Shown here piece after piece: positions 1 through 64,000 of a stretch of DNA of 64,000 nucleotides (positions within the stretch are counted from its first letter, which is position 1; the number at the start of each line of letters is the position of its first letter). Source of the stretch: Clostridium sp. Marseille-P3244 (GTDB lineage Bacteria > Bacillota > Clostridia > Lachnospirales > Lachnospiraceae). The position numbers and the translations under genes were made by a program. Under the pieces are notes generated by a model. The model was not told the origin of the DNA, did not search any database, and was given only the letters and a program-made list of their open reading frames with translations. The stretch covers positions 620,001 to 684,000 of the forward strand of contig NZ_LT635549.1 of NCBI RefSeq assembly GCF_900120155.1. The letters are read 5' to 3'.

Positions 1-35
1 TAAAAACTGGACGAATAACTTATGTCAATAACTTA

Positions 36-65
36 TTGAAAAGTCATGAAAAATACAGATATAAT
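36..65 (+). promoter_or_regulatory. Probable sigma-A promoter of the glycerate kinase gene
   Basis: TTGAAA at 36-41 and TATAAT at 60-65 are separated by 18 bases. The next gene starts at 141, leaving an AT-rich leader of about 70 bases with a short GTC...GAC inverted repeat near 78-100. The call rests on sequence match alone. Confidence 0.5.
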
Positions 66-140
66 ATATTGAAATGTCGGATTAAAAATCCAATATGACC
101 AGGAGTTATAGAAATCACATATGATGTAAGGATGGATACG

Positions 141-1277
141 ATGAAATTTTTATTTGCGTCAGATTCTTTTAAGGGATCCCTCTCCTCGCGGAGAACCGCG
201 GAACTGCTCTCACAGGCAGCAGGGGAGGTTTTTCCGGACTGTATGTGCAGTCATGTGGAAGTGGCTGATGGAGGAGAAGGGACGACAGACGCTGTAACAG
301 AGGCAGCCGGGGGCAGCAGGATCTCTGTGAAGGTACATGGGCCGCTCTGGGAAGAAGAGACAGCATTTTTGGGGAAACTGGATGACAAAAGAGCAGTTAT
401 AGAGATGGCGTCCGCGTCAGGTCTGACCCTGATACCGGAGAAACAACGGGATCCCAGGAAGACTACAACATTCGGGACGGGGGAATTGATCCGGGAAGCG
501 CTGGACCGGGGATTTTGCGATATTTCTATCGCCATTGGAGGCTCTGCCACCAATGACGGCGGGATCGGCTGTATGAGAGCGCTGGGTGTCCGTTTTCTGG
601 ATGAGCACGGACGGGAACTGGAAGGGTGCGGAGAAGACCTGATCCGGATCCGCGAGATCGACACGTCAGGATTGGATCCAAGGACGGCCGACTGTACGTT
701 TACTGTGATGTGTGACGTGGTCAACCCGCTCTGCGGAGAGAATGGGGCTACATATACATTCGGGAAACAGAAGGGAGGGACGCTTAAGATTCTGGAAGCG
801 CTGGAAGCGGGAATGCAAAATTACAGAGATCTCCTGATCCGAAAGTTCGGAATCGATATGGACCATGTCCCGGGAGCCGGCGCGGCCGGAGGACTGGGCG
901 CGGCCCTTATGGTATTTCTCAAAGCGTCGCTGAGATCTGGAATTGACACCGTGCTGGATCTGATAGAATTCGACAGGAAATTAGAAGGAGTTTCTCTCGT
1001 GATTACGGGAGAAGGACGGGCAGACTGGCAGTCTGCCTATGGAAAAGTTATAAAAGGCGTGGGACTCCGGTGCAAAGCACATGGGATTCCCGTGGTGGCT
1101 CTTGTGGGGAGCATGGGAAAAGGGGCAGAGGACCTTTTTGAGTATGGGATTGACTCCATGCTGACAACAGTGAACGGGATCATGTCTCTGGAGGAAGCGC
1201 TGGACCGGGCAGAGGAGCTGTACCTGGGCGCGGCCAGGAGGATGTTCCGTATGCTGCAGGCGGGGACTGACCTGTGA
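141..1277 (+). CDS. glxK: Glycerate 2-kinase (GlxK/GarK family)
   Basis: Phosphorylates glycerate to phosphoglycerate with ATP in the cytoplasm, feeding glyoxylate or glycerate carbon into glycolysis. The N-terminus has the family motif ASDSFKGSLSS and a glycine-rich ADGGEGTTDA segment; the middle has AIGGSATNDGG, and the C-terminal half has GAGAAGGLGAAL and ITGEGRADWQS, all typical of the GlxK fold. The length of about 378 residues is normal. I start at ATG 141 because AAGGA at 128-132 sits 8 bases upstream; an in-frame ATG at 132 overlaps that site. It is apparently monocistronic, with its own promoter at 36-65. Its neighbours do not point to a specific pathway. Confidence 0.93.
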   Translation: MKFLFASDSFKGSLSSRRTAELLSQAAGEVFPDCMCSHVEVADGGEGTTDAVTEAAGGSRISVKVHGPLWEEETAFLGKLDDKRAVIEMASASGLTLIPEKQRDPRKTTTFGTGELIREALDRGFCDISIAIGGSATNDGGIGCMRALGVRFLDEHGRELEGCGEDLIRIREIDTSGLDPRTADCTFTVMCDVVNPLCGENGATYTFGKQKGGTLKILEALEAGMQNYRDLLIRKFGIDMDHVPGAGAAGGLGAALMVFLKASLRSGIDTVLDLIEFDRKLEGVSLVITGEGRADWQSAYGKVIKGVGLRCKAHGIPVVALVGSMGKGAEDLFEYGIDSMLTTVNGIMSLEEALDRAEELYLGAARRMFRMLQAGTDL

Positions 1278-1383
1278 AAATACTTGCTTTTTATGGATGC
1301 CGCCTATATACTGTACGTGTATCAAATCAGGGGGAAAGCGGCAGCTGCGGGTATTTTACGGGACATGCCGTTTAAAAGAGAAA

Positions 1384-3246
1384 ATGATCATCAGAAAGCA
1401 AATGAAAAAACAGGGAAGGAAGTCCCTGAAAAAGCACTATATTATTTTTGTGGCGGCCTGCCTGATCTCGGCATTTCTGGCCGCTGAATTCAGTGGATCT
1501 CTGGATTTTCTGACAGCAAGAAATTATGAACAGACCTATACCCAGATCAAGAGCGATCTGATCGGGGAAGGGGATTTTAAAATTAAGACCACGGTAAAAA
1601 GCGTCAGCTGGGAAGACGTGATCCGGATTATGGCAGAACGGGATACGGAAACCGGTAAAGAACTTTCAGAACAGGTCCGGGAGAACGCTGTCGAGCATGC
1701 GGAAAACGGGAATCCCATGTTTGGCCGTACCAGAGGCGTGTTTTCTCATATTGTGAACCAGATCAGCTCCGGCTCCTTTGTAGTGACAGCCGTGGCAGCC
1801 ATTTCATCGATCACGGGTTCTGAAAACCTGGGGATTCTGATTTTGATCCTTCTGGGAGCGCTGGGTCTTCTGACATTCTGGTTTTTTGTGCAGAATACAT
1901 TCGCGGTCGTAATGCGGAGACTGTTCCTGGAAGGCCTGGGGTATGAACGTGTTACGGCACAGCGTTTTCTGTTCCTGCTCAGGATCCGGAAATGGATGAA
2001 AGCCGCCTGGATCATGTTTGTGAAATATATTTTCTATTCGTTGTGGTGTCTGACCATTGTAGGGATTGCGGTAAAACGGTATTCCTATTTTCTTGTGCCC
2101 TACATTGCGGCGGAAAATCCGGACATGAAGGCCTGTCAGGCGATCACCCTTTCCAGGAAGATGATGAAAGGGCATAAATGGGAATGTTTCGTCTTTGAAC
2201 TTTCCTTTATCGGGTGGGAGATCCTGGGATTTGTTACCGTGGGAATCCTTAACATTTTCTATACGAATCCATATAAGACAGCGGCATTTACACAGTATTA
2301 TGCGAAGCTGCGTGCGGAAGCGCTGGAAAAACATCTGCCGGACGCAGATCTTTTGTATGACCGGTATCTATATGAAAAACCGGCAGGGCAGGCTATGGAA
2401 GCGAAGTACGCGGATGTTTTTGCCGCAATGGAAAACGCAAAGACAGGACAGGACAGCATGCCCGGATGGAGAGGATTTCTGGCCAGGAATTTCGGCATTC
2501 TTTTTCTGCCCAGAGAACAAGAGAGAGAATACGAGAAGAGACAGGCAGAGTTTGTCAGACTTTATGAACTCATTGATGACGCGGAAGGAAAAGCTTATCC
2601 GGTGCGGTTCTATCCGCTTCCGGAAGAGAGCCGGCGAAAGCTGGTACAATCCATGAACTATATGCGCCATTATTCTATTTCATCCCTGATCGCCATATTC
2701 TTTGGGTTATCGATCTTCGGCTGGCTGTGGGAGGTCGGAATCGGGCTGGTCACATACGGGGAATTTATCAACCGTGGAGCGCTTCACGGCCCATGGCTTC
2801 CGATCTACGGGTCCGGAGCGGTGCTCATCCTGACCGTGCTGAACCGGCTGCGCAGCAATCCTGCGCTGGAGTTTACGGCTGCTATCATTCTGTGCGGATT
2901 CCTGGAGTATATGACGTCCCTTGTAATGGAGATCGTGACCGGAGGAACAAAATGGTGGGACTACAGCGGGTATTTCCTGAACTTAAACGGCAGGATCTGC
3001 GCCGAAGGGCTGCTGGTGTTCGGCATCGGGGGCCTGGCAATCGTGTATGTGGCAGCACCTGTTATCGATAATCTGCTGGCCAGGTTTGACCGGAAGAAGA
3101 TACGTGTGATTTGTATCGCGCTGCTGATCCTGTTTTTGGCTGATGTGGCATATTCCCAGGTGCATCCCAATGTGGGGAAAGGGGTAACAGACATAAAGGC
3201 GGAAACACGGAGCCGGGAATATCCAAAGAATGAGTACACTTTCTAA
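1384..3246 (+). CDS. DUF975-CmpB fusion integral membrane protein
   Basis: This is a polytopic membrane protein of about 620 residues. The N-terminal half, with several transmembrane segments and a SYFLVPYIAAENP... TYxNPYKTAA pattern, matches the DUF975 family. The C-terminal half from about residue 440 (IAIFFGLSIFGWLWE, LHGPWLPIYGSGA, ICAEGLLVFGIGG) matches the CmpB-type putative ABC-permease family (PF06541). The two families often occur as separate proteins. The start is uncertain: ATG 1384 or ATG 1402 fits the basic MKKQGRKSLKKHY lead into the first membrane helix better than the earlier in-frame codons, but neither has a strong ribosome site. No partner ATPase gene is nearby. Function unknown. 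Confidence 0.75.
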   Translation: MIIRKQMKKQGRKSLKKHYIIFVAACLISAFLAAEFSGSLDFLTARNYEQTYTQIKSDLIGEGDFKIKTTVKSVSWEDVIRIMAERDTETGKELSEQVRENAVEHAENGNPMFGRTRGVFSHIVNQISSGSFVVTAVAAISSITGSENLGILILILLGALGLLTFWFFVQNTFAVVMRRLFLEGLGYERVTAQRFLFLLRIRKWMKAAWIMFVKYIFYSLWCLTIVGIAVKRYSYFLVPYIAAENPDMKACQAITLSRKMMKGHKWECFVFELSFIGWEILGFVTVGILNIFYTNPYKTAAFTQYYAKLRAEALEKHLPDADLLYDRYLYEKPAGQAMEAKYADVFAAMENAKTGQDSMPGWRGFLARNFGILFLPREQEREYEKRQAEFVRLYELIDDAEGKAYPVRFYPLPEESRRKLVQSMNYMRHYSISSLIAIFFGLSIFGWLWEVGIGLVTYGEFINRGALHGPWLPIYGSGAVLILTVLNRLRSNPALEFTAAIILCGFLEYMTSLVMEIVTGGTKWWDYSGYFLNLNGRICAEGLLVFGIGGLAIVYVAAPVIDNLLARFDRKKIRVICIALLILFLADVAYSQVHPNVGKGVTDIKAETRSREYPKNEYTF

Positions 3247-3309
3247 AATATGTGTCATAGGATACCTTCTTTTTTCATGCTATTGTTGAGAAAATGAAGA
3301 GAGGTGCTT

Positions 3310-4044
3310 ATGACTATGAAAATAACGGTTTTGGGAGGGACAGGCTGGCTGGGCGCGGAGATATGCGCTGAAGCGACAGCACGGGGCCATGATGTGACGG
3401 TCGTCTCCCGTCACCCGGATGATATCAGATATACGCTGACGCCGGAACTGGTCTCTTTAAAAGCGGACGCGGCAGATTTAAAACAGCTGGTGGAGGTGAT
3501 GCCGGAAGATACGGACGTATTGGTCAATTCGTTGATTCCCGATCCCTTCCAGCATGATACATTTCCCGGCTGGTGTGAAAATGTGATTGAATGCTGCCGG
3601 CAGAAAGCGATCCCGAGGCTGATCGCCGTGGGAGATTCCTGTGTCTTTCCGGTAGCCCCGGGGAAAAGATTGATGGATACTACTTTTCTGACTCCAATGT
3701 ACAGAGAGTGGTTTGGCGAGCATGTCAATACTCATGAATTGTATTTGAAAGAAAAGGAGATTGTATGGACTGAGATTGCGCCGGCGGCAAAATGTCTGCC
3801 GGACAAACAGTTGAAGCAATATATCGTGGCGGAAGATTCGCTGTGTACCCTGGATCCTGCGGTTGCGCGGCTGCAGACGCCGGATCCGGACCACTATCCT
3901 TTTGCGGACAGCAGCTATATTTCGACGCAGGATTTTGCGTACGCAGTGCTGGATGAGATCGAGCAGAACCGGTATCCCTTCAGTCGGATCTGTGTGGCAT
4001 GGAACAGAAGACATGAGATGTACTGGAAGGGGGAAGAGGCATGA
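3310..4044 (+). CDS. NAD(P)-dependent epimerase/dehydratase-like protein
   Basis: An extended-SDR-type Rossmann protein of about 244 residues. It opens with the nucleotide-binding motif VLGGTGWLGAEI, followed by a basic VVSRHPDD loop that could favour NADP. A classic YxxxK catalytic pair is not obvious, so it may be an atypical SDR. GAGAGG at 3299-3304 supports ATG 3310; ATG 3316 is possible. It overlaps the next gene by four bases (ATGA), which implies translational coupling, and both encode related Rossmann proteins. The substrate cannot be told from sequence. Confidence 0.75.
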   Translation: MTMKITVLGGTGWLGAEICAEATARGHDVTVVSRHPDDIRYTLTPELVSLKADAADLKQLVEVMPEDTDVLVNSLIPDPFQHDTFPGWCENVIECCRQKAIPRLIAVGDSCVFPVAPGKRLMDTTFLTPMYREWFGEHVNTHELYLKEKEIVWTEIAPAAKCLPDKQLKQYIVAEDSLCTLDPAVARLQTPDPDHYPFADSSYISTQDFAYAVLDEIEQNRYPFSRICVAWNRRHEMYWKGEEA

Positions 4045-4718
4045 GAATAGCTATACTGGGAGCCAGTGGACGGGTAGGAAGCAGAATCGCCAAAGAGGCA
4101 CTTATGAGAGGGCATCAGGTGGTGGGGATCGATCTGAATATCAGAGAGGATCTGAAAAGGCAGGTGGAATTCCATAAACTGGATATGGAAGATGTAGAAG
4201 GGGTCGCGGATGCGATCAGGGGGTGTGATGTCTATATCTTTGCTGTTATTCCGGTACTTAAAGGACTGGACAAGATCACTTGCGTAGTACAATGTGCCAT
4301 AGATGCCTGTAAGATGGCGGAGGTTCCAAGGATGATTTATATCTGCGGCGGAGTGTCATCCTGGGTGAGGCCGGGAGTATATATGCTGGATGACCAGAAG
4401 ACACCGGGCCATCGACAGACTCATAAGGCCAATGACGCGATCATAGGAAGTCACGAGGTGGCTTTGGAATATCTGCGAACGGTAAAAGATTTTGACTGGT
4501 GCTGTCAGACCGCGCCGCTCTGGATGGAAGAGAATATGGGCGGAAGGACCGGGAAATACCGAATGGGAACGGAATATCCGGTATTGATCGATCCGGACAA
4601 CAAAGAGATCAGTCTTCAGCAGAACTGCCATATCTCAATGGAAGATTTTGCCGTGTGCATGATCGATGAAGTGGAGCAGAAGCGCCATCACCAATGCAGA
4701 TATACAGTAGGATATTAG
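4041..4718 (+). CDS. NAD(P)H-binding (NmrA/SDR-like) protein
   Basis: A 225-residue Rossmann protein beginning ILGASGRVGSRIAKEA, the glycine-rich nucleotide-binding loop of atypical SDR/NAD(P)H-binding proteins. It lies four bases into the end of the preceding related gene, so the two probably form an enzyme pair and perhaps a heterodimer. The C-terminal segment (SMEDFAVCMIDEVEQ) resembles that of its neighbour (STQDFAYAVLDEIEQ), which suggests an old tandem duplication. A strong terminator follows at 4750. Reaction unknown. Confidence 0.75.
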   Translation: MRIAILGASGRVGSRIAKEALMRGHQVVGIDLNIREDLKRQVEFHKLDMEDVEGVADAIRGCDVYIFAVIPVLKGLDKITCVVQCAIDACKMAEVPRMIYICGGVSSWVRPGVYMLDDQKTPGHRQTHKANDAIIGSHEVALEYLRTVKDFDWCCQTAPLWMEENMGGRTGKYRMGTEYPVLIDPDNKEISLQQNCHISMEDFAVCMIDEVEQKRHHQCRYTVGY

Positions 4719-4749
4719 CGGGGAATATAACAGATAAAGAGAATCCACA

Positions 4750-4775
4750 GGCATCCTTTAAGGATGCCATTTTTT
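4750..4775 (+). terminator. Rho-independent terminator
   Basis: A perfect 7-bp stem, GGCATCC/GGATGCC with a TTTAA loop, is followed by ATTTTTT. It closes the two-gene Rossmann operon and separates it from the sugar-uptake locus. Confidence 0.9.
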
Positions 4776-4877
4776 AGATAGTGTGATATTCTGATAATAT
4801 GGTTTCTGTCTGTGAAAAGCAGAAATTTCGGCAATACTGAAAAAAGAGCAGCAAAAAGGAACGGGCAGGTGAGAACG

Positions 4878-6470
4878 ATGAAGAGTGTACTGATTGCGGA
4901 CGATGAAATTCATGTGAGAAGTTTGCTGAAACATTTGATCCACTGGGATGAGTTTGAACTGATCCTAAAAGGAGAATTCGACAATGCGGAAGATGTAGTC
5001 AGTTTTGTAAAACAGGAAAAGGTGGATATTATTATCACGGATATTATGATGCCGGGGATGAACGGGATCGAAATGATAAAAACCGTCAAAGAAATACAGA
5101 ACCAGTGCAGATTTATACTGATCAGCGGGTACCGGGATTTTGAATTTGCCCAGGCGGCGGTGAAGCTGGGAGTTTCAGATTATATTCTGAAACCATTAAA
5201 TGAGGAAGAGGTGAACACTGTTTTAAAAACGCTTGCTTCTGAAAAAGATGAAAACCAGGAAGAGCTCTACAAAAAGACAGTGCTGCGGCAGAAATTCCGG
5301 GAGATTCTGGAGGGAGAAAGAAAACTGGATGACCTTGGTATGGCGGAAGAAAAATATGGGATGCATTTTGAAAAGGAAGGGGTATTCCGTGTGCTCCTGT
5401 TGGGATTCTGCAGCTGTTCCGAGGAGGAGAACATTGAAAAATGCGCGGGGGAAATCCTGCAGGTGCTGAAAAAGAGCATCCGGGAATTCTGTACGGAACA
5501 GGAGACTTTCCAGGTTTCCAGGCTGCGCTATAATGTTGTGATACAGATCAGAAAAGGGATGGAAGTACAGGTGCTGCGCACGCTGGATACGACTTACCGG
5601 GAGCTGGCGAAAGAAGACAGGAGCTTTACAGCGGCAAATTTTTATCTTGCAGTGGGAAAAGCAGTAGATGATATAAACGAAATAAAGAGCTCAGCCCAGA
5701 GCGCGGCGTTCTTCCTGAGCGGAAGGCTTGTGTGGGGAAAACAGAGAGTGTACGTGGCAGATATCCTTCCCCAGGCAGATCGGCTGCTGGGGGAGAGTAT
5801 TCAGATCGAGCCCGCGGTTATCCGGAGATTTGAGCGTTCAGTGGAGGCTATTGATGAAGCGGGGATTAAAAGTGTGATCCGGCAGGTTTTTGAGGAGTAC
5901 CAGAAGCAGAGCGAACAGAATTTTATGCTGTATTTCTACATGGTATATGAGCTGGGAAACCATCTGGCTCTTGTGCTGAACAGACTGAACATACATCCGC
6001 GAGAGACAAAAGAACTTCAGGCAAGGCTGGAAAAACTGACAGAGAACTGCGACACGATCCAGACGCTCAGATCTGCCGCGGAGAAATTCTGTATTGACAC
6101 GATGAACAAGTATCTGGCAGATAAAAAAGACCATGGCCTCTCCTATGTTCATTTTGCCAGAGAATATATTGAACAACACTATGCGGAGGAAATCACCCTG
6201 AATCTGATCGCGGAAAAAGCGCATGTAAATCCGGCGTATCTCTCTACCATATTCAAAGAAAATACAGGCGTGAATTATTCTGCCTATCTTACATCTGTGC
6301 GCGTGGAGAGGGCTAAGAGACTTCTGGAACAGCTGGATATGAATCTTTCTCAGATCGCGAATGCGGTTGGCTACAGCAGTACACGCTATTTCAGCAGGAC
6401 ATTTGAACAGGAGACGGGGATGAAGCCAAGTGAATACAGAAGGATCTATCTGAGAGAACTGAGAGGATAA
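4878..6470 (+). CDS. AraC-type response regulator (YesN family)
   Basis: A cytoplasmic DNA-binding response regulator of about 530 residues. The N-terminal receiver domain (ADDEIHVRS, phospho-acceptor Asp in DIIITDIMMPGM, conserved Lys in YILKPLN) is followed by a long linker and a C-terminal AraC-type double helix-turn-helix (NLIAEKAHVNPAYLSTIF and ANAVGYSSTRYFSRTF). The start is ATG 4878, which has AGGTGAG just upstream; the longer in-frame extension to 4812 lacks homology. It lies 2 bases before its cognate sensor kinase and upstream of a sugar ABC operon, which it presumably activates. Confidence 0.92.
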   Translation: MKSVLIADDEIHVRSLLKHLIHWDEFELILKGEFDNAEDVVSFVKQEKVDIIITDIMMPGMNGIEMIKTVKEIQNQCRFILISGYRDFEFAQAAVKLGVSDYILKPLNEEEVNTVLKTLASEKDENQEELYKKTVLRQKFREILEGERKLDDLGMAEEKYGMHFEKEGVFRVLLLGFCSCSEEENIEKCAGEILQVLKKSIREFCTEQETFQVSRLRYNVVIQIRKGMEVQVLRTLDTTYRELAKEDRSFTAANFYLAVGKAVDDINEIKSSAQSAAFFLSGRLVWGKQRVYVADILPQADRLLGESIQIEPAVIRRFERSVEAIDEAGIKSVIRQVFEEYQKQSEQNFMLYFYMVYELGNHLALVLNRLNIHPRETKELQARLEKLTENCDTIQTLRSAAEKFCIDTMNKYLADKKDHGLSYVHFAREYIEQHYAEEITLNLIAEKAHVNPAYLSTIFKENTGVNYSAYLTSVRVERAKRLLEQLDMNLSQIANAVGYSSTRYFSRTFEQETGMKPSEYRRIYLRELRG

Positions 6471-6472
6471 AC

Positions 6473-7420
6473 ATGTCGGAAAAAATGAACGTGAAAGAGA
6501 AAAATGACAATACTACGCAGAGGATCCGGCTGCTCTGGCTGTGCGCGGCTGCCGAGGCGCTTGTCACAGCCGCTCTTTTTATGAAAGATCCGGATGTGAT
6601 TACAGCGATCCTTCTTGTGGCATGCTACGGGATTCTTTTTGTAATCATTCGGATCTCAGTAAAAAGTATGCAGCAGATCCGCCAGATTCTTCTGCAGAAA
6701 GCCGAGTCAGAAAAAAAGGCAGTAGAGGCTGAGCTGGAGCAGAAAAGGCAGCATCTTCTGGCACTGGAAAGCCAGATAAACCCCCACTTTCTTTATAATA
6801 CACTGGATACATTCAGAGGGATCGCGCTGGAAGGCGGGAACAGGCAGCTGAGCGATATGATAGAGGCACTGTCGCGGATGTTTAAATACAGCGTAAATTA
6901 TGAGGCAGAAATGGTAACGATCAATGCGGAGCTGGATTATCTCTCCAGGTATATTCAGCTCCAGCAGCTCCGGTTTCCCGGAAGGTTTGTGTATCAGGAG
7001 GATATCAACTGTACGCCGGAGCAGCTTCTGCTGGAGCCCTGCCCCAGATTTGTTTTGCAGCCCATCGTGGAAAACGCTGTCCGGCACGGGCTTAAAGACG
7101 TAAGAAGCGGAGGATGCATAACCGTGGCGATGGAGATCCGCCACGATGATTTTTACATTTTTGTAGAAGATAACGGATGTGGGATGAGTCAGCAGGAGAC
7201 AGCCCGGCTGAATCAAAAGCTGGCAGAAGGAGCAGGAGAGGAATCCGGCCGGAAAGAGAAAATGCGGGAGAGGGGCGGGATCGGACTGTTTAATGTAAAT
7301 AAGAGGATTAAGATGTTTTGTGGAGAGGAGTATGGACTGAAGGTGAGCAGTGTGCCGGATGTGGGAACGCAGGTCTCCATCTGTCTGCCACTCTACGAGG
7401 AAGCACGTACCAGAGTATAA
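6473..7420 (+). CDS. Sensor histidine kinase (YesM/LytS-like His_kinase family)
   Basis: Partner of the AraC-type regulator upstream. The phospho-acceptor motif is ESQINPHFLYNTLD (PF06580 type) and the ATPase domain has FVLQPIVENAVRHG and VEDNGCGM. Two hydrophobic segments near residues 21-63 are followed at once by a coiled stretch (AESEKKAVEAELEQKR), so there is almost no extracellular sensor domain. YesM-type kinases normally have a large one and are around 580 residues, against 315 here. Input may therefore come through the membrane segments or from the adjacent transport system. GAGAGG upstream supports ATG 6473. Confidence 0.9.
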   Translation: MSEKMNVKEKNDNTTQRIRLLWLCAAAEALVTAALFMKDPDVITAILLVACYGILFVIIRISVKSMQQIRQILLQKAESEKKAVEAELEQKRQHLLALESQINPHFLYNTLDTFRGIALEGGNRQLSDMIEALSRMFKYSVNYEAEMVTINAELDYLSRYIQLQQLRFPGRFVYQEDINCTPEQLLLEPCPRFVLQPIVENAVRHGLKDVRSGGCITVAMEIRHDDFYIFVEDNGCGMSQQETARLNQKLAEGAGEESGRKEKMRERGGIGLFNVNKRIKMFCGEEYGLKVSSVPDVGTQVSICLPLYEEARTRV

Positions 7421-7422
7421 AG

Positions 7423-7469
7423 GTCATTGCCGATGCAGAAGAGATTCTGTCCGGCAATGATCTTTTTTT
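7423..7469 (+). terminator. Terminator after the two-component pair
   Basis: TCATTGCCG and CGGCAATGA form a 9-bp stem closed by a partly paired interior, followed by TCTTTTTTT. It starts right after the kinase stop codon, so the ABC operon is probably transcribed from its own promoter within 7470-7560. Confidence 0.85.
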
Positions 7470-7573
7470 ATAAAAAATGTGCCCTTTTTCTAAATATAGA
7501 TACATTATAAGCGGCCTCAGGGAAAGATAAAATTAAGACAGAAAAAAGCTAGAAGAAAGACAGGAGGTACAAA

Positions 7574-8575
7574 ATGAAAAAGAAAAAAATCGCGGGAATC
7601 TTTCTTGCGGCGGCAATGTGTCTTATGGCAGTGACAGGATGTTCATCAGAAAGCCCTGCAGAGGCGGACAATGGAGGAGACAGCAGCAGCGCGGAGGGCA
7701 GTGGCTCCATAGGAATCCTGGTGGTAAGTACGGGATCGCAGTGGTGCAATGATATTATAGATTCGGTGTCCGCGGCGGTGGAGAAAGAGGGGTATGAAGT
7801 GATCGTATCAGATTCCCAGACATCAGCTGACAATGAACTGTCCGGAATGGAAAATCTGATCAACGCAGGATGTGAGGCAATTGTTGTCAATTCCATGAAT
7901 CCGGCCGGACTTGCGGACATTTGCAAGGAAGCACAGGACCAGGGGATCTATATCATCGGCTGGTCGGACCTGCTGGAAAATTATGATGCGCTTGTAGTAG
8001 AAGATCCGGCGGCGGAGGCAGAAATGATCGCGGGGGCTATCACAGATTATATAGACGAAACAGAAAATGAAGGCTGTGAGATGGCTACAATCTGGCTTGC
8101 AGACGCGGCAAATCCGGATACGACAGCAGGTGTTTTCAAAGAAGCGCTGGAAGCAGAATTTGAGGAGACCCTTGTCCAGGGGAAAAATGTAAATATTGTC
8201 AACAGCCAGTATGCGTCTGACACAACAAATGCCATGAATACGGCAGAGGCGATCCTGGCCGCCAATCCGGATGTGAAGGTGATCTTCTGCCAGAGTGATG
8301 AGATGGGTGTGGCAGTAGCGCAGACTCTTGAGAGCAGCGGGATCGGAGCTGATGATATCATGGTATGCGGGCTGGACGGCAGCAGTGAGGCAATCAGTAC
8401 GATCGCGGGAGGCCAGTCTACATTAAGGAGCACTGTCTTTGCGGACACGACGACAGTAGGGACGAAAGTTGGAGAATCGATCTGCAATTATCTGTCCGGT
8501 GGAGAGGCTGAGGATGTAGTGGCGGAGTACGCTCTGGTTAACCGTGAAAACGCATCAGAATACATCACAGAATAA
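7574..8575 (+). CDS. Sugar-binding lipoprotein of an ABC transporter (RbsB-like)
   Basis: Extracellular substrate-binding protein anchored by a lipid. Its N-terminus has a basic start, a hydrophobic core and a lipobox ending VTGCSS with the acceptor Cys near residue 23. A serine/glutamate-rich linker precedes a periplasmic-binding-protein type 1 fold (GILVVSTGSQWCND, ANPDVKVIFCQSDEMGVA, MVCGLDGSSEA) of the ribose/galactose family. An AGGAGG site lies at the ideal distance. It is the first gene of a binding protein, ATPase, permease operon downstream of YesM/YesN-like regulators. The ligand is not predictable from sequence; the GH3 and pgmB genes downstream suggest a glucoside or glucosaminide. 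Confidence 0.92.
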   Translation: MKKKKIAGIFLAAAMCLMAVTGCSSESPAEADNGGDSSSAEGSGSIGILVVSTGSQWCNDIIDSVSAAVEKEGYEVIVSDSQTSADNELSGMENLINAGCEAIVVNSMNPAGLADICKEAQDQGIYIIGWSDLLENYDALVVEDPAAEAEMIAGAITDYIDETENEGCEMATIWLADAANPDTTAGVFKEALEAEFEETLVQGKNVNIVNSQYASDTTNAMNTAEAILAANPDVKVIFCQSDEMGVAVAQTLESSGIGADDIMVCGLDGSSEAISTIAGGQSTLRSTVFADTTTVGTKVGESICNYLSGGEAEDVVAEYALVNRENASEYITE

Positions 8576-8609
8576 AGCAGAAAAACAAGGCGAGGAAAAG
8601 GACAAAATC

Positions 8610-10097
8610 ATGAAGAAAAAGGTATTGGAATTCCGTAATATCTGTAAAGTATATCCGGGTGTAAATGCTCTGTCCGATGTGTCGCTGGATCTGTATGAAG
8701 GCGAGATCCTCGCCCTGATGGGAGAAAACGGCGCCGGTAAATCTACATTGGTCAAATGTATTACCGGTGCCAATGTGCCTACATCAGGCAGGATCATTAT
8801 TGACGGACAGCCGTATTCTGAAATAACGCCGGCGCAGGCAAGACAGATGGGGATCAGCGCGGTATATCAGGAATTTACTCTTGTGCCGGAACTGCCCGTG
8901 GTAGAGAACATATTTATGGGGAATCTCCCCGGCAATAAAATCCTGGTAGACAAGAAAAAAATGAAAGAAGAAGCAGAGAGGATCTTTGAAAGTTTTGGAG
9001 TCTCTATTGATCCGACGGCGTTGGTGAGCTCTCTGTCCCCTGCGATGATGCAGATCGTGGAGATCGCTAAGGCAGTCTCCTTAAAAGCCCGGATCCTTAT
9101 ACTGGATGAACCTACCGCGCCTCTTACGATAAAAGAGGTAGACACACTGTTCTCCATTATCAGAAAACTGAAAAAGGACGGGGTGTCCATTGTGTATATC
9201 AGTCATCGGATGGAAGAGATTTTCGAGATCACGGACCGGGTAGTCGTCATGCGGGACGGGAAGTATGTATGTGAGATGGAGACAGAGATGACTTCCCGCC
9301 CGGAATTGATCCGCGCGATGATCGGGAGGAGTCTGGGGGATATTCAGTATCCCCATACATGCTGTGCCTCTAAAGAGGTAGTCATGGAGACGAGCCATCT
9401 GAGCGGGAATGGAGTGACCGATATCAGTTTTCAGCTGCACAGGGGCGAGATCCTTGGCTTTGCGGGCCTGGTAGGAGCGGGAAGGACAGAACTGATGAGC
9501 GTTCTGTTTGGAGATGTAAAAAAAGACATGGGAGAGATGATTGTCCATGGAAAATCTGTAAATATCAGGCAGCCATATCAGGCGATCAGTCTTGGCATCG
9601 GACTGCTCCCGGAAGACAGAAAGGCAAAAGGACTGCTGCTGGATAAATCTGTGCTGGTCAATATTACTTTGTCCAGCCTCAGGAAATATTGTCGGAAGGG
9701 GAAGATCAACAAAACTCTTGAAAGAAAACAGGTAGAGAAGTACATCAAAAGCCTGAAGATCAAGACTCCGGACCTGCAGAAGGAGGCGCAGTATCTGTCC
9801 GGCGGGAATCAGCAGAAATTGATCGTGGCAAAATGGCTGGACATGGAAAGTGATATTTTGATATTTGATGAACCTACAAGAGGAATCGATGTAGGCGCAA
9901 AATTTGAGATCTATCAGCTGATGCATGAACTGGTGGAACAGGGAAGATCGATCATCATGGTTTCCTCTGATTTTGAAGAGCTGATCGGCATGTCGGACCG
10001 CATTATTATTATTGCAGAGGGCAGGATCGTGGGGGAAGTCAAAGATGGTGATTTCGATAAAGAAAAACTGCTTGATCTGGCATCGGGCAGCAGGTAA
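8610..10097 (+). CDS. Sugar ABC transporter ATP-binding protein (RbsA/MglA-like)
   Basis: A tandem ATPase with two nucleotide-binding domains that powers uptake of the sugar captured by the lipoprotein upstream. The first domain has Walker A GENGAGKSTLVK and Walker B ARILILDEPTAPL. The second has the degenerate Walker A GLVGAGRTELM usual in RbsA-type proteins, plus signature YLSGGNQQKLIVAKWL and Walker B ILIFDEPTRGIDVGA. The start is ATG 8610, which has GGAAAAGGA upstream; an open frame reaches back to 8544 inside the previous gene but has no homology. It is 12 bases from the permease gene. Confidence 0.93.
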   Translation: MKKKVLEFRNICKVYPGVNALSDVSLDLYEGEILALMGENGAGKSTLVKCITGANVPTSGRIIIDGQPYSEITPAQARQMGISAVYQEFTLVPELPVVENIFMGNLPGNKILVDKKKMKEEAERIFESFGVSIDPTALVSSLSPAMMQIVEIAKAVSLKARILILDEPTAPLTIKEVDTLFSIIRKLKKDGVSIVYISHRMEEIFEITDRVVVMRDGKYVCEMETEMTSRPELIRAMIGRSLGDIQYPHTCCASKEVVMETSHLSGNGVTDISFQLHRGEILGFAGLVGAGRTELMSVLFGDVKKDMGEMIVHGKSVNIRQPYQAISLGIGLLPEDRKAKGLLLDKSVLVNITLSSLRKYCRKGKINKTLERKQVEKYIKSLKIKTPDLQKEAQYLSGGNQQKLIVAKWLDMESDILIFDEPTRGIDVGAKFEIYQLMHELVEQGRSIIMVSSDFEELIGMSDRIIIIAEGRIVGEVKDGDFDKEKLLDLASGSR

Positions 10098-10109
10098 GGA
10101 GATAAGAAG

Positions 10110-11129
10110 ATGAATACAGGCATGACGTTATCAGATAAAATAGGGTATTACGCAAAAAAATTTGTGGCACAGATCCTCCTTGTCATCATCATTATTATTT
10201 TTGCGGTAATGGAGCCTTCTACATTTTTTACACTGGATAATCTGCTGACGATTGTCAGGCAGGTGGCGACCATGGGAATGGTGGCGCTGGGAGTTTCGTT
10301 CCTGATGCTTACCGGCAATCTGGATTTTTCTGTGGGAAAGATCTATGCGTTTGCGGGAGTGCTGTGCGCGCTTCTGTATCAGAAAGGAGTGCCGATCTGG
10401 CCGGCGGTCTTGATCGCCATTCTGGCCTGCATCGGAATCAGTATGATCACCGGGTATGTTTCCATGAAGTTCGGGATCCCGATGCTGATCGTATCTATCG
10501 CGATGATGCAGGTGGTGGACGGACTGAACCTGATCCTTACGGATGGAGCGACGATCTACGGATTACCGGACAGTATCAAATTTCTTGGACAATATTATAT
10601 TCTGGGGATCCCGGTAGCGGTAATTATTTTTGCTGTCCTGGCCCTGATTGTGGCATTTGTGCTGAATGAAACTTATCTCGGAAGATACTTTTTCGCGGTG
10701 GGCGGCAATAATGAAACGGCAAGACTTTCCGGGATTAATGTGAATAAAGTGAAGATGATTGCCAGTATCCTCTGCGGTCTGCTGACAGGGATAGCCGGAA
10801 TTATCATGATGTCCAGATCATTCTCGGGAAGTCCTTATACAGGAACAAATATTGGAAATGACGTGATCAGTGCGGCAGTTCTGGGAGGAGTTTCTATATC
10901 AGGAGGCACCGGAAAGACAAGCGGAGTCGTTACCGGAGTTCTGATTATCGGTGTACTGTCACAGGGGCTTGTAATGGTGGGATTGAGCAGCAATTATCAG
11001 AATATGATCAAAGGCGCTGTCCTCATCCTGGCTGTGATCATGGATACCCGGTCCAAGATCGTAAAGACAAAGACGGTAGAACGGGAAAACGTGGACAGGA
11101 ATGCTAAAAAATTACAATCAGAACAATGA
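10110..11129 (+). CDS. Sugar ABC transporter permease (RbsC-like)
   Basis: A multi-spanning permease of 339 residues (BPD_transp_2 family) forming the membrane channel of the same transporter. Recognisable family segments are LMLTGNLDFSVGKIYAF near residue 70, the YFFAVGGNNETARLSGI coupling loop, and AAVLGGVSISGGTGK near the C-terminus. AAGGAG lies upstream of ATG 10110. Its 3' end lies 13 bases before the GH3 gene, consistent with one operon. Confidence 0.93.
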   Translation: MNTGMTLSDKIGYYAKKFVAQILLVIIIIIFAVMEPSTFFTLDNLLTIVRQVATMGMVALGVSFLMLTGNLDFSVGKIYAFAGVLCALLYQKGVPIWPAVLIAILACIGISMITGYVSMKFGIPMLIVSIAMMQVVDGLNLILTDGATIYGLPDSIKFLGQYYILGIPVAVIIFAVLALIVAFVLNETYLGRYFFAVGGNNETARLSGINVNKVKMIASILCGLLTGIAGIIMMSRSFSGSPYTGTNIGNDVISAAVLGGVSISGGTGKTSGVVTGVLIIGVLSQGLVMVGLSSNYQNMIKGAVLILAVIMDTRSKIVKTKTVERENVDRNAKKLQSEQ

Positions 11130-11142
11130 AACGGAGAATGCA

Positions 11143-12831
11143 ATGACAGAATTAAGAGGAAATCCCTTCTTTCTCGAGGAGGAAGAAGTGGTGTGGGTGG
11201 AGACGACCCTGAAAGCAATGACGATGGAGGAAAAGGCAGGGCAGCTGTTTCTTGCGATAGGGATTTCGGACAGAGACGAAGACATTCTTGAAATGGCTGA
11301 AAAATACCATATTGGTGGGATTATGTACCGGCCAAATCATGCAAAGAAGCTGAAAGAGAGAAACGATAAATTGCAGGCAGCAGCAAAAATTCCTCTTTTG
11401 ATCGCTGCCAATCTGGAAAACGGAGGCAGCGGCGCAGTGTTAGAAGGGACAAATTTTGCCAGCCAGATGGAAATCGCGGCTGCCGGTGAGACAGAACAGG
11501 CCCGCCGGCTTGGCGAGATCAGTTCCCGGGAGGCAAAGGCGGTAGGAGTGAATCTCTCCTTTGCTCCGGTATGTGATATTGACAGAAACTGGAGAAATCC
11601 GATTACAAATACAAGAACCTATGGAAGTAATCCTGAAACAGTACGGGAAATGTGCGCCGCGTACATAAAAGGCGCCCACAGCAATGGTCTGGCCGTATCG
11701 ATCAAACACTTTCCCGGTGACGGATGTGATGAAAGAGACCAGCATCTTGTAACTTCCGTGAATGACTTAAGTTGTGAGGAGTGGGACGCCTCTTATGGGA
11801 AAATATATAAAGAACTGATCGATCAGGGAGCCCAGACGGTGATGGCGGGACATATCCTGCAGCCTGCCTATTCCCGATATTTCAATCCGGAAATAAAGGA
11901 AAGTGAAATGATGCCGGCCTCCTGTTCCAAAGAATTGATCCAGGGCCTCCTGCGGGGCCGTCTGAATTTTAACGGGGTAGTACTGACAGATGCCGCGAAT
12001 ATGCTGGGGTACTGTACGGTGATGAAGCGCAGCCGTCTTATACCGGCGACCATCAATGCAGGAGTGGACATGATCCTGTTTGGGAAGAATCTGGGTGAGG
12101 ATATCAGTTATCTGAAAAATGCCATAGAAACAGGAGAAGTAAGTGAAGAACGTCTGAATGAGGCAGTCACGAGAGTTCTCGCGCTGAAAGCCTCTCTGGG
12201 TCTGCATAAAAAGAAAAAGTTTACATCAGACACTTATGAGGCAGAACTGTGTACAGATGAAGCTCTCAGAATGGCGAAGGAATGTGCGGATAAGGCGATT
12301 ACTCTTGTGAAAGACACGCAGCATCTCCTCCCGGTTACGCCTCAGACTCACAGAAGAGTTTGGCTGTTTGTAAATGGAGACAAGCCGGGATTTACGGGAG
12401 GAAGCCGCTGCCGGGAAATGGTCATCCACGCGCTGGAAAGAGCCGGGTTTTCTGTGGATGTTTATGACCCTGAGCATGCGGACCTGAAAGAAACCGAAGT
12501 GACGACAGAATTCATCAGAAAGAAATATGATGTTATTATGTATTTTTCCAATGTGATTAATGCCAGTTACCAGACTACGGCTCGGATCCAGTGGCAGGGC
12601 GCCGTAGCCCAGGAGGGACCATACTATGTAAAAGAAGTTCCGACCCTGCTTGTTTCTCTTGGGAATCCTTATGGGTTTGTAGATGCCCCGATGATTCCGA
12701 CCATTATCAATACTTATCATGTGTCGGAGACGATCATTCAGGAGACAGTAAATAAGATCATGGGGAAAAGCTCCTTTAAAGGCATTTCACCAGTTGATCC
12801 GTTTTGCGGAAAATTTGGCAGCAGGATTTAA
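11143..12831 (+). CDS. Glycoside hydrolase family 3 protein (NagZ-like)
   Basis: A 562-residue cytoplasmic GH3 enzyme, probably a beta-N-acetylglucosaminidase or beta-glucosidase acting on the imported glycoside. It shows KHFPGDGCDERDQHL, corresponding to the NagZ KHFPGHG...DSH loop with the catalytic-dyad His kept, and GVVLTDAANM holding the expected Asp nucleophile. A C-terminal GH3-C-like domain follows from about residue 400. No signal peptide is visible. I choose ATG 11143, which has CGGAG upstream; the longer frame from 11101 overlaps the permease. Some GH3 enzymes of this type act as phosphorylases, relevant because a phosphoglucomutase gene follows directly. Confidence 0.85.
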   Translation: MTELRGNPFFLEEEEVVWVETTLKAMTMEEKAGQLFLAIGISDRDEDILEMAEKYHIGGIMYRPNHAKKLKERNDKLQAAAKIPLLIAANLENGGSGAVLEGTNFASQMEIAAAGETEQARRLGEISSREAKAVGVNLSFAPVCDIDRNWRNPITNTRTYGSNPETVREMCAAYIKGAHSNGLAVSIKHFPGDGCDERDQHLVTSVNDLSCEEWDASYGKIYKELIDQGAQTVMAGHILQPAYSRYFNPEIKESEMMPASCSKELIQGLLRGRLNFNGVVLTDAANMLGYCTVMKRSRLIPATINAGVDMILFGKNLGEDISYLKNAIETGEVSEERLNEAVTRVLALKASLGLHKKKKFTSDTYEAELCTDEALRMAKECADKAITLVKDTQHLLPVTPQTHRRVWLFVNGDKPGFTGGSRCREMVIHALERAGFSVDVYDPEHADLKETEVTTEFIRKKYDVIMYFSNVINASYQTTARIQWQGAVAQEGPYYVKEVPTLLVSLGNPYGFVDAPMIPTIINTYHVSETIIQETVNKIMGKSSFKGISPVDPFCGKFGSRI

Positions 12832-13520
12832 TGAACAGAGGCGGAAAACGGAAAATGAAATGGAAAGGAATCATTTTTGATCTGGACGGAGTACTCTGCA
12901 CAACAGATCAATATCACTATAAAGCCTGGAAACAGGTCGCAGACAGGCTGCCGGCATATTTTGATGAACAGATCAATCAACGCCTGCGCGGGGTGTCAAG
13001 GGAGGAAAGTCTTGAGATTATCCTGGAAAATTATGCCGGTCCGCCTTTGGCCGAAAGCGAGAAAAAGAAAATTTTAGAAGAAAAAAATCAGATCTACAGG
13101 CAGTACCTGAAGAACATCGGCAAAAAAGACGCGTCAGAGGGAGTGTATGAGACACTGCGGGGATTACAGAAGGACGGGTATCGATTAGCTGTGGGCTCCT
13201 CCAGCAAAAATACAGCCCTGATCCTTGAGCGTCTGGACATGAGAACGTTTTTTCAGGCGGTTGTAGACGGAACACAGATTACATATTCGAAACCCTATCC
13301 GGAGGTGTTTCAGAAGGCTGCAGAGGCCCTGAAGCTTCCTGCTCAGGACTGTCTGGTAGTGGAAGACGCTGCGGCCGGCGTAGAGGCAGGGCACAAGGCA
13401 GGTATGGAAGTGGCATGTGTTGGACAGGCCTCTGCGGAGAAACTGGGAGATTATAATCTTTCCCGGATAAAGGATATTCTGAATATAGTCGGCTGTACAG
13501 GACAGCCGGTGTGGAGATAA
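12831..13520 (+). CDS. pgmB: Beta-phosphoglucomutase
   Basis: A HAD-superfamily enzyme interconverting beta-glucose 1-phosphate and glucose 6-phosphate. It shows the nucleophile/acid pair in FDLDGV, the cap-domain residues of the family (RLRGVSREESLEI), the Ser/Lys motif AVGSSSKN and VVEDAAAGVEAG. The start codon overlaps the stop of the GH3 gene by one base (TAATG) with AGGA just upstream; ATG 12855 is an alternative closer to the usual N-terminus. Its place at the end of the sugar operon implies that beta-glucose 1-phosphate is produced in this pathway or in the nearby trehalose region. Confidence 0.9.
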   Translation: MNRGGKRKMKWKGIIFDLDGVLCTTDQYHYKAWKQVADRLPAYFDEQINQRLRGVSREESLEIILENYAGPPLAESEKKKILEEKNQIYRQYLKNIGKKDASEGVYETLRGLQKDGYRLAVGSSSKNTALILERLDMRTFFQAVVDGTQITYSKPYPEVFQKAAEALKLPAQDCLVVEDAAAGVEAGHKAGMEVACVGQASAEKLGDYNLSRIKDILNIVGCTGQPVWR

Positions 13521-13530
13521 AAATTTTCTG

Positions 13531-14259
13531 TCACATGGGTTTCCTTCTTGAAGCAATATCCTGGAACCGGAAGTAGTCCGGCCTGTGCCTGGACTGTGTA
13601 TATTCAAACTGCATGCCGTTGTCATCAAATGTCTGGCTGGTGATGACGGCCATGCAGTTATAGTCATTCAGATCGATATATTTTTCGTCCAGCTGAGTCA
13701 CCCGCTCTACAGTGAGCGTTCTTTTACTGGTGGTGATCACAAGCCCCAGTTCCCCCTCGAGATAATCATATATAGAACGGGACGCGATCGTCGGTGTAAG
13801 TCCGGGGGTCAGTGCCTTCAGAAAATAATTGTGGTCAAGAATGAGCGGCGTTCCGTTCAGTGAGCGGAGCCGCTGGATATAGTAGAGTTCGGCTCCGGGC
13901 TCAAAACCGGTACGTTTTGCCACTCTCTGATCCGCGATGATCTCACTGAACTGGAGGATCTTTGTGAAGGCCTCCCTGTGATTCCGCCGGGCAGATTCTT
14001 TAAAGGATTCAATCCCGCCTACGGTAAACGCGGCCTGTTCCACTGGCTGGAAGATATTCCGGACCCCCTTGCCGTGCATGGGCTGCACGTAGCCCTCAGC
14101 GGTCAGTTCTGCCAGCGCCCTGCGTACGGTATTGCGGGAGCAGTCATATTCCAGCACCAGCCCATGTTCTGACGGGAGCATCTCCTGATAAGAATAAAAG
14201 CCAGTCTCAATCTTTTCTTTTAAATCTCGATAGATCTGTCCATATTTTGCTTTCGGCAT
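13531..14259 (-). CDS. treR: Trehalose operon repressor, GntR family with UTRA domain
   Basis: A 242-residue repressor with an N-terminal winged helix (IYRDLKEKIETGFYSYQEMLPSEHGL, in parts; recognition helix near CSRNTVRRALAELTAEGY) and a C-terminal UTRA ligand-binding domain, probably responding to trehalose 6-phosphate. It is divergent from treP-treC, and palindromes of TTGTTTAAACA type lie between them. GAGAGGA precedes ATG 14259 on the minus strand. It converges on pgmB with a gap of about 10 bases. Assignment as TreR rests mainly on its position. Confidence 0.88.
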   Translation of the reverse strand: MPKAKYGQIYRDLKEKIETGFYSYQEMLPSEHGLVLEYDCSRNTVRRALAELTAEGYVQPMHGKGVRNIFQPVEQAAFTVGGIESFKESARRNHREAFTKILQFSEIIADQRVAKRTGFEPGAELYYIQRLRSLNGTPLILDHNYFLKALTPGLTPTIASRSIYDYLEGELGLVITTSKRTLTVERVTQLDEKYIDLNDYNCMAVITSQTFDDNGMQFEYTQSRHRPDYFRFQDIASRRKPM

Positions 14260-14272
14260 AATGATTCCTCTC

Positions 14273-14398
14273 TTGTTTAAACATCTTAATTTTATTATAA
14301 AAATACATGCCTAAAAATGCAAGTAATTAACAAATAACAAAGTTGAAAATTTGTTGACATGTTTAAACAAGTATGCTATATTAAAGTTGTTCAAACAA
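14273..14398 (+). promoter_or_regulatory. Three TreR-type operator palindromes
   Basis: TTGTTTAAACA at 14273-14283 lies just upstream of the treR start, TGTTTAAACA at 14360-14369 sits inside the spacer of the treP promoter, and TTGTTCAAACAA at 14387-14398 lies just after its -10 box. The three related palindromes in the treR/treP divergent region fit one repressor controlling both genes, including autoregulation. That the repressor is the adjacent GntR protein is inference. Confidence 0.75.
14354..14382 (+). promoter_or_regulatory. Sigma-A promoter of treP-treC
   Basis: TTGACA at 14354-14359 and TATATT at 14377-14382 have a 17-base spacer that contains an operator palindrome. Occupancy of that site would block RNA polymerase directly. 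Confidence 0.85.
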
Positions 14399-14505
14399 GT
14401 TGAGACTTATTCATGACTGAAATACGCGATTTTGGAAACACTGGATTCAGATACGTTCTGGATATACCTGGAGAACGTACATGAGAAAGGAAAGGAAGAG
14501 AAGCG

Positions 14506-16497
14506 ATGGGAAAGTATGAAAGCGACGTCAGGCAGCTGCTTGAGCTGGTGGGAGGGAAAGAAAACATCCAGGCAGTCTCCCACTGCATGACGAGGATGCG
14601 GTTTGTCCTGGTCGATGCCAGGAAGGCAAGGGAGAAGGAGATTGAAGCTCTGCCAGGCGTAAAAGGGACGTTTACGCAGGCAGGACAGTACCAGGTCATC
14701 ATCGGAAATGATGTGGCCGCGTTTTACAACGAATTTACTGCTTACGCGGGTATCGAGGGAGTGAGCAAGGACGCGGTAAAGGCCGCGGCCAAGACGAATC
14801 AGAACTGGCTCCAGAAGGCTATGGGAACGCTGGGCGAGATCTTCGCTCCTCTGATCCCGGCTCTGATCTGCGGCGGTCTGGTGCTGGGGTTCAGGAACGT
14901 GATCGGCGAGATCAATTTCTTCAACAACGGGACTCAGAGTCTGGCTGACATCTCACAATTCTGGGAAGGAACATACAACTTCCTGTGGCTGATCGGCGAA
15001 GCGGTGTTCCACCTGCTTCCGGTGGGCATCGTATGGTCCATCACGAAGAAGATGGGCACTACCCAGATCCTTGGTATCATCCTGGGACTGACACTGGTAT
15101 CCTCCCAGCTGCTGAACGGATTCAGTGTTTCCTCTACCCCGGCGGCTGATATTCCGGTGTGGGATTTTGGATTCGCGAAGGTGCAGATGATCGGGTATCA
15201 GGGACAGGTCATCGCTGCGATGATGGCGGGATTCGTCCTTGTCTACCTGGAGAAATTCTTTAAGAAGCACTGTCCGGAAGTGGTCAGCATGATCGTTGTT
15301 CCTTTCTGTTCTCTGGTACCGGCGGTGATCATCGCCCACACAATTGTAGGTCCCATCGGATGGAGGATCGGAGATGCCATCGGAAATGCTGTTTACGCAG
15401 GACTGACCTCTGATTTCCGGTTTGTGTTCGCGGCCATCTTCGGCCTGCTGTACGCGCCTCTTGTCATGACCGGACTACATCACATGACCAATGCCGTGGA
15501 TTCCCAGCTTCTGGCGATTCCGCCCAAGACAACGATCCTGTGGCCCATGATCGCCCTTTCCAATATCGCGCAGGGTTCCAGTGTGCTGGCAATGTCCGTG
15601 CTCCAGAAGAAAAACGAACGTGCCCAGCAGGTGAACGTGCCCGCATGTATTTCCTGTTATCTCGGGGTGACAGAGCCGGCGCTTTTTGGCGTGAACTTAA
15701 AATATGTATTTCCTCTTATCTGCGGAATGATCGGATCTTCCTTTGCGGCAATGATCTCCGTAGGATTCGGGGTGGAGGCATTCAGCATCGGCGTAGGAGG
15801 CCTTCCGGGGATCATTTCCATCCTGCCGAAATATTATCTGATCTTCCTGCTGGCCATGGCAGTGGCCATCGTAATCCCGTTCACGCTGACTTTTATCGTA
15901 GGAAGAGTCCGCCTGTCCGCGACAGACCGTTTCGGAGCGGAAAGACCGGCCAAGACCGGTGAAGAAAAATCCGTGGTGAATGAAGCGAAAGAGAGTGCCC
16001 GGGCCGGAGAAACTCCGGAGGAAGCCGGTGCGGCAGAAGCTCCCGGAGAACTGAAGTCCATCCTGGACGGGAAGGTAATCCCGATTACAGATGTGCAGGA
16101 TGAAGTATTTTCCCAGAAGGTCATGGGAGACGGCGTGGCCATCGAACCCACAGGCACGGTGGTGACAGCCCCGGCAGACTGCGAGGTGACCGTTGTTATG
16201 GCAGATACCGGACATGCGTGTGGACTGACACTGGCAAACGGACTGGAACTGCTGATCCATGTAGGAGTAGATACCGTCGATATGGGCGGTGACGGATTCC
16301 GCCTTCTTGTAAAAGAAGGCGACCATGTGAAGACCGGACAGCCGCTGATCGAGTTTGATCCGGAGAAGATCCGGGCAGCGGGACATCCGTGCACTACCAT
16401 GCTGATCGTCACCGGAGAAGGAAGCGCGAAAGATATTACGATGCATACAGGGACAGAGACAAAAGCCGGAGAGACGGCAGTCATAACGTGGAAATAA
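14506..16497 (+). CDS. treP: Trehalose-specific PTS permease, EIIBCA fusion
   Basis: Imports trehalose and phosphorylates it to trehalose 6-phosphate. Three domains occur in order: EIIB (residues about 1-80, phospho-Cys in VSHCMTRMRFVLVD), EIIC with about ten membrane segments (about 105-480, including GLHHMTNAVDSQLLAI), and, after a charged Glu/Ala-rich linker, EIIA of the glucose/Crr type (about 530-663, phospho-His in LLIHVGVDTVDMGG). At 663 residues it is longer than the two-domain EIIBC of B. subtilis because it carries its own EIIA. AAAGGAAAGGAAGAG lies upstream of ATG 14506. The treC neighbour supports the trehalose assignment. Confidence 0.92.
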   Translation: MGKYESDVRQLLELVGGKENIQAVSHCMTRMRFVLVDARKAREKEIEALPGVKGTFTQAGQYQVIIGNDVAAFYNEFTAYAGIEGVSKDAVKAAAKTNQNWLQKAMGTLGEIFAPLIPALICGGLVLGFRNVIGEINFFNNGTQSLADISQFWEGTYNFLWLIGEAVFHLLPVGIVWSITKKMGTTQILGIILGLTLVSSQLLNGFSVSSTPAADIPVWDFGFAKVQMIGYQGQVIAAMMAGFVLVYLEKFFKKHCPEVVSMIVVPFCSLVPAVIIAHTIVGPIGWRIGDAIGNAVYAGLTSDFRFVFAAIFGLLYAPLVMTGLHHMTNAVDSQLLAIPPKTTILWPMIALSNIAQGSSVLAMSVLQKKNERAQQVNVPACISCYLGVTEPALFGVNLKYVFPLICGMIGSSFAAMISVGFGVEAFSIGVGGLPGIISILPKYYLIFLLAMAVAIVIPFTLTFIVGRVRLSATDRFGAERPAKTGEEKSVVNEAKESARAGETPEEAGAAEAPGELKSILDGKVIPITDVQDEVFSQKVMGDGVAIEPTGTVVTAPADCEVTVVMADTGHACGLTLANGLELLIHVGVDTVDMGGDGFRLLVKEGDHVKTGQPLIEFDPEKIRAAGHPCTTMLIVTGEGSAKDITMHTGTETKAGETAVITWK

Positions 16498-16509
16498 ATG
16501 TGAAAAAAG

Positions 16510-16586
16510 TGTGAACGGTGCCTGACCCCTTTTAAAAGGGGTCAGGCACCTGTGAAAAGGGGAACGTCCCCCTTCACAGTTTTTTC
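16510..16586 (+). repeat. Intergenic palindrome plus hairpin/terminator (repeat family copy 1)
   Basis: After the leader AAAAAAGTGTGAACGG comes a perfect 34-bp palindrome at 16517-16550 with arms GGTGCCTGACCCC and centre TTTTAAAA. A second hairpin at 16551-16578 (TGTGAA..GGGG/CCCC..TTCACA) ends in TTTTTT. A relative with the same leader and TTTTAAAA centre but different arm sequence lies at 29199-29256. It sits between treP and treC and may attenuate treC or act as a REP-like repeat. Confidence 0.85.
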
Positions 16587-16611
16587 ATATTAAAGAAAGG
16601 GCAGATGAAAT

Positions 16612-18273
16612 ATGAATCAAGATTTCAGAAAAAGTGTTGTTTACCAGATCTATCCGAAGTCCTTCCGGGATACGAACGGGGATGGAACAGGTGATCTCAG
16701 GGGAGTGATCGAGAAGCTGGATTATCTCGGGGAGCTGGGCGTGGATTATATCTGGCTTACTCCGTTCTTTGTCTCGCCTCAGAACGACAACGGGTATGAC
16801 GTGGAAGATTATTATAAGATCGATCCTGCCTACGGGACTATGAAAGACGTGGAAGAGCTGATCGCCGAGGCAGGGCGGCGCGATATCAGGGTGATGTTCG
16901 ACATGGTTTTTAATCATGTGTCCACCCGCCACGAATGGTTCCGGAAAGCCATGGAGGGAGATCCTTACTATAAAGAATTTTTCTTTTTTAAAAAAGGGAA
17001 GCCAAACGGCAGTGCGCCCACAGACTGGGAGAGCAAGTTCGGCGGGAGCGCCTGGGAGTATGTAGAGAAATTCGACGAGTATTATCTGCATCTTTTTGAC
17101 ATATCCCAGGCGGATCTGAACTGGGACAATGAAAATGTACGTCGGGAGATCCGGAAGATCGTGAAGTTCTGGATGGATAAAGGAGTGAAGGGATTCCGGT
17201 TCGATGTGGTCAACCTGGTCAGCAAGGGTGAATTCCGGGATGATCCCACAGGCGACGGGCGGAAATATTACACGGACGGCCCGAACATCCACAAATATCT
17301 GAAAGAACTCCACGACATGACATTCGGGACAGACGCTGAGATCATAACCGTGGGAGAGATGTCCAGCACGTCCATTGAGAACTGTTACCGGTACGCCGGC
17401 TGTGACACAGGGGAGCTGTCTATGGTATTCAGTTTCCATCATCTGAAGGTGGATTTCATGGGCAATGAGAAATGGGTCCTGGTACCTGCGGATTTTGGGA
17501 AGTTAAAGAGCATTCTTTTTGAGTGGCAGACGAAAATGGCAGAGCACAATGCCTGGAATGCGGTGTTCTGGTGCAATCATGACCAGCCCCGGGTCGTCTC
17601 CCGCTTCGGAGATGAAGGAAAATACTGGAAGGAGTCCGCAAAGATGCTGGCCACGGTTATCCACTGCCTGCGGGGCACGCCCTATATATATCAGGGCGAG
17701 GAACTGGGAATGACCAATACAGATTTTACGGAGATCGGCCAGTTCCGGGATGTGGAAAGTCTGAACCACTATCAGATCCTGCAGGAAAAAGGTCTGTCCC
17801 CGGCGGACGCGCTGAGAATCATCCAGATCCATTCCCGGGATAACGGGCGGACTCCGATGCAGTGGGATAGTACAAAATACGCCGGTTTTACCTCCGCGGA
17901 CGGCAGGGAGCCCTGGATCGGGGTGAACGGGAATCATACCCGGATCAACGCGGCAGATCAGCTTCGGGATGAGGATTCTATTTTTCATTACTATCAGAAA
18001 TTGATCCGCCTTAGAAAAGAGCTGGATGTGATCGCTTACGGCGATATTGAGCCGCTGGCCTTAGGTCACCCGATGCTCTTTGCCTACAGAAGATCCTGGG
18101 AAGGGCATGAACTCATCGTGACGGCGAATTTCTATGGAAGAGATTGCCGGTGGACGGATGCTCCGGATCTGAGCGGATATACCTCCGTACTGTGCAATTA
18201 TGCTGAGGCAGGACAACAGAAGGACGGAGTTCTCACGCTGCGGCCTTATGAAACAGTGGTATGGTATCAATAG
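16612..18273 (+). CDS. treC: Trehalose-6-phosphate hydrolase (alpha,alpha-phosphotrehalase, GH13)
   Basis: Splits cytoplasmic trehalose 6-phosphate into glucose and glucose 6-phosphate. A 553-residue GH13 enzyme with the standard blocks: MVFNHVSTRHEWF, GFRFDVVNLVSK with the Asp nucleophile, TVGEMSSTS with the Glu acid/base, and WCNHDQPRVVSRFGDE with the third acidic residue. AAAGAAAGGG lies upstream of ATG 16612. Together with treP it forms the trehalose operon. Its last 41 bases overlap the 3' end of a truncated glycosyltransferase gene on the other strand. Confidence 0.95.
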   Translation: MNQDFRKSVVYQIYPKSFRDTNGDGTGDLRGVIEKLDYLGELGVDYIWLTPFFVSPQNDNGYDVEDYYKIDPAYGTMKDVEELIAEAGRRDIRVMFDMVFNHVSTRHEWFRKAMEGDPYYKEFFFFKKGKPNGSAPTDWESKFGGSAWEYVEKFDEYYLHLFDISQADLNWDNENVRREIRKIVKFWMDKGVKGFRFDVVNLVSKGEFRDDPTGDGRKYYTDGPNIHKYLKELHDMTFGTDAEIITVGEMSSTSIENCYRYAGCDTGELSMVFSFHHLKVDFMGNEKWVLVPADFGKLKSILFEWQTKMAEHNAWNAVFWCNHDQPRVVSRFGDEGKYWKESAKMLATVIHCLRGTPYIYQGEELGMTNTDFTEIGQFRDVESLNHYQILQEKGLSPADALRIIQIHSRDNGRTPMQWDSTKYAGFTSADGREPWIGVNGNHTRINAADQLRDEDSIFHYYQKLIRLRKELDVIAYGDIEPLALGHPMLFAYRRSWEGHELIVTANFYGRDCRWTDAPDLSGYTSVLCNYAEAGQQKDGVLTLRPYETVVWYQ

Positions 18274-18958
18274 GTATCGATCGCATATAAAAGCAAAAGC
18301 AGAGCCCGGCAGTCCGCTCCACGTTGTGGAAGGGGATCCATTTTGTATCGAAGCCGACGAAAGAAAAAATACCCTTCATATACCGGTTGTATTCTTTTAG
18401 TTCCAGAACAGAATCTGCCATTGTCCGGTTCATCATCCGGAAATCCCCCTTCCCGTCGCCCATGTCCAGTCCGCAGGTTTTTCCGATGATGTGATAGAAG
18501 GAGCGGGACAGAAAGGAGCGGAGCCGGTTTTCGCCCTGGCGGTCCTCTCTCAGTCCGGCACAGCAGTCATAGCCGTCCTCTTTTATCGTGTGGTACATCT
18601 CGTTTAACAGTTCCGGCGGATGCTGCAGATCTGCGTCCATGAACACACAGTAGTCTCCGGAAGCATTCTGCAGGCCTGCGTACATGGCTGCTTCCTTTCC
18701 GAAATTCCTGGAAAAGGAAAGGAATCTGCACCGGCTGTCTGGCCGGGAGAGATCCTGGAGGATGTGCGGTGTTCGGTCCTGACTCCCGTCATCTACAAAG
18801 ATGAACTCACAGTCTGCTCCCCGGATTTTGCCCACAGCCTCTGCTGTGGCACGGTAAAACGCGGGCAGCGATTTTTCTTCGTTGTAGCATGGTACGATGA
18901 TGCTGATGAGATCCACAGAGGTTTCTTTTTCTGTTCTGACGGTTTCTTTTTCTTTCAT
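18233..18958 (-). pseudogene. GT2 glycosyltransferase (CsbB/GtrB-like), C-terminally truncated
   Basis: A polyprenyl-phosphate sugar transferase with the GT-A fold: IIVPCYNEEKSLPAFY, FVDDGSQDRT, FMDADLQHPPELL and GDFRMMNR. In CsbB/GtrB proteins a segment with two C-terminal membrane helices follows the ERxAG motif. Here homology stops at NVERTAG near 18310; the frame then runs about 23 residues through the complement of the treC 3' end. About 70-90 residues, including the membrane anchor, are missing, so the protein is probably inactive or altered. Its start overlaps the upstream GtrA gene by four bases (ATGA), as in an intact operon. Whether it is still functional as a soluble enzyme is unknown. 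Confidence 0.8.
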
Positions 18959-19365
18959 GACAGGATCACCTTCCTTTCCCGGCAGTGCGTATTTCTTTTA
19001 AAGACGCCGTATTTACAGAGCACATAATTCCCGCTCACAGTGACGATGCTCACCAGAACTTTTGCGGGGATAGGCAAAAGGCCCAGTCTGCCGATCAGGA
19101 GCCAGAGCAGCGCGTTTTCCGCAAGCAGCGTGAGCAGCCGCATGGCCGTAAATGAGGCCAGCTCCCGGACGACGTGGTTTTCCGAGCGGAATACCCAGCG
19201 CCGGTTGAGAATGTAAGCAGTCAGTACCGCGCCTGCCCAGGCAATGCTGTTTGCAGTCAGATATGGAAGATGCAGGTACATAAATCCGGCATACAACAGA
19301 TAGTTCACTCCGGTGGTGATACCGCCGCTTAGCAGGTAAGCGATCAGTTCTTTCTTTGTCTTCAT
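18955..19365 (-). CDS. GtrA/GtcA-family flippase-like membrane protein
   Basis: A 136-residue protein with four predicted membrane helices, typical of GtrA (PF04138), which is thought to flip polyprenyl-phosphate-linked sugars across the membrane. It sits between yfhO and the GT2 gene and overlaps the latter by four bases. The trio GT2, GtrA and YfhO matches the three-component lipoteichoic-acid glycosylation system known for B. subtilis CsbB/GtcA/YfhO, so this protein probably presents the lipid-linked sugar to YfhO outside the cell. Confidence 0.88.
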   Translation of the reverse strand: MKTKKELIAYLLSGGITTGVNYLLYAGFMYLHLPYLTANSIAWAGAVLTAYILNRRWVFRSENHVVRELASFTAMRLLTLLAENALLWLLIGRLGLLPIPAKVLVSIVTVSGNYVLCKYGVFKRNTHCRERKVILS

Positions 19366-19388
19366 AAAAATTCACTCCTTTATAACTT

Positions 19389-22028
19389 TTATATAAATAT
19401 TCCCCTTTTGGCGCCGTCTTTCCGGCGCGCTTTTTTCAGACAGGATGCCAGGAGGAAGCAGGTATATCCGGTTATGGACGCCAAACTGACCACGCAACCC
19501 AGGAGTTTCCCCGGCGGTGAAAATGTGATCAGGATCCGGTGACTCCCCTGTTCCAGGAAGGCGCCGATAAAAGCTTCATTGACTGTGACCGCGTCGGCAG
19601 GTTTTCCGTCTACATAGATCTGAAGTCCGTTCTGCATGGGAACAGAAGTGGCAAAGAGGCCGTCATTTTTGGCTGTAACTGTGCCGGACAGGACCTGAAA
19701 TCCCTGGTCTGCTGTCTGCCTGGTATCCAGATCAAGGGGAGTATACTGCTTCTCTTTAAATGCCGCCTGATCGTACAGGTGCCAGGTCACGTTCTTCAGA
19801 TCATAGTGCCCTTTGGAAAATGTGACGGAAAACCGCGTCACTCCCTCTTCCGAGTCTGTGCTGAACTGGTAGTGGAAATCCCGGTTCCTGTTGGGATAAG
19901 GCGCAAAGGTTCCGGACAGTTTGTTGCGGATATTGTTAATATCGATGACGACAGGATCCCATGTGAGATTCTTTACCTTGAACTGAAGGAGCACGATATT
20001 CTGCGGGACCGGATCCGTAACCGCAAGTTCCAGCGTGCAGGTTTTTTGGGCTGTGACTTCATATCCTTCTTCCGTCGGGCGGATGTCAAGTCCGTCCGGC
20101 AGGCCGGACGCCAGAGTGAGAGAGGGATTCCATGATTTTAAGCCGGAGTTATTTTTGGCGGACGCGGGGTGGGCGTAAGCCACATCAGCGGGCATGTCCT
20201 CTACCACGGTCATCCTTGTAACTGCATCCAGCTGTTCCTCAGGGGACAGAGATTCATATTCCTTGCGGGAAATGAGATCCTCGGTAAAGTAAGCGGAGGG
20301 CAGAACTTGTTCATTCTCGGCGATCACACCGGAGTCGGTCTCCTGGATGATGTGATAGCCTGCAGGCACGTTGTCCTTAGTGGTTTCCAGATACCGGACG
20401 CCCAGCAGATGGAATAAGAAGGGGTTGTCCGATATCAGCAGGGCCACCCGGTTGTTGATCCGGATGGGTGTCTGCAGGGTATCGTAATAAAACGAGGAGT
20501 ATGCCTGGTTCATTACGGAAGAATACATGGTGCTGCGGGGCATATCCGGACGGACCAGTTCATTTCCGGTGGCAAGAGGCTCTGTCAGACTGTCGAAATG
20601 ATAGAGAGGATCCAGATCCAGGTCTTCTGTCTGACCGGCAGCAAGAACGGTATTGACCTGATCGGCGCTGACCCAGTCTTCTGTACCGGAAGTAGTAAGA
20701 TACAGGCCCACGGGAGCGGCCAGAAGAAGAAGGAAGGCACCCGTTCCTGCCAGCAGCCTTTGCATATAACAGCCAAGGCAAGAGGTCTTCGGAAGCCTGA
20801 CAGAACCTCTCTGGATCAGGCAGAAGATCAGCAGGACCCCTGCCTCCCCCAGGATCCAGGGAAACTGCTTCTGGCTGAACCAGAGGAGTCCCACCGGCAG
20901 GATCACCGCAAAGGGCCAGAGAGGCCAGACGGAGCGCGGATGTTCTCTTCCGGCAGCCGCCCGCCCGAAAGTTTCCTGGAAAAAGCGAGTGCAGTGGAGG
21001 ATCACCAGAGGCATAAAAGGGATCAGGATCTTGGGACGGGCGTAGAGTGTGCCGTTCAAAATCCAGGAGAAAATGCCGAAGACTCCAAACAGCAGGAAAA
21101 GGATGCTGTTTCTGCGGAAGTTTTTTCGCGCCAGACCGGCGAGGATGGCATACAGGCAGACAAAGGTCAGTCCCATGCCGTACTCGTTGAACAACAGATT
21201 GTTCATGACCGGATTTGGGGCGAAGAGTTCCAGCACAAATTTCAGCGAAGAGCGGCACGAATCCGCGCGGTGCTCCAGCAGGACCAGCGCGGTGGGAAGG
21301 AGCAGAGCCGCTGACATGCAGGCGGCCGCAACTGCGGAAGGAAGAAATTTCCGGAAGAGGGATGTTTTCCAGAAAGAGGCCCCTTCTTTTTGATACCAGT
21401 ACCACGCTACGGCGGCGAAAGCGGCTATGGAAAAGTAGAAGCTGCTCAGGCAGATAAGGCACAGGCACACAGGAAGCCATCGGATCCGTTTTTTACTGAC
21501 GCAAATAAAAGCAAGCAGCAGGAACGGCAGGTAATTAACGAACATGACCTGGCGGTGCATATGGAAGAGACAGCCGGCAGTCATGAACAGGACGCTTCCG
21601 CCAAACGCAAGGACCGGCCGGACGCCTTCTCCTTTCAGCCAGAAAAAGCAGAGGAGGACAGAGATAAGATAAACAGCCAGCATGCAGCAGATGAGGATGG
21701 TGACCATGGGGATCCGGGGCAGCAGGCATCCGATGAGGATATCCGGGCGGAGAAAGCCATAATACGCGACCTGATATCCGTTGCTGCCTCCGCACAGAGG
21801 AATCCAGGATGGCAGAAGAGTATGCTGATCCAGGCAGGCGTCCCGTATGGTTTCAGCAAGAGATGCGTGCTGGCTTAGCCAGTCGGTGTTTGATCCAAAT
21901 ACAGATCCGGCAGGGATAACGGCCAGGATCAGGAGGATAAAAAGTGCGATGAGGAGGAAAGGGTATGTGTATTTACTTCGTAATATCGTTTCGAGTTTCT
22001 TGTGGAATCTTTCTGTATTCGTGTCCAT
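19389..22028 (-). CDS. yfhO: YfhO-family GT-C glycosyltransferase, large membrane protein
   Basis: An 879-residue protein with an N-terminal block of about a dozen membrane helices, a large extracytoplasmic region from about residue 480 and one final helix near the C-terminus, the layout of YfhO proteins. In B. subtilis YfhO adds GlcNAc to lipoteichoic acid using lipid-linked sugar supplied by CsbB and GtcA. I start at 22028 (MDTNTERFHKK), where AAGGGA is well placed; the frame extends to 22109 without a clear site. It is first in a minus-strand operon with GtrA and GT2 genes. Confidence 0.85.
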   Translation of the reverse strand: MDTNTERFHKKLETILRSKYTYPFLLIALFILLILAVIPAGSVFGSNTDWLSQHASLAETIRDACLDQHTLLPSWIPLCGGSNGYQVAYYGFLRPDILIGCLLPRIPMVTILICCMLAVYLISVLLCFFWLKGEGVRPVLAFGGSVLFMTAGCLFHMHRQVMFVNYLPFLLLAFICVSKKRIRWLPVCLCLICLSSFYFSIAAFAAVAWYWYQKEGASFWKTSLFRKFLPSAVAAACMSAALLLPTALVLLEHRADSCRSSLKFVLELFAPNPVMNNLLFNEYGMGLTFVCLYAILAGLARKNFRRNSILFLLFGVFGIFSWILNGTLYARPKILIPFMPLVILHCTRFFQETFGRAAAGREHPRSVWPLWPFAVILPVGLLWFSQKQFPWILGEAGVLLIFCLIQRGSVRLPKTSCLGCYMQRLLAGTGAFLLLLAAPVGLYLTTSGTEDWVSADQVNTVLAAGQTEDLDLDPLYHFDSLTEPLATGNELVRPDMPRSTMYSSVMNQAYSSFYYDTLQTPIRINNRVALLISDNPFLFHLLGVRYLETTKDNVPAGYHIIQETDSGVIAENEQVLPSAYFTEDLISRKEYESLSPEEQLDAVTRMTVVEDMPADVAYAHPASAKNNSGLKSWNPSLTLASGLPDGLDIRPTEEGYEVTAQKTCTLELAVTDPVPQNIVLLQFKVKNLTWDPVVIDINNIRNKLSGTFAPYPNRNRDFHYQFSTDSEEGVTRFSVTFSKGHYDLKNVTWHLYDQAAFKEKQYTPLDLDTRQTADQGFQVLSGTVTAKNDGLFATSVPMQNGLQIYVDGKPADAVTVNEAFIGAFLEQGSHRILITFSPPGKLLGCVVSLASITGYTCFLLASCLKKARRKDGAKRGIFI

Positions 22029-22202
22029 AGTGTCAGTTCCCTTTCTGTAACGCCGGAGGTCCATAAGAACACGGGTACTGTTTTTTGCAGATATAAGGGT
22101 AGTACCCATTTCTTAATAAACGGCCGAAGAGAATCTAAAGAATTTTTAAGAAATATCCCCCAATTCTTAAAAGCATAGTCAGAATTGTCTATCAATATTC
22201 AG

Positions 22203-22224
22203 CACACTACATAAATATAGTGTG
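22203..22224. repeat. Inverted repeat in the divergent region upstream of yfhO
   Basis: CACACTA at 22203-22209 and TAGTGTG at 22218-22224 form a short dyad between the yfhO start and the promoter at 22324. It could be an operator or a weak hairpin; nothing ties it to a named regulator. The rest of 22110-22320 is AT-rich, with no ORF that I trust. Confidence 0.4.
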
Positions 22225-22323
22225 TGACAGCGCGGGAAGACACTATGGACCATATAAATTATCAGAAAATTCACAAAAAATAATTAAGTAATAAATTTAT
22301 TTAAAATAAATTTTAAAAATGTG

Positions 22324-22352
22324 TTGACAAATAACGGGTGCGATGCTATTAT
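22324..22352 (+). promoter_or_regulatory. Strong sigma-A promoter in a gene-poor 1-kb stretch
   Basis: TTGACA at 22324-22329 and TATTAT at 22347-22352 with a 17-base spacer. It opens a unit of about 730 bases that ends in a terminator at 23061-23098 and contains no ORF longer than about 35 codons on the plus strand. Confidence 0.8.
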
Positions 22353-22471
22353 ATAACCATCCAAAAGAGATTAAGAAAAGTCTCGAAAGGATATTTATCT
22401 AAGAGAACAGACGGAAGAATAACCAGTTGTTCGATTAGGTTAAAAATAAAAGGCAACAGGAGGTTAGTCCC

Positions 22472-22567
22472 ATGGACAGTATAGTTTCAGTTTCTTATCA
22501 ATATGTCAGTGGTACGGCAGATGGAAGTTCCTGTGATGTAAGAGACCTTTGCTGTAGAGAAGATTAA
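22472..22567 (+). CDS. 31-residue peptide of unknown function, or 5' stub of a broken gene
   Basis: ATG 22472 is preceded by a near-perfect AGGAGG ribosome site and a consensus promoter 120 bases upstream. The peptide is polar with three cysteines near its C-terminus (SSCDVRDLCC). It could be a real short protein, a precursor peptide, or the surviving N-terminus of a decayed gene, because coding-like pieces in shifting frames follow it to about 23040. I recognise no family. Confidence 0.45.
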   Translation: MDSIVSVSYQYVSGTADGSSCDVRDLCCRED

Positions 22568-23040
22568 GGATCCGGAAAAATCAGAATGAAATGAAAATGA
22601 TCGGAGAGTTGAGAAGTCCGGATGAAGATAAAAAGATTTAACATCTGCAGACGTATTGAATATAGATACCACATATAGCAGAATTTCGAAAGATGTGTAA
22701 AGAAACATTGAGTAGAATATCATTTTATAGTAAAGGATATCGAGTTATAGAAGGAATAATCCAGTAGACGGTTGGAATACCAGATTATGGTACTGCGACG
22801 GACAAACGATTATAGGAAGAATAACCGGGGATATTCTTTAAGAATATAAAACGGTACCGGGAATGTGGACAGAAGAGAAAGCAAAAGGATGCTGCTATGA
22901 ACCTCAGTTTGTTATTGAAGGAGGAAAGATTTAATAAGCAGGTCTTAATAAATCGACCGCAGATCAGATAACAGATGGCAGAGGTCTCACAGGAACTGAA
23001 TCTGGTAATTGTCTCCGATTTCAAATATAAAAGAAAAATG
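22568..23040 (+). pseudogene. Frame-broken coding-like remnants (or non-coding transcript)
   Basis: Between the 31-codon ORF and the terminator, plausible protein stretches occur in different frames. Examples are KDLTSADVLNIDTTYSRIS near 22640-22700, and RLWYCDGQTIIGRITGDIL then PGMWTEEKAKGCCYEPQFV in one frame across a stop codon (22770-22930). Codon-like texture with scattered frame breaks and stops fits a decayed gene. The alternative is an untranslated RNA. No family is recognised. Confidence 0.4.
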
Positions 23041-23060
23041 AAAAAATTAAATAAAAATTA

Positions 23061-23098
23061 AAATGCATCTTCAGCGTCAACTGAGGATGCATTTTTTT
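23061..23098 (+). terminator. Strong Rho-independent terminator
   Basis: AAATGCATCTTCAG and CTGAGGATGCATTT pair over 14 positions with one G-T mismatch and a 6-base loop, followed by TTTTT. It closes the 22324-23098 unit. Confidence 0.9.
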
Positions 23099-23209
23099 GA
23101 CATTGAAGTGCTCATATGATAAACTATTGAAAGAATATCGGCCTGTGTCCGGAAGGGTTCAGGCGGCAGAGACTGACCGATGGAATATATTTTCGATGAG
23201 GTGAATACG

Positions 23210-26188
23210 GTGGATAAGTACGAATATAAGTTAAAGACAGAACAGATGCTTGAGCTTATGGAGGAGGGTTCATACAGGAAAGCCGCGGAGATCGCTGATA
23301 CGATCGACTGGAAGAGAGTGCGTAATGCAGCGATGTTGACGAATGTCAGTGACATTTATGAGAAGAACAGAGAGTATGAGAAAAGCTATGAGGTACTGAA
23401 TCTTGCCTATCGCCGCGCGGAGGGGAGCAGGAAGATTATCAGCCGCCTGTGTACGCTTGCTCTGAAAACGGGCAATGTAGATGAGGCAATTGACTATTAT
23501 GATGATTTTATGCAGGTAGCGCCGAAGGACCCGAATCAGTATATTTTGAGATACCAGATTCTCCGCGCTCAGAGGGCTCCGATAGAACAGCAGATCGAGG
23601 CTCTGGAAGAGTACAAGAAATCTGAATATATTGAAGAGTGGGCCTATGAGCTGGCAAAGCTGTATCAGGAAGCGGGTATGACTGCGGAATGTCTGGAGGA
23701 GTGTGATGACCTGATCCTCTGGTTCAGTGAGGGCCAGTATGTATACAAGGCGATGGAACTGAAGATGCAGTATAAACCGCTGACTCCGTCGCAGCAGGAA
23801 AAGTATGACCGGCGCTATGAGAAGCTGTCTTCAGAGACAGAGGAGATGCCCGATATCGTGACTTACGGCGAGAAAAAGGCGGAAGGATCAAAAGAGACAG
23901 AGGAAACTTCAGACGTTCTGGCATTAGGAGAAAGTGGGGAAAACAGTTCCAGAGTTACCGGGGAAGAAGATCAAAGCGCGTACCGGTCAGAAACGGGAGA
24001 GACAGACAGAAGCGGAGATGGCAGCGGAACGCAGGAAAAGAAAAAGATCGGCGATACTATGCCGCTTGACGAAGCACTGAGAAAGCTGTTACATCCGGAA
24101 AAGGAAGAAGAACCGGAGCTTCAGGATCTCCAGGAGGATATTGGGGAGATTGAGGCCGTGGCAGATATGGATATCGTTTCCCAGATCATGGATGAGAAAA
24201 AGAAATCAGTATTGCCTTCCGGCGAGATGACCGAGATCACACCGGATACACTGCCCGTGGATACCGGTGCAGAAGACGCTGAGGAGTTAGAGGAAATCAG
24301 AGAAAATATGGATGAAGGGGCTGCCAATGTAACAGAAGAGGCAGCGCCGGTAAGCGCTGCGGAAGAGTCTGCTGCGGATGAGGATAAAGATGATGATCAG
24401 ATCACCGGGCAGATGAGCCTTGAAGATATCCTCACCGGATGGGAAGGAGAACCGGAGAAGGAAGAGGATATTATGGAGGAAGTGGAGCCGAAAGAAGAGG
24501 CGATCATCGAGGATGCCACAGAGCCGGAAGCTGCGGCAGAGGCTGCGGACAGCGAGATAGCCGTTGCAGAAGAGAATGAGGACAGTGATAATAAGGCCGC
24601 GGAGAAGGAAACAGAAGACAGCAGATCTGTGGAGAAAAAAGCGGCAGAACCGATTCTTCCCCCGGATATCCAGAGAATGATCGATGAAATCGAAGGAGTG
24701 ATTCCACCGGAGGAGGAACATCCGGTGCCGACAGTGAAATCTGATAAGAAGAAAATAGAAGAGCCCCACGAAAATATGGGTAAAGTGACAGAAGAACTGC
24801 GCATTGACGATATCCTTGAAGATGAAGATGAATTCCTGGATGAAGAAGATGAAGAGGAATTCTTCGATGAGGAAGAAGAGCTGGAAGACGACGATTCAGA
24901 GCTTTTCGATGAGGGAGAAGAATTGGAAGAGGATGACTCAGAACTTCTCGATGAGGGAGAAGAATTGGAAGAGGATGACTCAGAGCTTTTCGATGAGGGA
25001 GAAGAATTGGAAGAGGATGACTCAGAGCTTTTCGATGAGGGAGAAGAATTGGAAGAGGATGACTCAGAATTTTTCGATGAAGAAGACGAGGAATTCTTTG
25101 AAGAGGAAGAAGATCTGGAAGAGGATGATACAGATGAAGCAGAACCGGAAGGCGCGGTATCTGATCTGGATGAGGAGTTTCGTGTGAATCCGGATCATGC
25201 ACGGCCGGATGACAGAGAAATTCCGGATGATGACGATGACGACATGGATATTCTTTCGGCTACAACTCCGCTGAGTCGGAAAGAGACAGCGAAGATGATC
25301 GCGACTGGAAAGACCGCGCCGCTTCCACTGGACGAAATTTCAGACGCACTGTCCATGTCTGATACCGGATTTATTGTACACGGACGCTATGAACTGGAAA
25401 CCCAGAGCGGCATCGGAACGAGGGCGGGCCTTACAGAAGAACAGAAGAAACTGTTTTCATATTTTGTGCCTGTGCGTGGAATGAGCGAACAGCTGGTTGA
25501 TGTTCTGGAACAGGACAAGAACTGTACGAACAGAGAAGGTACATCCAGATCAGGAAATCTGCTCATTATTGGAAATAAAGGAAACGGTAAGACTGTCCTG
25601 GCTGTAGATGTGGTGAAAGCAATCCAGAAACAGCGTAATATTCGTCAGGGTAAGGTGGCGATCGTTACCGGAGATTCCCTGAACAAGAAGAAGATGAGCG
25701 ATATTTTTGACAAATTGTACGGCGGAGCCCTTATTATCGAGAAGGCCGGCAAGATGAATGAAAAGACAGTTGCCCGTCTGAATAAAGCAATGGAAAAGGA
25801 TACCGGGGAACTGCTGATCGTACTGGAGGAACAGAGAAAGCCTCTTGACAGACTTTTGTCTTCCAATAGAGAATTCAGAAGAAAGTTTACATCCCGTCTG
25901 GAAATTCCGATCTTCATCAATGATGAGCTGGTTACATTCGGCCAGACTTATGCTCAGGAGAACGGCTATCGCATCGACGAGATGGGAATCCTGGCGCTTT
26001 ACAGCAGGATCGATTCTCTCCAGAGAGAAGACCATGCGGTGACAGTCGCTGAGGTGAAGGAGATTATGGACGGAGCGATCCAGCATTCACAAAAAGCGTC
26101 CGCCAAAAAACTTGTAAAGCGCGTATTAAGGAAAAATACAGATGACGCGGACAGGATCCTTCTGTCGGAGAAAGATTTTAATATCTGA
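23210..26188 (+). CDS. Large acidic TPR-linker-AAA-like protein
   Basis: About 992 residues in three parts. The N-terminal 200 residues form TPR-like helical repeats (KAAEIADTIDWKRVRN). Residues about 200-680 are a disordered, extremely Glu/Asp-rich linker with a 14-residue tandem repeat. The C-terminal 250 residues resemble a CbxX-type AAA domain with Walker A IGNKGNGKTVLA near residue 786, but the Walker B position reads ALIIEKAG instead of the usual hhhhDE. GTG 23210 has AGGTG six bases upstream; the ORF can also start at ATG 23180. No signal peptide is visible. Probably a cytoplasmic scaffold; function unknown. Confidence 0.75.
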   Translation: MDKYEYKLKTEQMLELMEEGSYRKAAEIADTIDWKRVRNAAMLTNVSDIYEKNREYEKSYEVLNLAYRRAEGSRKIISRLCTLALKTGNVDEAIDYYDDFMQVAPKDPNQYILRYQILRAQRAPIEQQIEALEEYKKSEYIEEWAYELAKLYQEAGMTAECLEECDDLILWFSEGQYVYKAMELKMQYKPLTPSQQEKYDRRYEKLSSETEEMPDIVTYGEKKAEGSKETEETSDVLALGESGENSSRVTGEEDQSAYRSETGETDRSGDGSGTQEKKKIGDTMPLDEALRKLLHPEKEEEPELQDLQEDIGEIEAVADMDIVSQIMDEKKKSVLPSGEMTEITPDTLPVDTGAEDAEELEEIRENMDEGAANVTEEAAPVSAAEESAADEDKDDDQITGQMSLEDILTGWEGEPEKEEDIMEEVEPKEEAIIEDATEPEAAAEAADSEIAVAEENEDSDNKAAEKETEDSRSVEKKAAEPILPPDIQRMIDEIEGVIPPEEEHPVPTVKSDKKKIEEPHENMGKVTEELRIDDILEDEDEFLDEEDEEEFFDEEEELEDDDSELFDEGEELEEDDSELLDEGEELEEDDSELFDEGEELEEDDSELFDEGEELEEDDSEFFDEEDEEFFEEEEDLEEDDTDEAEPEGAVSDLDEEFRVNPDHARPDDREIPDDDDDDMDILSATTPLSRKETAKMIATGKTAPLPLDEISDALSMSDTGFIVHGRYELETQSGIGTRAGLTEEQKKLFSYFVPVRGMSEQLVDVLEQDKNCTNREGTSRSGNLLIIGNKGNGKTVLAVDVVKAIQKQRNIRQGKVAIVTGDSLNKKKMSDIFDKLYGGALIIEKAGKMNEKTVARLNKAMEKDTGELLIVLEEQRKPLDRLLSSNREFRRKFTSRLEIPIFINDELVTFGQTYAQENGYRIDEMGILALYSRIDSLQREDHAVTVAEVKEIMDGAIQHSQKASAKKLVKRVLRKNTDDADRILLSEKDFNI
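24890..25085 (+). repeat. 42-bp tandem repeat encoding DDSELFDEGEELEE
   Basis: Successive units begin at 24890, 24932, 24974, 25016 and 25058, exactly 42 bases apart and nearly identical, inside the acidic linker of the AAA-like protein. In-frame units allow length variation without frameshift, so copy number may differ between strains. Each unit adds 14 residues, about nine of them acidic. Confidence 0.92.
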
Positions 26189-26206
26189 CCAGAACTGACA
26201 AGACAT

Positions 26207-26243
26207 AAACGGCAGGTGTTTCGGCAAGAAACAGCTGCCGTTT
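26207..26243 (+). terminator. Long intergenic hairpin, probable terminator
   Basis: AAACGGCAG...CTGCCGTTT with an inner TGTTTC/GAAACA pair forms a long stem closed by GGCAA. The T-run is weak (TTTGCAT), so termination may be partial. It separates the acidic protein from the queG-like pseudogene. Confidence 0.6.
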
Positions 26244-26259
26244 GCATAAAGAGGAATAC

Positions 26260-27178
26260 ATGATGAGCCTGACGGATGAGATAAAAGAATATGCCCGGCA
26301 TCTCGGATTCTGTAAGATTGGAATCACGACAGCACAAAAATTTGAGCGGGCCCATGAAGAAGCGGATCTGCGAGAGGGCTATGACTGCTGGAAGGAAAAA
26401 TTCGAAAAAGGAGCGGATCCCCGGAAACTTTTGCCCGGCGCCCGATCGGTACTGGTCCTGGCATATGACTATGCGCAGTGCGCGTTTCCTGAGAAACTGC
26501 TTCCTATGATCGGGAGAGCGTATCTGTCCGGGTGCTATCTTCCGCAGCCCGGGACGCCGGTATATGAACGGCTGCAGAGCATGCATCAACGCCTGCCCAA
26601 CGAAAGCCCTGTATGCGCCTTATAAACTGGATCCTGCAAAATGCATTGGATATAATAACTGGATAAGAAGAGAAGGCCGTATAGATCCGGTTATACCGAG
26701 AGATATACGGTCAGAACTCGGGTGTCATATTCATGGATGTGATGTGTGTCAGGAAGTCTGTCCCCATAATAAAGAAAAACTTACCCATCTGTATCCGGCA
26801 GATGAGAAGCTGGAGAAAATGGCCGAGGAATTTACACTTGAAAAGCTGCTGCATATGCCGGAGGGATTTTATGAAAAATGTGTCCGGCCGATTATGTATC
26901 ACTATTTGAAAGACAAAAAATATTTTCAGAGAAACGCCGCGATCGCTATGGGAAATTCAAAAAATACAGAGTATGTTCCCCATCTGATAAAAGAACTTTC
27001 AAATCCTCATGAAATCGTGCGGCAACATGTTGTATGGGCACTGGGGGAAACAGGAGATGACGATGCCATGTGTGCATTAAGACAGCATGTAAAAGAAGAA
27101 ACCTGCCAGGCAGTAGTGGAAGAAGCAGAGATCATTCTAAAGAATACACAGGCCGGAATATGTAAAAAATATTCATAA
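26260..27178 (+). pseudogene. queG: QueG-like epoxyqueuosine reductase, internally deleted and frameshifted
   Basis: The N-terminal part (26260-26575; ARHLGFCKIGITTA, GARSVLVLAYDYA, YLPQPGTPVYERL) and the C-terminal part (26564-27178; CRACINACPTKAL and CDVCQEVCPHNKE 4Fe-4S motifs, then HEAT-like repeats) match one QueG-type protein but lie in different frames. The roughly 85-100 residues that normally join YERL to the first Cys motif, including cobalamin and substrate contacts, are absent. The break near 26570-26580 looks like a deletion in the gene itself; an assembly error cannot be excluded. Neither fragment should give an active tRNA queuosine enzyme. GAGGAA precedes ATG 26260. Confidence 0.85.
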
Positions 27179-27262
27179 TACGGAATAGGGTTTCTGCTTT
27201 TCTTTTCCTCTTCTATCAAGTATAATATTACTATATAAAAATCGAGCGACGAGGTGGGCTTT

Positions 27263-29185
27263 ATGGAAAAAAAGAACACAAAGAAAAAAAAGCAGCCATA
27301 TGAGATCGGCGAGCTGGATCAGTATCTTTTCGGACAGGGAAATCATTATGAGATCTATGAAAAAATGGGAGCTCATAAAGCTGTCCGCGGGGGCAAAGAA
27401 GGGGTTTATTTTGCCGTGTGGGCTCCGAACGCGCGCCGGGTTGCCGTTGTGGGAGATTTTAATGACTGGGATTTTGAGGCAGATTATATGGAACGGCAGG
27501 AGCCGATGGGGATTTATACATGTTTTGTACCGGGCGTGAAAGAAGGCGATCTGTATAAATTCTGCATTGAGACGCAGCAGGGGAAACGGATCTTCAAGGC
27601 AGATCCGTTCGCGAATTATGCGGAACTGCGGCCGGGGACAGCTTCCAGAGTTACGGATATTTCTCACTTGAAGTGGACGGACGACGCCTGGATGAAGACG
27701 AGGGAGAACTGGGATAACCGGGTCAGTCCCATGTCTATTTATGAAGTTCACATGGGATCCTGGATGCGCCATCCGGGGCGGGAAGACGAAGGATTTTACA
27801 CATACAGAGAGTTCGCGGAAGCGATCACAAAATATGTAAAAGACATGGGATATACTCATGTGGAACTGATGGGGATAGCAGAGCATCCGTTTGACGGATC
27901 CTGGGGATATCAGGTGACAGGATACTATGCGCCTACATCCCGCTATGGAACACCGGAAGATTTTGCCTATATGGTGAATTATCTGCACCGGAACAATATC
28001 GGCGTGATCCTTGACTGGGTGCCGGCACATTTTCCGAGAGATGCCCATGGACTGGCTGACTTTGACGGGACTCCTACATTTGAGTATGCGGATCCCAGAA
28101 AGGGAGAGCATCCGGACTGGGGAACAAAGATCTTTGATTACGGGAAACCGGAAGTGAAGAATTTTCTCATTGCCAATGCGCTGTTCTGGATCGAGCATTT
28201 TCATGTGGACGGGCTCCGGGTGGACGCGGTGGCATCCATGCTCTATCTGGATTACGGGAAGCAGGATGGACAGTGGGTGGCCAATAAATATGGCGGGAAT
28301 GAGAATCTGGAGGCCATAGAATTCTTCAAGCATCTCAATTCTGTTGTCTTGGGAAGAAATAAAGGCGCGGTCATGATCGCGGAGGAATCCACTGCCTGGC
28401 CGAAAGTAACCGGAGCGCCCGAAGATGATGGCCTTGGATTCAGCCTGAAGTGGAATATGGGATGGATGCATGACTTTACCGAATACATGAAACTGGATCC
28501 CTATTTCAGGAAAAACGCCCACAATATGATGACATTTGCCATGACATACGCATACAGCGAAAACTATATCCTGGTATTGTCTCATGATGAAGTGGTGCAT
28601 CTGAAATGTTCCATGATCAATAAGATGCCCGGGCTTGGGTTTGACAAATTTGCCAATTTAAAAGTCGGATACGCGTTTATGACAGGACATCCCGGAAAGA
28701 AGCTTCTCTTTATGGGGCAGGAATTCGCGCAGCTGCGTGAATGGAGTGAGGAGCGGGAGCTGGATTGGTTTCTTCTGGCGGAGCCGGAACATCAGTATAT
28801 CCAGAACTGGTACCGGGATCTGCTCCACCTGTATAAGAAAAATAAGGCGATGTATGAGCTGGATACCGATCCGGAGGGATTCGAATGGATCAACGCCAAT
28901 GACGGATTCCGGAGCATCTACAGTTTTGTCAGACATTCAAAAGACAAGAAAAAGAACCTGCTCTTTGTGTGCAACTTTACACCAATGGAACGACCGGATT
29001 ACCGTGTGGGTGTCCAGCGGAGAAAGCAGCATAAACTTGTACTGAACAGTGATGATCCCAAATACGGTGGAAAGGGAGAGCAGCGGCCACTGGTCTATAA
29101 GCCTGTAAAACAGGAGTGTGACGGACAGAAATACTCGATCGCATATCCACTTCCGGCATATGGAGTCGCAGTGTTTGAATTTTGA
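27263..29185 (+). CDS. glgB: 1,4-alpha-glucan (glycogen) branching enzyme
   Basis: Introduces alpha-1,6 branches into glycogen. A CBM48 domain (FAVWAPNARRVAVVGDFNDW) precedes the GH13 barrel, where GLRVDAVASMLYLDYG carries the Asp nucleophile, MIAEESTAWP the Glu acid/base and VLSHDEVVH the third acidic residue; a C-terminal all-beta domain follows. The length of about 640 residues is normal. GAGGTG eight bases upstream supports ATG 27263. A TATAAT at 27221 may be its -10 box. No other glycogen genes are adjacent. Confidence 0.96.
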   Translation: MEKKNTKKKKQPYEIGELDQYLFGQGNHYEIYEKMGAHKAVRGGKEGVYFAVWAPNARRVAVVGDFNDWDFEADYMERQEPMGIYTCFVPGVKEGDLYKFCIETQQGKRIFKADPFANYAELRPGTASRVTDISHLKWTDDAWMKTRENWDNRVSPMSIYEVHMGSWMRHPGREDEGFYTYREFAEAITKYVKDMGYTHVELMGIAEHPFDGSWGYQVTGYYAPTSRYGTPEDFAYMVNYLHRNNIGVILDWVPAHFPRDAHGLADFDGTPTFEYADPRKGEHPDWGTKIFDYGKPEVKNFLIANALFWIEHFHVDGLRVDAVASMLYLDYGKQDGQWVANKYGGNENLEAIEFFKHLNSVVLGRNKGAVMIAEESTAWPKVTGAPEDDGLGFSLKWNMGWMHDFTEYMKLDPYFRKNAHNMMTFAMTYAYSENYILVLSHDEVVHLKCSMINKMPGLGFDKFANLKVGYAFMTGHPGKKLLFMGQEFAQLREWSEERELDWFLLAEPEHQYIQNWYRDLLHLYKKNKAMYELDTDPEGFEWINANDGFRSIYSFVRHSKDKKKNLLFVCNFTPMERPDYRVGVQRRKQHKLVLNSDDPKYGGKGEQRPLVYKPVKQECDGQKYSIAYPLPAYGVAVFEF

Positions 29186-29198
29186 TCATCAATAAAAT

Positions 29199-29256
29199 GT
29201 AAAAAAAGTGTGAACGGGGACGTGTACCTTTTAAAAGGTACCTGTCCCCTTTTTAA
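29199..29256 (+). repeat. Intergenic palindrome (repeat family copy 2)
   Basis: The leader AAAAAAAGTGTGAACG at about 29200 is shared with the treP-treC copy at 16504. It is followed by a 34-bp imperfect palindrome at 29216-29249 with arms GGGGAC..GTACC / GGTAC..GTCCCC and the same TTTTAAAA centre, then TTTTT. It probably works as the glgB terminator and belongs to a dispersed palindrome family. Confidence 0.85.
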
Positions 29257-29356
29257 GATAAAATCAGAAAATTATATAAAAAATCAGAATTTAGTGGTAT
29301 AATCATTTGTATACATAATAATTGTTTTTCAAAAGAGGAATGGAGGAGAAAATGTA

Positions 29357-31456
29357 ATGGACAATCAATTAGCGTTACTGACATTATGCGGTTCCATCAT
29401 CGCTCTGGTCTTCGCGGCGAGCAGGGCGCAGAAAGTTCTTCGCTTTCCGGAAGGCAATGACAGGATGAGGAAGATTTCGGCATCGATCCATCACGGTGCG
29501 ATGGCGTATCTCCGGCGGCAGTACAAGATCCTGATCGCGTTTTTTGTAGGAATGTTTGTAATCCTGTTTATTATGGCGGCGTTGGGTCTTCTGACATGGT
29601 TCGTTCCTTTTGCCTTTGTCACAGGAGGATTTTTTTCTGGTCTGTCCGGATTTGTAGGAATGCAGATCGCCACGAGAGCAAATGCAAGGACAGCGGCTGC
29701 CTGCCAGAAGAGTTTGAATAAAGGGCTTAATGTGGCATTTTCCGCCGGTTCTGTTATGGGGTTTACTGTTGTAGGACTGGGACTTCTGGATATTTCCATC
29801 TGGTATCTTCTGCTGAGGCTTGTGTTTGATCTTCCCATTGAGGATATCACCAGCACGATGCTGACCTTTGGTATGGGAGCCTCATCCATGGCGTTGTTTG
29901 CCCGTGTAGGCGGCGGTATTTATACCAAAGCGGCCGATGTGGGCGCAGACCTTGTCGGGAAGGTGGAGGCCGGAATCCCGGAGGATGATCCCAGAAACCC
30001 GGCTGTTATCGCAGACAATGTAGGGGATAATGTAGGGGATGTCGCCGGAATGGGCGCGGATCTGTATGAATCTTATGTGGGATCTATCCTGTCGGCATGC
30101 GCGCTGGGAGTGATCGCTTTTAATAAGATCGAGTCTGTCGACCGGGTAAACGCTGTCGTCATCCCTATGATCCTGGCAGCGGTAGGCGTGCTGGCGTCCA
30201 TTATCGGTTCTTTGCTTGTAAAGACAGGTGAGAGTACGGAACAGAGTACCCTGCTGAAAGCACTGAGAAGAGGGACAAATACCAGTGCGGTGATCATAGC
30301 CATTGTTGCGTTCCCTGTAGTATGGTTTATCCTGGGAAAGGAATTTATCGGATTTTACTTTGCCATCCTGGGAGGTCTGCTGGCCGGTGTACTGATCGGA
30401 TTCTTTACGGAATATTTTACATCAGACACCTATAAACCTACTCAGAATCTGGCGGGGAAATCGGAGACAGGCTCAGCCACGATCATTATTGGCGGACTCA
30501 GCCTTGGAATGCTTTCCACCGCAGTTCCGATCATTATAATCGCCATCTGTGTTATGGCGGCATATGCGCTGTCCGGAGGATTTATCGAGGCTACAAGAGG
30601 GCTTTATGGAATTGCGCTGGCAGCAGTGGGCATGCTTTCCACGCTGGGAATTACTCTGGCGACAGACGCCTATGGCCCCATCGCGGACAATGCCGGAGGT
30701 ATTGCGGAAATGGCAGGTCTGGAGGCTGACGTAAGAAAACGGACAGATGCCCTGGATTCCCTTGGAAATACTACGGCCGCGACAGGAAAGGGATTTGCCA
30801 TCGGCTCGGCGGCTCTTACGGCACTGGCGCTCATAGCTTCTTATGTTGAAAAAGTGCAGGAAGTAGGCGGTTCCAATGTCGTACTCGATATGAGTGTAAT
30901 GAATCCGACAGTACTTGTGGGAATTTTTATCGGAGCATGTCTGCCATTTGTGTTTGCCGCGCTGACGATGGAATCCGTAGGCCGCGCGGCTCAGAGTATT
31001 GTAGTTGAAGTGCGCCGCCAGTTCCGGGAGATCAAAGGGCTGATGGAAGGCAAAGCAGACGCGGATTACGAGACATGCGTTGATATCTGTACAAAAGCAA
31101 GCCTTCATGAGATGATCCTGCCCACTCTTCTGGCGATTATCACACCGGTCATAACGGGACTGATCCTGGGATATAATGGGGTGATCGGAATGCTGGCAGG
31201 CTCCACTGCGACCGGATTTCTGATGGCTATTTTCATGGCCAATGCCGGAGGCGCCTGGGATAACGCCAAGAAATACATAGAGGGCGGAGCGTATGGAGGA
31301 AAAGGGAGCGAGGCTCATAAGGCAGCCGTTGTAGGAGATACGGTGGGAGATCCTTTCAAAGATACATCAGGTCCGTCCATCAATATCCTGATCAAGCTGC
31401 TGTCCATGGTATCCATCGTGTTCGCGGCCCTGGTGGTGAATTATCATATTTTTTAA
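29357..31456 (+). CDS. hppA: K+-dependent membrane-bound ion-pumping pyrophosphatase
   Basis: Couples pyrophosphate hydrolysis to export of H+ or Na+. It is 699 residues with about 16 membrane helices. The substrate-binding signature [20 protein letters not shown] is followed by [18 protein letters not shown], and a second acidic cluster lies near the C-terminus ([16 protein letters not shown]). In the block [16 protein letters not shown] an Ala occupies the position that is Lys in K+-independent enzymes, so this one should need K+; such enzymes are often Na+ pumps. GGAGGAG lies upstream. TATAAT at 29298-29303 is a likely -10 box. Confidence 0.96.
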
Positions 31457-31510
31457 GGCGGATGGATGCAGAATTTAATAAATCCGATTTGCAATTGAAC
31501 AGCCTAAAGT

Positions 31511-31549
31511 AAGGCCACTGTATGAAAAAAGCTGTACAGCGGCCTTTTT
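31511..31549 (+). terminator. Terminator of hppA
   Basis: AAGGCCACTGTA pairs with TACAGCGGCCTT (one mismatch) and is followed by TTT. It covers the first codons of an open frame from 31522, so the next gene must start further down. Confidence 0.88.
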
Positions 31550-31575
31550 ATGAAGAGTTTGTGAAGGGAAAACAG

Positions 31576-32037
31576 ATGTGTACAAATGAAAAGAAAAGGC
31601 ATATGAAAAAAGGAGCAATGAAAAATATAAGAAATGTTAGTATTGCAGTGTTCATTATCATTGTAATTAATTACTTATTCCGCTCGCAGGATAATATCCT
31701 GGAAAAAGTTTCGGAAGGAGAAACCATTGCGATTATACTGACAGTCTATGTGATCCTGATTTTTATAGTGAATTTTTTTGAAAGTGATAAAATAGAAAAG
31801 ATCGTAAGGATCATAGAAAGAAACGGAACTGTAAATTCGATTCTGACAACAACTCTTTTAATGTCTTTTATTACGGTATTTCCTGTGATCCAATCCAATC
31901 AGATAGCTCAAAGACAAGTAGAAATTGAAAACAGAGAAGCGTCTCCGGGACTGAGCATATCGACCCGGGGAGAGGAAGATGAAAAAACTTATGAAATTAC
32001 AAATGAAAAAGGAATGGCCTCGAACATGACATTGATA
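31576..32037 (+). pseudogene. 5' part of a two-TM membrane protein interrupted by an IS3-family element
   Basis: The N-terminal 154 residues hold two membrane helices (NVSIAVFIIIVINYLF and IILTVYVILIFIVNFF) plus a hydrophobic stretch with LMSFITVFPVI, then a soluble region that breaks off at NMTLI. ATG 31576 is chosen because GAAGGG lies seven bases upstream and earlier codons sit in the hppA terminator. The likely continuation lies beyond the IS at 33748. Family unknown; probably a host membrane protein inactivated by the insertion. Confidence 0.65.
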
Positions 32038-32098
32038 TGCTCCCCTTTAGGTAGACAGTTGAAATAATAAAACTGTTTATCTGGAGGGGAGTTTTATT

Positions 32099-32776
32099 AT
32101 GCCTAGAGGAATATTACCAGAAGTGAAGCTGCAGGCTGTAAAAGATTACATTTCAGGAAACGGATCCTATCTATCACACGCCAGCGAACTTGGAGTGAAT
32201 GAAACCGTTTTTAGAAGATGGGTTAACAAGTATAAAGCATTTGGAGAATCCGCTTTCCTCAGAACAGGGCACAATCAATCCTATTCAGCCTCCTTTAAAA
32301 AAGATGTTGTTGAAGCGTATCTAAACGGAGAAGGATCTTACAGGGAACTGGCAGTCACCTATAACATTCCTTCCGAAGATACAATCAGGAAGTGGGTTTT
32401 GAGGTATAATGGACATGAGAAGCTGAAAGCTTCCGGAACAGGAGGAAATGCTATCATGACCAAAGGAAGAAAAACCACTTTCGATGAACGGGTCGAAATC
32501 GTGCAATACTGCATTGCCCATGATCATAATTATGCCAAGACATCAGAACAGTTTAAGATTTCTTACCAACAGGCACGTAATTATACTATAAAATACGAGA
32601 AGCAGGGAGTGGAGGCTCTTCGTGACAGACGTGGAAAACGAAAACCAGAAGCGGAAATGTCAGAACTCGAAAAGCTGCGGGCAGAAAACCGGATTTTGCG
32701 GGCAGAAAAAGAACACGCGCAAATGGAGGCGGACTTCCTAAAAAAACTTGCAGAAATCGAAAGGAGGCGGGGCTGA
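32099..32776 (+). CDS. IS3-family OrfA (helix-turn-helix transposase subunit)
   Basis: A 225-residue DNA-binding subunit with repeated helix-turn-helix units (SYLSHASELGVNETVFRRWV and SYRELAVTYNIPSEDTIRKW) and a C-terminal leucine-zipper-like coil (ELEKLRAENRILRAEKE). GGAGGGGAG precedes ATG 32099. The A7 tract at 32740-32746 near its 3' end would let ribosomes slip to the -1 frame and make an OrfAB transposase, as is standard in this family. Confidence 0.92.
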   Translation: MPRGILPEVKLQAVKDYISGNGSYLSHASELGVNETVFRRWVNKYKAFGESAFLRTGHNQSYSASFKKDVVEAYLNGEGSYRELAVTYNIPSEDTIRKWVLRYNGHEKLKASGTGGNAIMTKGRKTTFDERVEIVQYCIAHDHNYAKTSEQFKISYQQARNYTIKYEKQGVEALRDRRGKRKPEAEMSELEKLRAENRILRAEKEHAQMEADFLKKLAEIERRRG

Positions 32777-32805
32777 GCCGGCAAAGAAACAAACACATTT
32801 ATCAG

Positions 32806-33675
32806 GTGATCAAAGAGGAACATGAAGAACACCATTACTCGATCCGATCCTTATGTAAACTTGGCGGCATTACAAGAGCGGCTTACTACAAATGGCTGAA
32901 CCGTATAGAAACAGCAAATGACCGGCTGAACAAACAGATTTCTGACCGGTTGGAAGCAATCCATCAAGAACATCCTGACATGGGATATCGGAGATTAAAT
33001 GACAAGCTCCGTCACGATAACGGCATCAAAGTAAATGACAAAAGAATCCTGCGCATATGCAGAAAACAGCAGATAAGATCAAACTTGAGATATCGTTATG
33101 ACGGCTGTACCCGGCCATCAAAAAATCCGGCTTTTATAGCAGAAAATGTTTTAAACAGAGACTTTCATGCAGATGGTCTGAACAAGAAATGGGTAACTGA
33201 TGTAACAGAGTTTAAGTATGGCACTTCATTTGATCATATCCATAAGCTATACCTGAGTGTGATTCTGGACTTATGTGATCATCGTCCAGTTGCATATGTG
33301 TTAAGTGATCACAATAACAATCAATTGGTATTTGATACTTTCGATCAGGCAGTAAAGAACAATCCGGGAGCTCATCCAATCTTTCATAGTGACCGGGGCT
33401 TCCAATATACCTCCCGCGCGTTTCACCAAAAGCTAATAGACGCGGGAATGACACAGAGCATGTCCCGAGTAGCACACTGTACGGATAATGGACCTATGGA
33501 AGGATTCTGGGGGATACTAAAACGCGAAATGTATTATGGGAAGAAGTATCATACCAGAGAGGAACTTGTACAAGCGATAACGGCATATATAGACTATTAC
33601 ATAAATGACCGCCCGCAAAGGGGCCTTGATGTATTAACACCGTTTGAATTTCATGAACGGTTATTAGCCGCATAA
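32806..33675 (+). CDS. IS3-family OrfB (DDE transposase)
   Basis: The catalytic subunit with an HTH_21 domain (GITRAAYYKWLNR) and rve integrase core. The acidic triad lies in VTDVTEFKYG, FHSDRGFQYTS and CTDNGPMEGFWGILK. The -1 frame is open upstream to the A7 run at 32740, so the natural product is probably the frameshift fusion OrfAB; the first ATG is at 32806. Both frames appear intact, so the IS may be active. Confidence 0.93.
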   Translation: MIKEEHEEHHYSIRSLCKLGGITRAAYYKWLNRIETANDRLNKQISDRLEAIHQEHPDMGYRRLNDKLRHDNGIKVNDKRILRICRKQQIRSNLRYRYDGCTRPSKNPAFIAENVLNRDFHADGLNKKWVTDVTEFKYGTSFDHIHKLYLSVILDLCDHRPVAYVLSDHNNNQLVFDTFDQAVKNNPGAHPIFHSDRGFQYTSRAFHQKLIDAGMTQSMSRVAHCTDNGPMEGFWGILKREMYYGKKYHTREELVQAITAYIDYYINDRPQRGLDVLTPFEFHERLLAA

Positions 33676-33747
33676 AAAGATTGCCCGGCACAAGCCGGGC
33701 AACACAAAAATTTTATATTTTTTTCATTGTCTACTTGACGGGTAGCA

Positions 33748-34180
33748 CACCACATTTCATGCCTATGAACAGTTTTATTTTATGTATCGAGGAGAAGGAT
33801 ATGAGATTAATCTGGCAAGCTTTTATGAGGAAAAGAACGGCCAGTCAAATTTGGATGAAAGCTGCAGTCAGTTAATTTTTGAGCCGACATATGAAGAATT
33901 TGACAGAGAACTGGCATTTGAATTGATAAGAAATTATGTAAATGAAAAGACGGAAGAGGAGGTTGAGGTTTACAGAACCAGAAAGATGGAGGTGGGGTTC
34001 TTTGATTATAAAAACGAAAGCTGCCGATTCCAGTATACTGAAAATGATGGGAAAATCAGTCTTCTGAGTACCAGTCAGACCGTTTCAAGAGAACATAATT
34101 ATACTATATATGTATCAGACAGTGCGATGCTGGAACAGTCCATAGAACAGGCAGTAGCTTTTATATTAAACGATGAATAA
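33748..34180 (+). pseudogene. 3' part of the IS-interrupted membrane protein gene
   Basis: In the frame of FMYRGEGYEINLASF the coding sequence runs to 34180 (SMLEQSIEQ region near the end), with coding-like residues back to about 33749 where the IS ends. It is soluble and lacks its own convincing ribosome site. It is most simply the C-terminal portion of the gene starting at 31576. No family recognised. Confidence 0.55.
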
Positions 34181-34343
34181 AAGCAGATGAGGTAAGCCGG
34201 GATTGTGTTGACAGTAAGCTGTTAAGTTCAAATGAAAGAAGGAAACTTAAGGAAAAAGTAAGAACAAATTTTATGATTATGATATACTGTTCGTAACAGA
34301 GGAAAGAAGATATTTTACAGATCAGTAGAAGGAAGAAGGAAAG

Positions 34344-36341
34344 ATGAAATCATATCAGTTAAAAATAATACTTAAAAAATCAAAACCACCGGTATGGAGG
34401 CGCTGTGTCATTCCATCCGGGATCACTTTTTCCCAGCTTGCGCTAATTCTGGAGGAGATTACGGAAACGGAAATATCCTCTGATTATGAGTATGAATTTT
34501 ACCATGCGGGGATCCAGATCCGGGAATGGACAGAGGCAGAGCGGCATGTTACGTCATATTACTATGATTATATGTGCGCTTCCGATACATATATCGATAC
34601 GCTGGCTGATACAGAAGGATGGTTTACATTCCGCCCGGGCAACGGCGAAGAATATCGGGTTGAGATCGAAAAAAGGCTGCCAGACAGGATCCCGTGGCCA
34701 TCTGTCCTAAAACAGAAGGGCAGCAGGCCGGTCCGGGAATGGTCAGATACAGAGACTGTGAATGGAAAGTTGCGGAAGCGGTATCCGGTCTCCTATGGAG
34801 AACCGGACTACAGGACTTTTGCTGAACTGGCAGAGGAGCAGAGCGCCGGAAGGTGCGGGATCAAAGGGACGGAAAAACCCACAGACCGTACAGAGAGAAA
34901 CGAGAAATCCGGAAATTCTATGATGAAAGACTTCGCGGAGAAGCTGACCCGCGCTTTCTCAGATAAAGTGACAGAAAAAATACTGGAAGAGACAAAAGAA
35001 TCGGGAAATCCGGCTGATATCAGTGTAGACAGACTGCGGGATATTCTGGAGGAAAACGTGTGGCAGATGAAAAAAGAAGCCAGAGGGCAGATATTCGGAA
35101 TGTCTGGAGAAGAAGAGTCCCGAAAACCAGATCTCAGAGAATTTCTTTTCAGCGCAGACAGGGAAGATCTTCTGGAAATGGCTGGAGATTTAGGGCTTTC
35201 TCATTTCACATCCCTCAACAAGAGTCAGCTGGCGGAACGGATCCGGGATGAGATCCTGAAACCGGAGGTGATGGCAAAGCGTATGCTGCTCCTGAGCGAT
35301 GACGAGATCCGGGAATTTGAGAAAGCGGCGGCGAAGGAAAACGGGTTTTATCCCGAGAGGGATGAGATGAGGAAACTGGAGAAGCTCTATGATCTGGCAT
35401 ACATAGTGATCTACCATGATGATTATGCCGAAGTCCCAAGGGAGGTTGTGCGCGTTTACGAAAAGATCAATACGCCGGAATATCAGGAAAAGAGAAAGGG
35501 GACATTCTGGATGTACCATTGCCTGATGGCGGTGGAGATGTTTTACGGGACAGCGCCGGAACAGATTGTCCGCAGAATGCTGAGAAAATGTCTGGGGCAT
35601 AAAGTAACGCCGGAGGAGTTTAAGACATTCTTCTTCAATGTACCGGAGGATCTGAATTTGTGCGTGCTGCGGAATGGGAGGGTGATCGATAAGGAACTCC
35701 TGAGAGACGACATGTTTCTAAAACTGGAAGAGATCCAGGAAGGGAAAGATTTCTATATTCCCGGACCGGAAGAGATTTTGGATTATACGGAAAACGGATA
35801 CCCTACCAGCGATCTGTACTACTGCAGACTGAAGACGTTTCTGGTAAAAGTGCTGGAGGTTGGCCTGGAGGAAGCAGAAGAGTTTCTGGCGCTGATCTGG
35901 CGTCAGCTGAGTGTGGGAAATGATTTTCCGGATGTCATGGAAATGTTCAGAGAGGAGAACATCGTCTTCCCGGACGAGGATGCGCTGAAGGAATTTGCGG
36001 AGCTGATCCCGGATGTGAATAATCATACAAGAATGACGATTCACAGAGGGCATACTCCCATTGAGATGATGAGGAGTATGCCGGCTATGCCAAAGGGAAA
36101 ACGCCCGGTGATCGTCCCTATGAGCAGCGGGGCGGCAGAACTGCTCGGCAGTGCTGCGGATGAGATTGGGGGAATGGGATTTGATCTGGATCTTGACTAC
36201 AATGCGGATGAGATCACGACAATGGCTATGCCGAGCGGAGTTTCAGGGGAAATGGTAACCGGAAAGAAAAAGATATATCCCAATGATCCATGCCCATGTG
36301 GGAGCGGGAAAAAATATAAGAAGTGCTGCGGGAAAAAGTAG
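34344..36341 (+). CDS. pRiA4b ORF-3-like domain protein with C-terminal SEC-C zinc motif
   Basis: A 665-residue cytoplasmic protein. The N-terminal 150 residues (YQLKIILKKSKPPVWRR and the acidic stretch after it) match the pRiA4b ORF-3/IS1096 TnpR-like domain (PF07929). The C-terminus ends in the metal-binding SEC-C motif PCPCGSGKKYKKCCG. The middle, about 450 residues, is helical and unassigned, with a segment FSADREDLLEMAGDLGLSHF resembling a SAP/Rho-N fold. AGGAAGAAGGAAAG is upstream of ATG 34344. Function unknown; such proteins are common in Lachnospiraceae. Confidence 0.85.
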   Translation: MKSYQLKIILKKSKPPVWRRCVIPSGITFSQLALILEEITETEISSDYEYEFYHAGIQIREWTEAERHVTSYYYDYMCASDTYIDTLADTEGWFTFRPGNGEEYRVEIEKRLPDRIPWPSVLKQKGSRPVREWSDTETVNGKLRKRYPVSYGEPDYRTFAELAEEQSAGRCGIKGTEKPTDRTERNEKSGNSMMKDFAEKLTRAFSDKVTEKILEETKESGNPADISVDRLRDILEENVWQMKKEARGQIFGMSGEEESRKPDLREFLFSADREDLLEMAGDLGLSHFTSLNKSQLAERIRDEILKPEVMAKRMLLLSDDEIREFEKAAAKENGFYPERDEMRKLEKLYDLAYIVIYHDDYAEVPREVVRVYEKINTPEYQEKRKGTFWMYHCLMAVEMFYGTAPEQIVRRMLRKCLGHKVTPEEFKTFFFNVPEDLNLCVLRNGRVIDKELLRDDMFLKLEEIQEGKDFYIPGPEEILDYTENGYPTSDLYYCRLKTFLVKVLEVGLEEAEEFLALIWRQLSVGNDFPDVMEMFREENIVFPDEDALKEFAELIPDVNNHTRMTIHRGHTPIEMMRSMPAMPKGKRPVIVPMSSGAAELLGSAADEIGGMGFDLDLDYNADEITTMAMPSGVSGEMVTGKKKIYPNDPCPCGSGKKYKKCCGKK

Positions 36342-36374
36342 TTTTGAGAAGAGGACAGAGAAAAAAGTTTTGGC

Positions 36375-36641
36375 ATGTTTGGAGGCAGGGAGCAGACAGT
36401 AAGGCTTCTGGTGGATAACAGCCTTGCCGGCGTTATCATCGACCGCTTCGGGAAATCAGTCATGATGATCCCTGCGGATGAGAATCATTTTACGGTAAAT
36501 GTAACAGTTCTTGTCAGCGGCCAGTTCCTGGGATGGATATTTTCTCTGGGAGAAAAAGTTAAGATCATCGGACCAGATGAGATGGCAGAGCAGATGAAAA
36601 AGGAAGGGGAAAGACTGCTGCGGCAGTATGGACAGGTTTAA
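36375..36641 (+). pseudogene. C-terminal fragment of a WYL-domain transcriptional regulator
   Basis: The frame encodes about 88 residues (FGGREQTVRLLVDNSLAG, VIIDRFGKSVMM, WIFSLGEKVKIIGP) that match only the C-terminal WCX end of YafY/WYL regulators, normally about 300 residues with an N-terminal HTH and WYL core. Homology continues a few codons upstream of ATG 36375 (EKSFG) to a TGA, and no clear ribosome site is present. It is therefore a remnant left after loss of the first two thirds, abutting the SEC-C gene. Confidence 0.75.
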
Positions 36642-36663
36642 AAAGGAAAAGGAGGCGTAAGGC

Positions 36664-37161
36664 ATGAGACTGTTTGTGGCGATCCGATTATCGGATGAGA
36701 TGAAAAATGCGCTGGTCGCCTGTATGCATGATCTGAAAAAACAGGGAGTGGAGGGCAGCTATGTCCCGGCGAGAAACCTGCATCTGACACTGGCTTTTAT
36801 CGGGGAGTACGATGATCCGGCACGGGTGAAAAATGTTCTGGCGGATGTTCCTCTTCCTGAGTTCCGGCTGGCTCTTTCAGAGAAAGGAAACTTTGGAAAC
36901 CTTCTGTGGGCGGGAGTCAAAGGCAATCAGAAATTGAAATCCTATGTAAAGGATCTGCGCGGGGCGCTGAAAAAGGAAGGGATACCTTTTGATGAAGATA
37001 AATTTGTCCCCCATATCACACTGATCCGCAGGGTGTCTGCCAGGAAGCCTTATCAGGTGCATCTTCCAAAGGCAGAGATGGCGGTAAAAAAGGTTTCCCT
37101 TATGAAGTCGGAGATGAAAAACGGGAAGACGGAATATCGGGAGATCCAGTTTGAGTTTTGA
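36664..37161 (+). CDS. thpR: RNA 2',3'-cyclic phosphodiesterase (LigT/ThpR)
   Basis: A 165-residue 2H phosphoesterase that opens 2',3'-cyclic phosphate ends. Both HxT motifs are present, HLTLAF near residue 40 and HITLIR near residue 118. AAAAGGAGG lies at ideal spacing before ATG 36664. The preceding gene fragment ends 22 bases upstream. Assignment is secure; physiological substrate unknown. Confidence 0.93.
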   Translation: MRLFVAIRLSDEMKNALVACMHDLKKQGVEGSYVPARNLHLTLAFIGEYDDPARVKNVLADVPLPEFRLALSEKGNFGNLLWAGVKGNQKLKSYVKDLRGALKKEGIPFDEDKFVPHITLIRRVSARKPYQVHLPKAEMAVKKVSLMKSEMKNGKTEYREIQFEF

Positions 37162-37247
37162 TATAATTAATTTTGCCATGGAGTAAAAATAGTGTGATAT
37201 ACTAGAAGAAAATCAGAAATCGTTATTTTGGGGAGGTGAACTGTGTG

Positions 37248-37862
37248 ATGTTAGAAAATAAATTAGGAATTGAGAATTCTGCAGAACTGGCTCGAGAAGA
37301 AGAAAAAATAAGTAAGGCAAAAGCGATAGAACTATTTGAAAAAAATTTGCTGGATAACTTTGAAGTAGGAACATTTAAAGGATTGTCCCAAATCCATAAG
37401 TATTTATTTGATGAGATTTATGAATTTGCCGGGAAGATCAGAGAGGTAAATATAGCCAAAGGGAATTTCCGTTTTGCGCCTGTAATGTATTTACATGCGG
37501 CGTTGGAAAATATAGATAAGATGCCGCAAGGAACCTATGATGAAATCATTGAAAAATATGTAGAAATGAACGTGGCGCACCCTTTTCGAGAAGGGAACGG
37601 GCGCAGTACCAGAATCTGGCTGGATCAAATATTAAAAAAGGAGATAAAGCAGGTTATAGATTGGAGTAAAGTTGACAAAGGAGACTATTTGCTTGCTATG
37701 GAACGCAGTCCGGTCAAAGATATTGAGATTAAGGTGTTATTGAAATCCGCTTTGACAGACGCTGTTTCAGATCGAAGTCTGTACATGAAGGGAATTGATG
37801 TGAGTTATTATTATGAAGGATATAATCTATATAAAACAGAAGAAATTGCGGCTGGGAGTTAA
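37248..37862 (+). CDS. fic: Fic-domain AMP-transferase
   Basis: About 204 residues with the full catalytic motif [12 protein letters not shown] near residue 110, indicating an active Fic enzyme that transfers AMP (or another NMP) to target hydroxyls. GGGAGG at 37231-37236 serves ATG 37248 (or GTG 37245). No separate antitoxin gene is visible next to it. An internal inhibitory helix with an (S/T)xxxE(G/N) pattern is not evident, so its control is unclear. Base composition is more AT-rich than the flanking thpR and amidase genes, which hints at acquisition. Confidence 0.88.
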
Positions 37863-37920
37863 AATGGAATTAACCGTTTCCCGCTTCTGACGAAACGCAA
37901 AGATATTGAAACACTCCCTC

Positions 37921-38790
37921 CTAATAACCAAAATACACATCGATCCCATTGGCGATCCCCTGGACGAGGCTGTTCTGATATTCGTCTGTCGCCATAAGGG
38001 CGTCTTCCGTCGGATTGGTCATATAGCCCATCTCCACGATAGTGGCCGGCACCTGGCTCCAGTTGTTGCCGCTCATGGTGTCCGTCTCCCACACCCCGTC
38101 ATTTTCGCAGCCTGCCGCGGCGCACAATTCGTTAATAATACTGTCTGAAAGGGCTCTGGACTGCTGATAAAGCGCCGGGTAGAAAGGATTATATGGAGTG
38201 ATGCAGATCGTCATAGCCCCCTGGGCCGAAGGATCCTCACTTCCGTTGGCATGGATCCGCACAAGAGCATCCGCTCCCGCGCTGTTGGCGACTTCTGCCC
38301 TCTGGACGCAGCTTACCGGCACATCATTTGACGCTCTTGTGAGGAGGACAGTATATCCCCTGGCCTCCAGTTCTGTCTTCAGTTTCTGGGTTACCTGCAG
38401 ATTCAGCTCATACTCCGCAAGTCCGGTAGAAACACCGCTGGTTCCGGTAGAGTCTGCCGCCTTCAGTTCCGCAGAACCGGGGCCGAGGGGCTCTGTTCCC
38501 CCGGCCACAACCGCGGAATGGCCCGGATCCAGTACAATAATTTTGTCTTTTTCCGGGATCTCCGGTTCTGTGTTTTCGGTTTCCTGTTCAGAACTGTCCT
38601 TGGAGAAGCTATCGTCCTCGATTTCGATCACAAGATCCGGCGCATCCTGCTCAGTATCCTCTGTGTTTTCCGCAGTTTCCTGTCCATCTCCCGTTTCATT
38701 GGAGGCACAGGCGGTCAGCAAAAGGACCAGCGCCAGAAACAGAACTGCCGGAAATTGCTTTTTTATCTTATATCCCCATTTATTGATCAA
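37921..38790 (-). CDS. N-acetylmuramoyl-L-alanine amidase (Amidase_3) lipoprotein
   Basis: A cell-wall hydrolase cleaving the lactyl-peptide bond. The N-terminus has a hydrophobic signal ending LLTACAS (lipobox Cys), then a Glu/Asp-rich linker. The catalytic domain shows the zinc ligands in VLDPGHSAV, GLAEYELN and RIHANGS, and the catalytic Glu in IVEMGYMTNP. I start at TTG 38790, with GGGAGGG seven bases upstream, giving 289 residues; longer in-frame starts lie inside the preceding gene. The two genes overlap by about 11 bases, so they form an operon. Confidence 0.9.
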   Translation of the reverse strand: MINKWGYKIKKQFPAVLFLALVLLLTACASNETGDGQETAENTEDTEQDAPDLVIEIEDDSFSKDSSEQETENTEPEIPEKDKIIVLDPGHSAVVAGGTEPLGPGSAELKAADSTGTSGVSTGLAEYELNLQVTQKLKTELEARGYTVLLTRASNDVPVSCVQRAEVANSAGADALVRIHANGSEDPSAQGAMTICITPYNPFYPALYQQSRALSDSIINELCAAAGCENDGVWETDTMSGNNWSQVPATIVEMGYMTNPTEDALMATDEYQNSLVQGIANGIDVYFGY

Positions 38791-39340
38791 GCTGATACCC
38801 TCCCGGTGAAAGTTCATTTTCCGCATCGCTCAGGAACTCCGCGTTCGCTTTTTCTGTCGCGTTCAGGACCGAGCCGCTCATCTCGTCAAATTCATCCGCG
38901 GTGTATTGGCCGTCATACCAGGACTTACTCTCAAAATACTCCCTCAGCTCCGCGGAATCAAATATACGTCCATGTCTCGCATAGATCTCGTTCTTTGCAT
39001 AGTTCAGCTCCCGTGCTGACAATCCCTCGATATCCGAGTCAGTCAGAAGTTTTGTGTCACTGTCCGGGATAATATAATCTGCGGTCAGATCTTCATTATC
39101 ATCGGCGGCCGGAGCTGCTGAACCTGTGACCTGGATTTCCTGGCTGACCTGCGCTTCCGAATCCAGAGGGGCAGCGGCCTGCAGTTCTGTCTGTGACGGT
39201 TCCAGTACGGATCTGCCGCTGCCGGATCCCACAGGCCATATAAGAAGCAGCACGATTCCCGCGATCACTATGACCAGCAACAGTCCAAGCAGTGCTGCCA
39301 TGCATTTCCATACGGTATTGTTCGTTGTATTTTTTTCCAT
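38780..39340 (-). CDS. YARHG-domain membrane-anchored protein
   Basis: A 186-residue protein with one N-terminal membrane helix (MAALLGLLLVIVIAGIVLLLI region) and an extracellular C-terminal YARHG domain (NEIYARHGRIFDS, WYDGQYTADEF). This domain is common in surface proteins of Firmicutes, but its role is unknown. It is cotranscribed with the amidase that follows, which suggests a cell-envelope function. Confidence 0.85.
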   Translation of the reverse strand: MEKNTTNNTVWKCMAALLGLLLVIVIAGIVLLLIWPVGSGSGRSVLEPSQTELQAAAPLDSEAQVSQEIQVTGSAAPAADDNEDLTADYIIPDSDTKLLTDSDIEGLSARELNYAKNEIYARHGRIFDSAELREYFESKSWYDGQYTADEFDEMSGSVLNATEKANAEFLSDAENELSPGGYQLDQ

Positions 39341-39380
39341 TCTATATACCCTCCATCCATTTTATGAAACAACCGGCGTC

Positions 39381-40712
39381 CTACTGCCACCATAAGTAGT
39401 TGGTAATGGAGGCAGGCATAAGTTTATAGGTGTCTTCCTCATATATGAAAACCGCGCTTACGCTGTTGTTAGTCCCGGTGGAGGTGTCGCTTCGGGTACC
39501 GCCGAAGCCGCTGTAGGTGTATGCGATCGTATAATCGAAATAAAGTTCTCCCATGAGCATTCCATTCTCCATATAAGATTCAAAAGAGAAATTGTCGAAG
39601 GTGATCTGATTGAACGTATAGTAATCGTCGGCATCATGAGACATCGAGTCTTTCAGATCTTCATACCGGTCTTTTATATTGTCATAAATATCGGTATTTT
39701 CCGTTTCCGCGGCAAACATTCCTTCAATCTCGCTGAAGTCTGCTCCTGACGCAGCCGAAGAATAAAATGTTTCCAGCATTTCCTGCAGTTTTGCCTGGAA
39801 TGCCAGGGATCCCTCGGAGGTGGGGGTCAGCCCTGACAGGACCAGACTGCCGCCTTCCGAAGTATTAAATTCACTTTCGTACATTTCGCACCAGGGTGCC
39901 GCCGCGGTGATCGTATGGACACCATTGAATAAAGTTAACTGATAGGTGTCTGTTCCGCTGCCGGCTGACGCAATTTTGGCGTCATCTGAAAGTTCTGTTC
40001 CGTCGACAGCTATCCGGGTTCCGGCCGGCACTGTGATCTGATAATCTTCGGAGAGGATTCCGTCCATCCATACCTTCCAGTTATCAAAAAAGAGCATTTC
40101 ATTATCTCCTTGTTGCACAAGGGATAAATTCATACTTGACGTTCCGGATCCGGCAATGGAATACTCTACAGAGTAATTTCGTGAAATACCGTCCTCCGAG
40201 CCGCCCGCAGGCGTGATATTATAATTGGTAATGCCCTGGATCTGAGAATTTTCCATCATTTTCTCGAACATATCCTCCTGCAGGAAAGCTCCCTCCGGAA
40301 GATCCAGGTGTGCATACATGGTTTCCCAGTCCCCGGATGCATACGCGGCGAAAAAACGTTCAGCCACCGTTTCCGGACTGTATTTGTGGTTTCCGGCTAC
40401 GAAAAAAGCCGCGACAGCCACGATCAGGCATATTGCTTCTGCGATTACGGCTTTCTGGAGTTTTGACAGTTTCTTCTTTTGAATCGGGGCCGCCGGTATC
40501 TGCTCTTCCCATACCGTTTTATCATCGTAGTGGAGAGAGCCCTCCATCTCATTTGTCTGCTGGCCGGCATTATGATACTCTTCGTCAGGAATGGCGTGTG
40601 AGTCCGGATTTTGGGGATTTGTGTTGTCTTCCCGATCCAGTTTTGTTCCGCAGTTTTCGCAAAATCTGTCATCGTCACCATTCATAGTTCCACAGGATGG
40701 ACAAAAACGCAT
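39381..40712 (-). CDS. Zinc-ribbon membrane protein (TcaA-like architecture)
   Basis: A 443-residue protein. An N-terminal double-CxxC zinc ribbon (CPSCGTMNGDDDRFCENCG) is followed by an acidic linker, one membrane helix near residue 115 (IAEAICLIVAVAAFFVAG) and a large extracytoplasmic region with repeated beta-rich domains and an NTF2-like tail. This matches the TcaA/YvbJ layout. The start is 40712 because AGGAGG lies seven bases upstream; the longer frame has none. First gene of the minus-strand envelope cluster 40712-37921. Confidence 0.85.
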   Translation of the reverse strand: MRFCPSCGTMNGDDDRFCENCGTKLDREDNTNPQNPDSHAIPDEEYHNAGQQTNEMEGSLHYDDKTVWEEQIPAAPIQKKKLSKLQKAVIAEAICLIVAVAAFFVAGNHKYSPETVAERFFAAYASGDWETMYAHLDLPEGAFLQEDMFEKMMENSQIQGITNYNITPAGGSEDGISRNYSVEYSIAGSGTSSMNLSLVQQGDNEMLFFDNWKVWMDGILSEDYQITVPAGTRIAVDGTELSDDAKIASAGSGTDTYQLTLFNGVHTITAAAPWCEMYESEFNTSEGGSLVLSGLTPTSEGSLAFQAKLQEMLETFYSSAASGADFSEIEGMFAAETENTDIYDNIKDRYEDLKDSMSHDADDYYTFNQITFDNFSFESYMENGMLMGELYFDYTIAYTYSGFGGTRSDTSTGTNNSVSAVFIYEEDTYKLMPASITNYLWWQ

Positions 40713-40871
40713 GATCTTACCTCCTATTTTTATGGCGTAAATTGATATAAATGACTTTATATGTATAATTATAAATTTTTTGTGCTTTTTTTCAATATAA
40801 AACAGCAAAATTATATTGGAAAAATTCCAAAAAAACTGCAGAATTTACAAGGTAATAAGATGTTTAAAATA

Positions 40872-40901
40872 TTGACAATAAAGGGAGGTCTTTTCTATAA
40901 T
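40872..40901 (+). promoter_or_regulatory. Sigma-A promoter of the Gln-rich zinc-ribbon gene
   Basis: TTGACA at 40872-40877 and TATAAT at 40896-40901 with an 18-base spacer, 60 bases before the gene start at 40961. Confidence 0.8.
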
Positions 40902-40960
40902 AAAACTGTAGATTTATAAATAATTTATAAAGGAAATCTATGGGGCAGGAGGAGAAAACA

Positions 40961-41917
40961 ATGGCAAAATATTGTACAAAATGCGGAAGAAAGCTTGAAG
41001 ATGGTGAAGTCTGCAACTGTACTTCCCAGAGTGCCGGCAGTACGCAGAACGCGGAGCAGCAGGCAGGTGCGGGCCAGCAGCAATATCAGCAGGGACAGTC
41101 GGGAGCGACTCAGCAACAGTATCAGCAGGGGCAGACAGGAGCAGTTCAGCAGCAGTATCAGCAGGGACAGACAGGAACAGCTCAGCAGCAGTATCAGCAG
41201 GGACAGCCGGGATCCCAACAGCAGTATTACCAGCAGGGACAGCCGGGCGGCACCACGAAGGAGTCTGAATGGATCAATCGTCAGAAAGACGTGATTATAT
41301 CCGGAACAAAAAATATGTTTTCAGAGATCATTCCCATATTAAAAGCTCCTGTGAGCAGAGTCCGGGAAATTTCAGCGGCAGGCAGCAGTGCAGGGCTCCA
41401 GCTGATCATCGCAAAAGCGGTCATCTTCCTTGTTGTTATGCTCATTGCGATGCTGGTAATATCCAGCCGGATCAGAGAGATCAGTTATGGGTTCGTAACG
41501 ATTGACATGCCGTATTTTCAGCTTATTCTGCTTACTCTTCTCCTGACGGCAGGTGTTGATCTGCTGGAAGCTGTGCTCTTAAAGTCAATTACCGGAGCTT
41601 TTAAAGGAACGACGAACGTCAATACGATGTTCAATGTCATCGGAGGCAGGTGCATTTATGATACAATCGTATTTCTGCTTGTGATCATATTGGGGATCAT
41701 CTCGTGGAATGCGGCCTTTGTTGTATTGATTTTCGCAACACCGATCAGTGTTTACATACAGTTTTCTGCCTATCAGGGATGCGTGAGGATGAATGAGAAT
41801 CGCAGGCCTTATGCATATTTCCTGACAAAACTGTGTATGAGCGTGATCAGTTTTCTTGTAGTATATCTGATCATCAGGAATTACATCAGTACTATAATGA
41901 ACTATATATTATATTAG
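40961..41917 (+). CDS. Zinc-ribbon, Gln-rich repeat, multi-TM protein (Yip1-like)
   Basis: 318 residues. A short N-terminal zinc ribbon (YCTKCGRKLEDGEVCNC) leads into a low-complexity segment of 12-residue QQQYQQGQTGA-type repeats, then about five membrane helices from residue 135 (LIIAKAVIFLVVMLIAMLVI, FQLILLTLLLTAGVDLLEAV). The membrane part resembles Yip1/DUF-type proteins in Clostridia. AGGAGG at 40947-40952 fixes the start at ATG 40961. It is divergent from another zinc-ribbon protein gene. Function unknown. Confidence 0.8.
   Translation: MAKYCTKCGRKLEDGEVCNCTSQSAGSTQNAEQQAGAGQQQYQQGQSGATQQQYQQGQTGAVQQQYQQGQTGTAQQQYQQGQPGSQQQYYQQGQPGGTTKESEWINRQKDVIISGTKNMFSEIIPILKAPVSRVREISAAGSSAGLQLIIAKAVIFLVVMLIAMLVISSRIREISYGFVTIDMPYFQLILLTLLLTAGVDLLEAVLLKSITGAFKGTTNVNTMFNVIGGRCIYDTIVFLLVIILGIISWNAAFVVLIFATPISVYIQFSAYQGCVRMNENRRPYAYFLTKLCMSVISFLVVYLIIRNYISTIMNYILY
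41075..41248 (+). repeat. 36-bp tandem repeats encoding Gln-rich 12-mers
   Basis: Near-identical units reading QQQYQQGQ plus four variable residues repeat about four to five times inside the zinc-ribbon protein. The last unit is slightly different. They are in frame, so copy number could vary. Confidence 0.85.
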
Positions 41918-42025
41918 ACGGAATCTTTTAACAGCAGGAAACCGCCGGATCCATGAGCAGAGCAGACATGTATATGATATTTTGGACGAATGCAGATATG
42001 AATTATAAATTAGACGGATAAGAGA

Positions 42026-42066
42026 GTATGACTTTCTTTTCCTCTGCATACACTGTAAAAAGAAAA
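42026..42066 (+). promoter_or_regulatory. Sigma-E-like promoter segment resembling the spoIIID upstream region
   Basis: TATGACTTT..CCTCT-GCATACACTGTAAAAA here closely matches CATGACTTT..CCTCTTGCATACATTGTAAAAA upstream of spoIIID at 45309-45345. CATACACT at 42047-42054 fits a mother-cell sigma-E -10 box (CATACAnT). The -35 side is weak in both. No convincing gene follows before 42297. It may be a duplicated relic of the spoIIID promoter. Confidence 0.45.
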
Positions 42067-42170
42067 CAGGCATATTGCAAAAAGAAGCATGTGTCTGTTT
42101 TTTGCGCGCAAGAACAGTTTGTTTTGTACTTTTTCCATTGAAATTTCCAAGGGCTGTGTGATAATGTTTG

Positions 42171-42288
42171 AATAAAAATGGTAAAAATGTCAAAAATATT
42201 CAATATGGAGTTGTGAAAAAAATATTGAACGTCTATAATTATACTAAATAAAAACGGTAAAAGTGTCAAAGATATTCAATATAAGGAG
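42171..42288 (+). repeat. Duplicated 40-bp leader with ATATTCAATAT dyads
   Basis: Two near-copies of AATAAAAA(t/c)GGTAAAA.TGTCAAA.ATATTCAATAT..GGAG occupy about 42171-42210 and 42246-42288; the second ends at the ribosome site of the DUF4143 ATPase gene. An AATATTGAAC between them adds an inverted half. They could be regulator sites or the trace of a local duplication. Confidence 0.7.
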
Positions 42289-42296
42289 AGAAAAGG

Positions 42297-43550
42297 ATGG
42301 AAATTAAAAGAGATAAATATCTTCGGGATTTGATCAACCGGATGCATAATCATATGATTAAAGTTGTGACGGGCGTGAGAAGATCGGGGAAATCCTATCT
42401 GATTTTTCACATATTCCTAAATTATCTGCTGGAACAGGGGATATCGGAATCTCATATTATCCGAATTGAGCTGGATCAGAGAAAGCACAGGAAGTATCGT
42501 GATCCCGACTCCATTCTGGAATATATAGAATCTTGTATTCAGGATAATGAAATGTACTATGTTCTTCTGGATGAGGTGCAGCTTTTAAATGAATTTGAAG
42601 AGGTATTGAATTCACTGCTGCATATTGAGAATGTTGATGTGTACGTCACGGGAAGCAATTCCAGGTTTCTATCCAAGGATATCATAACAGAATTTCGCGG
42701 CAGAGGAGATGAAATCCATATCTTTCCACTGACGTTTAAAGAATTTATGCAGGTGTACGGGGGAGATATGTACCATGGCTGGGCGGACTATATGCTGTAT
42801 GGCGGGCTTCCTCTCACTGTGATCATGAAGACAGAGGAGCAGAAGATTTCCTATCTGACAAGCTTGTTTGAAGAAACGTATCTGAAGGATATTATTGAGA
42901 GACATCATATTGAAAAGACACAGGAGCTGGAAGATCTGGTCGATATCCTGGCCTCAGCAGTCGGCTCTCTTACCAATGTTCCGAAAATTGAATCCACATT
43001 CAGAAGTGTGCTGCAGTCAAAGATCAGTGGAAATACAATACGTCAGTATATCGAATATCTGGAAGATGCTTTTATTATTCACAAGGCAAACCGGTATAAT
43101 GTAAAAGGAAGGAAATATATCGGAACTCCTGTTAAATATTATTTTGAGGATGTCGGACTGCGGAATGCCAGGCTGAGATTCCGGCAGACAGAGGAGACAC
43201 ACCTTATGGAAAATATTATTTATAATGAACTTCGAAGCCGCGGCTATATGGTAGATGTGGGAATTGTGGAAAAGCGGAAGAAAGATGCAGCGGGTAAGGC
43301 AGAACGAAAACAACTAGAAATAGATTTTATTGCCAACAGAGGGAGCCAGAGATATTATATCCAGTCTGCTTTTGCCATGCCTGATGAAAAAAAGCGGGAG
43401 AAGGAGAAAATGTCCCTGCTTCAGGTTAGAGATTCTTTTAAAAAGATCATTGTGGTAAAAGACGTAGTGAATGTGACACGGGATGAAAATGGAATTACAA
43501 CAATGAGTGTGTATGATTTTCTGTTAAAAGACAATAGTCTGGAACTGTAG
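42297..43550 (+). CDS. AAA ATPase with DUF4143 domain
   Basis: A 417-residue P-loop ATPase: Walker A VTGVRRSGKSYLIF, Walker B YYVLLDEVQLLNEF, sensor VYVTGSNSRFLS and a C-terminal DUF4143 nuclease-like region from about residue 200 (ESTFRSVLQSKISGNTIRQY, EIDFIANRG). Such ATPases are abundant in anaerobes, with unknown role; links to mobile DNA or defence have been suggested. AAGGAGAG precedes ATG 42297. It lies directly after the duplicated leader. Confidence 0.88.
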   Translation: MEIKRDKYLRDLINRMHNHMIKVVTGVRRSGKSYLIFHIFLNYLLEQGISESHIIRIELDQRKHRKYRDPDSILEYIESCIQDNEMYYVLLDEVQLLNEFEEVLNSLLHIENVDVYVTGSNSRFLSKDIITEFRGRGDEIHIFPLTFKEFMQVYGGDMYHGWADYMLYGGLPLTVIMKTEEQKISYLTSLFEETYLKDIIERHHIEKTQELEDLVDILASAVGSLTNVPKIESTFRSVLQSKISGNTIRQYIEYLEDAFIIHKANRYNVKGRKYIGTPVKYYFEDVGLRNARLRFRQTEETHLMENIIYNELRSRGYMVDVGIVEKRKKDAAGKAERKQLEIDFIANRGSQRYYIQSAFAMPDEKKREKEKMSLLQVRDSFKKIIVVKDVVNVTRDENGITTMSVYDFLLKDNSLEL

Positions 43551-43581
43551 TATCTATTTGTTTACATAGGAGAAACATTTT

Positions 43582-45261
43582 ATGAGTGGATGGAAAAAGT
43601 TATTTCGGGAGCATATCCTCGCCCGTGGAGAAGCGTATTACTATGATGCCGCAGTTCTGGAACTCCAGAAAACAGAACATGGATATCATGCCGTTGTGGA
43701 GGGGACGGAGGATTATGAAGTAGATATTGAGATCGAAGAGGGACAGATCTATGAGATGTACTGTTCCTGCCCCTACGCAGAAGATGGAAATAATTGCAAG
43801 CATATGGCGGCTGTTCTTTTTGAGATTGAGGACCAGGTAGAAGAGGATACTCTGACAGAAGAGACTTGTCCGGATAACCCGGAAAAAGAAGCAGAAGAAA
43901 TCATTGAAAACATGCCGGAAGAGGAATTACGATCTTTTGTAAAGGGGATTGCTGCGCAGGATAGTGAGATCCGGAATATGCTTGTGACCAGATATGCGGT
44001 AAAGATAGACGAGAAACAGATGAATTGGCTAAAACAGGGAGTAGATCAGCTTGTATGGGAGTACGGTGACAGAAGCGGTTATATTGATTACCTGAAAGCC
44101 CCGGATTTTATCTGGGAGATGGAGAATTATCTGGAAGATAAAGCGGATATATTGATTGACCGGAACTGTTATCGCCAGGCATTTGAACTGACAAATTATG
44201 TTTTCAAAACGATTGGAAATATAGAGATGGATGATTCTGACGGCGGTATATCCCAACTTGCAAATCTATGTTATGATAAATGGAAAGAAATACTGGAGAA
44301 TTGCGGTGAAGAAGAAAAAAGCGAGATGTTTTCCTGGTTTATGAGTCATCTGTCATGTGATTATGTTGTAGATTACATGGAAGACTATATGGAAGATTTC
44401 CTGACTCATGAGTTTCAGAACCGTGATATGTTAGAAAAGAAGCTGAAATATCTGGATGAAAGAATTGAAATACAGGCATCATCTGCAGATTGTGGAAGTA
44501 CGTGGAGCAATCAATACGGCTACGAGGATAATATTATAAAGCGGCTGGAACTCATGGAGCGGCTGGATTTTTCAAGGGAAGAGATTAGAGAATATCGAAG
44601 GAAACACTGGAGATTTCCGGAGGTAAGGGAGCTGGAAATACAAGAGAACCTTAACAATGGAAATTTGGATGAGGCGATTCAGATCTTGCAGGAAAGCAAA
44701 ATTCTGGATAAAGAGTATCCGGGGCTGATTGACCGGTACAGTGAGCAATTGGTTTCTATATATGAAACACGGTCAGATCAAGAAGCGTACAAAAAAGAAC
44801 TGCTGTATTATGTCTTTGAGTGTCCACAAAAAAATCTGATCCACATTTATAAACTTAAAGCGGTCTGCACAGAGAATGAGTGGGATGATTATAGGGAACA
44901 GATTCTGAAAAGCAGTAAAAATTACAGGATTCTGTATCCGCTTATGGAGGCAGAGGGAATGTATGAGCGTATGCTTGAATGCATTAGGAAAGAAATGTTC
45001 ATCTATAATCTGGACAGATATGAAAAAGTGCTGAAGGACAGATTCCCGGAGCAGGTACGGGATATCTATATTTCATATCTGAATCATGAATCGGAAAGGG
45101 TAAGTGATCGAAGCCGGTACAGAGAATTAATGAAATATTTGAAAAAGATCCAAAGATATCCGGGCGGGAAAGAAAAGGCGTCTGAGATTGCGAAGAACTG
45201 GCGGGCAGTGTATTATCGAAGGAAAGCCATGATGGATGAAATGCTGAAAGCAGGGTTTTAA
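43582..45261 (+). CDS. SWIM zinc-finger protein
   Basis: A 559-residue cytoplasmic protein with an N-terminal SWIM zinc finger (YCSCPYAEDGNNCKHMAAVL; CxCx(n)CxH) and a long, helical, charged C-terminal region. SWIM proteins bind nucleic acid or protein partners and often travel with SNF2 helicases, but none is adjacent. It is 31 bases after the DUF4143 ATPase gene, so they may be cotranscribed. It ends about 105 bases before spoIIID. Confidence 0.85.
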   Translation: MSGWKKLFREHILARGEAYYYDAAVLELQKTEHGYHAVVEGTEDYEVDIEIEEGQIYEMYCSCPYAEDGNNCKHMAAVLFEIEDQVEEDTLTEETCPDNPEKEAEEIIENMPEEELRSFVKGIAAQDSEIRNMLVTRYAVKIDEKQMNWLKQGVDQLVWEYGDRSGYIDYLKAPDFIWEMENYLEDKADILIDRNCYRQAFELTNYVFKTIGNIEMDDSDGGISQLANLCYDKWKEILENCGEEEKSEMFSWFMSHLSCDYVVDYMEDYMEDFLTHEFQNRDMLEKKLKYLDERIEIQASSADCGSTWSNQYGYEDNIIKRLELMERLDFSREEIREYRRKHWRFPEVRELEIQENLNNGNLDEAIQILQESKILDKEYPGLIDRYSEQLVSIYETRSDQEAYKKELLYYVFECPQKNLIHIYKLKAVCTENEWDDYREQILKSSKNYRILYPLMEAEGMYERMLECIRKEMFIYNLDRYEKVLKDRFPEQVRDIYISYLNHESERVSDRSRYRELMKYLKKIQRYPGGKEKASEIAKNWRAVYYRRKAMMDEMLKAGF

Positions 45262-45306
45262 GAACAAGGGAATAGCAATAGAAAAATTAAAAGCGCGAAG
45301 CTTAAA

Positions 45307-45336
45307 GGCATGACTTTATATCCTCTTGCATACATT
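45307..45336 (+). promoter_or_regulatory. Sigma-E-like promoter of spoIIID
   Basis: CATACATT at 45329-45336 fits the sigma-E -10 consensus CATACAnT, 30 bases before the spoIIID start. The -35 region (GGCATGA at 45307-45313) is only a partial match. spoIIID is a sigma-E gene in B. subtilis, so mother-cell control is expected. Confidence 0.6.
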
Positions 45337-45365
45337 GTAAAAACGATGTTTGCAGGGGGATTTTT

Positions 45366-45509
45366 TTGAAAGATTATATTGAGGAGAGAGCCGTGGAAAT
45401 CGCTGATTATATTATAGAAAATAACGCGACTGTGAGGCAGACGGCGAAACAGTTTCGAATCAGCAAGAGTACGGTACATATAGTTGTAACAAAAAAGAAC
45501 TATTTATAG
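45366..45509 (+). CDS. spoIIID: SpoIIID, N-terminal half, interrupted by an intervening element
   Basis: The mother-cell transcription regulator of sporulation. TTG 45366 follows AGGGGG by six bases. Codons 1-38 (KDYIEERAVEIADYI, NNATVRQTAKQF, ISKSTVH) are the conserved N-terminal helix-turn-helix of SpoIIID. After ACATA at 45476-45480 the frame enters the inserted element, reads a few unrelated residues (IVVTKKNYL) and stops at 45509. The 47-residue product lacks the conserved C-terminal basic helix. The rest of the gene is at 59231-59371. Joining 45480 to 59235 gives exactly 84 codons with stop, an 83-residue SpoIIID of normal clostridial length. Confidence 0.95.
   Translation: MKDYIEERAVEIADYIIENNATVRQTAKQFRISKSTVHIVVTKKNYL
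45476..45490 (+). other. Left attachment site (attL) of the spoIIID intervening element
   Basis: ACATAtAGtTGTAAC here corresponds to ACATAaAGaTGTAAC at 59230-59244; lower case marks the two mismatches. Restoring the invariant HKDVTER of SpoIIID requires the crossover within or next to ACATA, so its central dinucleotide is the likely exchange point. Confidence 0.88.
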
Positions 45510-45685
45510 AGATAAAATATAGGGTGAAGTAAATTACAAATTAGAGAGAGGATGTGTGCTATAGGCATATGTCCTCTTTTGTTTGAAAAGTTAAAAGCTG
45601 GATTATGGAATAGAAGAGATTGGAAATTCGCGAAAATTACAAGACCTTTTCTGGAAAATGTAATAAGCAAATACGCAAATAAGTG

Positions 45686-45716
45686 TTGCTATCACGTTAA
45701 CGTGATGGGCTATACT
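45686..45716 (+). promoter_or_regulatory. MerR-type promoter/operator with 19-bp spacer
   Basis: TTGCTA at 45686-45691 and TATACT at 45711-45716 are 19 bases apart, the over-long spacing typical of MerR-regulated promoters. The perfect 16-bp palindrome ATCACGTTAACGTGAT at 45691-45706 lies between them. It should drive the MerR gene at 45745 and the lipoprotein after it. Between attL and this site (45510-45685) I see no gene. Confidence 0.85.
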
Positions 45717-45744
45717 TTGATTTGCGGAGAAAGGAAAGGCCGTA

Positions 45745-46179
45745 ATGAAAAAAATTAATGAAGTAAGTGGAATTGTAGGGGTGAGCAAACGAACGTTACA
45801 ATACTACGATGATGAAGGAATTCTTCCCATAGAAAGAGCACCTAATAATCACAGAGTATATGACCAACAGACGTTAGAGCAGATCTGGCAGATACTCATT
45901 TATAAAGAAATGGATTTTGAATTAAAGGAGATCAAAGATTTAATTAAGCTCCCACCCGAGCAAAAAGAAATATATTTTATTAGACAGAAAAAGAAAATAG
46001 AAAATAAGATCATCAGAATGAAAGTACAGTTAAAATTTATTTCATTGGCGCAATGTGATAAGTTTCCTATAAGACCGGAAGAGTATTTAGAAAAGACATA
46101 TAGACTGTATATTGAAGAACTGAAAGAAAAAATAAAAGAAGAAATTATGGAAAGGGCAAAAGAAAATGAAAAAGAGTAA
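45745..46179 (+). CDS. MerR-family transcriptional regulator
   Basis: 144 residues: an N-terminal MerR winged helix (INEVSGIVGVSKRTLQYYDDEGIL, in parts; RVYDQQTLEQIWQIL) and a C-terminal coiled coil and helical tail without the metal-binding cysteines of MerR itself. It probably senses a small molecule or peptide and acts on the operator at 45691-45706. AAAGGAAAGG precedes ATG 45745. It overlaps the lipoprotein gene by 14 bases, so the two are translationally coupled. Confidence 0.88.
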   Translation: MKKINEVSGIVGVSKRTLQYYDDEGILPIERAPNNHRVYDQQTLEQIWQILIYKEMDFELKEIKDLIKLPPEQKEIYFIRQKKKIENKIIRMKVQLKFISLAQCDKFPIRPEEYLEKTYRLYIEELKEKIKEEIMERAKENEKE

Positions 46180-47014
46180 AGTAGTATTGGTAATGTGCAG
46201 TGTGATAGTATTGTTGTCAGCATGTGGACCGACAAGAAGTGATGATATGGGAAAAAGTGTGGAAAAGCAAACAGAGGAGAATGAGAAATCTTCAGAAGAA
46301 CATAAACCTAAGAATGTAAAAGTTTCTCCGGATAAATATACTTGGTATATTAAGGATTACGTCGGAAGAAATCTTGCTTCATTTGGATATACGTCCATGG
46401 GCGGTGATAGAATGGATACATATGGAGAAGGTTATTTAAAGCTTGTCTTTGTCAATGGACAGGGAACATATATTAATATTGACGATGAGGAAGAGTTGAA
46501 AAAATATGTTGTAATAAATCAGAATATAACGCCTGATACGGAAATGAAATATGTTTTTGAGAAGGATGAAGGAGGAAAAGAGTTAGACGGATTGATCGAA
46601 CATCAGACATATGAAGAAATCGTACTTTCGATAAAATTAGTAAAAGAATCTGGAAAATCAGAGAAAGATGTGCTGGAAATTAAAGCTTCTCCAGATAAAT
46701 ACACACAATATATTCGTGATTATACAGGAAGAAATCTTGCTACGTGTGGATATGTATCAATGGCAGGAGATTTCAGAGACTCATATGGGGCGGCTAATGT
46801 TAAACTTATTCTTATACCGGAGGATGGATCATATATCGATATCTCTGATGAAGAAGTGCTGAAAGAATATAAAGTAACTCAGCAAAGTATAGAACCAAAT
46901 ACAGAGATGAAATTGGAGTTTATGAAAAATGGAAATGGGGATGAGTACAGTAACCTTGTGGAGAATCAAAATATAAGTGAAATTGAGTTGTATGTGACTA
47001 AGATATCAAAGTAG
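46166..47014 (+). CDS. Lipoprotein with internally duplicated domain
   Basis: 282 residues: signal peptide with lipobox LLSACG (Cys near residue 20), a charged linker, then two copies of a domain of about 110 residues. Copy one has SPDKYTWYIKDYVGRNLASF and SMGGD; copy two has SPDKYTQYIRDYTGRNLATC and SMAGD, showing tandem duplication. It is probably exposed outside the cell. It is coexpressed with the MerR regulator upstream, so it may belong to an envelope-stress or antimicrobial response. No family name recognised. A terminator follows at 47031. Confidence 0.75.
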   Translation: MKKSKVVLVMCSVIVLLSACGPTRSDDMGKSVEKQTEENEKSSEEHKPKNVKVSPDKYTWYIKDYVGRNLASFGYTSMGGDRMDTYGEGYLKLVFVNGQGTYINIDDEEELKKYVVINQNITPDTEMKYVFEKDEGGKELDGLIEHQTYEEIVLSIKLVKESGKSEKDVLEIKASPDKYTQYIRDYTGRNLATCGYVSMAGDFRDSYGAANVKLILIPEDGSYIDISDEEVLKEYKVTQQSIEPNTEMKLEFMKNGNGDEYSNLVENQNISEIELYVTKISK

Positions 47015-47030
47015 AAAAAATTTTAAATAC

Positions 47031-47072
47031 AATGGGGAATTATGATTTAAATGAATCATAGTTCTCCATTTT
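47031..47072 (+). terminator. Terminator after the MerR-lipoprotein operon
   Basis: AATGGGGAATTATGATT pairs with AATCATAGTTCTCCATT with few mismatches, then TTTT. It starts 17 bases after the lipoprotein stop codon. Confidence 0.85.
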
Positions 47073-47274
47073 GAGTATGGAAATTTATTTATCTCTAGTA
47101 TAGAGTTTGTAGTATAAAATATTTTATCAAGGTTTCTATAAAAAAGTAAAAACTCTTTTACGAATAATGAACATTTGGTGTAAAATAATAATGAAAAATT
47201 TTTATGTCCTAAAGTTTGGTTTTACATTTTTATTGATGAGAAGAAAGGAGAATAGCAGAGGCTGCCCAAGGAAG

Positions 47275-48267
47275 ATGGAGAAAAAGTTTGGAAAACTAAT
47301 TACAGGTATATCAGAAAATACAAAAGAATTGTTAGAAAAATCAAAGAACATTGTGGTAAAAACAGTAGATCAAAATGATGATGGAAAAGTAGATTTAGAA
47401 GATGTTTCAGTAATCGCAGAGTCTGTTGGGAGCATTGTGAGAAAAAGTGCAAAGACGTTAAAAGAAACTGCAGATGAAAAGGCGCGTCAAATAGAATTAA
47501 AGACTTTACAGCCAATATTTTTGGAAACTTTGAATGATGCAGATTTTCTTATGCCTAAACTTATAAGAATAACAGAAAGGGATAAAAAATATGCAGAAAA
47601 AGAAGTATGTAAAGGTTCTATTGGGTTTATATCTAATCAAAAAGGACTTTATGTTATAAATATTTTTAGAGATTCTATAGACTTATATGGACTTTTATTT
47701 TATCCAGATCAAGAGAATGAGTTTTATTATGTGGATCCAAGCGAAAGACGAAATTATATTGCGTTAGATGAATATTTTAGTTATTTGAAACAAGTCCGTA
47801 TAAATGAGTTGCAAAAGATCGCACAGGATCTTGGTGCAAAGCACTTTAGGGTTACCTACAAAGAAGAAAAAATATTATTTTCCGAAAGAAATAAAAAGAG
47901 AGATGTAGATCTGCAAAAAACAGGATCTGTAGACATTGAAGAAAATTATACAGATAAAAAATATACTACAGTGGAAATTGCTGCTGAGATGGAGTGCCCA
48001 GGGCATGATCCAGTAAATCCTAAATTGAAGTATATGAGATATGATCCCAGTATAGTAGGGCTTGTGGAAATGCGAATGAACAAACAGGCACCATTGCTTC
48101 ATCAAAAATTCATGTTGAAACTTAGTAATTCTTCTGGGTTAAAAGAGCGGGATGCTATAAAAATTGATGCTGTATTAAAGGGGATGAAATGTACTGGGAA
48201 TTCAACAGTAGTGAATGAGGTACAGAACGAATCCAGAAGATATCTTGAATATGAGATAGATTTTTGA
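47275..48267 (+). CDS. Uncharacterised cytoplasmic protein with EF-hand-like loop
   Basis: About 330 residues from ATG 47275 (AAGGAAG just upstream); the frame stays open back to 47167 but the extra residues look non-coding. Near residue 37, DQNDDGKVDLED fits a calcium-binding DxNxDGxxxxxD loop inside an amphipathic, lysine-rich helical region. The rest shows alternating beta strands. No membrane helix or signal peptide. It lies 48 bases before the DUF4230 gene and is strongly AT-rich. I do not recognise the family. Confidence 0.6.
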   Translation: MEKKFGKLITGISENTKELLEKSKNIVVKTVDQNDDGKVDLEDVSVIAESVGSIVRKSAKTLKETADEKARQIELKTLQPIFLETLNDADFLMPKLIRITERDKKYAEKEVCKGSIGFISNQKGLYVINIFRDSIDLYGLLFYPDQENEFYYVDPSERRNYIALDEYFSYLKQVRINELQKIAQDLGAKHFRVTYKEEKILFSERNKKRDVDLQKTGSVDIEENYTDKKYTTVEIAAEMECPGHDPVNPKLKYMRYDPSIVGLVEMRMNKQAPLLHQKFMLKLSNSSGLKERDAIKIDAVLKGMKCTGNSTVVNEVQNESRRYLEYEIDF

Positions 48268-48315
48268 TTTAATTATATATTCTATTTATACTAAGGAAAA
48301 AGGAGAAGTGCAGTT

Positions 48316-48948
48316 ATGCAGGAAAATGCTACAAAAAAGAAAAAGAATAATAGATTTAGAGAAATGGTTAGTAATCTTTTTGCAAAAAGAATAATAATGC
48401 TACTCGTGTTACTAATAGTTATAGTGCTTATAATTATTGGTGTGAGAAGAGTAGTTTCTTTTGATAATCAGACAACGAAAATAGGATTTGAAGATATTGG
48501 TGAAATAGCGACTCAATCAGCTTACTGCACTCAAGTGAGCGTTACGGATTCATCGAGAAAATTGTTTGGTGCAAAAATTCCATTTACACAGAGCAAATAC
48601 ATATATAGTTATGGTGTAATTATTAAAGCAGGTTTTAATTTTGAAGAGATAGAATGGAGTGAAAAGGAGAATACCATTGAAGTTAAACTGCCGGAAACAA
48701 AAATATTAAGTAGTGAAATTGATACGGATTCTTTTAAGGTATATCATGAAGAAGAAAGCATTTTTAATCAGGTGACTTTAGAAGAGAATAACACGGCACT
48801 TAAAGAATTAAAACAGGAGGCAGAAGAGGAAGCTGTTGCCAATGGATTGCTTGATAATGCACGCAGTAATGCAGAAGCTATTTTGACAGGATTTTTCGGA
48901 CAAGTGTATGATCTGGATCAATATAAAATAGTCTATGAGGATAAATAA
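48316..48948 (+). CDS. DUF4230-family membrane-anchored protein
   Basis: 210 residues with one N-terminal membrane helix (IIMLLVLLIVIVLIIIGV) and an extracytoplasmic DUF4230 domain (IGFEDIGEIATQSAYC, YSYGVIIKAGFNFEEI, VKLPETKILSSEID). This family is widespread in gut Firmicutes and Bacteroidetes with unknown role, and resembles cell-surface or prohibitin-like proteins. AAAAAGGAGAAG precedes ATG 48316. A 27-codon membrane peptide gene follows 15 bases later. Confidence 0.82.
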   Translation: MQENATKKKKNNRFREMVSNLFAKRIIMLLVLLIVIVLIIIGVRRVVSFDNQTTKIGFEDIGEIATQSAYCTQVSVTDSSRKLFGAKIPFTQSKYIYSYGVIIKAGFNFEEIEWSEKENTIEVKLPETKILSSEIDTDSFKVYHEEESIFNQVTLEENNTALKELKQEAEEEAVANGLLDNARSNAEAILTGFFGQVYDLDQYKIVYEDK

Positions 48949-48963
48949 AAGGAGACTTATGAT

Positions 48964-49047
48964 ATGAAAAAAATATTAATAGTACTAGCAGTTATAGTAG
49001 CAATTATTATTTTGTTTTATTTTGCATTATTTCTTACAGCGAGGTAG
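48964..49047 (+). CDS. 27-residue single-TM small protein
   Basis: ATG 48964 with AAGGAGAC upstream encodes a basic MKK start followed by an almost wholly hydrophobic segment (ILIVLAVIVAIIILFYFALF) and a short TAR end. Its position directly after the DUF4230 gene suggests cotranslation and perhaps interaction in the membrane. Too short for family assignment. Confidence 0.55.
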   Translation: MKKILIVLAVIVAIIILFYFALFLTAR

Positions 49048-49082
49048 TTTTGCTTGCAAGACATGATTTAGTGGTCTTTCTA

Positions 49083-49150
49083 TTCATAAAAATAGTGCTA
49101 TTATGAGATGAACGGTAAAACAGTTTAGATTAGTAAGTGTAGAGAGGAGC
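49083..49150 (+). pseudogene. Decayed second copy of the spoIIID 5' half
   Basis: AACGGTAAAACAGTTTAGA at 49111-49129 and its flanks align with GACGGCGAAACAGTTTCGA of spoIIID (45440-45458). Translated, KNSAIMR-stop-TVKQFRL parallels NNATVRQTAKQFRI. The similarity fades within a few bases of the point matching the attachment core. About 60% identity by eye over some 60 bases. It may mark an older junction inside the element. From here to 49446 I see no gene. Confidence 0.45.
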
Positions 49151-49446
49151 TTTCACGAGAGCAAGATCCACTGATGTATTACTATAGCGCAATTTTATTG
49201 CTGAATGTTAATCCTGTATAGTTAGTTTCTTTCGAGTATAAAATATGTGACTTTAGAGTGAGGGATGATAAGATATATGTAGATTAACCGGAGCAACAGG
49301 ATAGGTAGAGCGAAAAATTTCTGAGTGTCATAATGTTCATTGGAAGTTTGTGTCTAGGGTGAATCCTATAGTATATATCACCGGGCAGGGCAGAGACAGT
49401 AAAAATACAAATTGTTAAATATATACATACGAGGAGAAGAACAGTA

Positions 49447-52383
49447 TTGAATGTGTTTAATGAAAATTTACTAAGGGAAGGATTTACAACTGCATACGTG
49501 GATAAAGCGTATTCGTCAAATCTGGCTTATAAGCCGCAGTTCATTTCCAATAATTATAAAGAAGGGCGTAAAGTTCTCTCATCCATTGAGGATGAGCTTT
49601 TGTCATGTAAGGAATTCTTTATCAGTGTTGCTTTTATCACTATGGGTGGAATTACTCCTCTGCTTCAGACATTAAAAGAGTTGGAAATACGTGGGATACC
49701 GGGGAAGATTCTCACAACAGATTACCAGAACTTCAGTGAACCCAGGGCCCTTCGAAAGCTGGCTGAGTTAAGTAATATTACACTGAGAATGTACCGGACT
49801 GATAAGGCGCAGCAAGGTTTTCACACCAAAGGGTATATTTTCAAAAACAAAGAGCTTTATCGGATCATTGTAGGAAGTTCTAATTTGACCTTGAGCGCAT
49901 TGACAAAAAATAGAGAGTGGAATACTAAGGTGGTTTCCACAGCTCAGGGGGAATATACGGAAGATCTGATGGCCGAATTTACAGAACTATGGAATTCAGA
50001 GAATACAGTTGCATTTGATGATTTCATTGAAGAATACGCACTTAACTATCAGATTATCCGAAGTCAGAGAAGGATTGCGAAAGAAACACAAATTATATCG
50101 CTGGAACAATATAAACTGCAGCCCAATTCCATGCAGTTGGGGTTTATTGCTAATCTTGAAAAAATTTGCGCAGCAGGAGAATCGAAAGCACTGCTGATTT
50201 CAGCAACGGGAACGGGGAAAACTTATGCGTCCGCATTTGCACTGCGGGAAGAAGGTGCAAAGAAAGTATTGTTCCTGGTACACAGAGAGCAAATCGCGAA
50301 GCAGGCAATTGCCAGTTATAAAAAAGTCTTTGGAAACACAAGATCTTTTGGATTGCTTTCCGGTAATTCAAAGGATTATGATGTGGATTATCTCTTCTCG
50401 ACCATGCAGATGATGGCAAAGGAAAAGATCCTTACAAAGTTCCAAAAAGATGAGTTTGATACGATTATTATTGACGAGGCTCATCGCACCGGTGCTGCTA
50501 GTTACCAGAATATCATGCAGTATTTTACGCCCCAATTTTGGTTGGGAATGACTGCATCACCAGAACGAACAGATGCTTTTGATGTTTATGCGGCTTTTGA
50601 TCATAATATTGCGTATGAGATACGACTTCAGCAGGCACTGGAAGAAGATCTGCTGTGTCCGTTTCATTATTTTGGAATCACGGATCTGCAGATTGATGGT
50701 AAAGCTATAGATGAAAATACCGGGCTGAAAGATTTTAATAGACTTACCAGTGAGGAGCGTGTCAATTACGTGATCGAGCAGATGGAGTATTATGGTTATT
50801 GTGGAAAGAGGCCGAAAGGGTTGGTTTTCTGCAGCTCCAAGAAAGAAGCCTGCGTCTTGAGTGCAAAATTTAATGAACGAGGATATCGAACACTGGCATT
50901 GACAGGAGATGACAGTCAGGAAAAACGAGAGAATGCGGTTGAGCGCCTTGTCCTCGATGATGGAGAAGACAAGTTGGATTATATTTTTACTGTGGATATA
51001 TTTAATGAAGGTGTTGATATACCGGAAGTGAATCAAGTGATCATGCTCCGGCCAACAGAATCACCAATTGTATTTGTACAGCAACTGGGACGTGGCCTCC
51101 GGAAAGCAGATGAAAAAGAATATGTAGTGATCCTGGATTTCATTGGGAATTATAAAAATAATTTTATGATACCGATCGCGTTGTCTGGAGACAGAAGCTA
51201 CAATAAGGATAATATCCGGCGGTATGTGCTGGAGGGAGAACGGATTATTCCGGGCTCTTCGACGATCCATTTTGATGAAATATCACGAAAAAGAATTTTT
51301 GCGGCCATTGATAATGCAAATTTCAGCGATATTAAGTTGATCAGAGAGAATTATAAAAATCTGAAAAATAAACTGGGACGAATTCCGGATCTGAAAGATT
51401 TTGATGATTACGGAGAAATGGATGTCCTTCGTATTTTTGATAATAACAGTCTGGGGTCTTATTATAAGTTTTTGGTTAAATACGAAAAGGAATATACAGT
51501 CAGACTTTCGTCTGCAGAAGAAAAAGTGGTCGAATTTATTTCAAAAAAGCTGGCCAGCGGGAAACGGATTCATGAACTTGCCATGCTCAATCGTATGCTG
51601 ACTTACCACCATGGATTTTTTAATCTATGGAAAAAAGATCTGTCAAATGCTTATGGAATAGAGCTGCAGGAAAAAACGATCAAAAATGTGGTTAATGTAA
51701 TGACCAATGAATTTCCTTCCGGTTCAGGAAAGAAAACCTATGCAGACTGCGTTTTTCTGGAGAGAACGGGTATGGGGGAATATGATATATCGCAGGATTT
51801 TGAAAAAATGCTGGAAAATCCTGAGTTCTATAAGATTGTAAAAGAACTGGTTGAGTTTGGTGTTTCAAGATATAAAGAGAATTACAGTCACAGATATCAG
51901 GATACAAATTTCGTGCTTTATCAGAAATATACTTATGAGGATGTATGCAGGCTTCTGGAATGGGAAAATAACGAGGTTCCATTGAATTTGGGCGGATATA
52001 AGTATGATCGGAAAACGAAAACATTTCCAGTATTTATTAATTATGATAAGGATGATGATATAAAAGATACGATCAAATATGAAGACCATTTTGAGAGCCC
52101 GAACAGACTGGTTGCAATATCAAAGCAGAGCAGAACAAAAGAGTCTGAAGATGTGCAGAATTTTCTTCATGCAAGAGAGCGTGGAATTAATGTAGAGTTG
52201 TTCGTTCGCAAAAATAAGGATGATAAGATATCAAAAGAATTCTATTATCTGGGAAGGATGACAGCAACTGGAAAAGCAGAAGAGTTTATTATGGCAAACA
52301 CGGATAAGACGGCGGTAGAGATTGAATGGGAGTTAGATACTCCGGTACGCGAAGATATCTACGAGTATATTGTAAATAATTAG
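49447..52383 (+). CDS. PLD-DEAH helicase-DUF3427 protein, probable defence helicase
   Basis: 978 residues. A phospholipase-D-like nuclease domain (HTKGYIFKN..., GSSNLTLSALT near residues 130-160) precedes a superfamily-2 helicase with Walker A ATGTGKTYASAF (about residue 255), DEAH box IIDEAHRTG (about 341) and motif VI QQLGRGLRKAD (about 544), then a C-terminal DUF3427 region. This architecture recurs in mobile or defence islands, commonly with a NUDIX gene as here (12 bases downstream). Start TTG 49447 with GAGGAGAAG upstream. No methyltransferase is present, so it is not a classical restriction system. Target unknown. Confidence 0.88.
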   Translation: MNVFNENLLREGFTTAYVDKAYSSNLAYKPQFISNNYKEGRKVLSSIEDELLSCKEFFISVAFITMGGITPLLQTLKELEIRGIPGKILTTDYQNFSEPRALRKLAELSNITLRMYRTDKAQQGFHTKGYIFKNKELYRIIVGSSNLTLSALTKNREWNTKVVSTAQGEYTEDLMAEFTELWNSENTVAFDDFIEEYALNYQIIRSQRRIAKETQIISLEQYKLQPNSMQLGFIANLEKICAAGESKALLISATGTGKTYASAFALREEGAKKVLFLVHREQIAKQAIASYKKVFGNTRSFGLLSGNSKDYDVDYLFSTMQMMAKEKILTKFQKDEFDTIIIDEAHRTGAASYQNIMQYFTPQFWLGMTASPERTDAFDVYAAFDHNIAYEIRLQQALEEDLLCPFHYFGITDLQIDGKAIDENTGLKDFNRLTSEERVNYVIEQMEYYGYCGKRPKGLVFCSSKKEACVLSAKFNERGYRTLALTGDDSQEKRENAVERLVLDDGEDKLDYIFTVDIFNEGVDIPEVNQVIMLRPTESPIVFVQQLGRGLRKADEKEYVVILDFIGNYKNNFMIPIALSGDRSYNKDNIRRYVLEGERIIPGSSTIHFDEISRKRIFAAIDNANFSDIKLIRENYKNLKNKLGRIPDLKDFDDYGEMDVLRIFDNNSLGSYYKFLVKYEKEYTVRLSSAEEKVVEFISKKLASGKRIHELAMLNRMLTYHHGFFNLWKKDLSNAYGIELQEKTIKNVVNVMTNEFPSGSGKKTYADCVFLERTGMGEYDISQDFEKMLENPEFYKIVKELVEFGVSRYKENYSHRYQDTNFVLYQKYTYEDVCRLLEWENNEVPLNLGGYKYDRKTKTFPVFINYDKDDDIKDTIKYEDHFESPNRLVAISKQSRTKESEDVQNFLHARERGINVELFVRKNKDDKISKEFYYLGRMTATGKAEEFIMANTDKTAVEIEWELDTPVREDIYEYIVNN

Positions 52384-52395
52384 CGGAGGACTAAA

Positions 52396-52788
52396 ATGAA
52401 AACAGTAAAGGTAGTTGCGGCAATCATAATAAACAATAATAGAGTGTTTGCCACACAGAGAGGATACGGTGAGTTCAAGGATGGCTGGGAATTCCCGGGC
52501 GGCAAGATTGAACCGGGGGAGACACCGCAGGAAGCGCTTGTACGAGAAATAAAGGAAGAACTGGATACTGAGATTGAAGTAAAAGATTATCTGGAAACAG
52601 TGGAGTATGATTATCCGGAATTCCACCTGTCAATGGATTGCTTTTTCTGTAGGATCAAGTCAGGAGAGCTTGTGTTGAAAGAGCATGAGGCAGCGAAATG
52701 GCTGACAGCGGAGACTCTGGACAGTGTGGATTGGCTGCCTGCAGATAAGGGATTGATAGAACAAGTCCGTAATAGGATTAAATTATAA
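52396..52788 (+). CDS. NUDIX hydrolase (MutT-like)
   Basis: A 130-residue nucleoside-triphosphate pyrophosphohydrolase with a canonical NUDIX box, GGKIEPGETPQEALVREIKEEL, split here as GGKIEPGET and REIKEEL. It resembles 8-oxo-dGTP and (d)CTP hydrolases. Coupling to the helicase gene upstream suggests a joint function, for example nucleotide sensing or depletion during phage attack; that is inference. GCGGAGG lies upstream of ATG 52396. Confidence 0.9.
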   Translation: MKTVKVVAAIIINNNRVFATQRGYGEFKDGWEFPGGKIEPGETPQEALVREIKEELDTEIEVKDYLETVEYDYPEFHLSMDCFFCRIKSGELVLKEHEAAKWLTAETLDSVDWLPADKGLIEQVRNRIKL

Positions 52789-52989
52789 ATTGGGCGTTTA
52801 TGCTATAGTTATATTTTCTAATACTAGAGCCATTGAAAGTTGAATCAGTGGCTCTTTTTTAATTTCAAAAATTGGGAGAATATCTATCCGTTTTGGTTAT
52901 CTTTTGGATTTTGGAACAGAGCGAGGGGCGGATTATGGACTGGAAACAGTGTATAGTGTTCTGGGTGCCAGGTAAACAGAGGGAAAAAG

Positions 52990-53181
52990 ATGATCATTAT
53001 GATCAATCTTTCCCTTCAGCAGATAAAGAATCCGGAAGATGAGATGCATAAAAAGATTTATGACCGGACAAAAAAATGTGTGCCGGTTCAGTTCGATGGG
53101 GAAAGCAGGCGTCAAGCTGCGGGAAAAGATAAAATGCAGCAATTCAAAAAGATGCTGCTGGAAGCGGAGGAAACTATATAA
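52990..53181 (+). CDS. Possible 63-residue protein or gene remnant
   Basis: ATG 52990 with GAGGG about 10 bases upstream opens a basic, soluble frame (KNPEDEMHKKIYDRTKKC, KMQQFKKMLLEAEET). A second overlapping frame from 52935 is also open for 35 codons. The stretch 52789-53257 otherwise holds nothing I recognise. I cannot tell a real small gene from a remnant. Confidence 0.3.
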   Translation: MIIMINLSLQQIKNPEDEMHKKIYDRTKKCVPVQFDGESRRQAAGKDKMQQFKKMLLEAEETI

Positions 53182-53257
53182 AATGCCTTTAAAATCTATT
53201 CTAATCTGTGACTGATTTTCATAGGCTGTAAAAAATGGACAAGGAGGTGGGACTGCC

Positions 53258-53434
53258 GTGAAGAGGAAAAAACTGAATTACCGCTTTCATGATCCAAATG
53301 ATCCGGCAGTTGCTGCCGAGTATATATTGAAGGTGTTTATTGAGGCGAATCAGAAAAAGGTGGAAGAGGTGATCAGAAAGGCGAGTATGGAGAAACAGAT
53401 ATCGGAAAATGAAGGAATACGAATTCAGGTTTGA
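53258..53434 (+). CDS. 58-residue conserved-type small protein
   Basis: GTG 53258 has a strong AAGGAGGTG site. The product is soluble and charged, with NYRFHDPNDPAVAAEYIL and a helical VFIEANQKKVEEVIRKA segment. Small proteins with this RFHxPN...ILKxFIEANxxKVE pattern are common beside recombinases and integrative elements of Lachnospiraceae, as far as I recall. A recombination accessory role is possible but unproven. Confidence 0.6.
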   Translation: MKRKKLNYRFHDPNDPAVAAEYILKVFIEANQKKVEEVIRKASMEKQISENEGIRIQV

Positions 53435-53636
53435 AGATATGTTTTTTGAGATGAAAATCATCTGATACGATATTGCATCAGGTGATTTTTTATCTTAAAA
53501 CAGCACAAATCAGGGATTACATAGAAAAATATGAGATTTTATCTCAAATATTGTTTACAAAATGGGAGAAATGAATATAATAGAGGGTGAGAGAATATAA
53601 AATTGTGGTGTTGAAATAAAATGGAGGTAAACACAA

Positions 53637-54863
53637 ATGTTATGCCAGTTTACAGTAAAGAATTTTAAAAGCATTCGTGATGAAATGACATTTGACATGC
53701 AGGCAGCCGCCATTTCAGAGCATGAAGACAGGGTGATCAAAGATAGAGACGGAGAATTATTTCTTCCGGTATCAGCGGTTTACGGACCGAATGGCGGGGG
53801 AAAATCCAATGTGCTGGAGGCACTGCACAGTCTGGTGTTTAAAGTGCTGAGACCGTTATATGCGACCAGTGATAATGAAAATGCGGCAATCAGAATAAAA
53901 AGAATATTGATCGAACCGTTTGCTTTTTCTGCTGAAACGGTGAATGCGCCGACAGAGTTTGAATTATTTTTCAGGACTGCATTAGCAGAATACCGCTACG
54001 AGTTGACTGTCAGGAAAGATGTGATCGAGTATGAAAGGCTGGACCGGGTAAAACTGGAAACCGGCCGCAGATCAGCGCTTTTTGAAAGAGATGAAAATGA
54101 AATCACGCTGAAAGGTGTTTTTTCAAAATTAAAGATAAGTGAAGATTTATCCGAGACTTTGCCACTGCTTTCTTATTTGGGTATTACTTATGCCAAGAAT
54201 GAAGTGGTGCAGGATGTATTGAGCTGGTTCGATGATGGAATCGATTTCTTGAATTATGGAAATCCGCGCCAGGAACTGCGTATGGCGATTTCAAATTCGG
54301 AACATGTGAAGAAACTGATGCTGGATATGATACAGGAAATGGATCTGGATATTGTGGACTTCCGAGTGGAAGAGAGAGAACATGATCGGATTGAAGTATT
54401 TACAAAACATGTCGTTGACGATTACGAGACGGAATTAAATCTGTTTGATGAATCCAGCGGAACAAAGAAGCTATTTGGCCTGCTTCCGTTTATTGCGAAG
54501 AGCCTCTCAGTGGGAACAACGCTGGTAATTGATGAACTAGATGCTAAAATACATCCGGTTTTGCTCCGATACATTATTATGATGTTCAATAATATGAAGA
54601 TAAATAAACATGGGGCTCAGTTGATTTTTACATCTCATGATTTATCTACGATGAATAGCGAAGTGTTCCGGAGAGATGAAATCTGGTTTGTTGCCAAAGG
54701 AAATAAAGAGAATTCTAAATTATATTCTCTGGTAGAGTTTAAAAATGATAAAGGCGAGTCAGTACGGAAAGATGCAAAATTCGACAAACAGTACCTGGAA
54801 GGGAAGTATGGGGCTGATCCGTACCTCAGAAAAATCATAGATTGGGGGAAGGTTAATGCCTAA
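53637..54863 (+). CDS. AAA family ATPase, RloA/AbiLi-like
   Basis: 408 residues, ABC/SMC-type ATPase: N-terminal FTVKNFKSIRDEMTFDM, Walker A YGPNGGGKSNVLEAL (about residue 50), Walker B TLVIDELDAKIHP (about 298) and H-loop FTSHDLSTM. It overlaps the RloB-like gene by eight bases. The pair matches the two-gene AbiL/RloAB phage-exclusion arrangement, in which an ATPase partners a TOPRIM-like protein. GGAGG lies eight bases before ATG 53637. Cytoplasmic. Confidence 0.88.
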   Translation: MLCQFTVKNFKSIRDEMTFDMQAAAISEHEDRVIKDRDGELFLPVSAVYGPNGGGKSNVLEALHSLVFKVLRPLYATSDNENAAIRIKRILIEPFAFSAETVNAPTEFELFFRTALAEYRYELTVRKDVIEYERLDRVKLETGRRSALFERDENEITLKGVFSKLKISEDLSETLPLLSYLGITYAKNEVVQDVLSWFDDGIDFLNYGNPRQELRMAISNSEHVKKLMLDMIQEMDLDIVDFRVEEREHDRIEVFTKHVVDDYETELNLFDESSGTKKLFGLLPFIAKSLSVGTTLVIDELDAKIHPVLLRYIIMMFNNMKINKHGAQLIFTSHDLSTMNSEVFRRDEIWFVAKGNKENSKLYSLVEFKNDKGESVRKDAKFDKQYLEGKYGADPYLRKIIDWGKVNA

Positions 54864-55551
54864 AAAAGCCGGAATGGAGGCATGGAAGAAAAAACGACGC
54901 AAGGAATATCTGGAAAAGAGAGAATTCAGATATTATATCTTCTGTGAGGGTCAGCAGACGGAGCCATTATACTTTGAAGGATTTAAAAGATATATTGAAG
55001 ATAATCCGATTTACCGGGATATGGTACTGATCGAAATAGAACCATGTCAGTCAGAAACGATGCGCGTGATTGGTATGGCGGAGAGATATGTGAAAAAGAA
55101 CAAAATCCAAAAAGGACAGGTTTGGTGTGTATATGACAAAGACAGCTTTCCACCGGAAGATTTTAATGGAGTTGAACAGCGGGCAAGGAAGTTGAGCCAG
55201 GAGAATCTAGATTTGCAGTATCACGCAGCATGGAGTAATGAGTGTATCGAATTCTGGTTTCTGCTGCATTTTGCATACTATACGTCAAATAATCATCGAA
55301 CCGAATATATTTCATTTCTGAATGATAAGTTCCGGGATTTGGGAATTGGAAAATATCAGAAGAATATGAAAAGCATATTCGAGATTCTGATGGAAAAAGG
55401 AAATCCGAAGCTGGCGATACGGTATGCGAAGAGGATCATAAAAGATGGACAAGGGAAAACGCCGACAGAAATAGCACCGGGAACGAAGGTGTATGAGTTG
55501 GTGGAGGAACTGGCGAAGTATTTGCCGGAGGAGATACGTTTGAAGTATTGA
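54856..55551 (+). CDS. RloB-family (TOPRIM-like) protein, AbiLii-like
   Basis: 231 residues matching RloB (PF13707). IFCEGQQTEPLYFEGF gives the invariant Glu and WCVYDKDSFP the DxD of a TOPRIM-type metal site, so it is probably a nuclease. It is translationally coupled to the AAA ATPase, comparable to Gabija or OLD proteins where the two domains are fused. A likely abortive-infection effector; direct evidence is absent. Confidence 0.88.
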   Translation: MPKKAGMEAWKKKRRKEYLEKREFRYYIFCEGQQTEPLYFEGFKRYIEDNPIYRDMVLIEIEPCQSETMRVIGMAERYVKKNKIQKGQVWCVYDKDSFPPEDFNGVEQRARKLSQENLDLQYHAAWSNECIEFWFLLHFAYYTSNNHRTEYISFLNDKFRDLGIGKYQKNMKSIFEILMEKGNPKLAIRYAKRIIKDGQGKTPTEIAPGTKVYELVEELAKYLPEEIRLKY

Positions 55552-55564
55552 GAGGAGAATATGA

Positions 55565-57532
55565 TTGGAAACAGTAGAAAAAATAAAGAAATTACAAACA
55601 TTACCGTGGTATGCTTTGCATGATATAGCTATTCAGAATGGCGTTGAGCAAAAAGAAGTTAATGGAAAAGATAAAGAAGTAATAATAGAAAAAATACTGT
55701 CAAATGGTATCTTAACTGATGAAGAAATCGAACAATATGTAAACGACTATATTTATGGGGATAGGATTACATTTACATTATGGACTTTTCAAGAGAGTTT
55801 GAAAGATGAGGATTTTGATGAGATTTGGACCTTAGTGAATACGGAAGATGAGTATTTGTCTATTTCTGGGTATAGAAAGATGAAAATTCTTTCTGTTAAT
55901 GATTATGAGAATCGTGTTGAAATTTTATATGTATATAGTAAAGAATATTCATATGTAAATGAAGAGGGCAAAAATGATGGAGTTTGGGAACAGCATAGAG
56001 GATGTCTGTGGGTTGGAAAAAAAGCAACATATCTTGCGTGTATGAGCAAACATGAAAAAATGACAACATTTATTACTCATTTTATCTCAGACACATTATC
56101 AAATCCGATAACTCAAATCAAGCCACCTAAATCTGCAATCGATAAATGTACAAATTTTAAAGCGATTAGCAGGATGGTTTTACAAGGTCAAGCTGGAGAA
56201 AAGACGATTGTATCGCGAGCAGGTGGAATTACAGATAAACAAGAAGAAGAAATTGGAAGAATTCGTGCCGAAAGAATAGATACTTCTGGAAGTTTTATTG
56301 CAGAAATTACGGATGATATAGATGCAACTATCAAATATAATATAAGAAAGGGCAGCATTGGTATATATCGTCACTTGCCAGCACCTGTTTTGTTTGAGTG
56401 GTCTGAAAAAGCCATTGAAACAATTTTTGAGGAAATTGAAAATTTAAAAGGGAAACCGGCAGAAGAAATTTACAAAGAAACAGGACAAGAGATAAAATGG
56501 ACAGGAATTTCTACAGCAGAGTATCCACAATTAAATTGGTATTTGACACAGGTAATATCTGCCCTTGAGCAAGAAAATTATGAGGTACAGATTCCCCAAG
56601 ATAAATTAGCTGTTTTACAAAATAATAAATTTTTTCTCAAGTTTATTAGAATTTATTGTAACTCATGTGATTCCTATGAAATACCGTATTGTGCTAATTG
56701 CGGAGCAGAATTACAAATAATTAAAGGGAAAATTCAGCCATGTGGATGTGGTGCTCCAATTAGGATTCAATGTTCAGAGGGGCATAACGGTTGTGATATT
56801 GTTCCATGGTTTATAGGTACAGAATCATTAAAGCGAATGATAGATAAAAATATAAGAAAAATTTTTAAGGATTCAACATTAAATTATAATATTTTTATTG
56901 TGGATGATAAGCTTAATATTATTAACGGAATAGATAATATACAGACGGAAGTTGAAGTTCCATTTGAAGAAATAGAATGTTTTAAACATGACACGATAAC
57001 TTTATCGAATAGATTAAAAGCATATGCAGTAAACATGAATGAAAAATGTAAATCGGGAGTTTGTTCTAATAAAAAAATTAATGAGTGCATAAAAAATAAG
57101 GATATGGTTTGTCTGCCTAAATTGTTCTATTCGATTTTGCCTAATTATCGTCCCCAACCGCATAAAGGAACAGAATATGGTGATGTATCTTCTCAAGTGC
57201 GAATTGGCAATAAATCATATGAATTGCTAGGAATTATAAAAAAGAATAGTAAAAATAATTCAAGGGGGAATAAAACAGTTGATGATAAAATTTCAAGTCC
57301 GTTATTATCAACTTCATCAGAAGGTCAGGAAATAATACGACAGTTTATAGAACAAGGAATGTCAGACAATCGTTGCGAAATTATAGCGGTAATTGTTCCG
57401 CAGTATATAGATGCGGGACTAAAAGGCACCTTAAGATATCTGGCAAAATTATCAGGTAAAAAAGTAACATTTATTGAATTAGATGAGGTATGCGAACTAA
57501 TTTCTATGAATGAAAATATAAGAGTTTCATAA
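55565..57532 (+). CDS. Unknown 655-residue zinc-ribbon protein, third gene of the RloAB-like operon
   Basis: TTG 55565 lies 14 bases after the RloB-like gene, with AGGAG upstream. The N-terminus (LPWYALHDIAIQNGV, VIIEKILSNGIL) resembles a SAP/Rho-N-type nucleic-acid-binding motif. Around residues 365-405 two CxxC-type pairs (CNSCDSYEIPYCANCG, CGCGAPIRIQC) form a zinc ribbon. The C-terminal 110 residues (YELLGIIKK, EGQEIIRQFIEQ, VTFIELDEVCELI) have the alternating beta-alpha look of a restriction-endonuclease fold, but I cannot assign catalytic residues. Very AT-rich. It may be a nuclease or sensor added to the AbiL-like pair; family unknown. Confidence 0.65.
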   Translation: METVEKIKKLQTLPWYALHDIAIQNGVEQKEVNGKDKEVIIEKILSNGILTDEEIEQYVNDYIYGDRITFTLWTFQESLKDEDFDEIWTLVNTEDEYLSISGYRKMKILSVNDYENRVEILYVYSKEYSYVNEEGKNDGVWEQHRGCLWVGKKATYLACMSKHEKMTTFITHFISDTLSNPITQIKPPKSAIDKCTNFKAISRMVLQGQAGEKTIVSRAGGITDKQEEEIGRIRAERIDTSGSFIAEITDDIDATIKYNIRKGSIGIYRHLPAPVLFEWSEKAIETIFEEIENLKGKPAEEIYKETGQEIKWTGISTAEYPQLNWYLTQVISALEQENYEVQIPQDKLAVLQNNKFFLKFIRIYCNSCDSYEIPYCANCGAELQIIKGKIQPCGCGAPIRIQCSEGHNGCDIVPWFIGTESLKRMIDKNIRKIFKDSTLNYNIFIVDDKLNIINGIDNIQTEVEVPFEEIECFKHDTITLSNRLKAYAVNMNEKCKSGVCSNKKINECIKNKDMVCLPKLFYSILPNYRPQPHKGTEYGDVSSQVRIGNKSYELLGIIKKNSKNNSRGNKTVDDKISSPLLSTSSEGQEIIRQFIEQGMSDNRCEIIAVIVPQYIDAGLKGTLRYLAKLSGKKVTFIELDEVCELISMNENIRVS

Positions 57533-57547
57533 TATTAAGAAAATATA

Positions 57548-57578
57548 TCCGGCGTATATGCGCCGGAATTTTCTTTTC
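57548..57578 (+). terminator. Terminator before the recombinase gene
   Basis: TCCGGCG and CGCCGGA pair around TATATG and are followed by ATTTTCTTTT. It ends the defence operon and isolates the recombinase gene, which therefore has its own promoter; TATAAT at 57604-57609 is a candidate -10 box. Confidence 0.85.
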
Positions 57579-57663
57579 GCTCTGTACAAATCAGTCTTAT
57601 GTGTTATAATCAAAATATAAATAGTAACTGATTGTAATAGATGTAACAGAAAGGCAAATGCTT

Positions 57664-59235
57664 ATGAACATCGCAGCCTATTGCCGTGTTTCCACGGATA
57701 AATCCGACCAGCTGAACAGTTTAGAGACCCAGAAGCAATTCTTCACTGAATATGTGCAGCGTACCGGCGATCATCTCGTTAAAGTATATGCGGATGAAGG
57801 CATTTCCGGAACCAAAATCAAAAACAGAAAAGAGTTTTTACAAATGATGGCCGATGCGGAGCACGGCCTTTTTGATATGGTTGTTGTCAAGGATATTTCC
57901 CGTTTTGCCAGGAACACAGTGGATCTGCTCCAGAATGTACGGAGATTAAAGACATTGGGAATAGAGACACAGTTCCTCACTGCCAATATGACCAGCATGG
58001 GCAACAGTGAATTCGTCCTGACTATATTCGGCGCCCTGGCGCAGGAGGAGAGCGCCAATACATCAAAGCGTATCAAATTTGGCAAGAAAGTGAATGCGGA
58101 GAAAGGCCGGGTGCCAAATATTGTTTACGGCTACGATAAAACGATAGGGGATTATTTCAATCTGACGATCAATGAGAAAGAGGCGAACGTGATCCGTCAG
58201 ATTTTCCAGTGGTACATTCAGGACGGTTTTGGCTGTGCGTCCATTTCCAATAAATTGAATGAACAGGGGATTCGGACGAAACGGAACTGCCGATGGAGCC
58301 AGAATGCCATCAGCCGTGTCCTTACGAATGAACTCTATACCGGAAAGATAATTAATGGCAAACAGGAAGTAGCAGATTTCCTTACCGGTCAGCGGAAGGA
58401 AAAGGAAGAGACGGAATGGCTTGTGACGGAGCGGCCGGAATTGAAGATCATTGATGAGGAAGTGTTTGAGCAGGCACAGAAGATCCTCCATTCCCGTCAT
58501 CAGGCATTTAACTTGAATCATGAAAGGCAGAGCAACAAGTATCTTTTCTCCACGCTGATCAAGTGTAAAGAATGCGGCTGGTCGTTCCGTCGGACGGTCC
58601 GTAAGTATAAGAACACCTATGTACGTTGGGTGTGCTCAGGGCATAACGGACGGGGCGCAGATTCCTGCCCTAATACGGTGACACTGGATGAGGAGGAATT
58701 GATTGAAGTTCTACAGGAATATTTTTCAAATGTATTGAAGAATAAAAAGAAAGTGATCCAGTATGTGGTGAAGGAATTCCAGCGGGTATATAAGGCGAAA
58801 GATGAAAATGTGGAGTACGAAAAAGAACTGCGGGATAAGCTTTCCAAATTGAAAGCCATGCGTGAGAAATATATGGACATGTACACTGATGATCTGATTA
58901 CACGCCAGGAGCTCAATGACCGGATCGGCGGGGCAAGGCAGGAGATCGAGCGTCTGGAAAATGAACTGAAAATGGTTTCCTATCAGATCACCAAGGGCGA
59001 CCAGTTGGAGGAACTATTGAATACAACTTTCAGGGAAATTGAGGATATCACGGATGTGCACCAGATGACGAACACGCAGCTGAAAAAGATCATCCAGAAG
59101 ATCGAGGTGGACAAGGACGGAAATGTGGATATTTATCTGAAACTTCTGGGTGAACTGGGGCTGGATGAAACGGTATTGATCGAAGATGGATCTGCTGAAA
59201 ATAAAACAGTTCAAAATCATCACGACCGCACATAA
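57664..59235 (+). CDS. Large serine recombinase of the spoIIID element
   Basis: 523 residues. An N-terminal resolvase domain with nucleophile in YCRVSTDK and VKDISRFARN; a recombinase domain (ISNKLNEQGIRTK, ISRVLTNELYTGK); a zinc ribbon (CKECGWSFRR..., CSGHNGRGADSCPN); and a long coiled coil typical of phage-type integrases. AAGG nine bases upstream favours ATG 57664 over 57658. Its stop codon TAA at 59233-59235 lies inside attR, so its last residues (HHDRT) come from the junction. In an excised circle the frame would run on 17 codons. It is the evident catalyst for excision and restoration of spoIIID. Confidence 0.93.
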   Translation: MNIAAYCRVSTDKSDQLNSLETQKQFFTEYVQRTGDHLVKVYADEGISGTKIKNRKEFLQMMADAEHGLFDMVVVKDISRFARNTVDLLQNVRRLKTLGIETQFLTANMTSMGNSEFVLTIFGALAQEESANTSKRIKFGKKVNAEKGRVPNIVYGYDKTIGDYFNLTINEKEANVIRQIFQWYIQDGFGCASISNKLNEQGIRTKRNCRWSQNAISRVLTNELYTGKIINGKQEVADFLTGQRKEKEETEWLVTERPELKIIDEEVFEQAQKILHSRHQAFNLNHERQSNKYLFSTLIKCKECGWSFRRTVRKYKNTYVRWVCSGHNGRGADSCPNTVTLDEEELIEVLQEYFSNVLKNKKKVIQYVVKEFQRVYKAKDENVEYEKELRDKLSKLKAMREKYMDMYTDDLITRQELNDRIGGARQEIERLENELKMVSYQITKGDQLEELLNTTFREIEDITDVHQMTNTQLKKIIQKIEVDKDGNVDIYLKLLGELGLDETVLIEDGSAENKTVQNHHDRT

Positions 59236-59244
59236 AGATGTAAC
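59230..59244 (+). other. Right attachment site (attR) of the spoIIID intervening element
   Basis: ACATAaAGaTGTAAC, matching attL at 45476-45490 with two mismatches. It overlaps the recombinase stop codon and begins the 3' half of spoIIID. An AGATGTAAC also occurs at 57639-57647, just before the recombinase gene, possibly by chance. Confidence 0.88.
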
Positions 59245-59371
59245 CGAGCGGCTCCTCCAGATCAATCCCTCCCTTGCCAGGGAAGCCCGAAAGGTGCTTG
59301 ACACAAATAAATCTGAACGGCATATCCGGGGTGGGATGGCTACGAGAGAGAAATATCTTCATCAGCATTAG
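59231..59371 (+). CDS. spoIIID: SpoIIID, C-terminal half
   Basis: From CAT 59231 the frame reads HKDVTERLLQINPSLAREAR, then KVLDTNKSERHIRGGMATRE and KYLHQH before TAG at 59371. This is the highly conserved second half of SpoIIID, including the C-terminal basic region that contacts DNA. In this configuration it lacks promoter and start; an ATG at 59186 inside the recombinase gene is in frame but has no ribosome site. It is preserved without any frame damage, which argues that the split gene is still used. A strong terminator follows. Confidence 0.95.
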   Translation, partial: HKDVTERLLQINPSLAREARKVLDTNKSERHIRGGMATREKYLHQH

Positions 59372-59389
59372 ATTGAAATACGAGGCGCA

Positions 59390-59437
59390 AAGAATTCCCG
59401 GCAGATTTTTGCAAACCTGTCGAGAATTCTTTTTTTA
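59390..59437 (+). terminator. Terminator of spoIIID
   Basis: AAGAATTC...GGCAG pairs with CTGTC..GAATTCTT, followed by TTTTT. It lies 20 bases after the spoIIID stop codon, outside the element. From 59438 to 59660 I see only AT-rich sequence, with a possible promoter before 59682. Confidence 0.85.
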
Positions 59438-59681
59438 TCGGGAATGACATGCAGAAAACAGGATAATTCTGTAGAAAAATAGAGGAATTTGGAAGACAGA
59501 ATGTAAAAAGCTGTAAAAATAATTCGATTTTGTTAAAATTTTATCTTTCTTTGAATGGAATTATGTGGTAGTATGGATAACGGAAAACTGTAAAAGAAGA
59601 CCAGAAGACATTTTACTGAAATGTGTAAACAGATTGCAACATAAGTTCTCACAACGATTCAAAGAAGAGGTGAAATGAGTA

Positions 59682-59909
59682 ATGAATGAAATGAAGGTTA
59701 CTTTTAAAAATCCGGATGAGATTCTTGAATTTGTAAACACAGTCTCCAGGTATGACTTTCACATGGACATGAAGAGGGGACGGATTGTGGTTGACGCAAA
59801 GTCCCTGCTTGGTATCATGAATCTCGGACTCAATCAGGAAATTCAGCTTCAGATGTATTCGGATGACTGCGATGAGCTTCAGAAAGAGATTGCGAAATAC
59901 GCAGCATAA
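59682..59909 (+). CDS. HPr-like protein lacking the active-site histidine motif
   Basis: 75 residues with the HPr fold. VDAKSLLGIMNLGL matches the regulatory-serine segment of HPr (xxxAKSxxGxMxLG), but the N-terminal GxHARPA motif with the phosphorylatable His is replaced by NTVSRYDFHMDM. It cannot be a normal PTS phosphocarrier; a regulatory role like Crh is possible, since Crh also lacks His15. GAGGTG lies upstream of ATG 59682. Such proteins are common in Lachnospiraceae. A terminator follows. Confidence 0.8.
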   Translation: MNEMKVTFKNPDEILEFVNTVSRYDFHMDMKRGRIVVDAKSLLGIMNLGLNQEIQLQMYSDDCDELQKEIAKYAA

Positions 59910-59943
59910 AAGCAGAAACTGGAAGAAATTGGTCTGTATAAAT

Positions 59944-59970
59944 TTCCCGGCGTATTAGCGCCGGGAATCT
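59944..59970 (+). terminator. Terminator after the HPr-like gene
   Basis: TTCCCGGCG and CGCCGGGAA form a perfect 9-bp stem with a 6-base loop, followed by TCTTT. Its core resembles the terminator at 57548, but the flanks differ. Confidence 0.8.
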
Positions 59971-60058
59971 TTGATTATCCGAATATAAAATAGCGTGTGT
60001 TTTACGGAGAGTTTTATCTGGATCCGGAGGAGTGAGATCCGATGGAAGGAAGGGGAAA

Positions 60059-61435
60059 ATGAGAGGCAGATGGTTTATGAAAAAGTATAACATTGAAAAA
60101 AGCAGGTTGTTATTTGACAATAAAAAACTGGCAGCGCTGATTCTTCCATTGATCATCGAGCAGTTTCTTACTGTGCTGGTCGGAATGGCAGACTCCGTCA
60201 TGGTGGCCAGTGTCGGGGAGGCAGCGGTATCCGGAGTTTCCCTTGTAGATAATATCATGACTCTGTTTATTAATCTTTTCGCGGCTCTGGCAACGGGCGG
60301 CGCAGTCATTGCAGGACAGTATCTTGGACAGAAGAATGAAAAGCAGTCGTGCAGGGCAGCGACACAGCTGGTCTGGTTTACCACGATCCTCGCGGTGGTG
60401 ATCATGGCGCTGATCTACTGCGGAAAATGGTTTATCCTGCATGTTGTGTTCGGGCAGATTGACGCAGATGTCATGGCACATGCCAACACCTATCTGCTGA
60501 TCGTGACGGCATCGATTCCGTTTATCGCTCTTTACAACGCAGGCGCGGCAGTTTTCCGTGTGATGGGGAATTCCAGGATATCCATGCAGGTAGCAATCAT
60601 CATGAATGTGATCAATGTAGCCGGAAATGCCACTCTGATCTACGGATTTCACAGAGGGACAGAAGGCGTCGCGATTCCGACGCTGGTATCACGGATCACG
60701 GCGGCAGTGCTGATCATTGCGCTGCTCTGCGGGCAGCATCATGTGATTCATTTAAAAAAGACATTCCGCTACCGGCCGGAATGGACGATGGTGAAACGGA
60801 TCCTGGGCATCGGAATCCCGAATGGAATGGAAAACGCCATGTTTCAGCTCGGAAAGATCATCGTGCTCAGTCTGGTATCTACATTTGGGACATATGCCAT
60901 TGCGGCAAATGCGGTCTGCAATGTAGTCGCCAGTTTTCAGATTCTTCCGGGAATGGCTATCAATCTGGCGATCACGGCGGTTATCGCGCGGTGCGTGGGC
61001 GCGGGAGATTACGAGCAGGCAGAGTATTTTACAAAGAAGTTGCTCAAGCTGGTGTACGTATGTATGTGGGTGATCAACCTTGTGATCCTGGCGCTTGTAC
61101 CGTTTATTCTGTGGGCATATAACCTTTCTGACGTGACTGCGGAAACTTCCCGTGTGATCATATATTTCCACAGCGTGAGCGCGTGCCTGATCTGGCCGGT
61201 AGCATTTTCTCTTCCTGCTACGCTGAGGGCGGCAGGGGACGCAAAAGTTACTATGATTATTGCGCTGGCGTCCATGTGGATTTTCCGGATTGTATTCAGC
61301 TATATACTGGGCGGATATTTTGGCCTTGGTGTGCTGGGAGTATGGATCGCTATGGTAATCGACTGGTGTGTGAGAGCGGTATGTATGGCACTCAGATATA
61401 AGACAGGGAAATGGAAGCTGATCCATTCGATCTGA
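60059..61435 (+). CDS. MATE-family multidrug/sodium exporter
   Basis: About 458 residues with 12 membrane helices in two MatE repeats (LILPLIIEQFLTVLVGMADS at the start of the first, RILGIGIPNGMENAMFQLGK at the start of the second). It exports drugs or metabolites using Na+ or H+. GGAAGGGG precedes ATG 60059; ATG 60077 (MKKYNIEKS) with GAGAGG is also plausible. Single gene. Confidence 0.92.
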   Translation: MRGRWFMKKYNIEKSRLLFDNKKLAALILPLIIEQFLTVLVGMADSVMVASVGEAAVSGVSLVDNIMTLFINLFAALATGGAVIAGQYLGQKNEKQSCRAATQLVWFTTILAVVIMALIYCGKWFILHVVFGQIDADVMAHANTYLLIVTASIPFIALYNAGAAVFRVMGNSRISMQVAIIMNVINVAGNATLIYGFHRGTEGVAIPTLVSRITAAVLIIALLCGQHHVIHLKKTFRYRPEWTMVKRILGIGIPNGMENAMFQLGKIIVLSLVSTFGTYAIAANAVCNVVASFQILPGMAINLAITAVIARCVGAGDYEQAEYFTKKLLKLVYVCMWVINLVILALVPFILWAYNLSDVTAETSRVIIYFHSVSACLIWPVAFSLPATLRAAGDAKVTMIIALASMWIFRIVFSYILGGYFGLGVLGVWIAMVIDWCVRAVCMALRYKTGKWKLIHSI

Positions 61436-61539
61436 GGATTGGGAATACTAAGGGGAGACGGGCAGCGGCAGGGCTGTGGGGGACCGGGAGACAAGATTTC
61501 GGAGATCGCAATGAGAGACACAGAGTATCTAAGAAATGC

Positions 61540-61568
61540 TTGTAAAACAAAAGTCGCTCAACTATAAT
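61540..61568 (+). promoter_or_regulatory. Sigma-A promoter of guaA
   Basis: TTGTAA at 61540-61545 and TATAAT at 61563-61568 with a 17-base spacer. The 85-base leader to the guaA start shows no purine-riboswitch signature that I can see. The stretch 61440-61535 upstream is unusually G-rich but holds no recognised feature. Confidence 0.75.
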
Positions 61569-61654
61569 TGATATCAACAGGAAAGTTAAAAACAGAAAAG
61601 TGTTCTGTATGGAAGCCAGACCATGACGGATGCATGTTTTACAGGAGGGAAATC

Positions 61655-63202
61655 TTGAAGAACGAATTAGTGATCGTGCTGGATTTCGGCGGGCAGTATA
61701 ATCAGCTTGTCGCCAGGCGGGTAAGGGAATGTAATGTATATTGTGAGATTTATTCTTACAGGACAGAGATTGAGAAGATCAAGGAAATGAACCCCAAAGG
61801 GATCATCCTGACAGGGGGGCCCAACAGCTGTTATGAGCCGGACTCTCCTACATATACGGACGAGCTGTTCCGGCTGGGGATTCCGGTACTGGGACTTTGT
61901 TACGGCGCTCAGCTGATGATGCATGTGCTTGGCGGCAAGGTAGAGCGCGCGGATGTCAGGGAGTACGGGAAGACAGAAGTGATTATTGACAAGGCGGCAT
62001 CCAAAGTGTTCCAGGGCGTTTCCTCGCCCACAGTCTGCTGGATGAGTCATTTCGATTACATCTCTCAGACCGCTCCGGGATTTGAAGTTACAGCCCATAC
62101 TGCCGACTGCCCTACAGCTGCCGCTGAAAATGAGGCGGAGAAACTGTATGCCATCCAGTTCCATCCGGAAGTGCTTCACACGGCGGAAGGGACGAAGATG
62201 ATCAATAACTTTGTCAAAAATGTATGTGGCTGCGCCGGTGACTGGAAGATGGATGCTTTCGTAGAAAATACCGTAAAGGAGATCCGCGGGAAGGTAGGTG
62301 ACGGCAAAGTGCTGTGCGCTCTGTCCGGCGGAGTGGACTCTTCTGTGGCTGCGGTTATGATGTCCAAGGCGATCGGGAAACAGCTTACATGTGTATTCGT
62401 TGACCATGGTTTGCTCAGGAAAAATGAGGGCGACGAGGTGGAGGCTGTGTTCGGTCCCGAAGGTCCCTATGACCTGAATTTTATCCGCGTGAATGCCCAG
62501 GAGCGATTCTACGGGAAACTGAAAGGAGTGGAGGAGCCGGAGAAGAAGCGGAAGATCATCGGAGAAGAATTTATTCGTGTGTTTGAAGAAGAGGCGAAAA
62601 AGATCGGCGCTGTGGATTTCCTTGTACAGGGAACGATCTATCCGGATGTGGTGGAGAGCGGCCTGGGAGGTGAGTCGGCTGTGATCAAGTCCCACCATAA
62701 TGTGGGAGGTCTTCCGGATTATGTAGATTTCAAAGAGATCATTGAGCCGCTGCGCGATCTGTTTAAAGACGAGGTACGCAAGGCCGGACTTGAACTGGGG
62801 CTTCCGGAACATCTTGTATTCCGCCAGCCGTTTCCGGGACCGGGGCTGGGTGTGCGCATTGTGGGTGAGGTGACTGCGGAAAAGGTGCGGATCGTCCAGG
62901 ATGCGGACGCGATCTACAGGGAAGAGATCGCAAACGCCGGGCTGGACCGCAGTATCGGACAGTATTTTGCCGGGCTGACCAATATGCGGAGCGTGGGAGT
63001 CATGGGGGATGAGAGGACCTATGATTATGCCGTGGCGCTGCGGGCTGTGAATACAGTGGATTTCATGACTGCCGAGGCGGCCGAGATCCCATATGAAGTG
63101 CTGAATAAGGTGATGAGCCGAATCATTAATGAAGTCCGCGGGGTCAACAGGGTCATGTACGATCTGACCAGTAAGCCGCCGGGGACGATCGAGTTCGAAT
63201 AA
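61655..63202 (+). CDS. guaA: GMP synthase (glutamine-hydrolysing)
   Basis: Converts XMP to GMP with glutamine and ATP. The N-terminal class-I amidotransferase has the catalytic Cys in [12 protein letters not shown] and His/Glu in IQFHPEVLH. The ATP-PPase domain has the P-loop [14 protein letters not shown], and the C-terminal dimerisation domain ends GTIEFE. The start is TTG 61655 with AGGAGG six bases upstream, giving 515 residues, the usual length; the frame is open back to 61568 without homology. Confidence 0.96.
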
Positions 63203-63249
63203 TTTAAAGCGTTTGGCATATAATTTTAGAGGGAAGTTCTTGAGTTTCC

Positions 63250-63307
63250 GCAGATTGTACTAAAAAGATGAGTATGTCTTTCTAAAGTACCAATCTGCCC
63301 ATTTTTT
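63250..63307 (+). terminator. Probable terminator of guaA
   Basis: GCAGATTGTACT pairs with AGTACCAATCTGC across a loop of about 24 bases, with TTTTTT following at 63302. It could also mark the end of the transposon remnant downstream. Confidence 0.65.
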
Positions 63308-63396
63308 GAGAGATTTAGAATGGCAGCACCGAGAGTAGAGGCACTTTTATAAGCCCCGCCGGAACCGGGCTTTGGGAGACATATACTTTTATCTAT

Positions 63397-64000
63397 TCAG
63401 GCGGTCAGCTTAAGGCAGAGTTGACGGTATGTCGGACGCTTTGTCCTGTACCAGAGCCGGATGCCCTCTTTGGCATGTGACAGTATGCCGGAGATGCCTT
63501 TTGCCAGCCGGTAATAGCAGAAACTGACTTTTTCCTTGATCGGGTCTGCTTCCTGTATGATTGAAACTTTCAGGGCGTTTGTCTCAGGACTTAATTCTTC
63601 CTGAGCTAAAAATGCCATGGCTAAAGTAATATAAAAGTTAAGCGCATTAATGGCTTCCAGTTTTCTTACACGGAAATTTTCAAACTGATAGGTCTGCTTT
63701 TTACAACGGAAATATTCCTCGATCCGCCATCTGGAAAAATAAGTTCTGGCAATGCGGATCACATCATCCTTTGAACGGATCTCTTTGTTTGTAGCCAGCA
63801 TCATGGGATGTTCCGTGATCCCATAGACCAGGACCAGATAAATATTTTTCCGGGAGGCAGTGATCTGAACTTTTACGTGGGAAAGATATGCGGTATGCTC
63901 TTTTCCCTTATAGAAAACATCCGCTTTTACTTTCCCTTTCCTCCGATTCTGCAGTTCCGTTGCCTTTGTCCATTTGTTGTGATAAAGAAGTTTCCGGTTG
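63397..64000 (-). mobile_element. IS4-like DDE transposase, N-terminus beyond the window
   Basis: The minus-strand frame is open from the window end (64000) to the stop at 63397, about 200 residues. SRWRIEEYFRCKKQ is the C-terminal YREK-type signature (Y-R-E-K spacing) that holds the catalytic Glu in IS4-family transposases. ITEHPMMLATNKEIRSKDDV precedes it. The N-terminal part with the two catalytic Asp residues lies outside the window, so completeness cannot be judged. The terminal repeat was not identified. Confidence 0.8.

Follow-up and report, generated by a model that had tools for sequence, protein, structure and literature searches.

A 13.75-kb serine-recombinase island splits spoIIID at codon 38 and is one of a family of candidate skin-like elements

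The window analysed here is a 64,000-nucleotide stretch of Clostridium sp. Marseille-P3244 (genome G000, C3:620001-684000), which lies inside a 2.6-Mb contig. Within it, spoIIID starts with a TTG codon at 45366 and runs for 38 codons, the last being CAT (45477-45479), before it is interrupted by 13,754 bp of insert between two copies of ACATA; the rest of the gene begins at the second copy and its stop codon ends at 59371 (Table 1). Joining the halves gives 115 + 137 = 252 bases, that is, 83 codons and a stop in frame, with KSTVHKDVTERL spanning the join. The repeat covers codon 38 with one flanking base on each side, from codons 37 and 39, so that the gene is split at His38. Each half alone scored above the 27-bit cut-off of the Pfam SpoIIID profile (PF12116). 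Coordinates, frame and both half matches therefore agree with the initial annotation, which had described spoIIID as split by a 13.75-kb element, restorable to exactly 83 codons and with a conserved segment across the junction, and the split is confirmed. A second intact spoIIID, which that annotation had named as one part of the evidence that would refute its reading, was not found, as the profile search gave no third SpoIIID match in the whole 2.97-Mb, 3-contig assembly. sigK is whole in this genome, and a sigE-like gene is present too. The promoter-like sequence upstream of the 5′ half, which is sigma-E-like by consensus, also precedes spoIIID in relatives, and CATA-type boxes were seen upstream of many spoIVA genes as well.

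Table 1. Features of the split spoIIID locus, in window coordinates
Feature	Position	Strand	Basis
Promoter-like sequence of spoIIID, GCATGAC then CATACATT (45329-45336)	45308..45336	+	read in sequence
spoIIID 5′ half, codons 1-38 and first base of codon 39	45366..45480	+	Pfam, 63.2 bits
Left core repeat ACATA (attL core)	45476..45480	+	read in sequence, element comparison
Left element arm (attP right arm, TAGTTGTAACAAAAAAGAAC)	45481..45510	+	element comparison
MerR-family regulator	45745..46179	+	Pfam
Three further cargo ORFs: 46166-47014, 47167-48267, 48316-48948 (DUF4230)	46166..48948	+	ORFs, Pfam
PLD/helicase/DUF3427 protein, type IV restriction enzyme model, 738 bits	49447..52383	+	Pfam, PADLOC
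NUDIX protein, PDC-S07	52396..52788	+	Pfam, PADLOC
CATAG box upstream of small core gene; window copy lacks the CTATTT part	53220..53224	+	motif count
Small core gene, 58 residues, GTG start: candidate recombination directionality factor	53258..53434	+	clustering, tblastn
AAA ATPase, AbiLi (RloA-like)	53637..54863	+	Pfam, PADLOC
RloB-like protein, AbiLii	54856..55551	+	Pfam, PADLOC
655-residue protein, no Pfam or PADLOC match	55565..57532	+	Pfam, PADLOC
Sigma-A-like boxes TGTACA-N16-TATAAT upstream of recombinase	57583..57610	+	read in sequence
GTAACAGAA in recombinase leader, resembles attP arm	57643..57651	+	read in sequence, element comparison
Large serine recombinase (LSR): Resolvase, Recombinase and zinc-ribbon domains	57658..59235	+	ORF, Pfam
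Right core repeat ACATA (attR core)	59230..59234	+	read in sequence, element comparison
spoIIID 3′ half with stop	59230..59371	+	Pfam, 74 bits

The insert ends, as had been noted before, with a large serine recombinase (LSR) aimed at the right junction, and the stop codon of this ORF is formed by the ACATA repeat and the next base. The LSR scored 149.8 and 135.9 bits with the NCBIfam models CcrB and CcrC of the SCC cassette, and 136.6 bits with XisF, the excision recombinase of the fdxN element; these scores lie below the respective equivalog cut-offs of 900 and 375, and we did not assign it to any of the three. The cargo of the window element resembles anti-phage defence and includes an AbiL-type pair, a NUDIX protein and a protein like type IV restriction enzymes; of the 36 elements described below, 12 have an RloA-like ATPase and 9 an RloB-like protein. 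No phage domain appeared among the Pfam matches of ten proteins of the window element, and we rejected a prophage or prophage remnant, as phage structural or lysis genes were not found inside it.

The same break recurs in relatives. In 61 genomes (that of the window and 60 relatives), spoIIID pieces broken at codons 34-43 were found in many species. Among 397 sampled Lachnospiraceae genomes, 247 had a SpoIIID match, 241 of them above the cut-off, and 29 of these 241 had half-length matches only, with both halves in 21. Match places were read in 28 of the 29 and, separately, in the genome of the window. Of the 21, we studied 12 as elements and confirmed them to be of this type, six of these having been recognised from matching coordinates or fetched as loci in their own right; the rest may include a second type of break. 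Moreover, the window LSR has 225 relatives in named GTDB contigs. The best 80 of the 225 are 76-98% identical to it, and a spoIIID 3′ half lies at most 500 bp downstream of the recombinase in 76 of these 80 (51 by a simpler motif), the exceptions being L089, with its 3′ half some 2.4 kb farther along, L091, L111 and L119. Among the hosts are Blautia, Extibacter, Schaedlerella, Pseudoflavonifractor, Agathobaculum and Angelakisella.

Fifty of these 80 genomes, hand-picked with recognised isolates first and then MAGs, were searched for SpoIIID. Matches were obtained in 48, all but G501 and G508, and 46 of the 50 had half-length matches only, 40 of these with both halves. An intact spoIIID was found in G481, where no half adjoins the recombinase, and in G524, where it lies on a contig 73-87% identical to the split locus of the same assembly. 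We considered whether the latter could be an excised sub-population, and rejected this because such an identity points to another organism. Complete elements were compared in 36 cases (34 fetched, the window and G023). Those measured, 32 of the 36, are 3.5-18.4 kb long, and both spoIIID halves are open in all 36, in four of which the 5′ half reads STIH and was read by eye, the other 32 being read by script. The 34 fetched elements and G023 have the same break and related end sequences, which is more than chance would give. The suggestion to look for the same element in relatives was thus borne out in dozens of other gut species with the same codon broken, and sequence comparison confirms that the window element is one case of a family with a single target codon. 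An assembly artefact has a negligible probability, since the window lies inside its contig and 35 other elements, including the single-contig G292, have the same structure.

We then asked how these insertions are inherited. Distances between LSRs were barely correlated with distances between SpoIVA proteins (Mantel r 0.13, 780 of 5000 permutations, 21 genomes), which gives no support to a vertically inherited, ancient switch and indicates that the LSR spreads horizontally. Insertions and intact halves may therefore reflect recent arrival, and this weakens the argument of the initial annotation that undamaged halves speak for a live switch, all the more because, in relatives that have a full gene, the leftover spoIIID 3′ pieces next to it are likewise mostly free of damage. 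Substitution patterns were not decisive either, and we do not take purifying selection as proof of a live switch. pN/pS was higher in the split halves, at about 0.29-0.32 (two upper pS bins) against 0.035-0.094 in intact genes, which weighs against a live switch, although the two sets are unmatched in divergence. Between G000 and G023, both split, we counted 6.5 synonymous and 1.5 nonsynonymous changes in the 5′ half and 19 and 1 in the 3′ half, which do not establish common descent of the two insertions; this count covered neither half of G477, G478, G029 and G035, nor the 5′ half of G012.

These data bear on the simplest alternative, that a mobile defence island merely inactivates spoIIID and that its carriers either no longer sporulate or can dispense with SpoIIID. 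The horizontal spread of the LSR and the undamaged leftover 3′ pieces are consistent with it, as are G035, a 98% complete genome with the 3′ half present and the 5′ half not found, the failure to find an excised form in the assemblies searched, and the fact that a sporulation record or spore phenotype of any carrier was not found in the literature searched. On the other hand, although 46 of 50 carriers have nothing but halves, both stay open in all 36 elements; SpoIVA was retained in 78 of the 80 genomes searched, a count confined to the carrier side, and is missing from G496 (split spoIIID) and G501 (no SpoIIID); and a small gene with its conserved upstream motif is retained while cargo turns over. 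We regard simple inactivation as unlikely.

This small gene is the second core gene of the family. When all ORFs of at least 40 residues were clustered, with spoIIID halves and antisense ORFs set aside, the recombinase was common to 36 of 36 elements and a small plus-strand gene to 28; by tblastn the latter was found in 34 of the 36, missing only from L197 and L200. The protein belongs to no family in Pfam, NCBIfam or PHROGs, and Pfam and PHROG matches at E 0.03-0.2 were taken as chance. It has 2938 homologues, the best 120 of which are named, if at all, hypothetical proteins, and the gene is absent from the two sigK-splitting loci inspected (L279 and L280). Its predicted fold has two helices (mean pLDDT 77, pTM 0.43), with no match in the PDB. 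We propose this protein of about 58 residues as a candidate directionality factor of the LSR.

The regions upstream of the two core genes are different. CATAG was found upstream of 31 of 34 small genes (dinucleotide shuffles: mean 3.35, maximum 8), and a longer motif, a pyrimidine-TA box 11-16 nt before CATA, upstream of 23 of 34 (shuffle mean 0.32, maximum 3), both patterns having been picked after viewing the sequences, which are related; upstream of the recombinase the counts were 2 of 35 and 0 of 35. The motif resembles the Bacillus sigma-E consensus, and the CATA-type promoter of the small gene may be read by sigma-E. Sharing of the motif with host genes was rejected: it gave 34 matches in 16 genomes (14 inside elements) against 94 for a reversed control, and being no commoner genome-wide than this control, the exact motif belongs to the elements. 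A strict sigma-A pattern was present upstream of the recombinase in 11 of 35 elements, and an attP-arm-like GTAACnGAA in the recombinase leader in 25 of 35. The RNA fold of this leader gave a z of -2.0, which was not used as evidence. It could be argued that excision occurs randomly or on stress in growing cells, as in an ordinary integrative element, with restoration of spoIIID as a by-product. The sigma-A-like region before the recombinase would fit this, as would the presence of the same module in phages (see below) and a sigma factor of the small gene that is only putative. However, the searched assemblies show the integrated form only, and the motif of the small gene is CATA-type and missing before the recombinase, where CATAG was counted in just 2 of 35. 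We consider random or stress-induced excision improbable, more so than simple inactivation.

Next, we reconstructed the attachment sites. Comparison of the elements gave a left arm consensus of about TGGTWGTAACAAAATAGAACGG and a right arm of about AAACCGTTCTAATTANTGACAACCA. The joined arms (attP) matched as inverted repeats at 17.2 of 27 positions (range 12-22; window 14), against 8.3 (sd 2.3) for shuffled arms, 5.0 for attL and 8.7 for attR, and the symmetry is centred on the CA of codon 38. A symmetric attP is expected of a serine integrase. The first attP pattern, which fits 7 of 32 or 8 of 36 reconstructed sites, had no match in viral contigs and none in 80 genomes. A corrected pattern fits 22 of 36, the window included, and gave 29 matches in viral contigs, three of them with an LSR and the small gene. 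The attP of the window itself, with up to 3 mismatches, was found in 0 of 8 genomes. We discarded attP matches as proof of excision.

The three viral contigs (50, 69 and 119 kb) are identical over their overlaps. Their LSR is 72% identical to that of the window, the small gene lies 2.3 kb upstream of it, and a near-perfect CA-centred palindrome (20 of 27) lies at the LSR end; the neighbours include anaerobic ribonucleotide reductase genes of phage families. A recombinase search added a fourth phage-like contig of 62 kb, with an LSR of 69% identity, an attP of 18 of 27 and the small gene just upstream, and with endolysin, exonuclease V-like helicase and DNA ligase genes among the neighbours. 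Two distinct groups of phage-like contigs thus carry the LSR, the small gene and a natural attP, which means that the reconstructed attP exists in nature in unintegrated form. These temperate-phage serine integrase modules (L330 and L331) resemble the window element in recombinase, small gene and CA-centred attP, but differ in being unintegrated, with phage genes around and no spoIIID half beside the LSR or the natural attP. Phages with this module probably integrate in spoIIID.

Developmental rearrangements of sigK and several other genes are known in some Bacillus and Clostridium strains of spore formers. As in skin-type elements, the window has an interrupted sporulation coding sequence that can be rejoined exactly, its own recombinase at the junction, a core repeat and a symmetric attP. 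The skin-like switch proposed by the initial annotation holds in its anatomy, restorability, sole gene copy and dedicated recombinase; its claim of a live switch does not gain the same backing, since no excised form of the window element was found in 8 genomes. What the sequence does establish is the split, the open halves, the sole copy, the recombinase, the core repeat, the symmetric attP, the recurrence at one codon and the natural attP. The skin-like reading is well supported by this comparative anatomy, while excision, its timing and the sigma factor are predicted. We put the probability at roughly three in four that the 13,754-bp mobile island is excised during sporulation by its own LSR, likely with the 58-residue protein as a mother-cell factor, and that spoIIID is rejoined as skin rejoins sigK. 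The recombinase would be made beforehand from its sigma-A-type promoter; sigma-E, the first to be active in the mother cell, would switch on the small gene; attL and attR would recombine in the presence of both proteins, and the element circle would leave, so that the promoter at 45308-45336 would read the whole of spoIIID. The mother cell dies, and the forespore and spore would keep the island with its defence-like cargo. SpoIIID cannot be needed for the small-gene promoter, because there would be no SpoIIID before excision, and the host would tolerate a mobile island that departs by the time spoIIID has to work.

The nearest published parallel is the skin element of Clostridioides difficile, described as a serine-recombinase element inside a mother-cell gene, in which the recombinase (CD1231) has a sigma-A promoter and a separate small factor of 72 aa (CD1234) sets direction and cell type (PMC5025042). 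According to the same text, its target is sigK instead of spoIIID, and the sigma-E promoter of the factor is helped by SpoIIID, a dependence impossible for a spoIIID element before excision (PMC5025042). The small protein of the spoIIID element, unlike CD1234, has no named relative among its best 120 matches. The gin element in gerE of Bacillus cereus is likewise a non-phage island in a short transcription-factor gene, with restriction-modification cargo and symmetric att sites, but gerE is late, gin has three recombinase genes, and it is reported from a few Bacillus strains (PMC5595907). The elements SP-beta in spsM, vfbin in spoVFB, yin in yabG and those in kamA are also excised in sporulation with rebuilding of a mother-cell gene, but are prophage-like and have other targets (PMC10747680, PMC6957869). 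The reported targets in these sources are sigK, spsM, spoVFB, gerE, yabG and kamA (PMC5595907, PMC10747680, PMC6957869). In keeping with the initial annotation, which knew of no described element in spoIIID, the available text of the open-licence PMC papers searched yielded none. To the initial annotation, this analysis adds the scale of a family at one codon, a candidate directionality factor, cargo that resembles defence genes, and related phage modules in which the attP occurs naturally.

Beyond the single locus, we lean towards an integrase module common to phages and defence islands of gut Clostridia that has specialised on the recognition-helix codon His38 and, with a directionality factor of its own, has placed a DNA-cutting checkpoint at the outset of the mother-cell programme. 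Roughly a tenth of the Lachnospiraceae species with spoIIID (29 of 241, 21 of them with both halves) would then make no SpoIIID before rearranging the chromosome. If this is true, the target of rearrangement would be a regulator that acts early in the mother cell, and many gut Lachnospiraceae would be concerned, for which spores are a likely route between hosts; predictions of sporulation from gene presence would misread carrier genomes. Furthermore, a mobile island with defence-like cargo could live inside an essential developmental gene, and a new set of recombinase, factor and att sites would become available for genetics in these bacteria. Finally, a contig named Candidatus Mediterraneibacter avicola carries a recombinase with 98% identity to the window LSR, and the host DNA beyond the window element is 79-89% identical to the same contig.

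Another recombinase was found directly 5′ of a spoIIID 3′ half in a genome from another family of the order. Its identity to the recombinase of the element that splits spoIIID in the window is only 37%, and we regard it as an independent recombinase lineage located at nearly the same spoIIID site.

We also observed a second kind of spoIIID break, a few bases beyond the first, at loci L033, L035, L036, L041, L042, L045, L046 and L048 of relatives (genomes G004, G006, G007, G020, G025, G027 and G030). The 3′ pieces comprise spoIIID codons 39-81 and are preceded by TTGACACCACCA or a similar sequence, and in several of these genomes a full spoIIID lies immediately upstream. The sequence of the G020 ends suggests a further symmetric attP (the joined element ends), here with a GATG core.

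Arrays were seen at L291-L294, L298 and L037 (G432, G360, G171, G281, G222 and G010), in which a spoIIID 5′ half with an attL-like (element-host junction) arm is followed by 4-9 kb of cargo and then by a full spoIIID. No relative of the recombinase or of the 58-residue core gene was found within these stretches. Several 5′ halves each are also present in G522 and G507. Such arrays and multiple 5′ halves resemble cassettes that have accreted or tandem elements that have been cured in part.

Among the recombinase leaders examined, 25 of 35 carry GTAACnGAA, which is similar to the attP arm; binding of the recombinase to the promoter of its own gene is possible. The cargo genes at 49447-55551 of the window form a defence-like island carried within a developmental gene.

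Of the 58 genus genomes, at least 9 have sigK itself split in two, and in G023 both sigK and spoIIID are split. In G516, SpoIVA is matched by two stretches of a single contig that are separated by about 252 kb, possibly reflecting a rearrangement or a split gene. Anaerostipes hadrus strains unlike in sporulation outcome reportedly differ in spoIIID, among other genes (PMC12888040).

Coordinates of features in the window and in relatives
Feature	Source	Position
Type IV restriction-like, PDC-S07 and AbiL-type genes	window	49447-55551
GTAACnGAA in recombinase leader	window (and relatives)	57640-57660
Recombinase 5′ of spoIIID 3′ half	G042, L050	976-2778
sigK in two pieces (example)	G001, C5	855429-862945
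SpoIVA match, one part	G516, C20 (L287)	236830-237279
SpoIVA match, other part	G516, C20 (L288)	489491-489769
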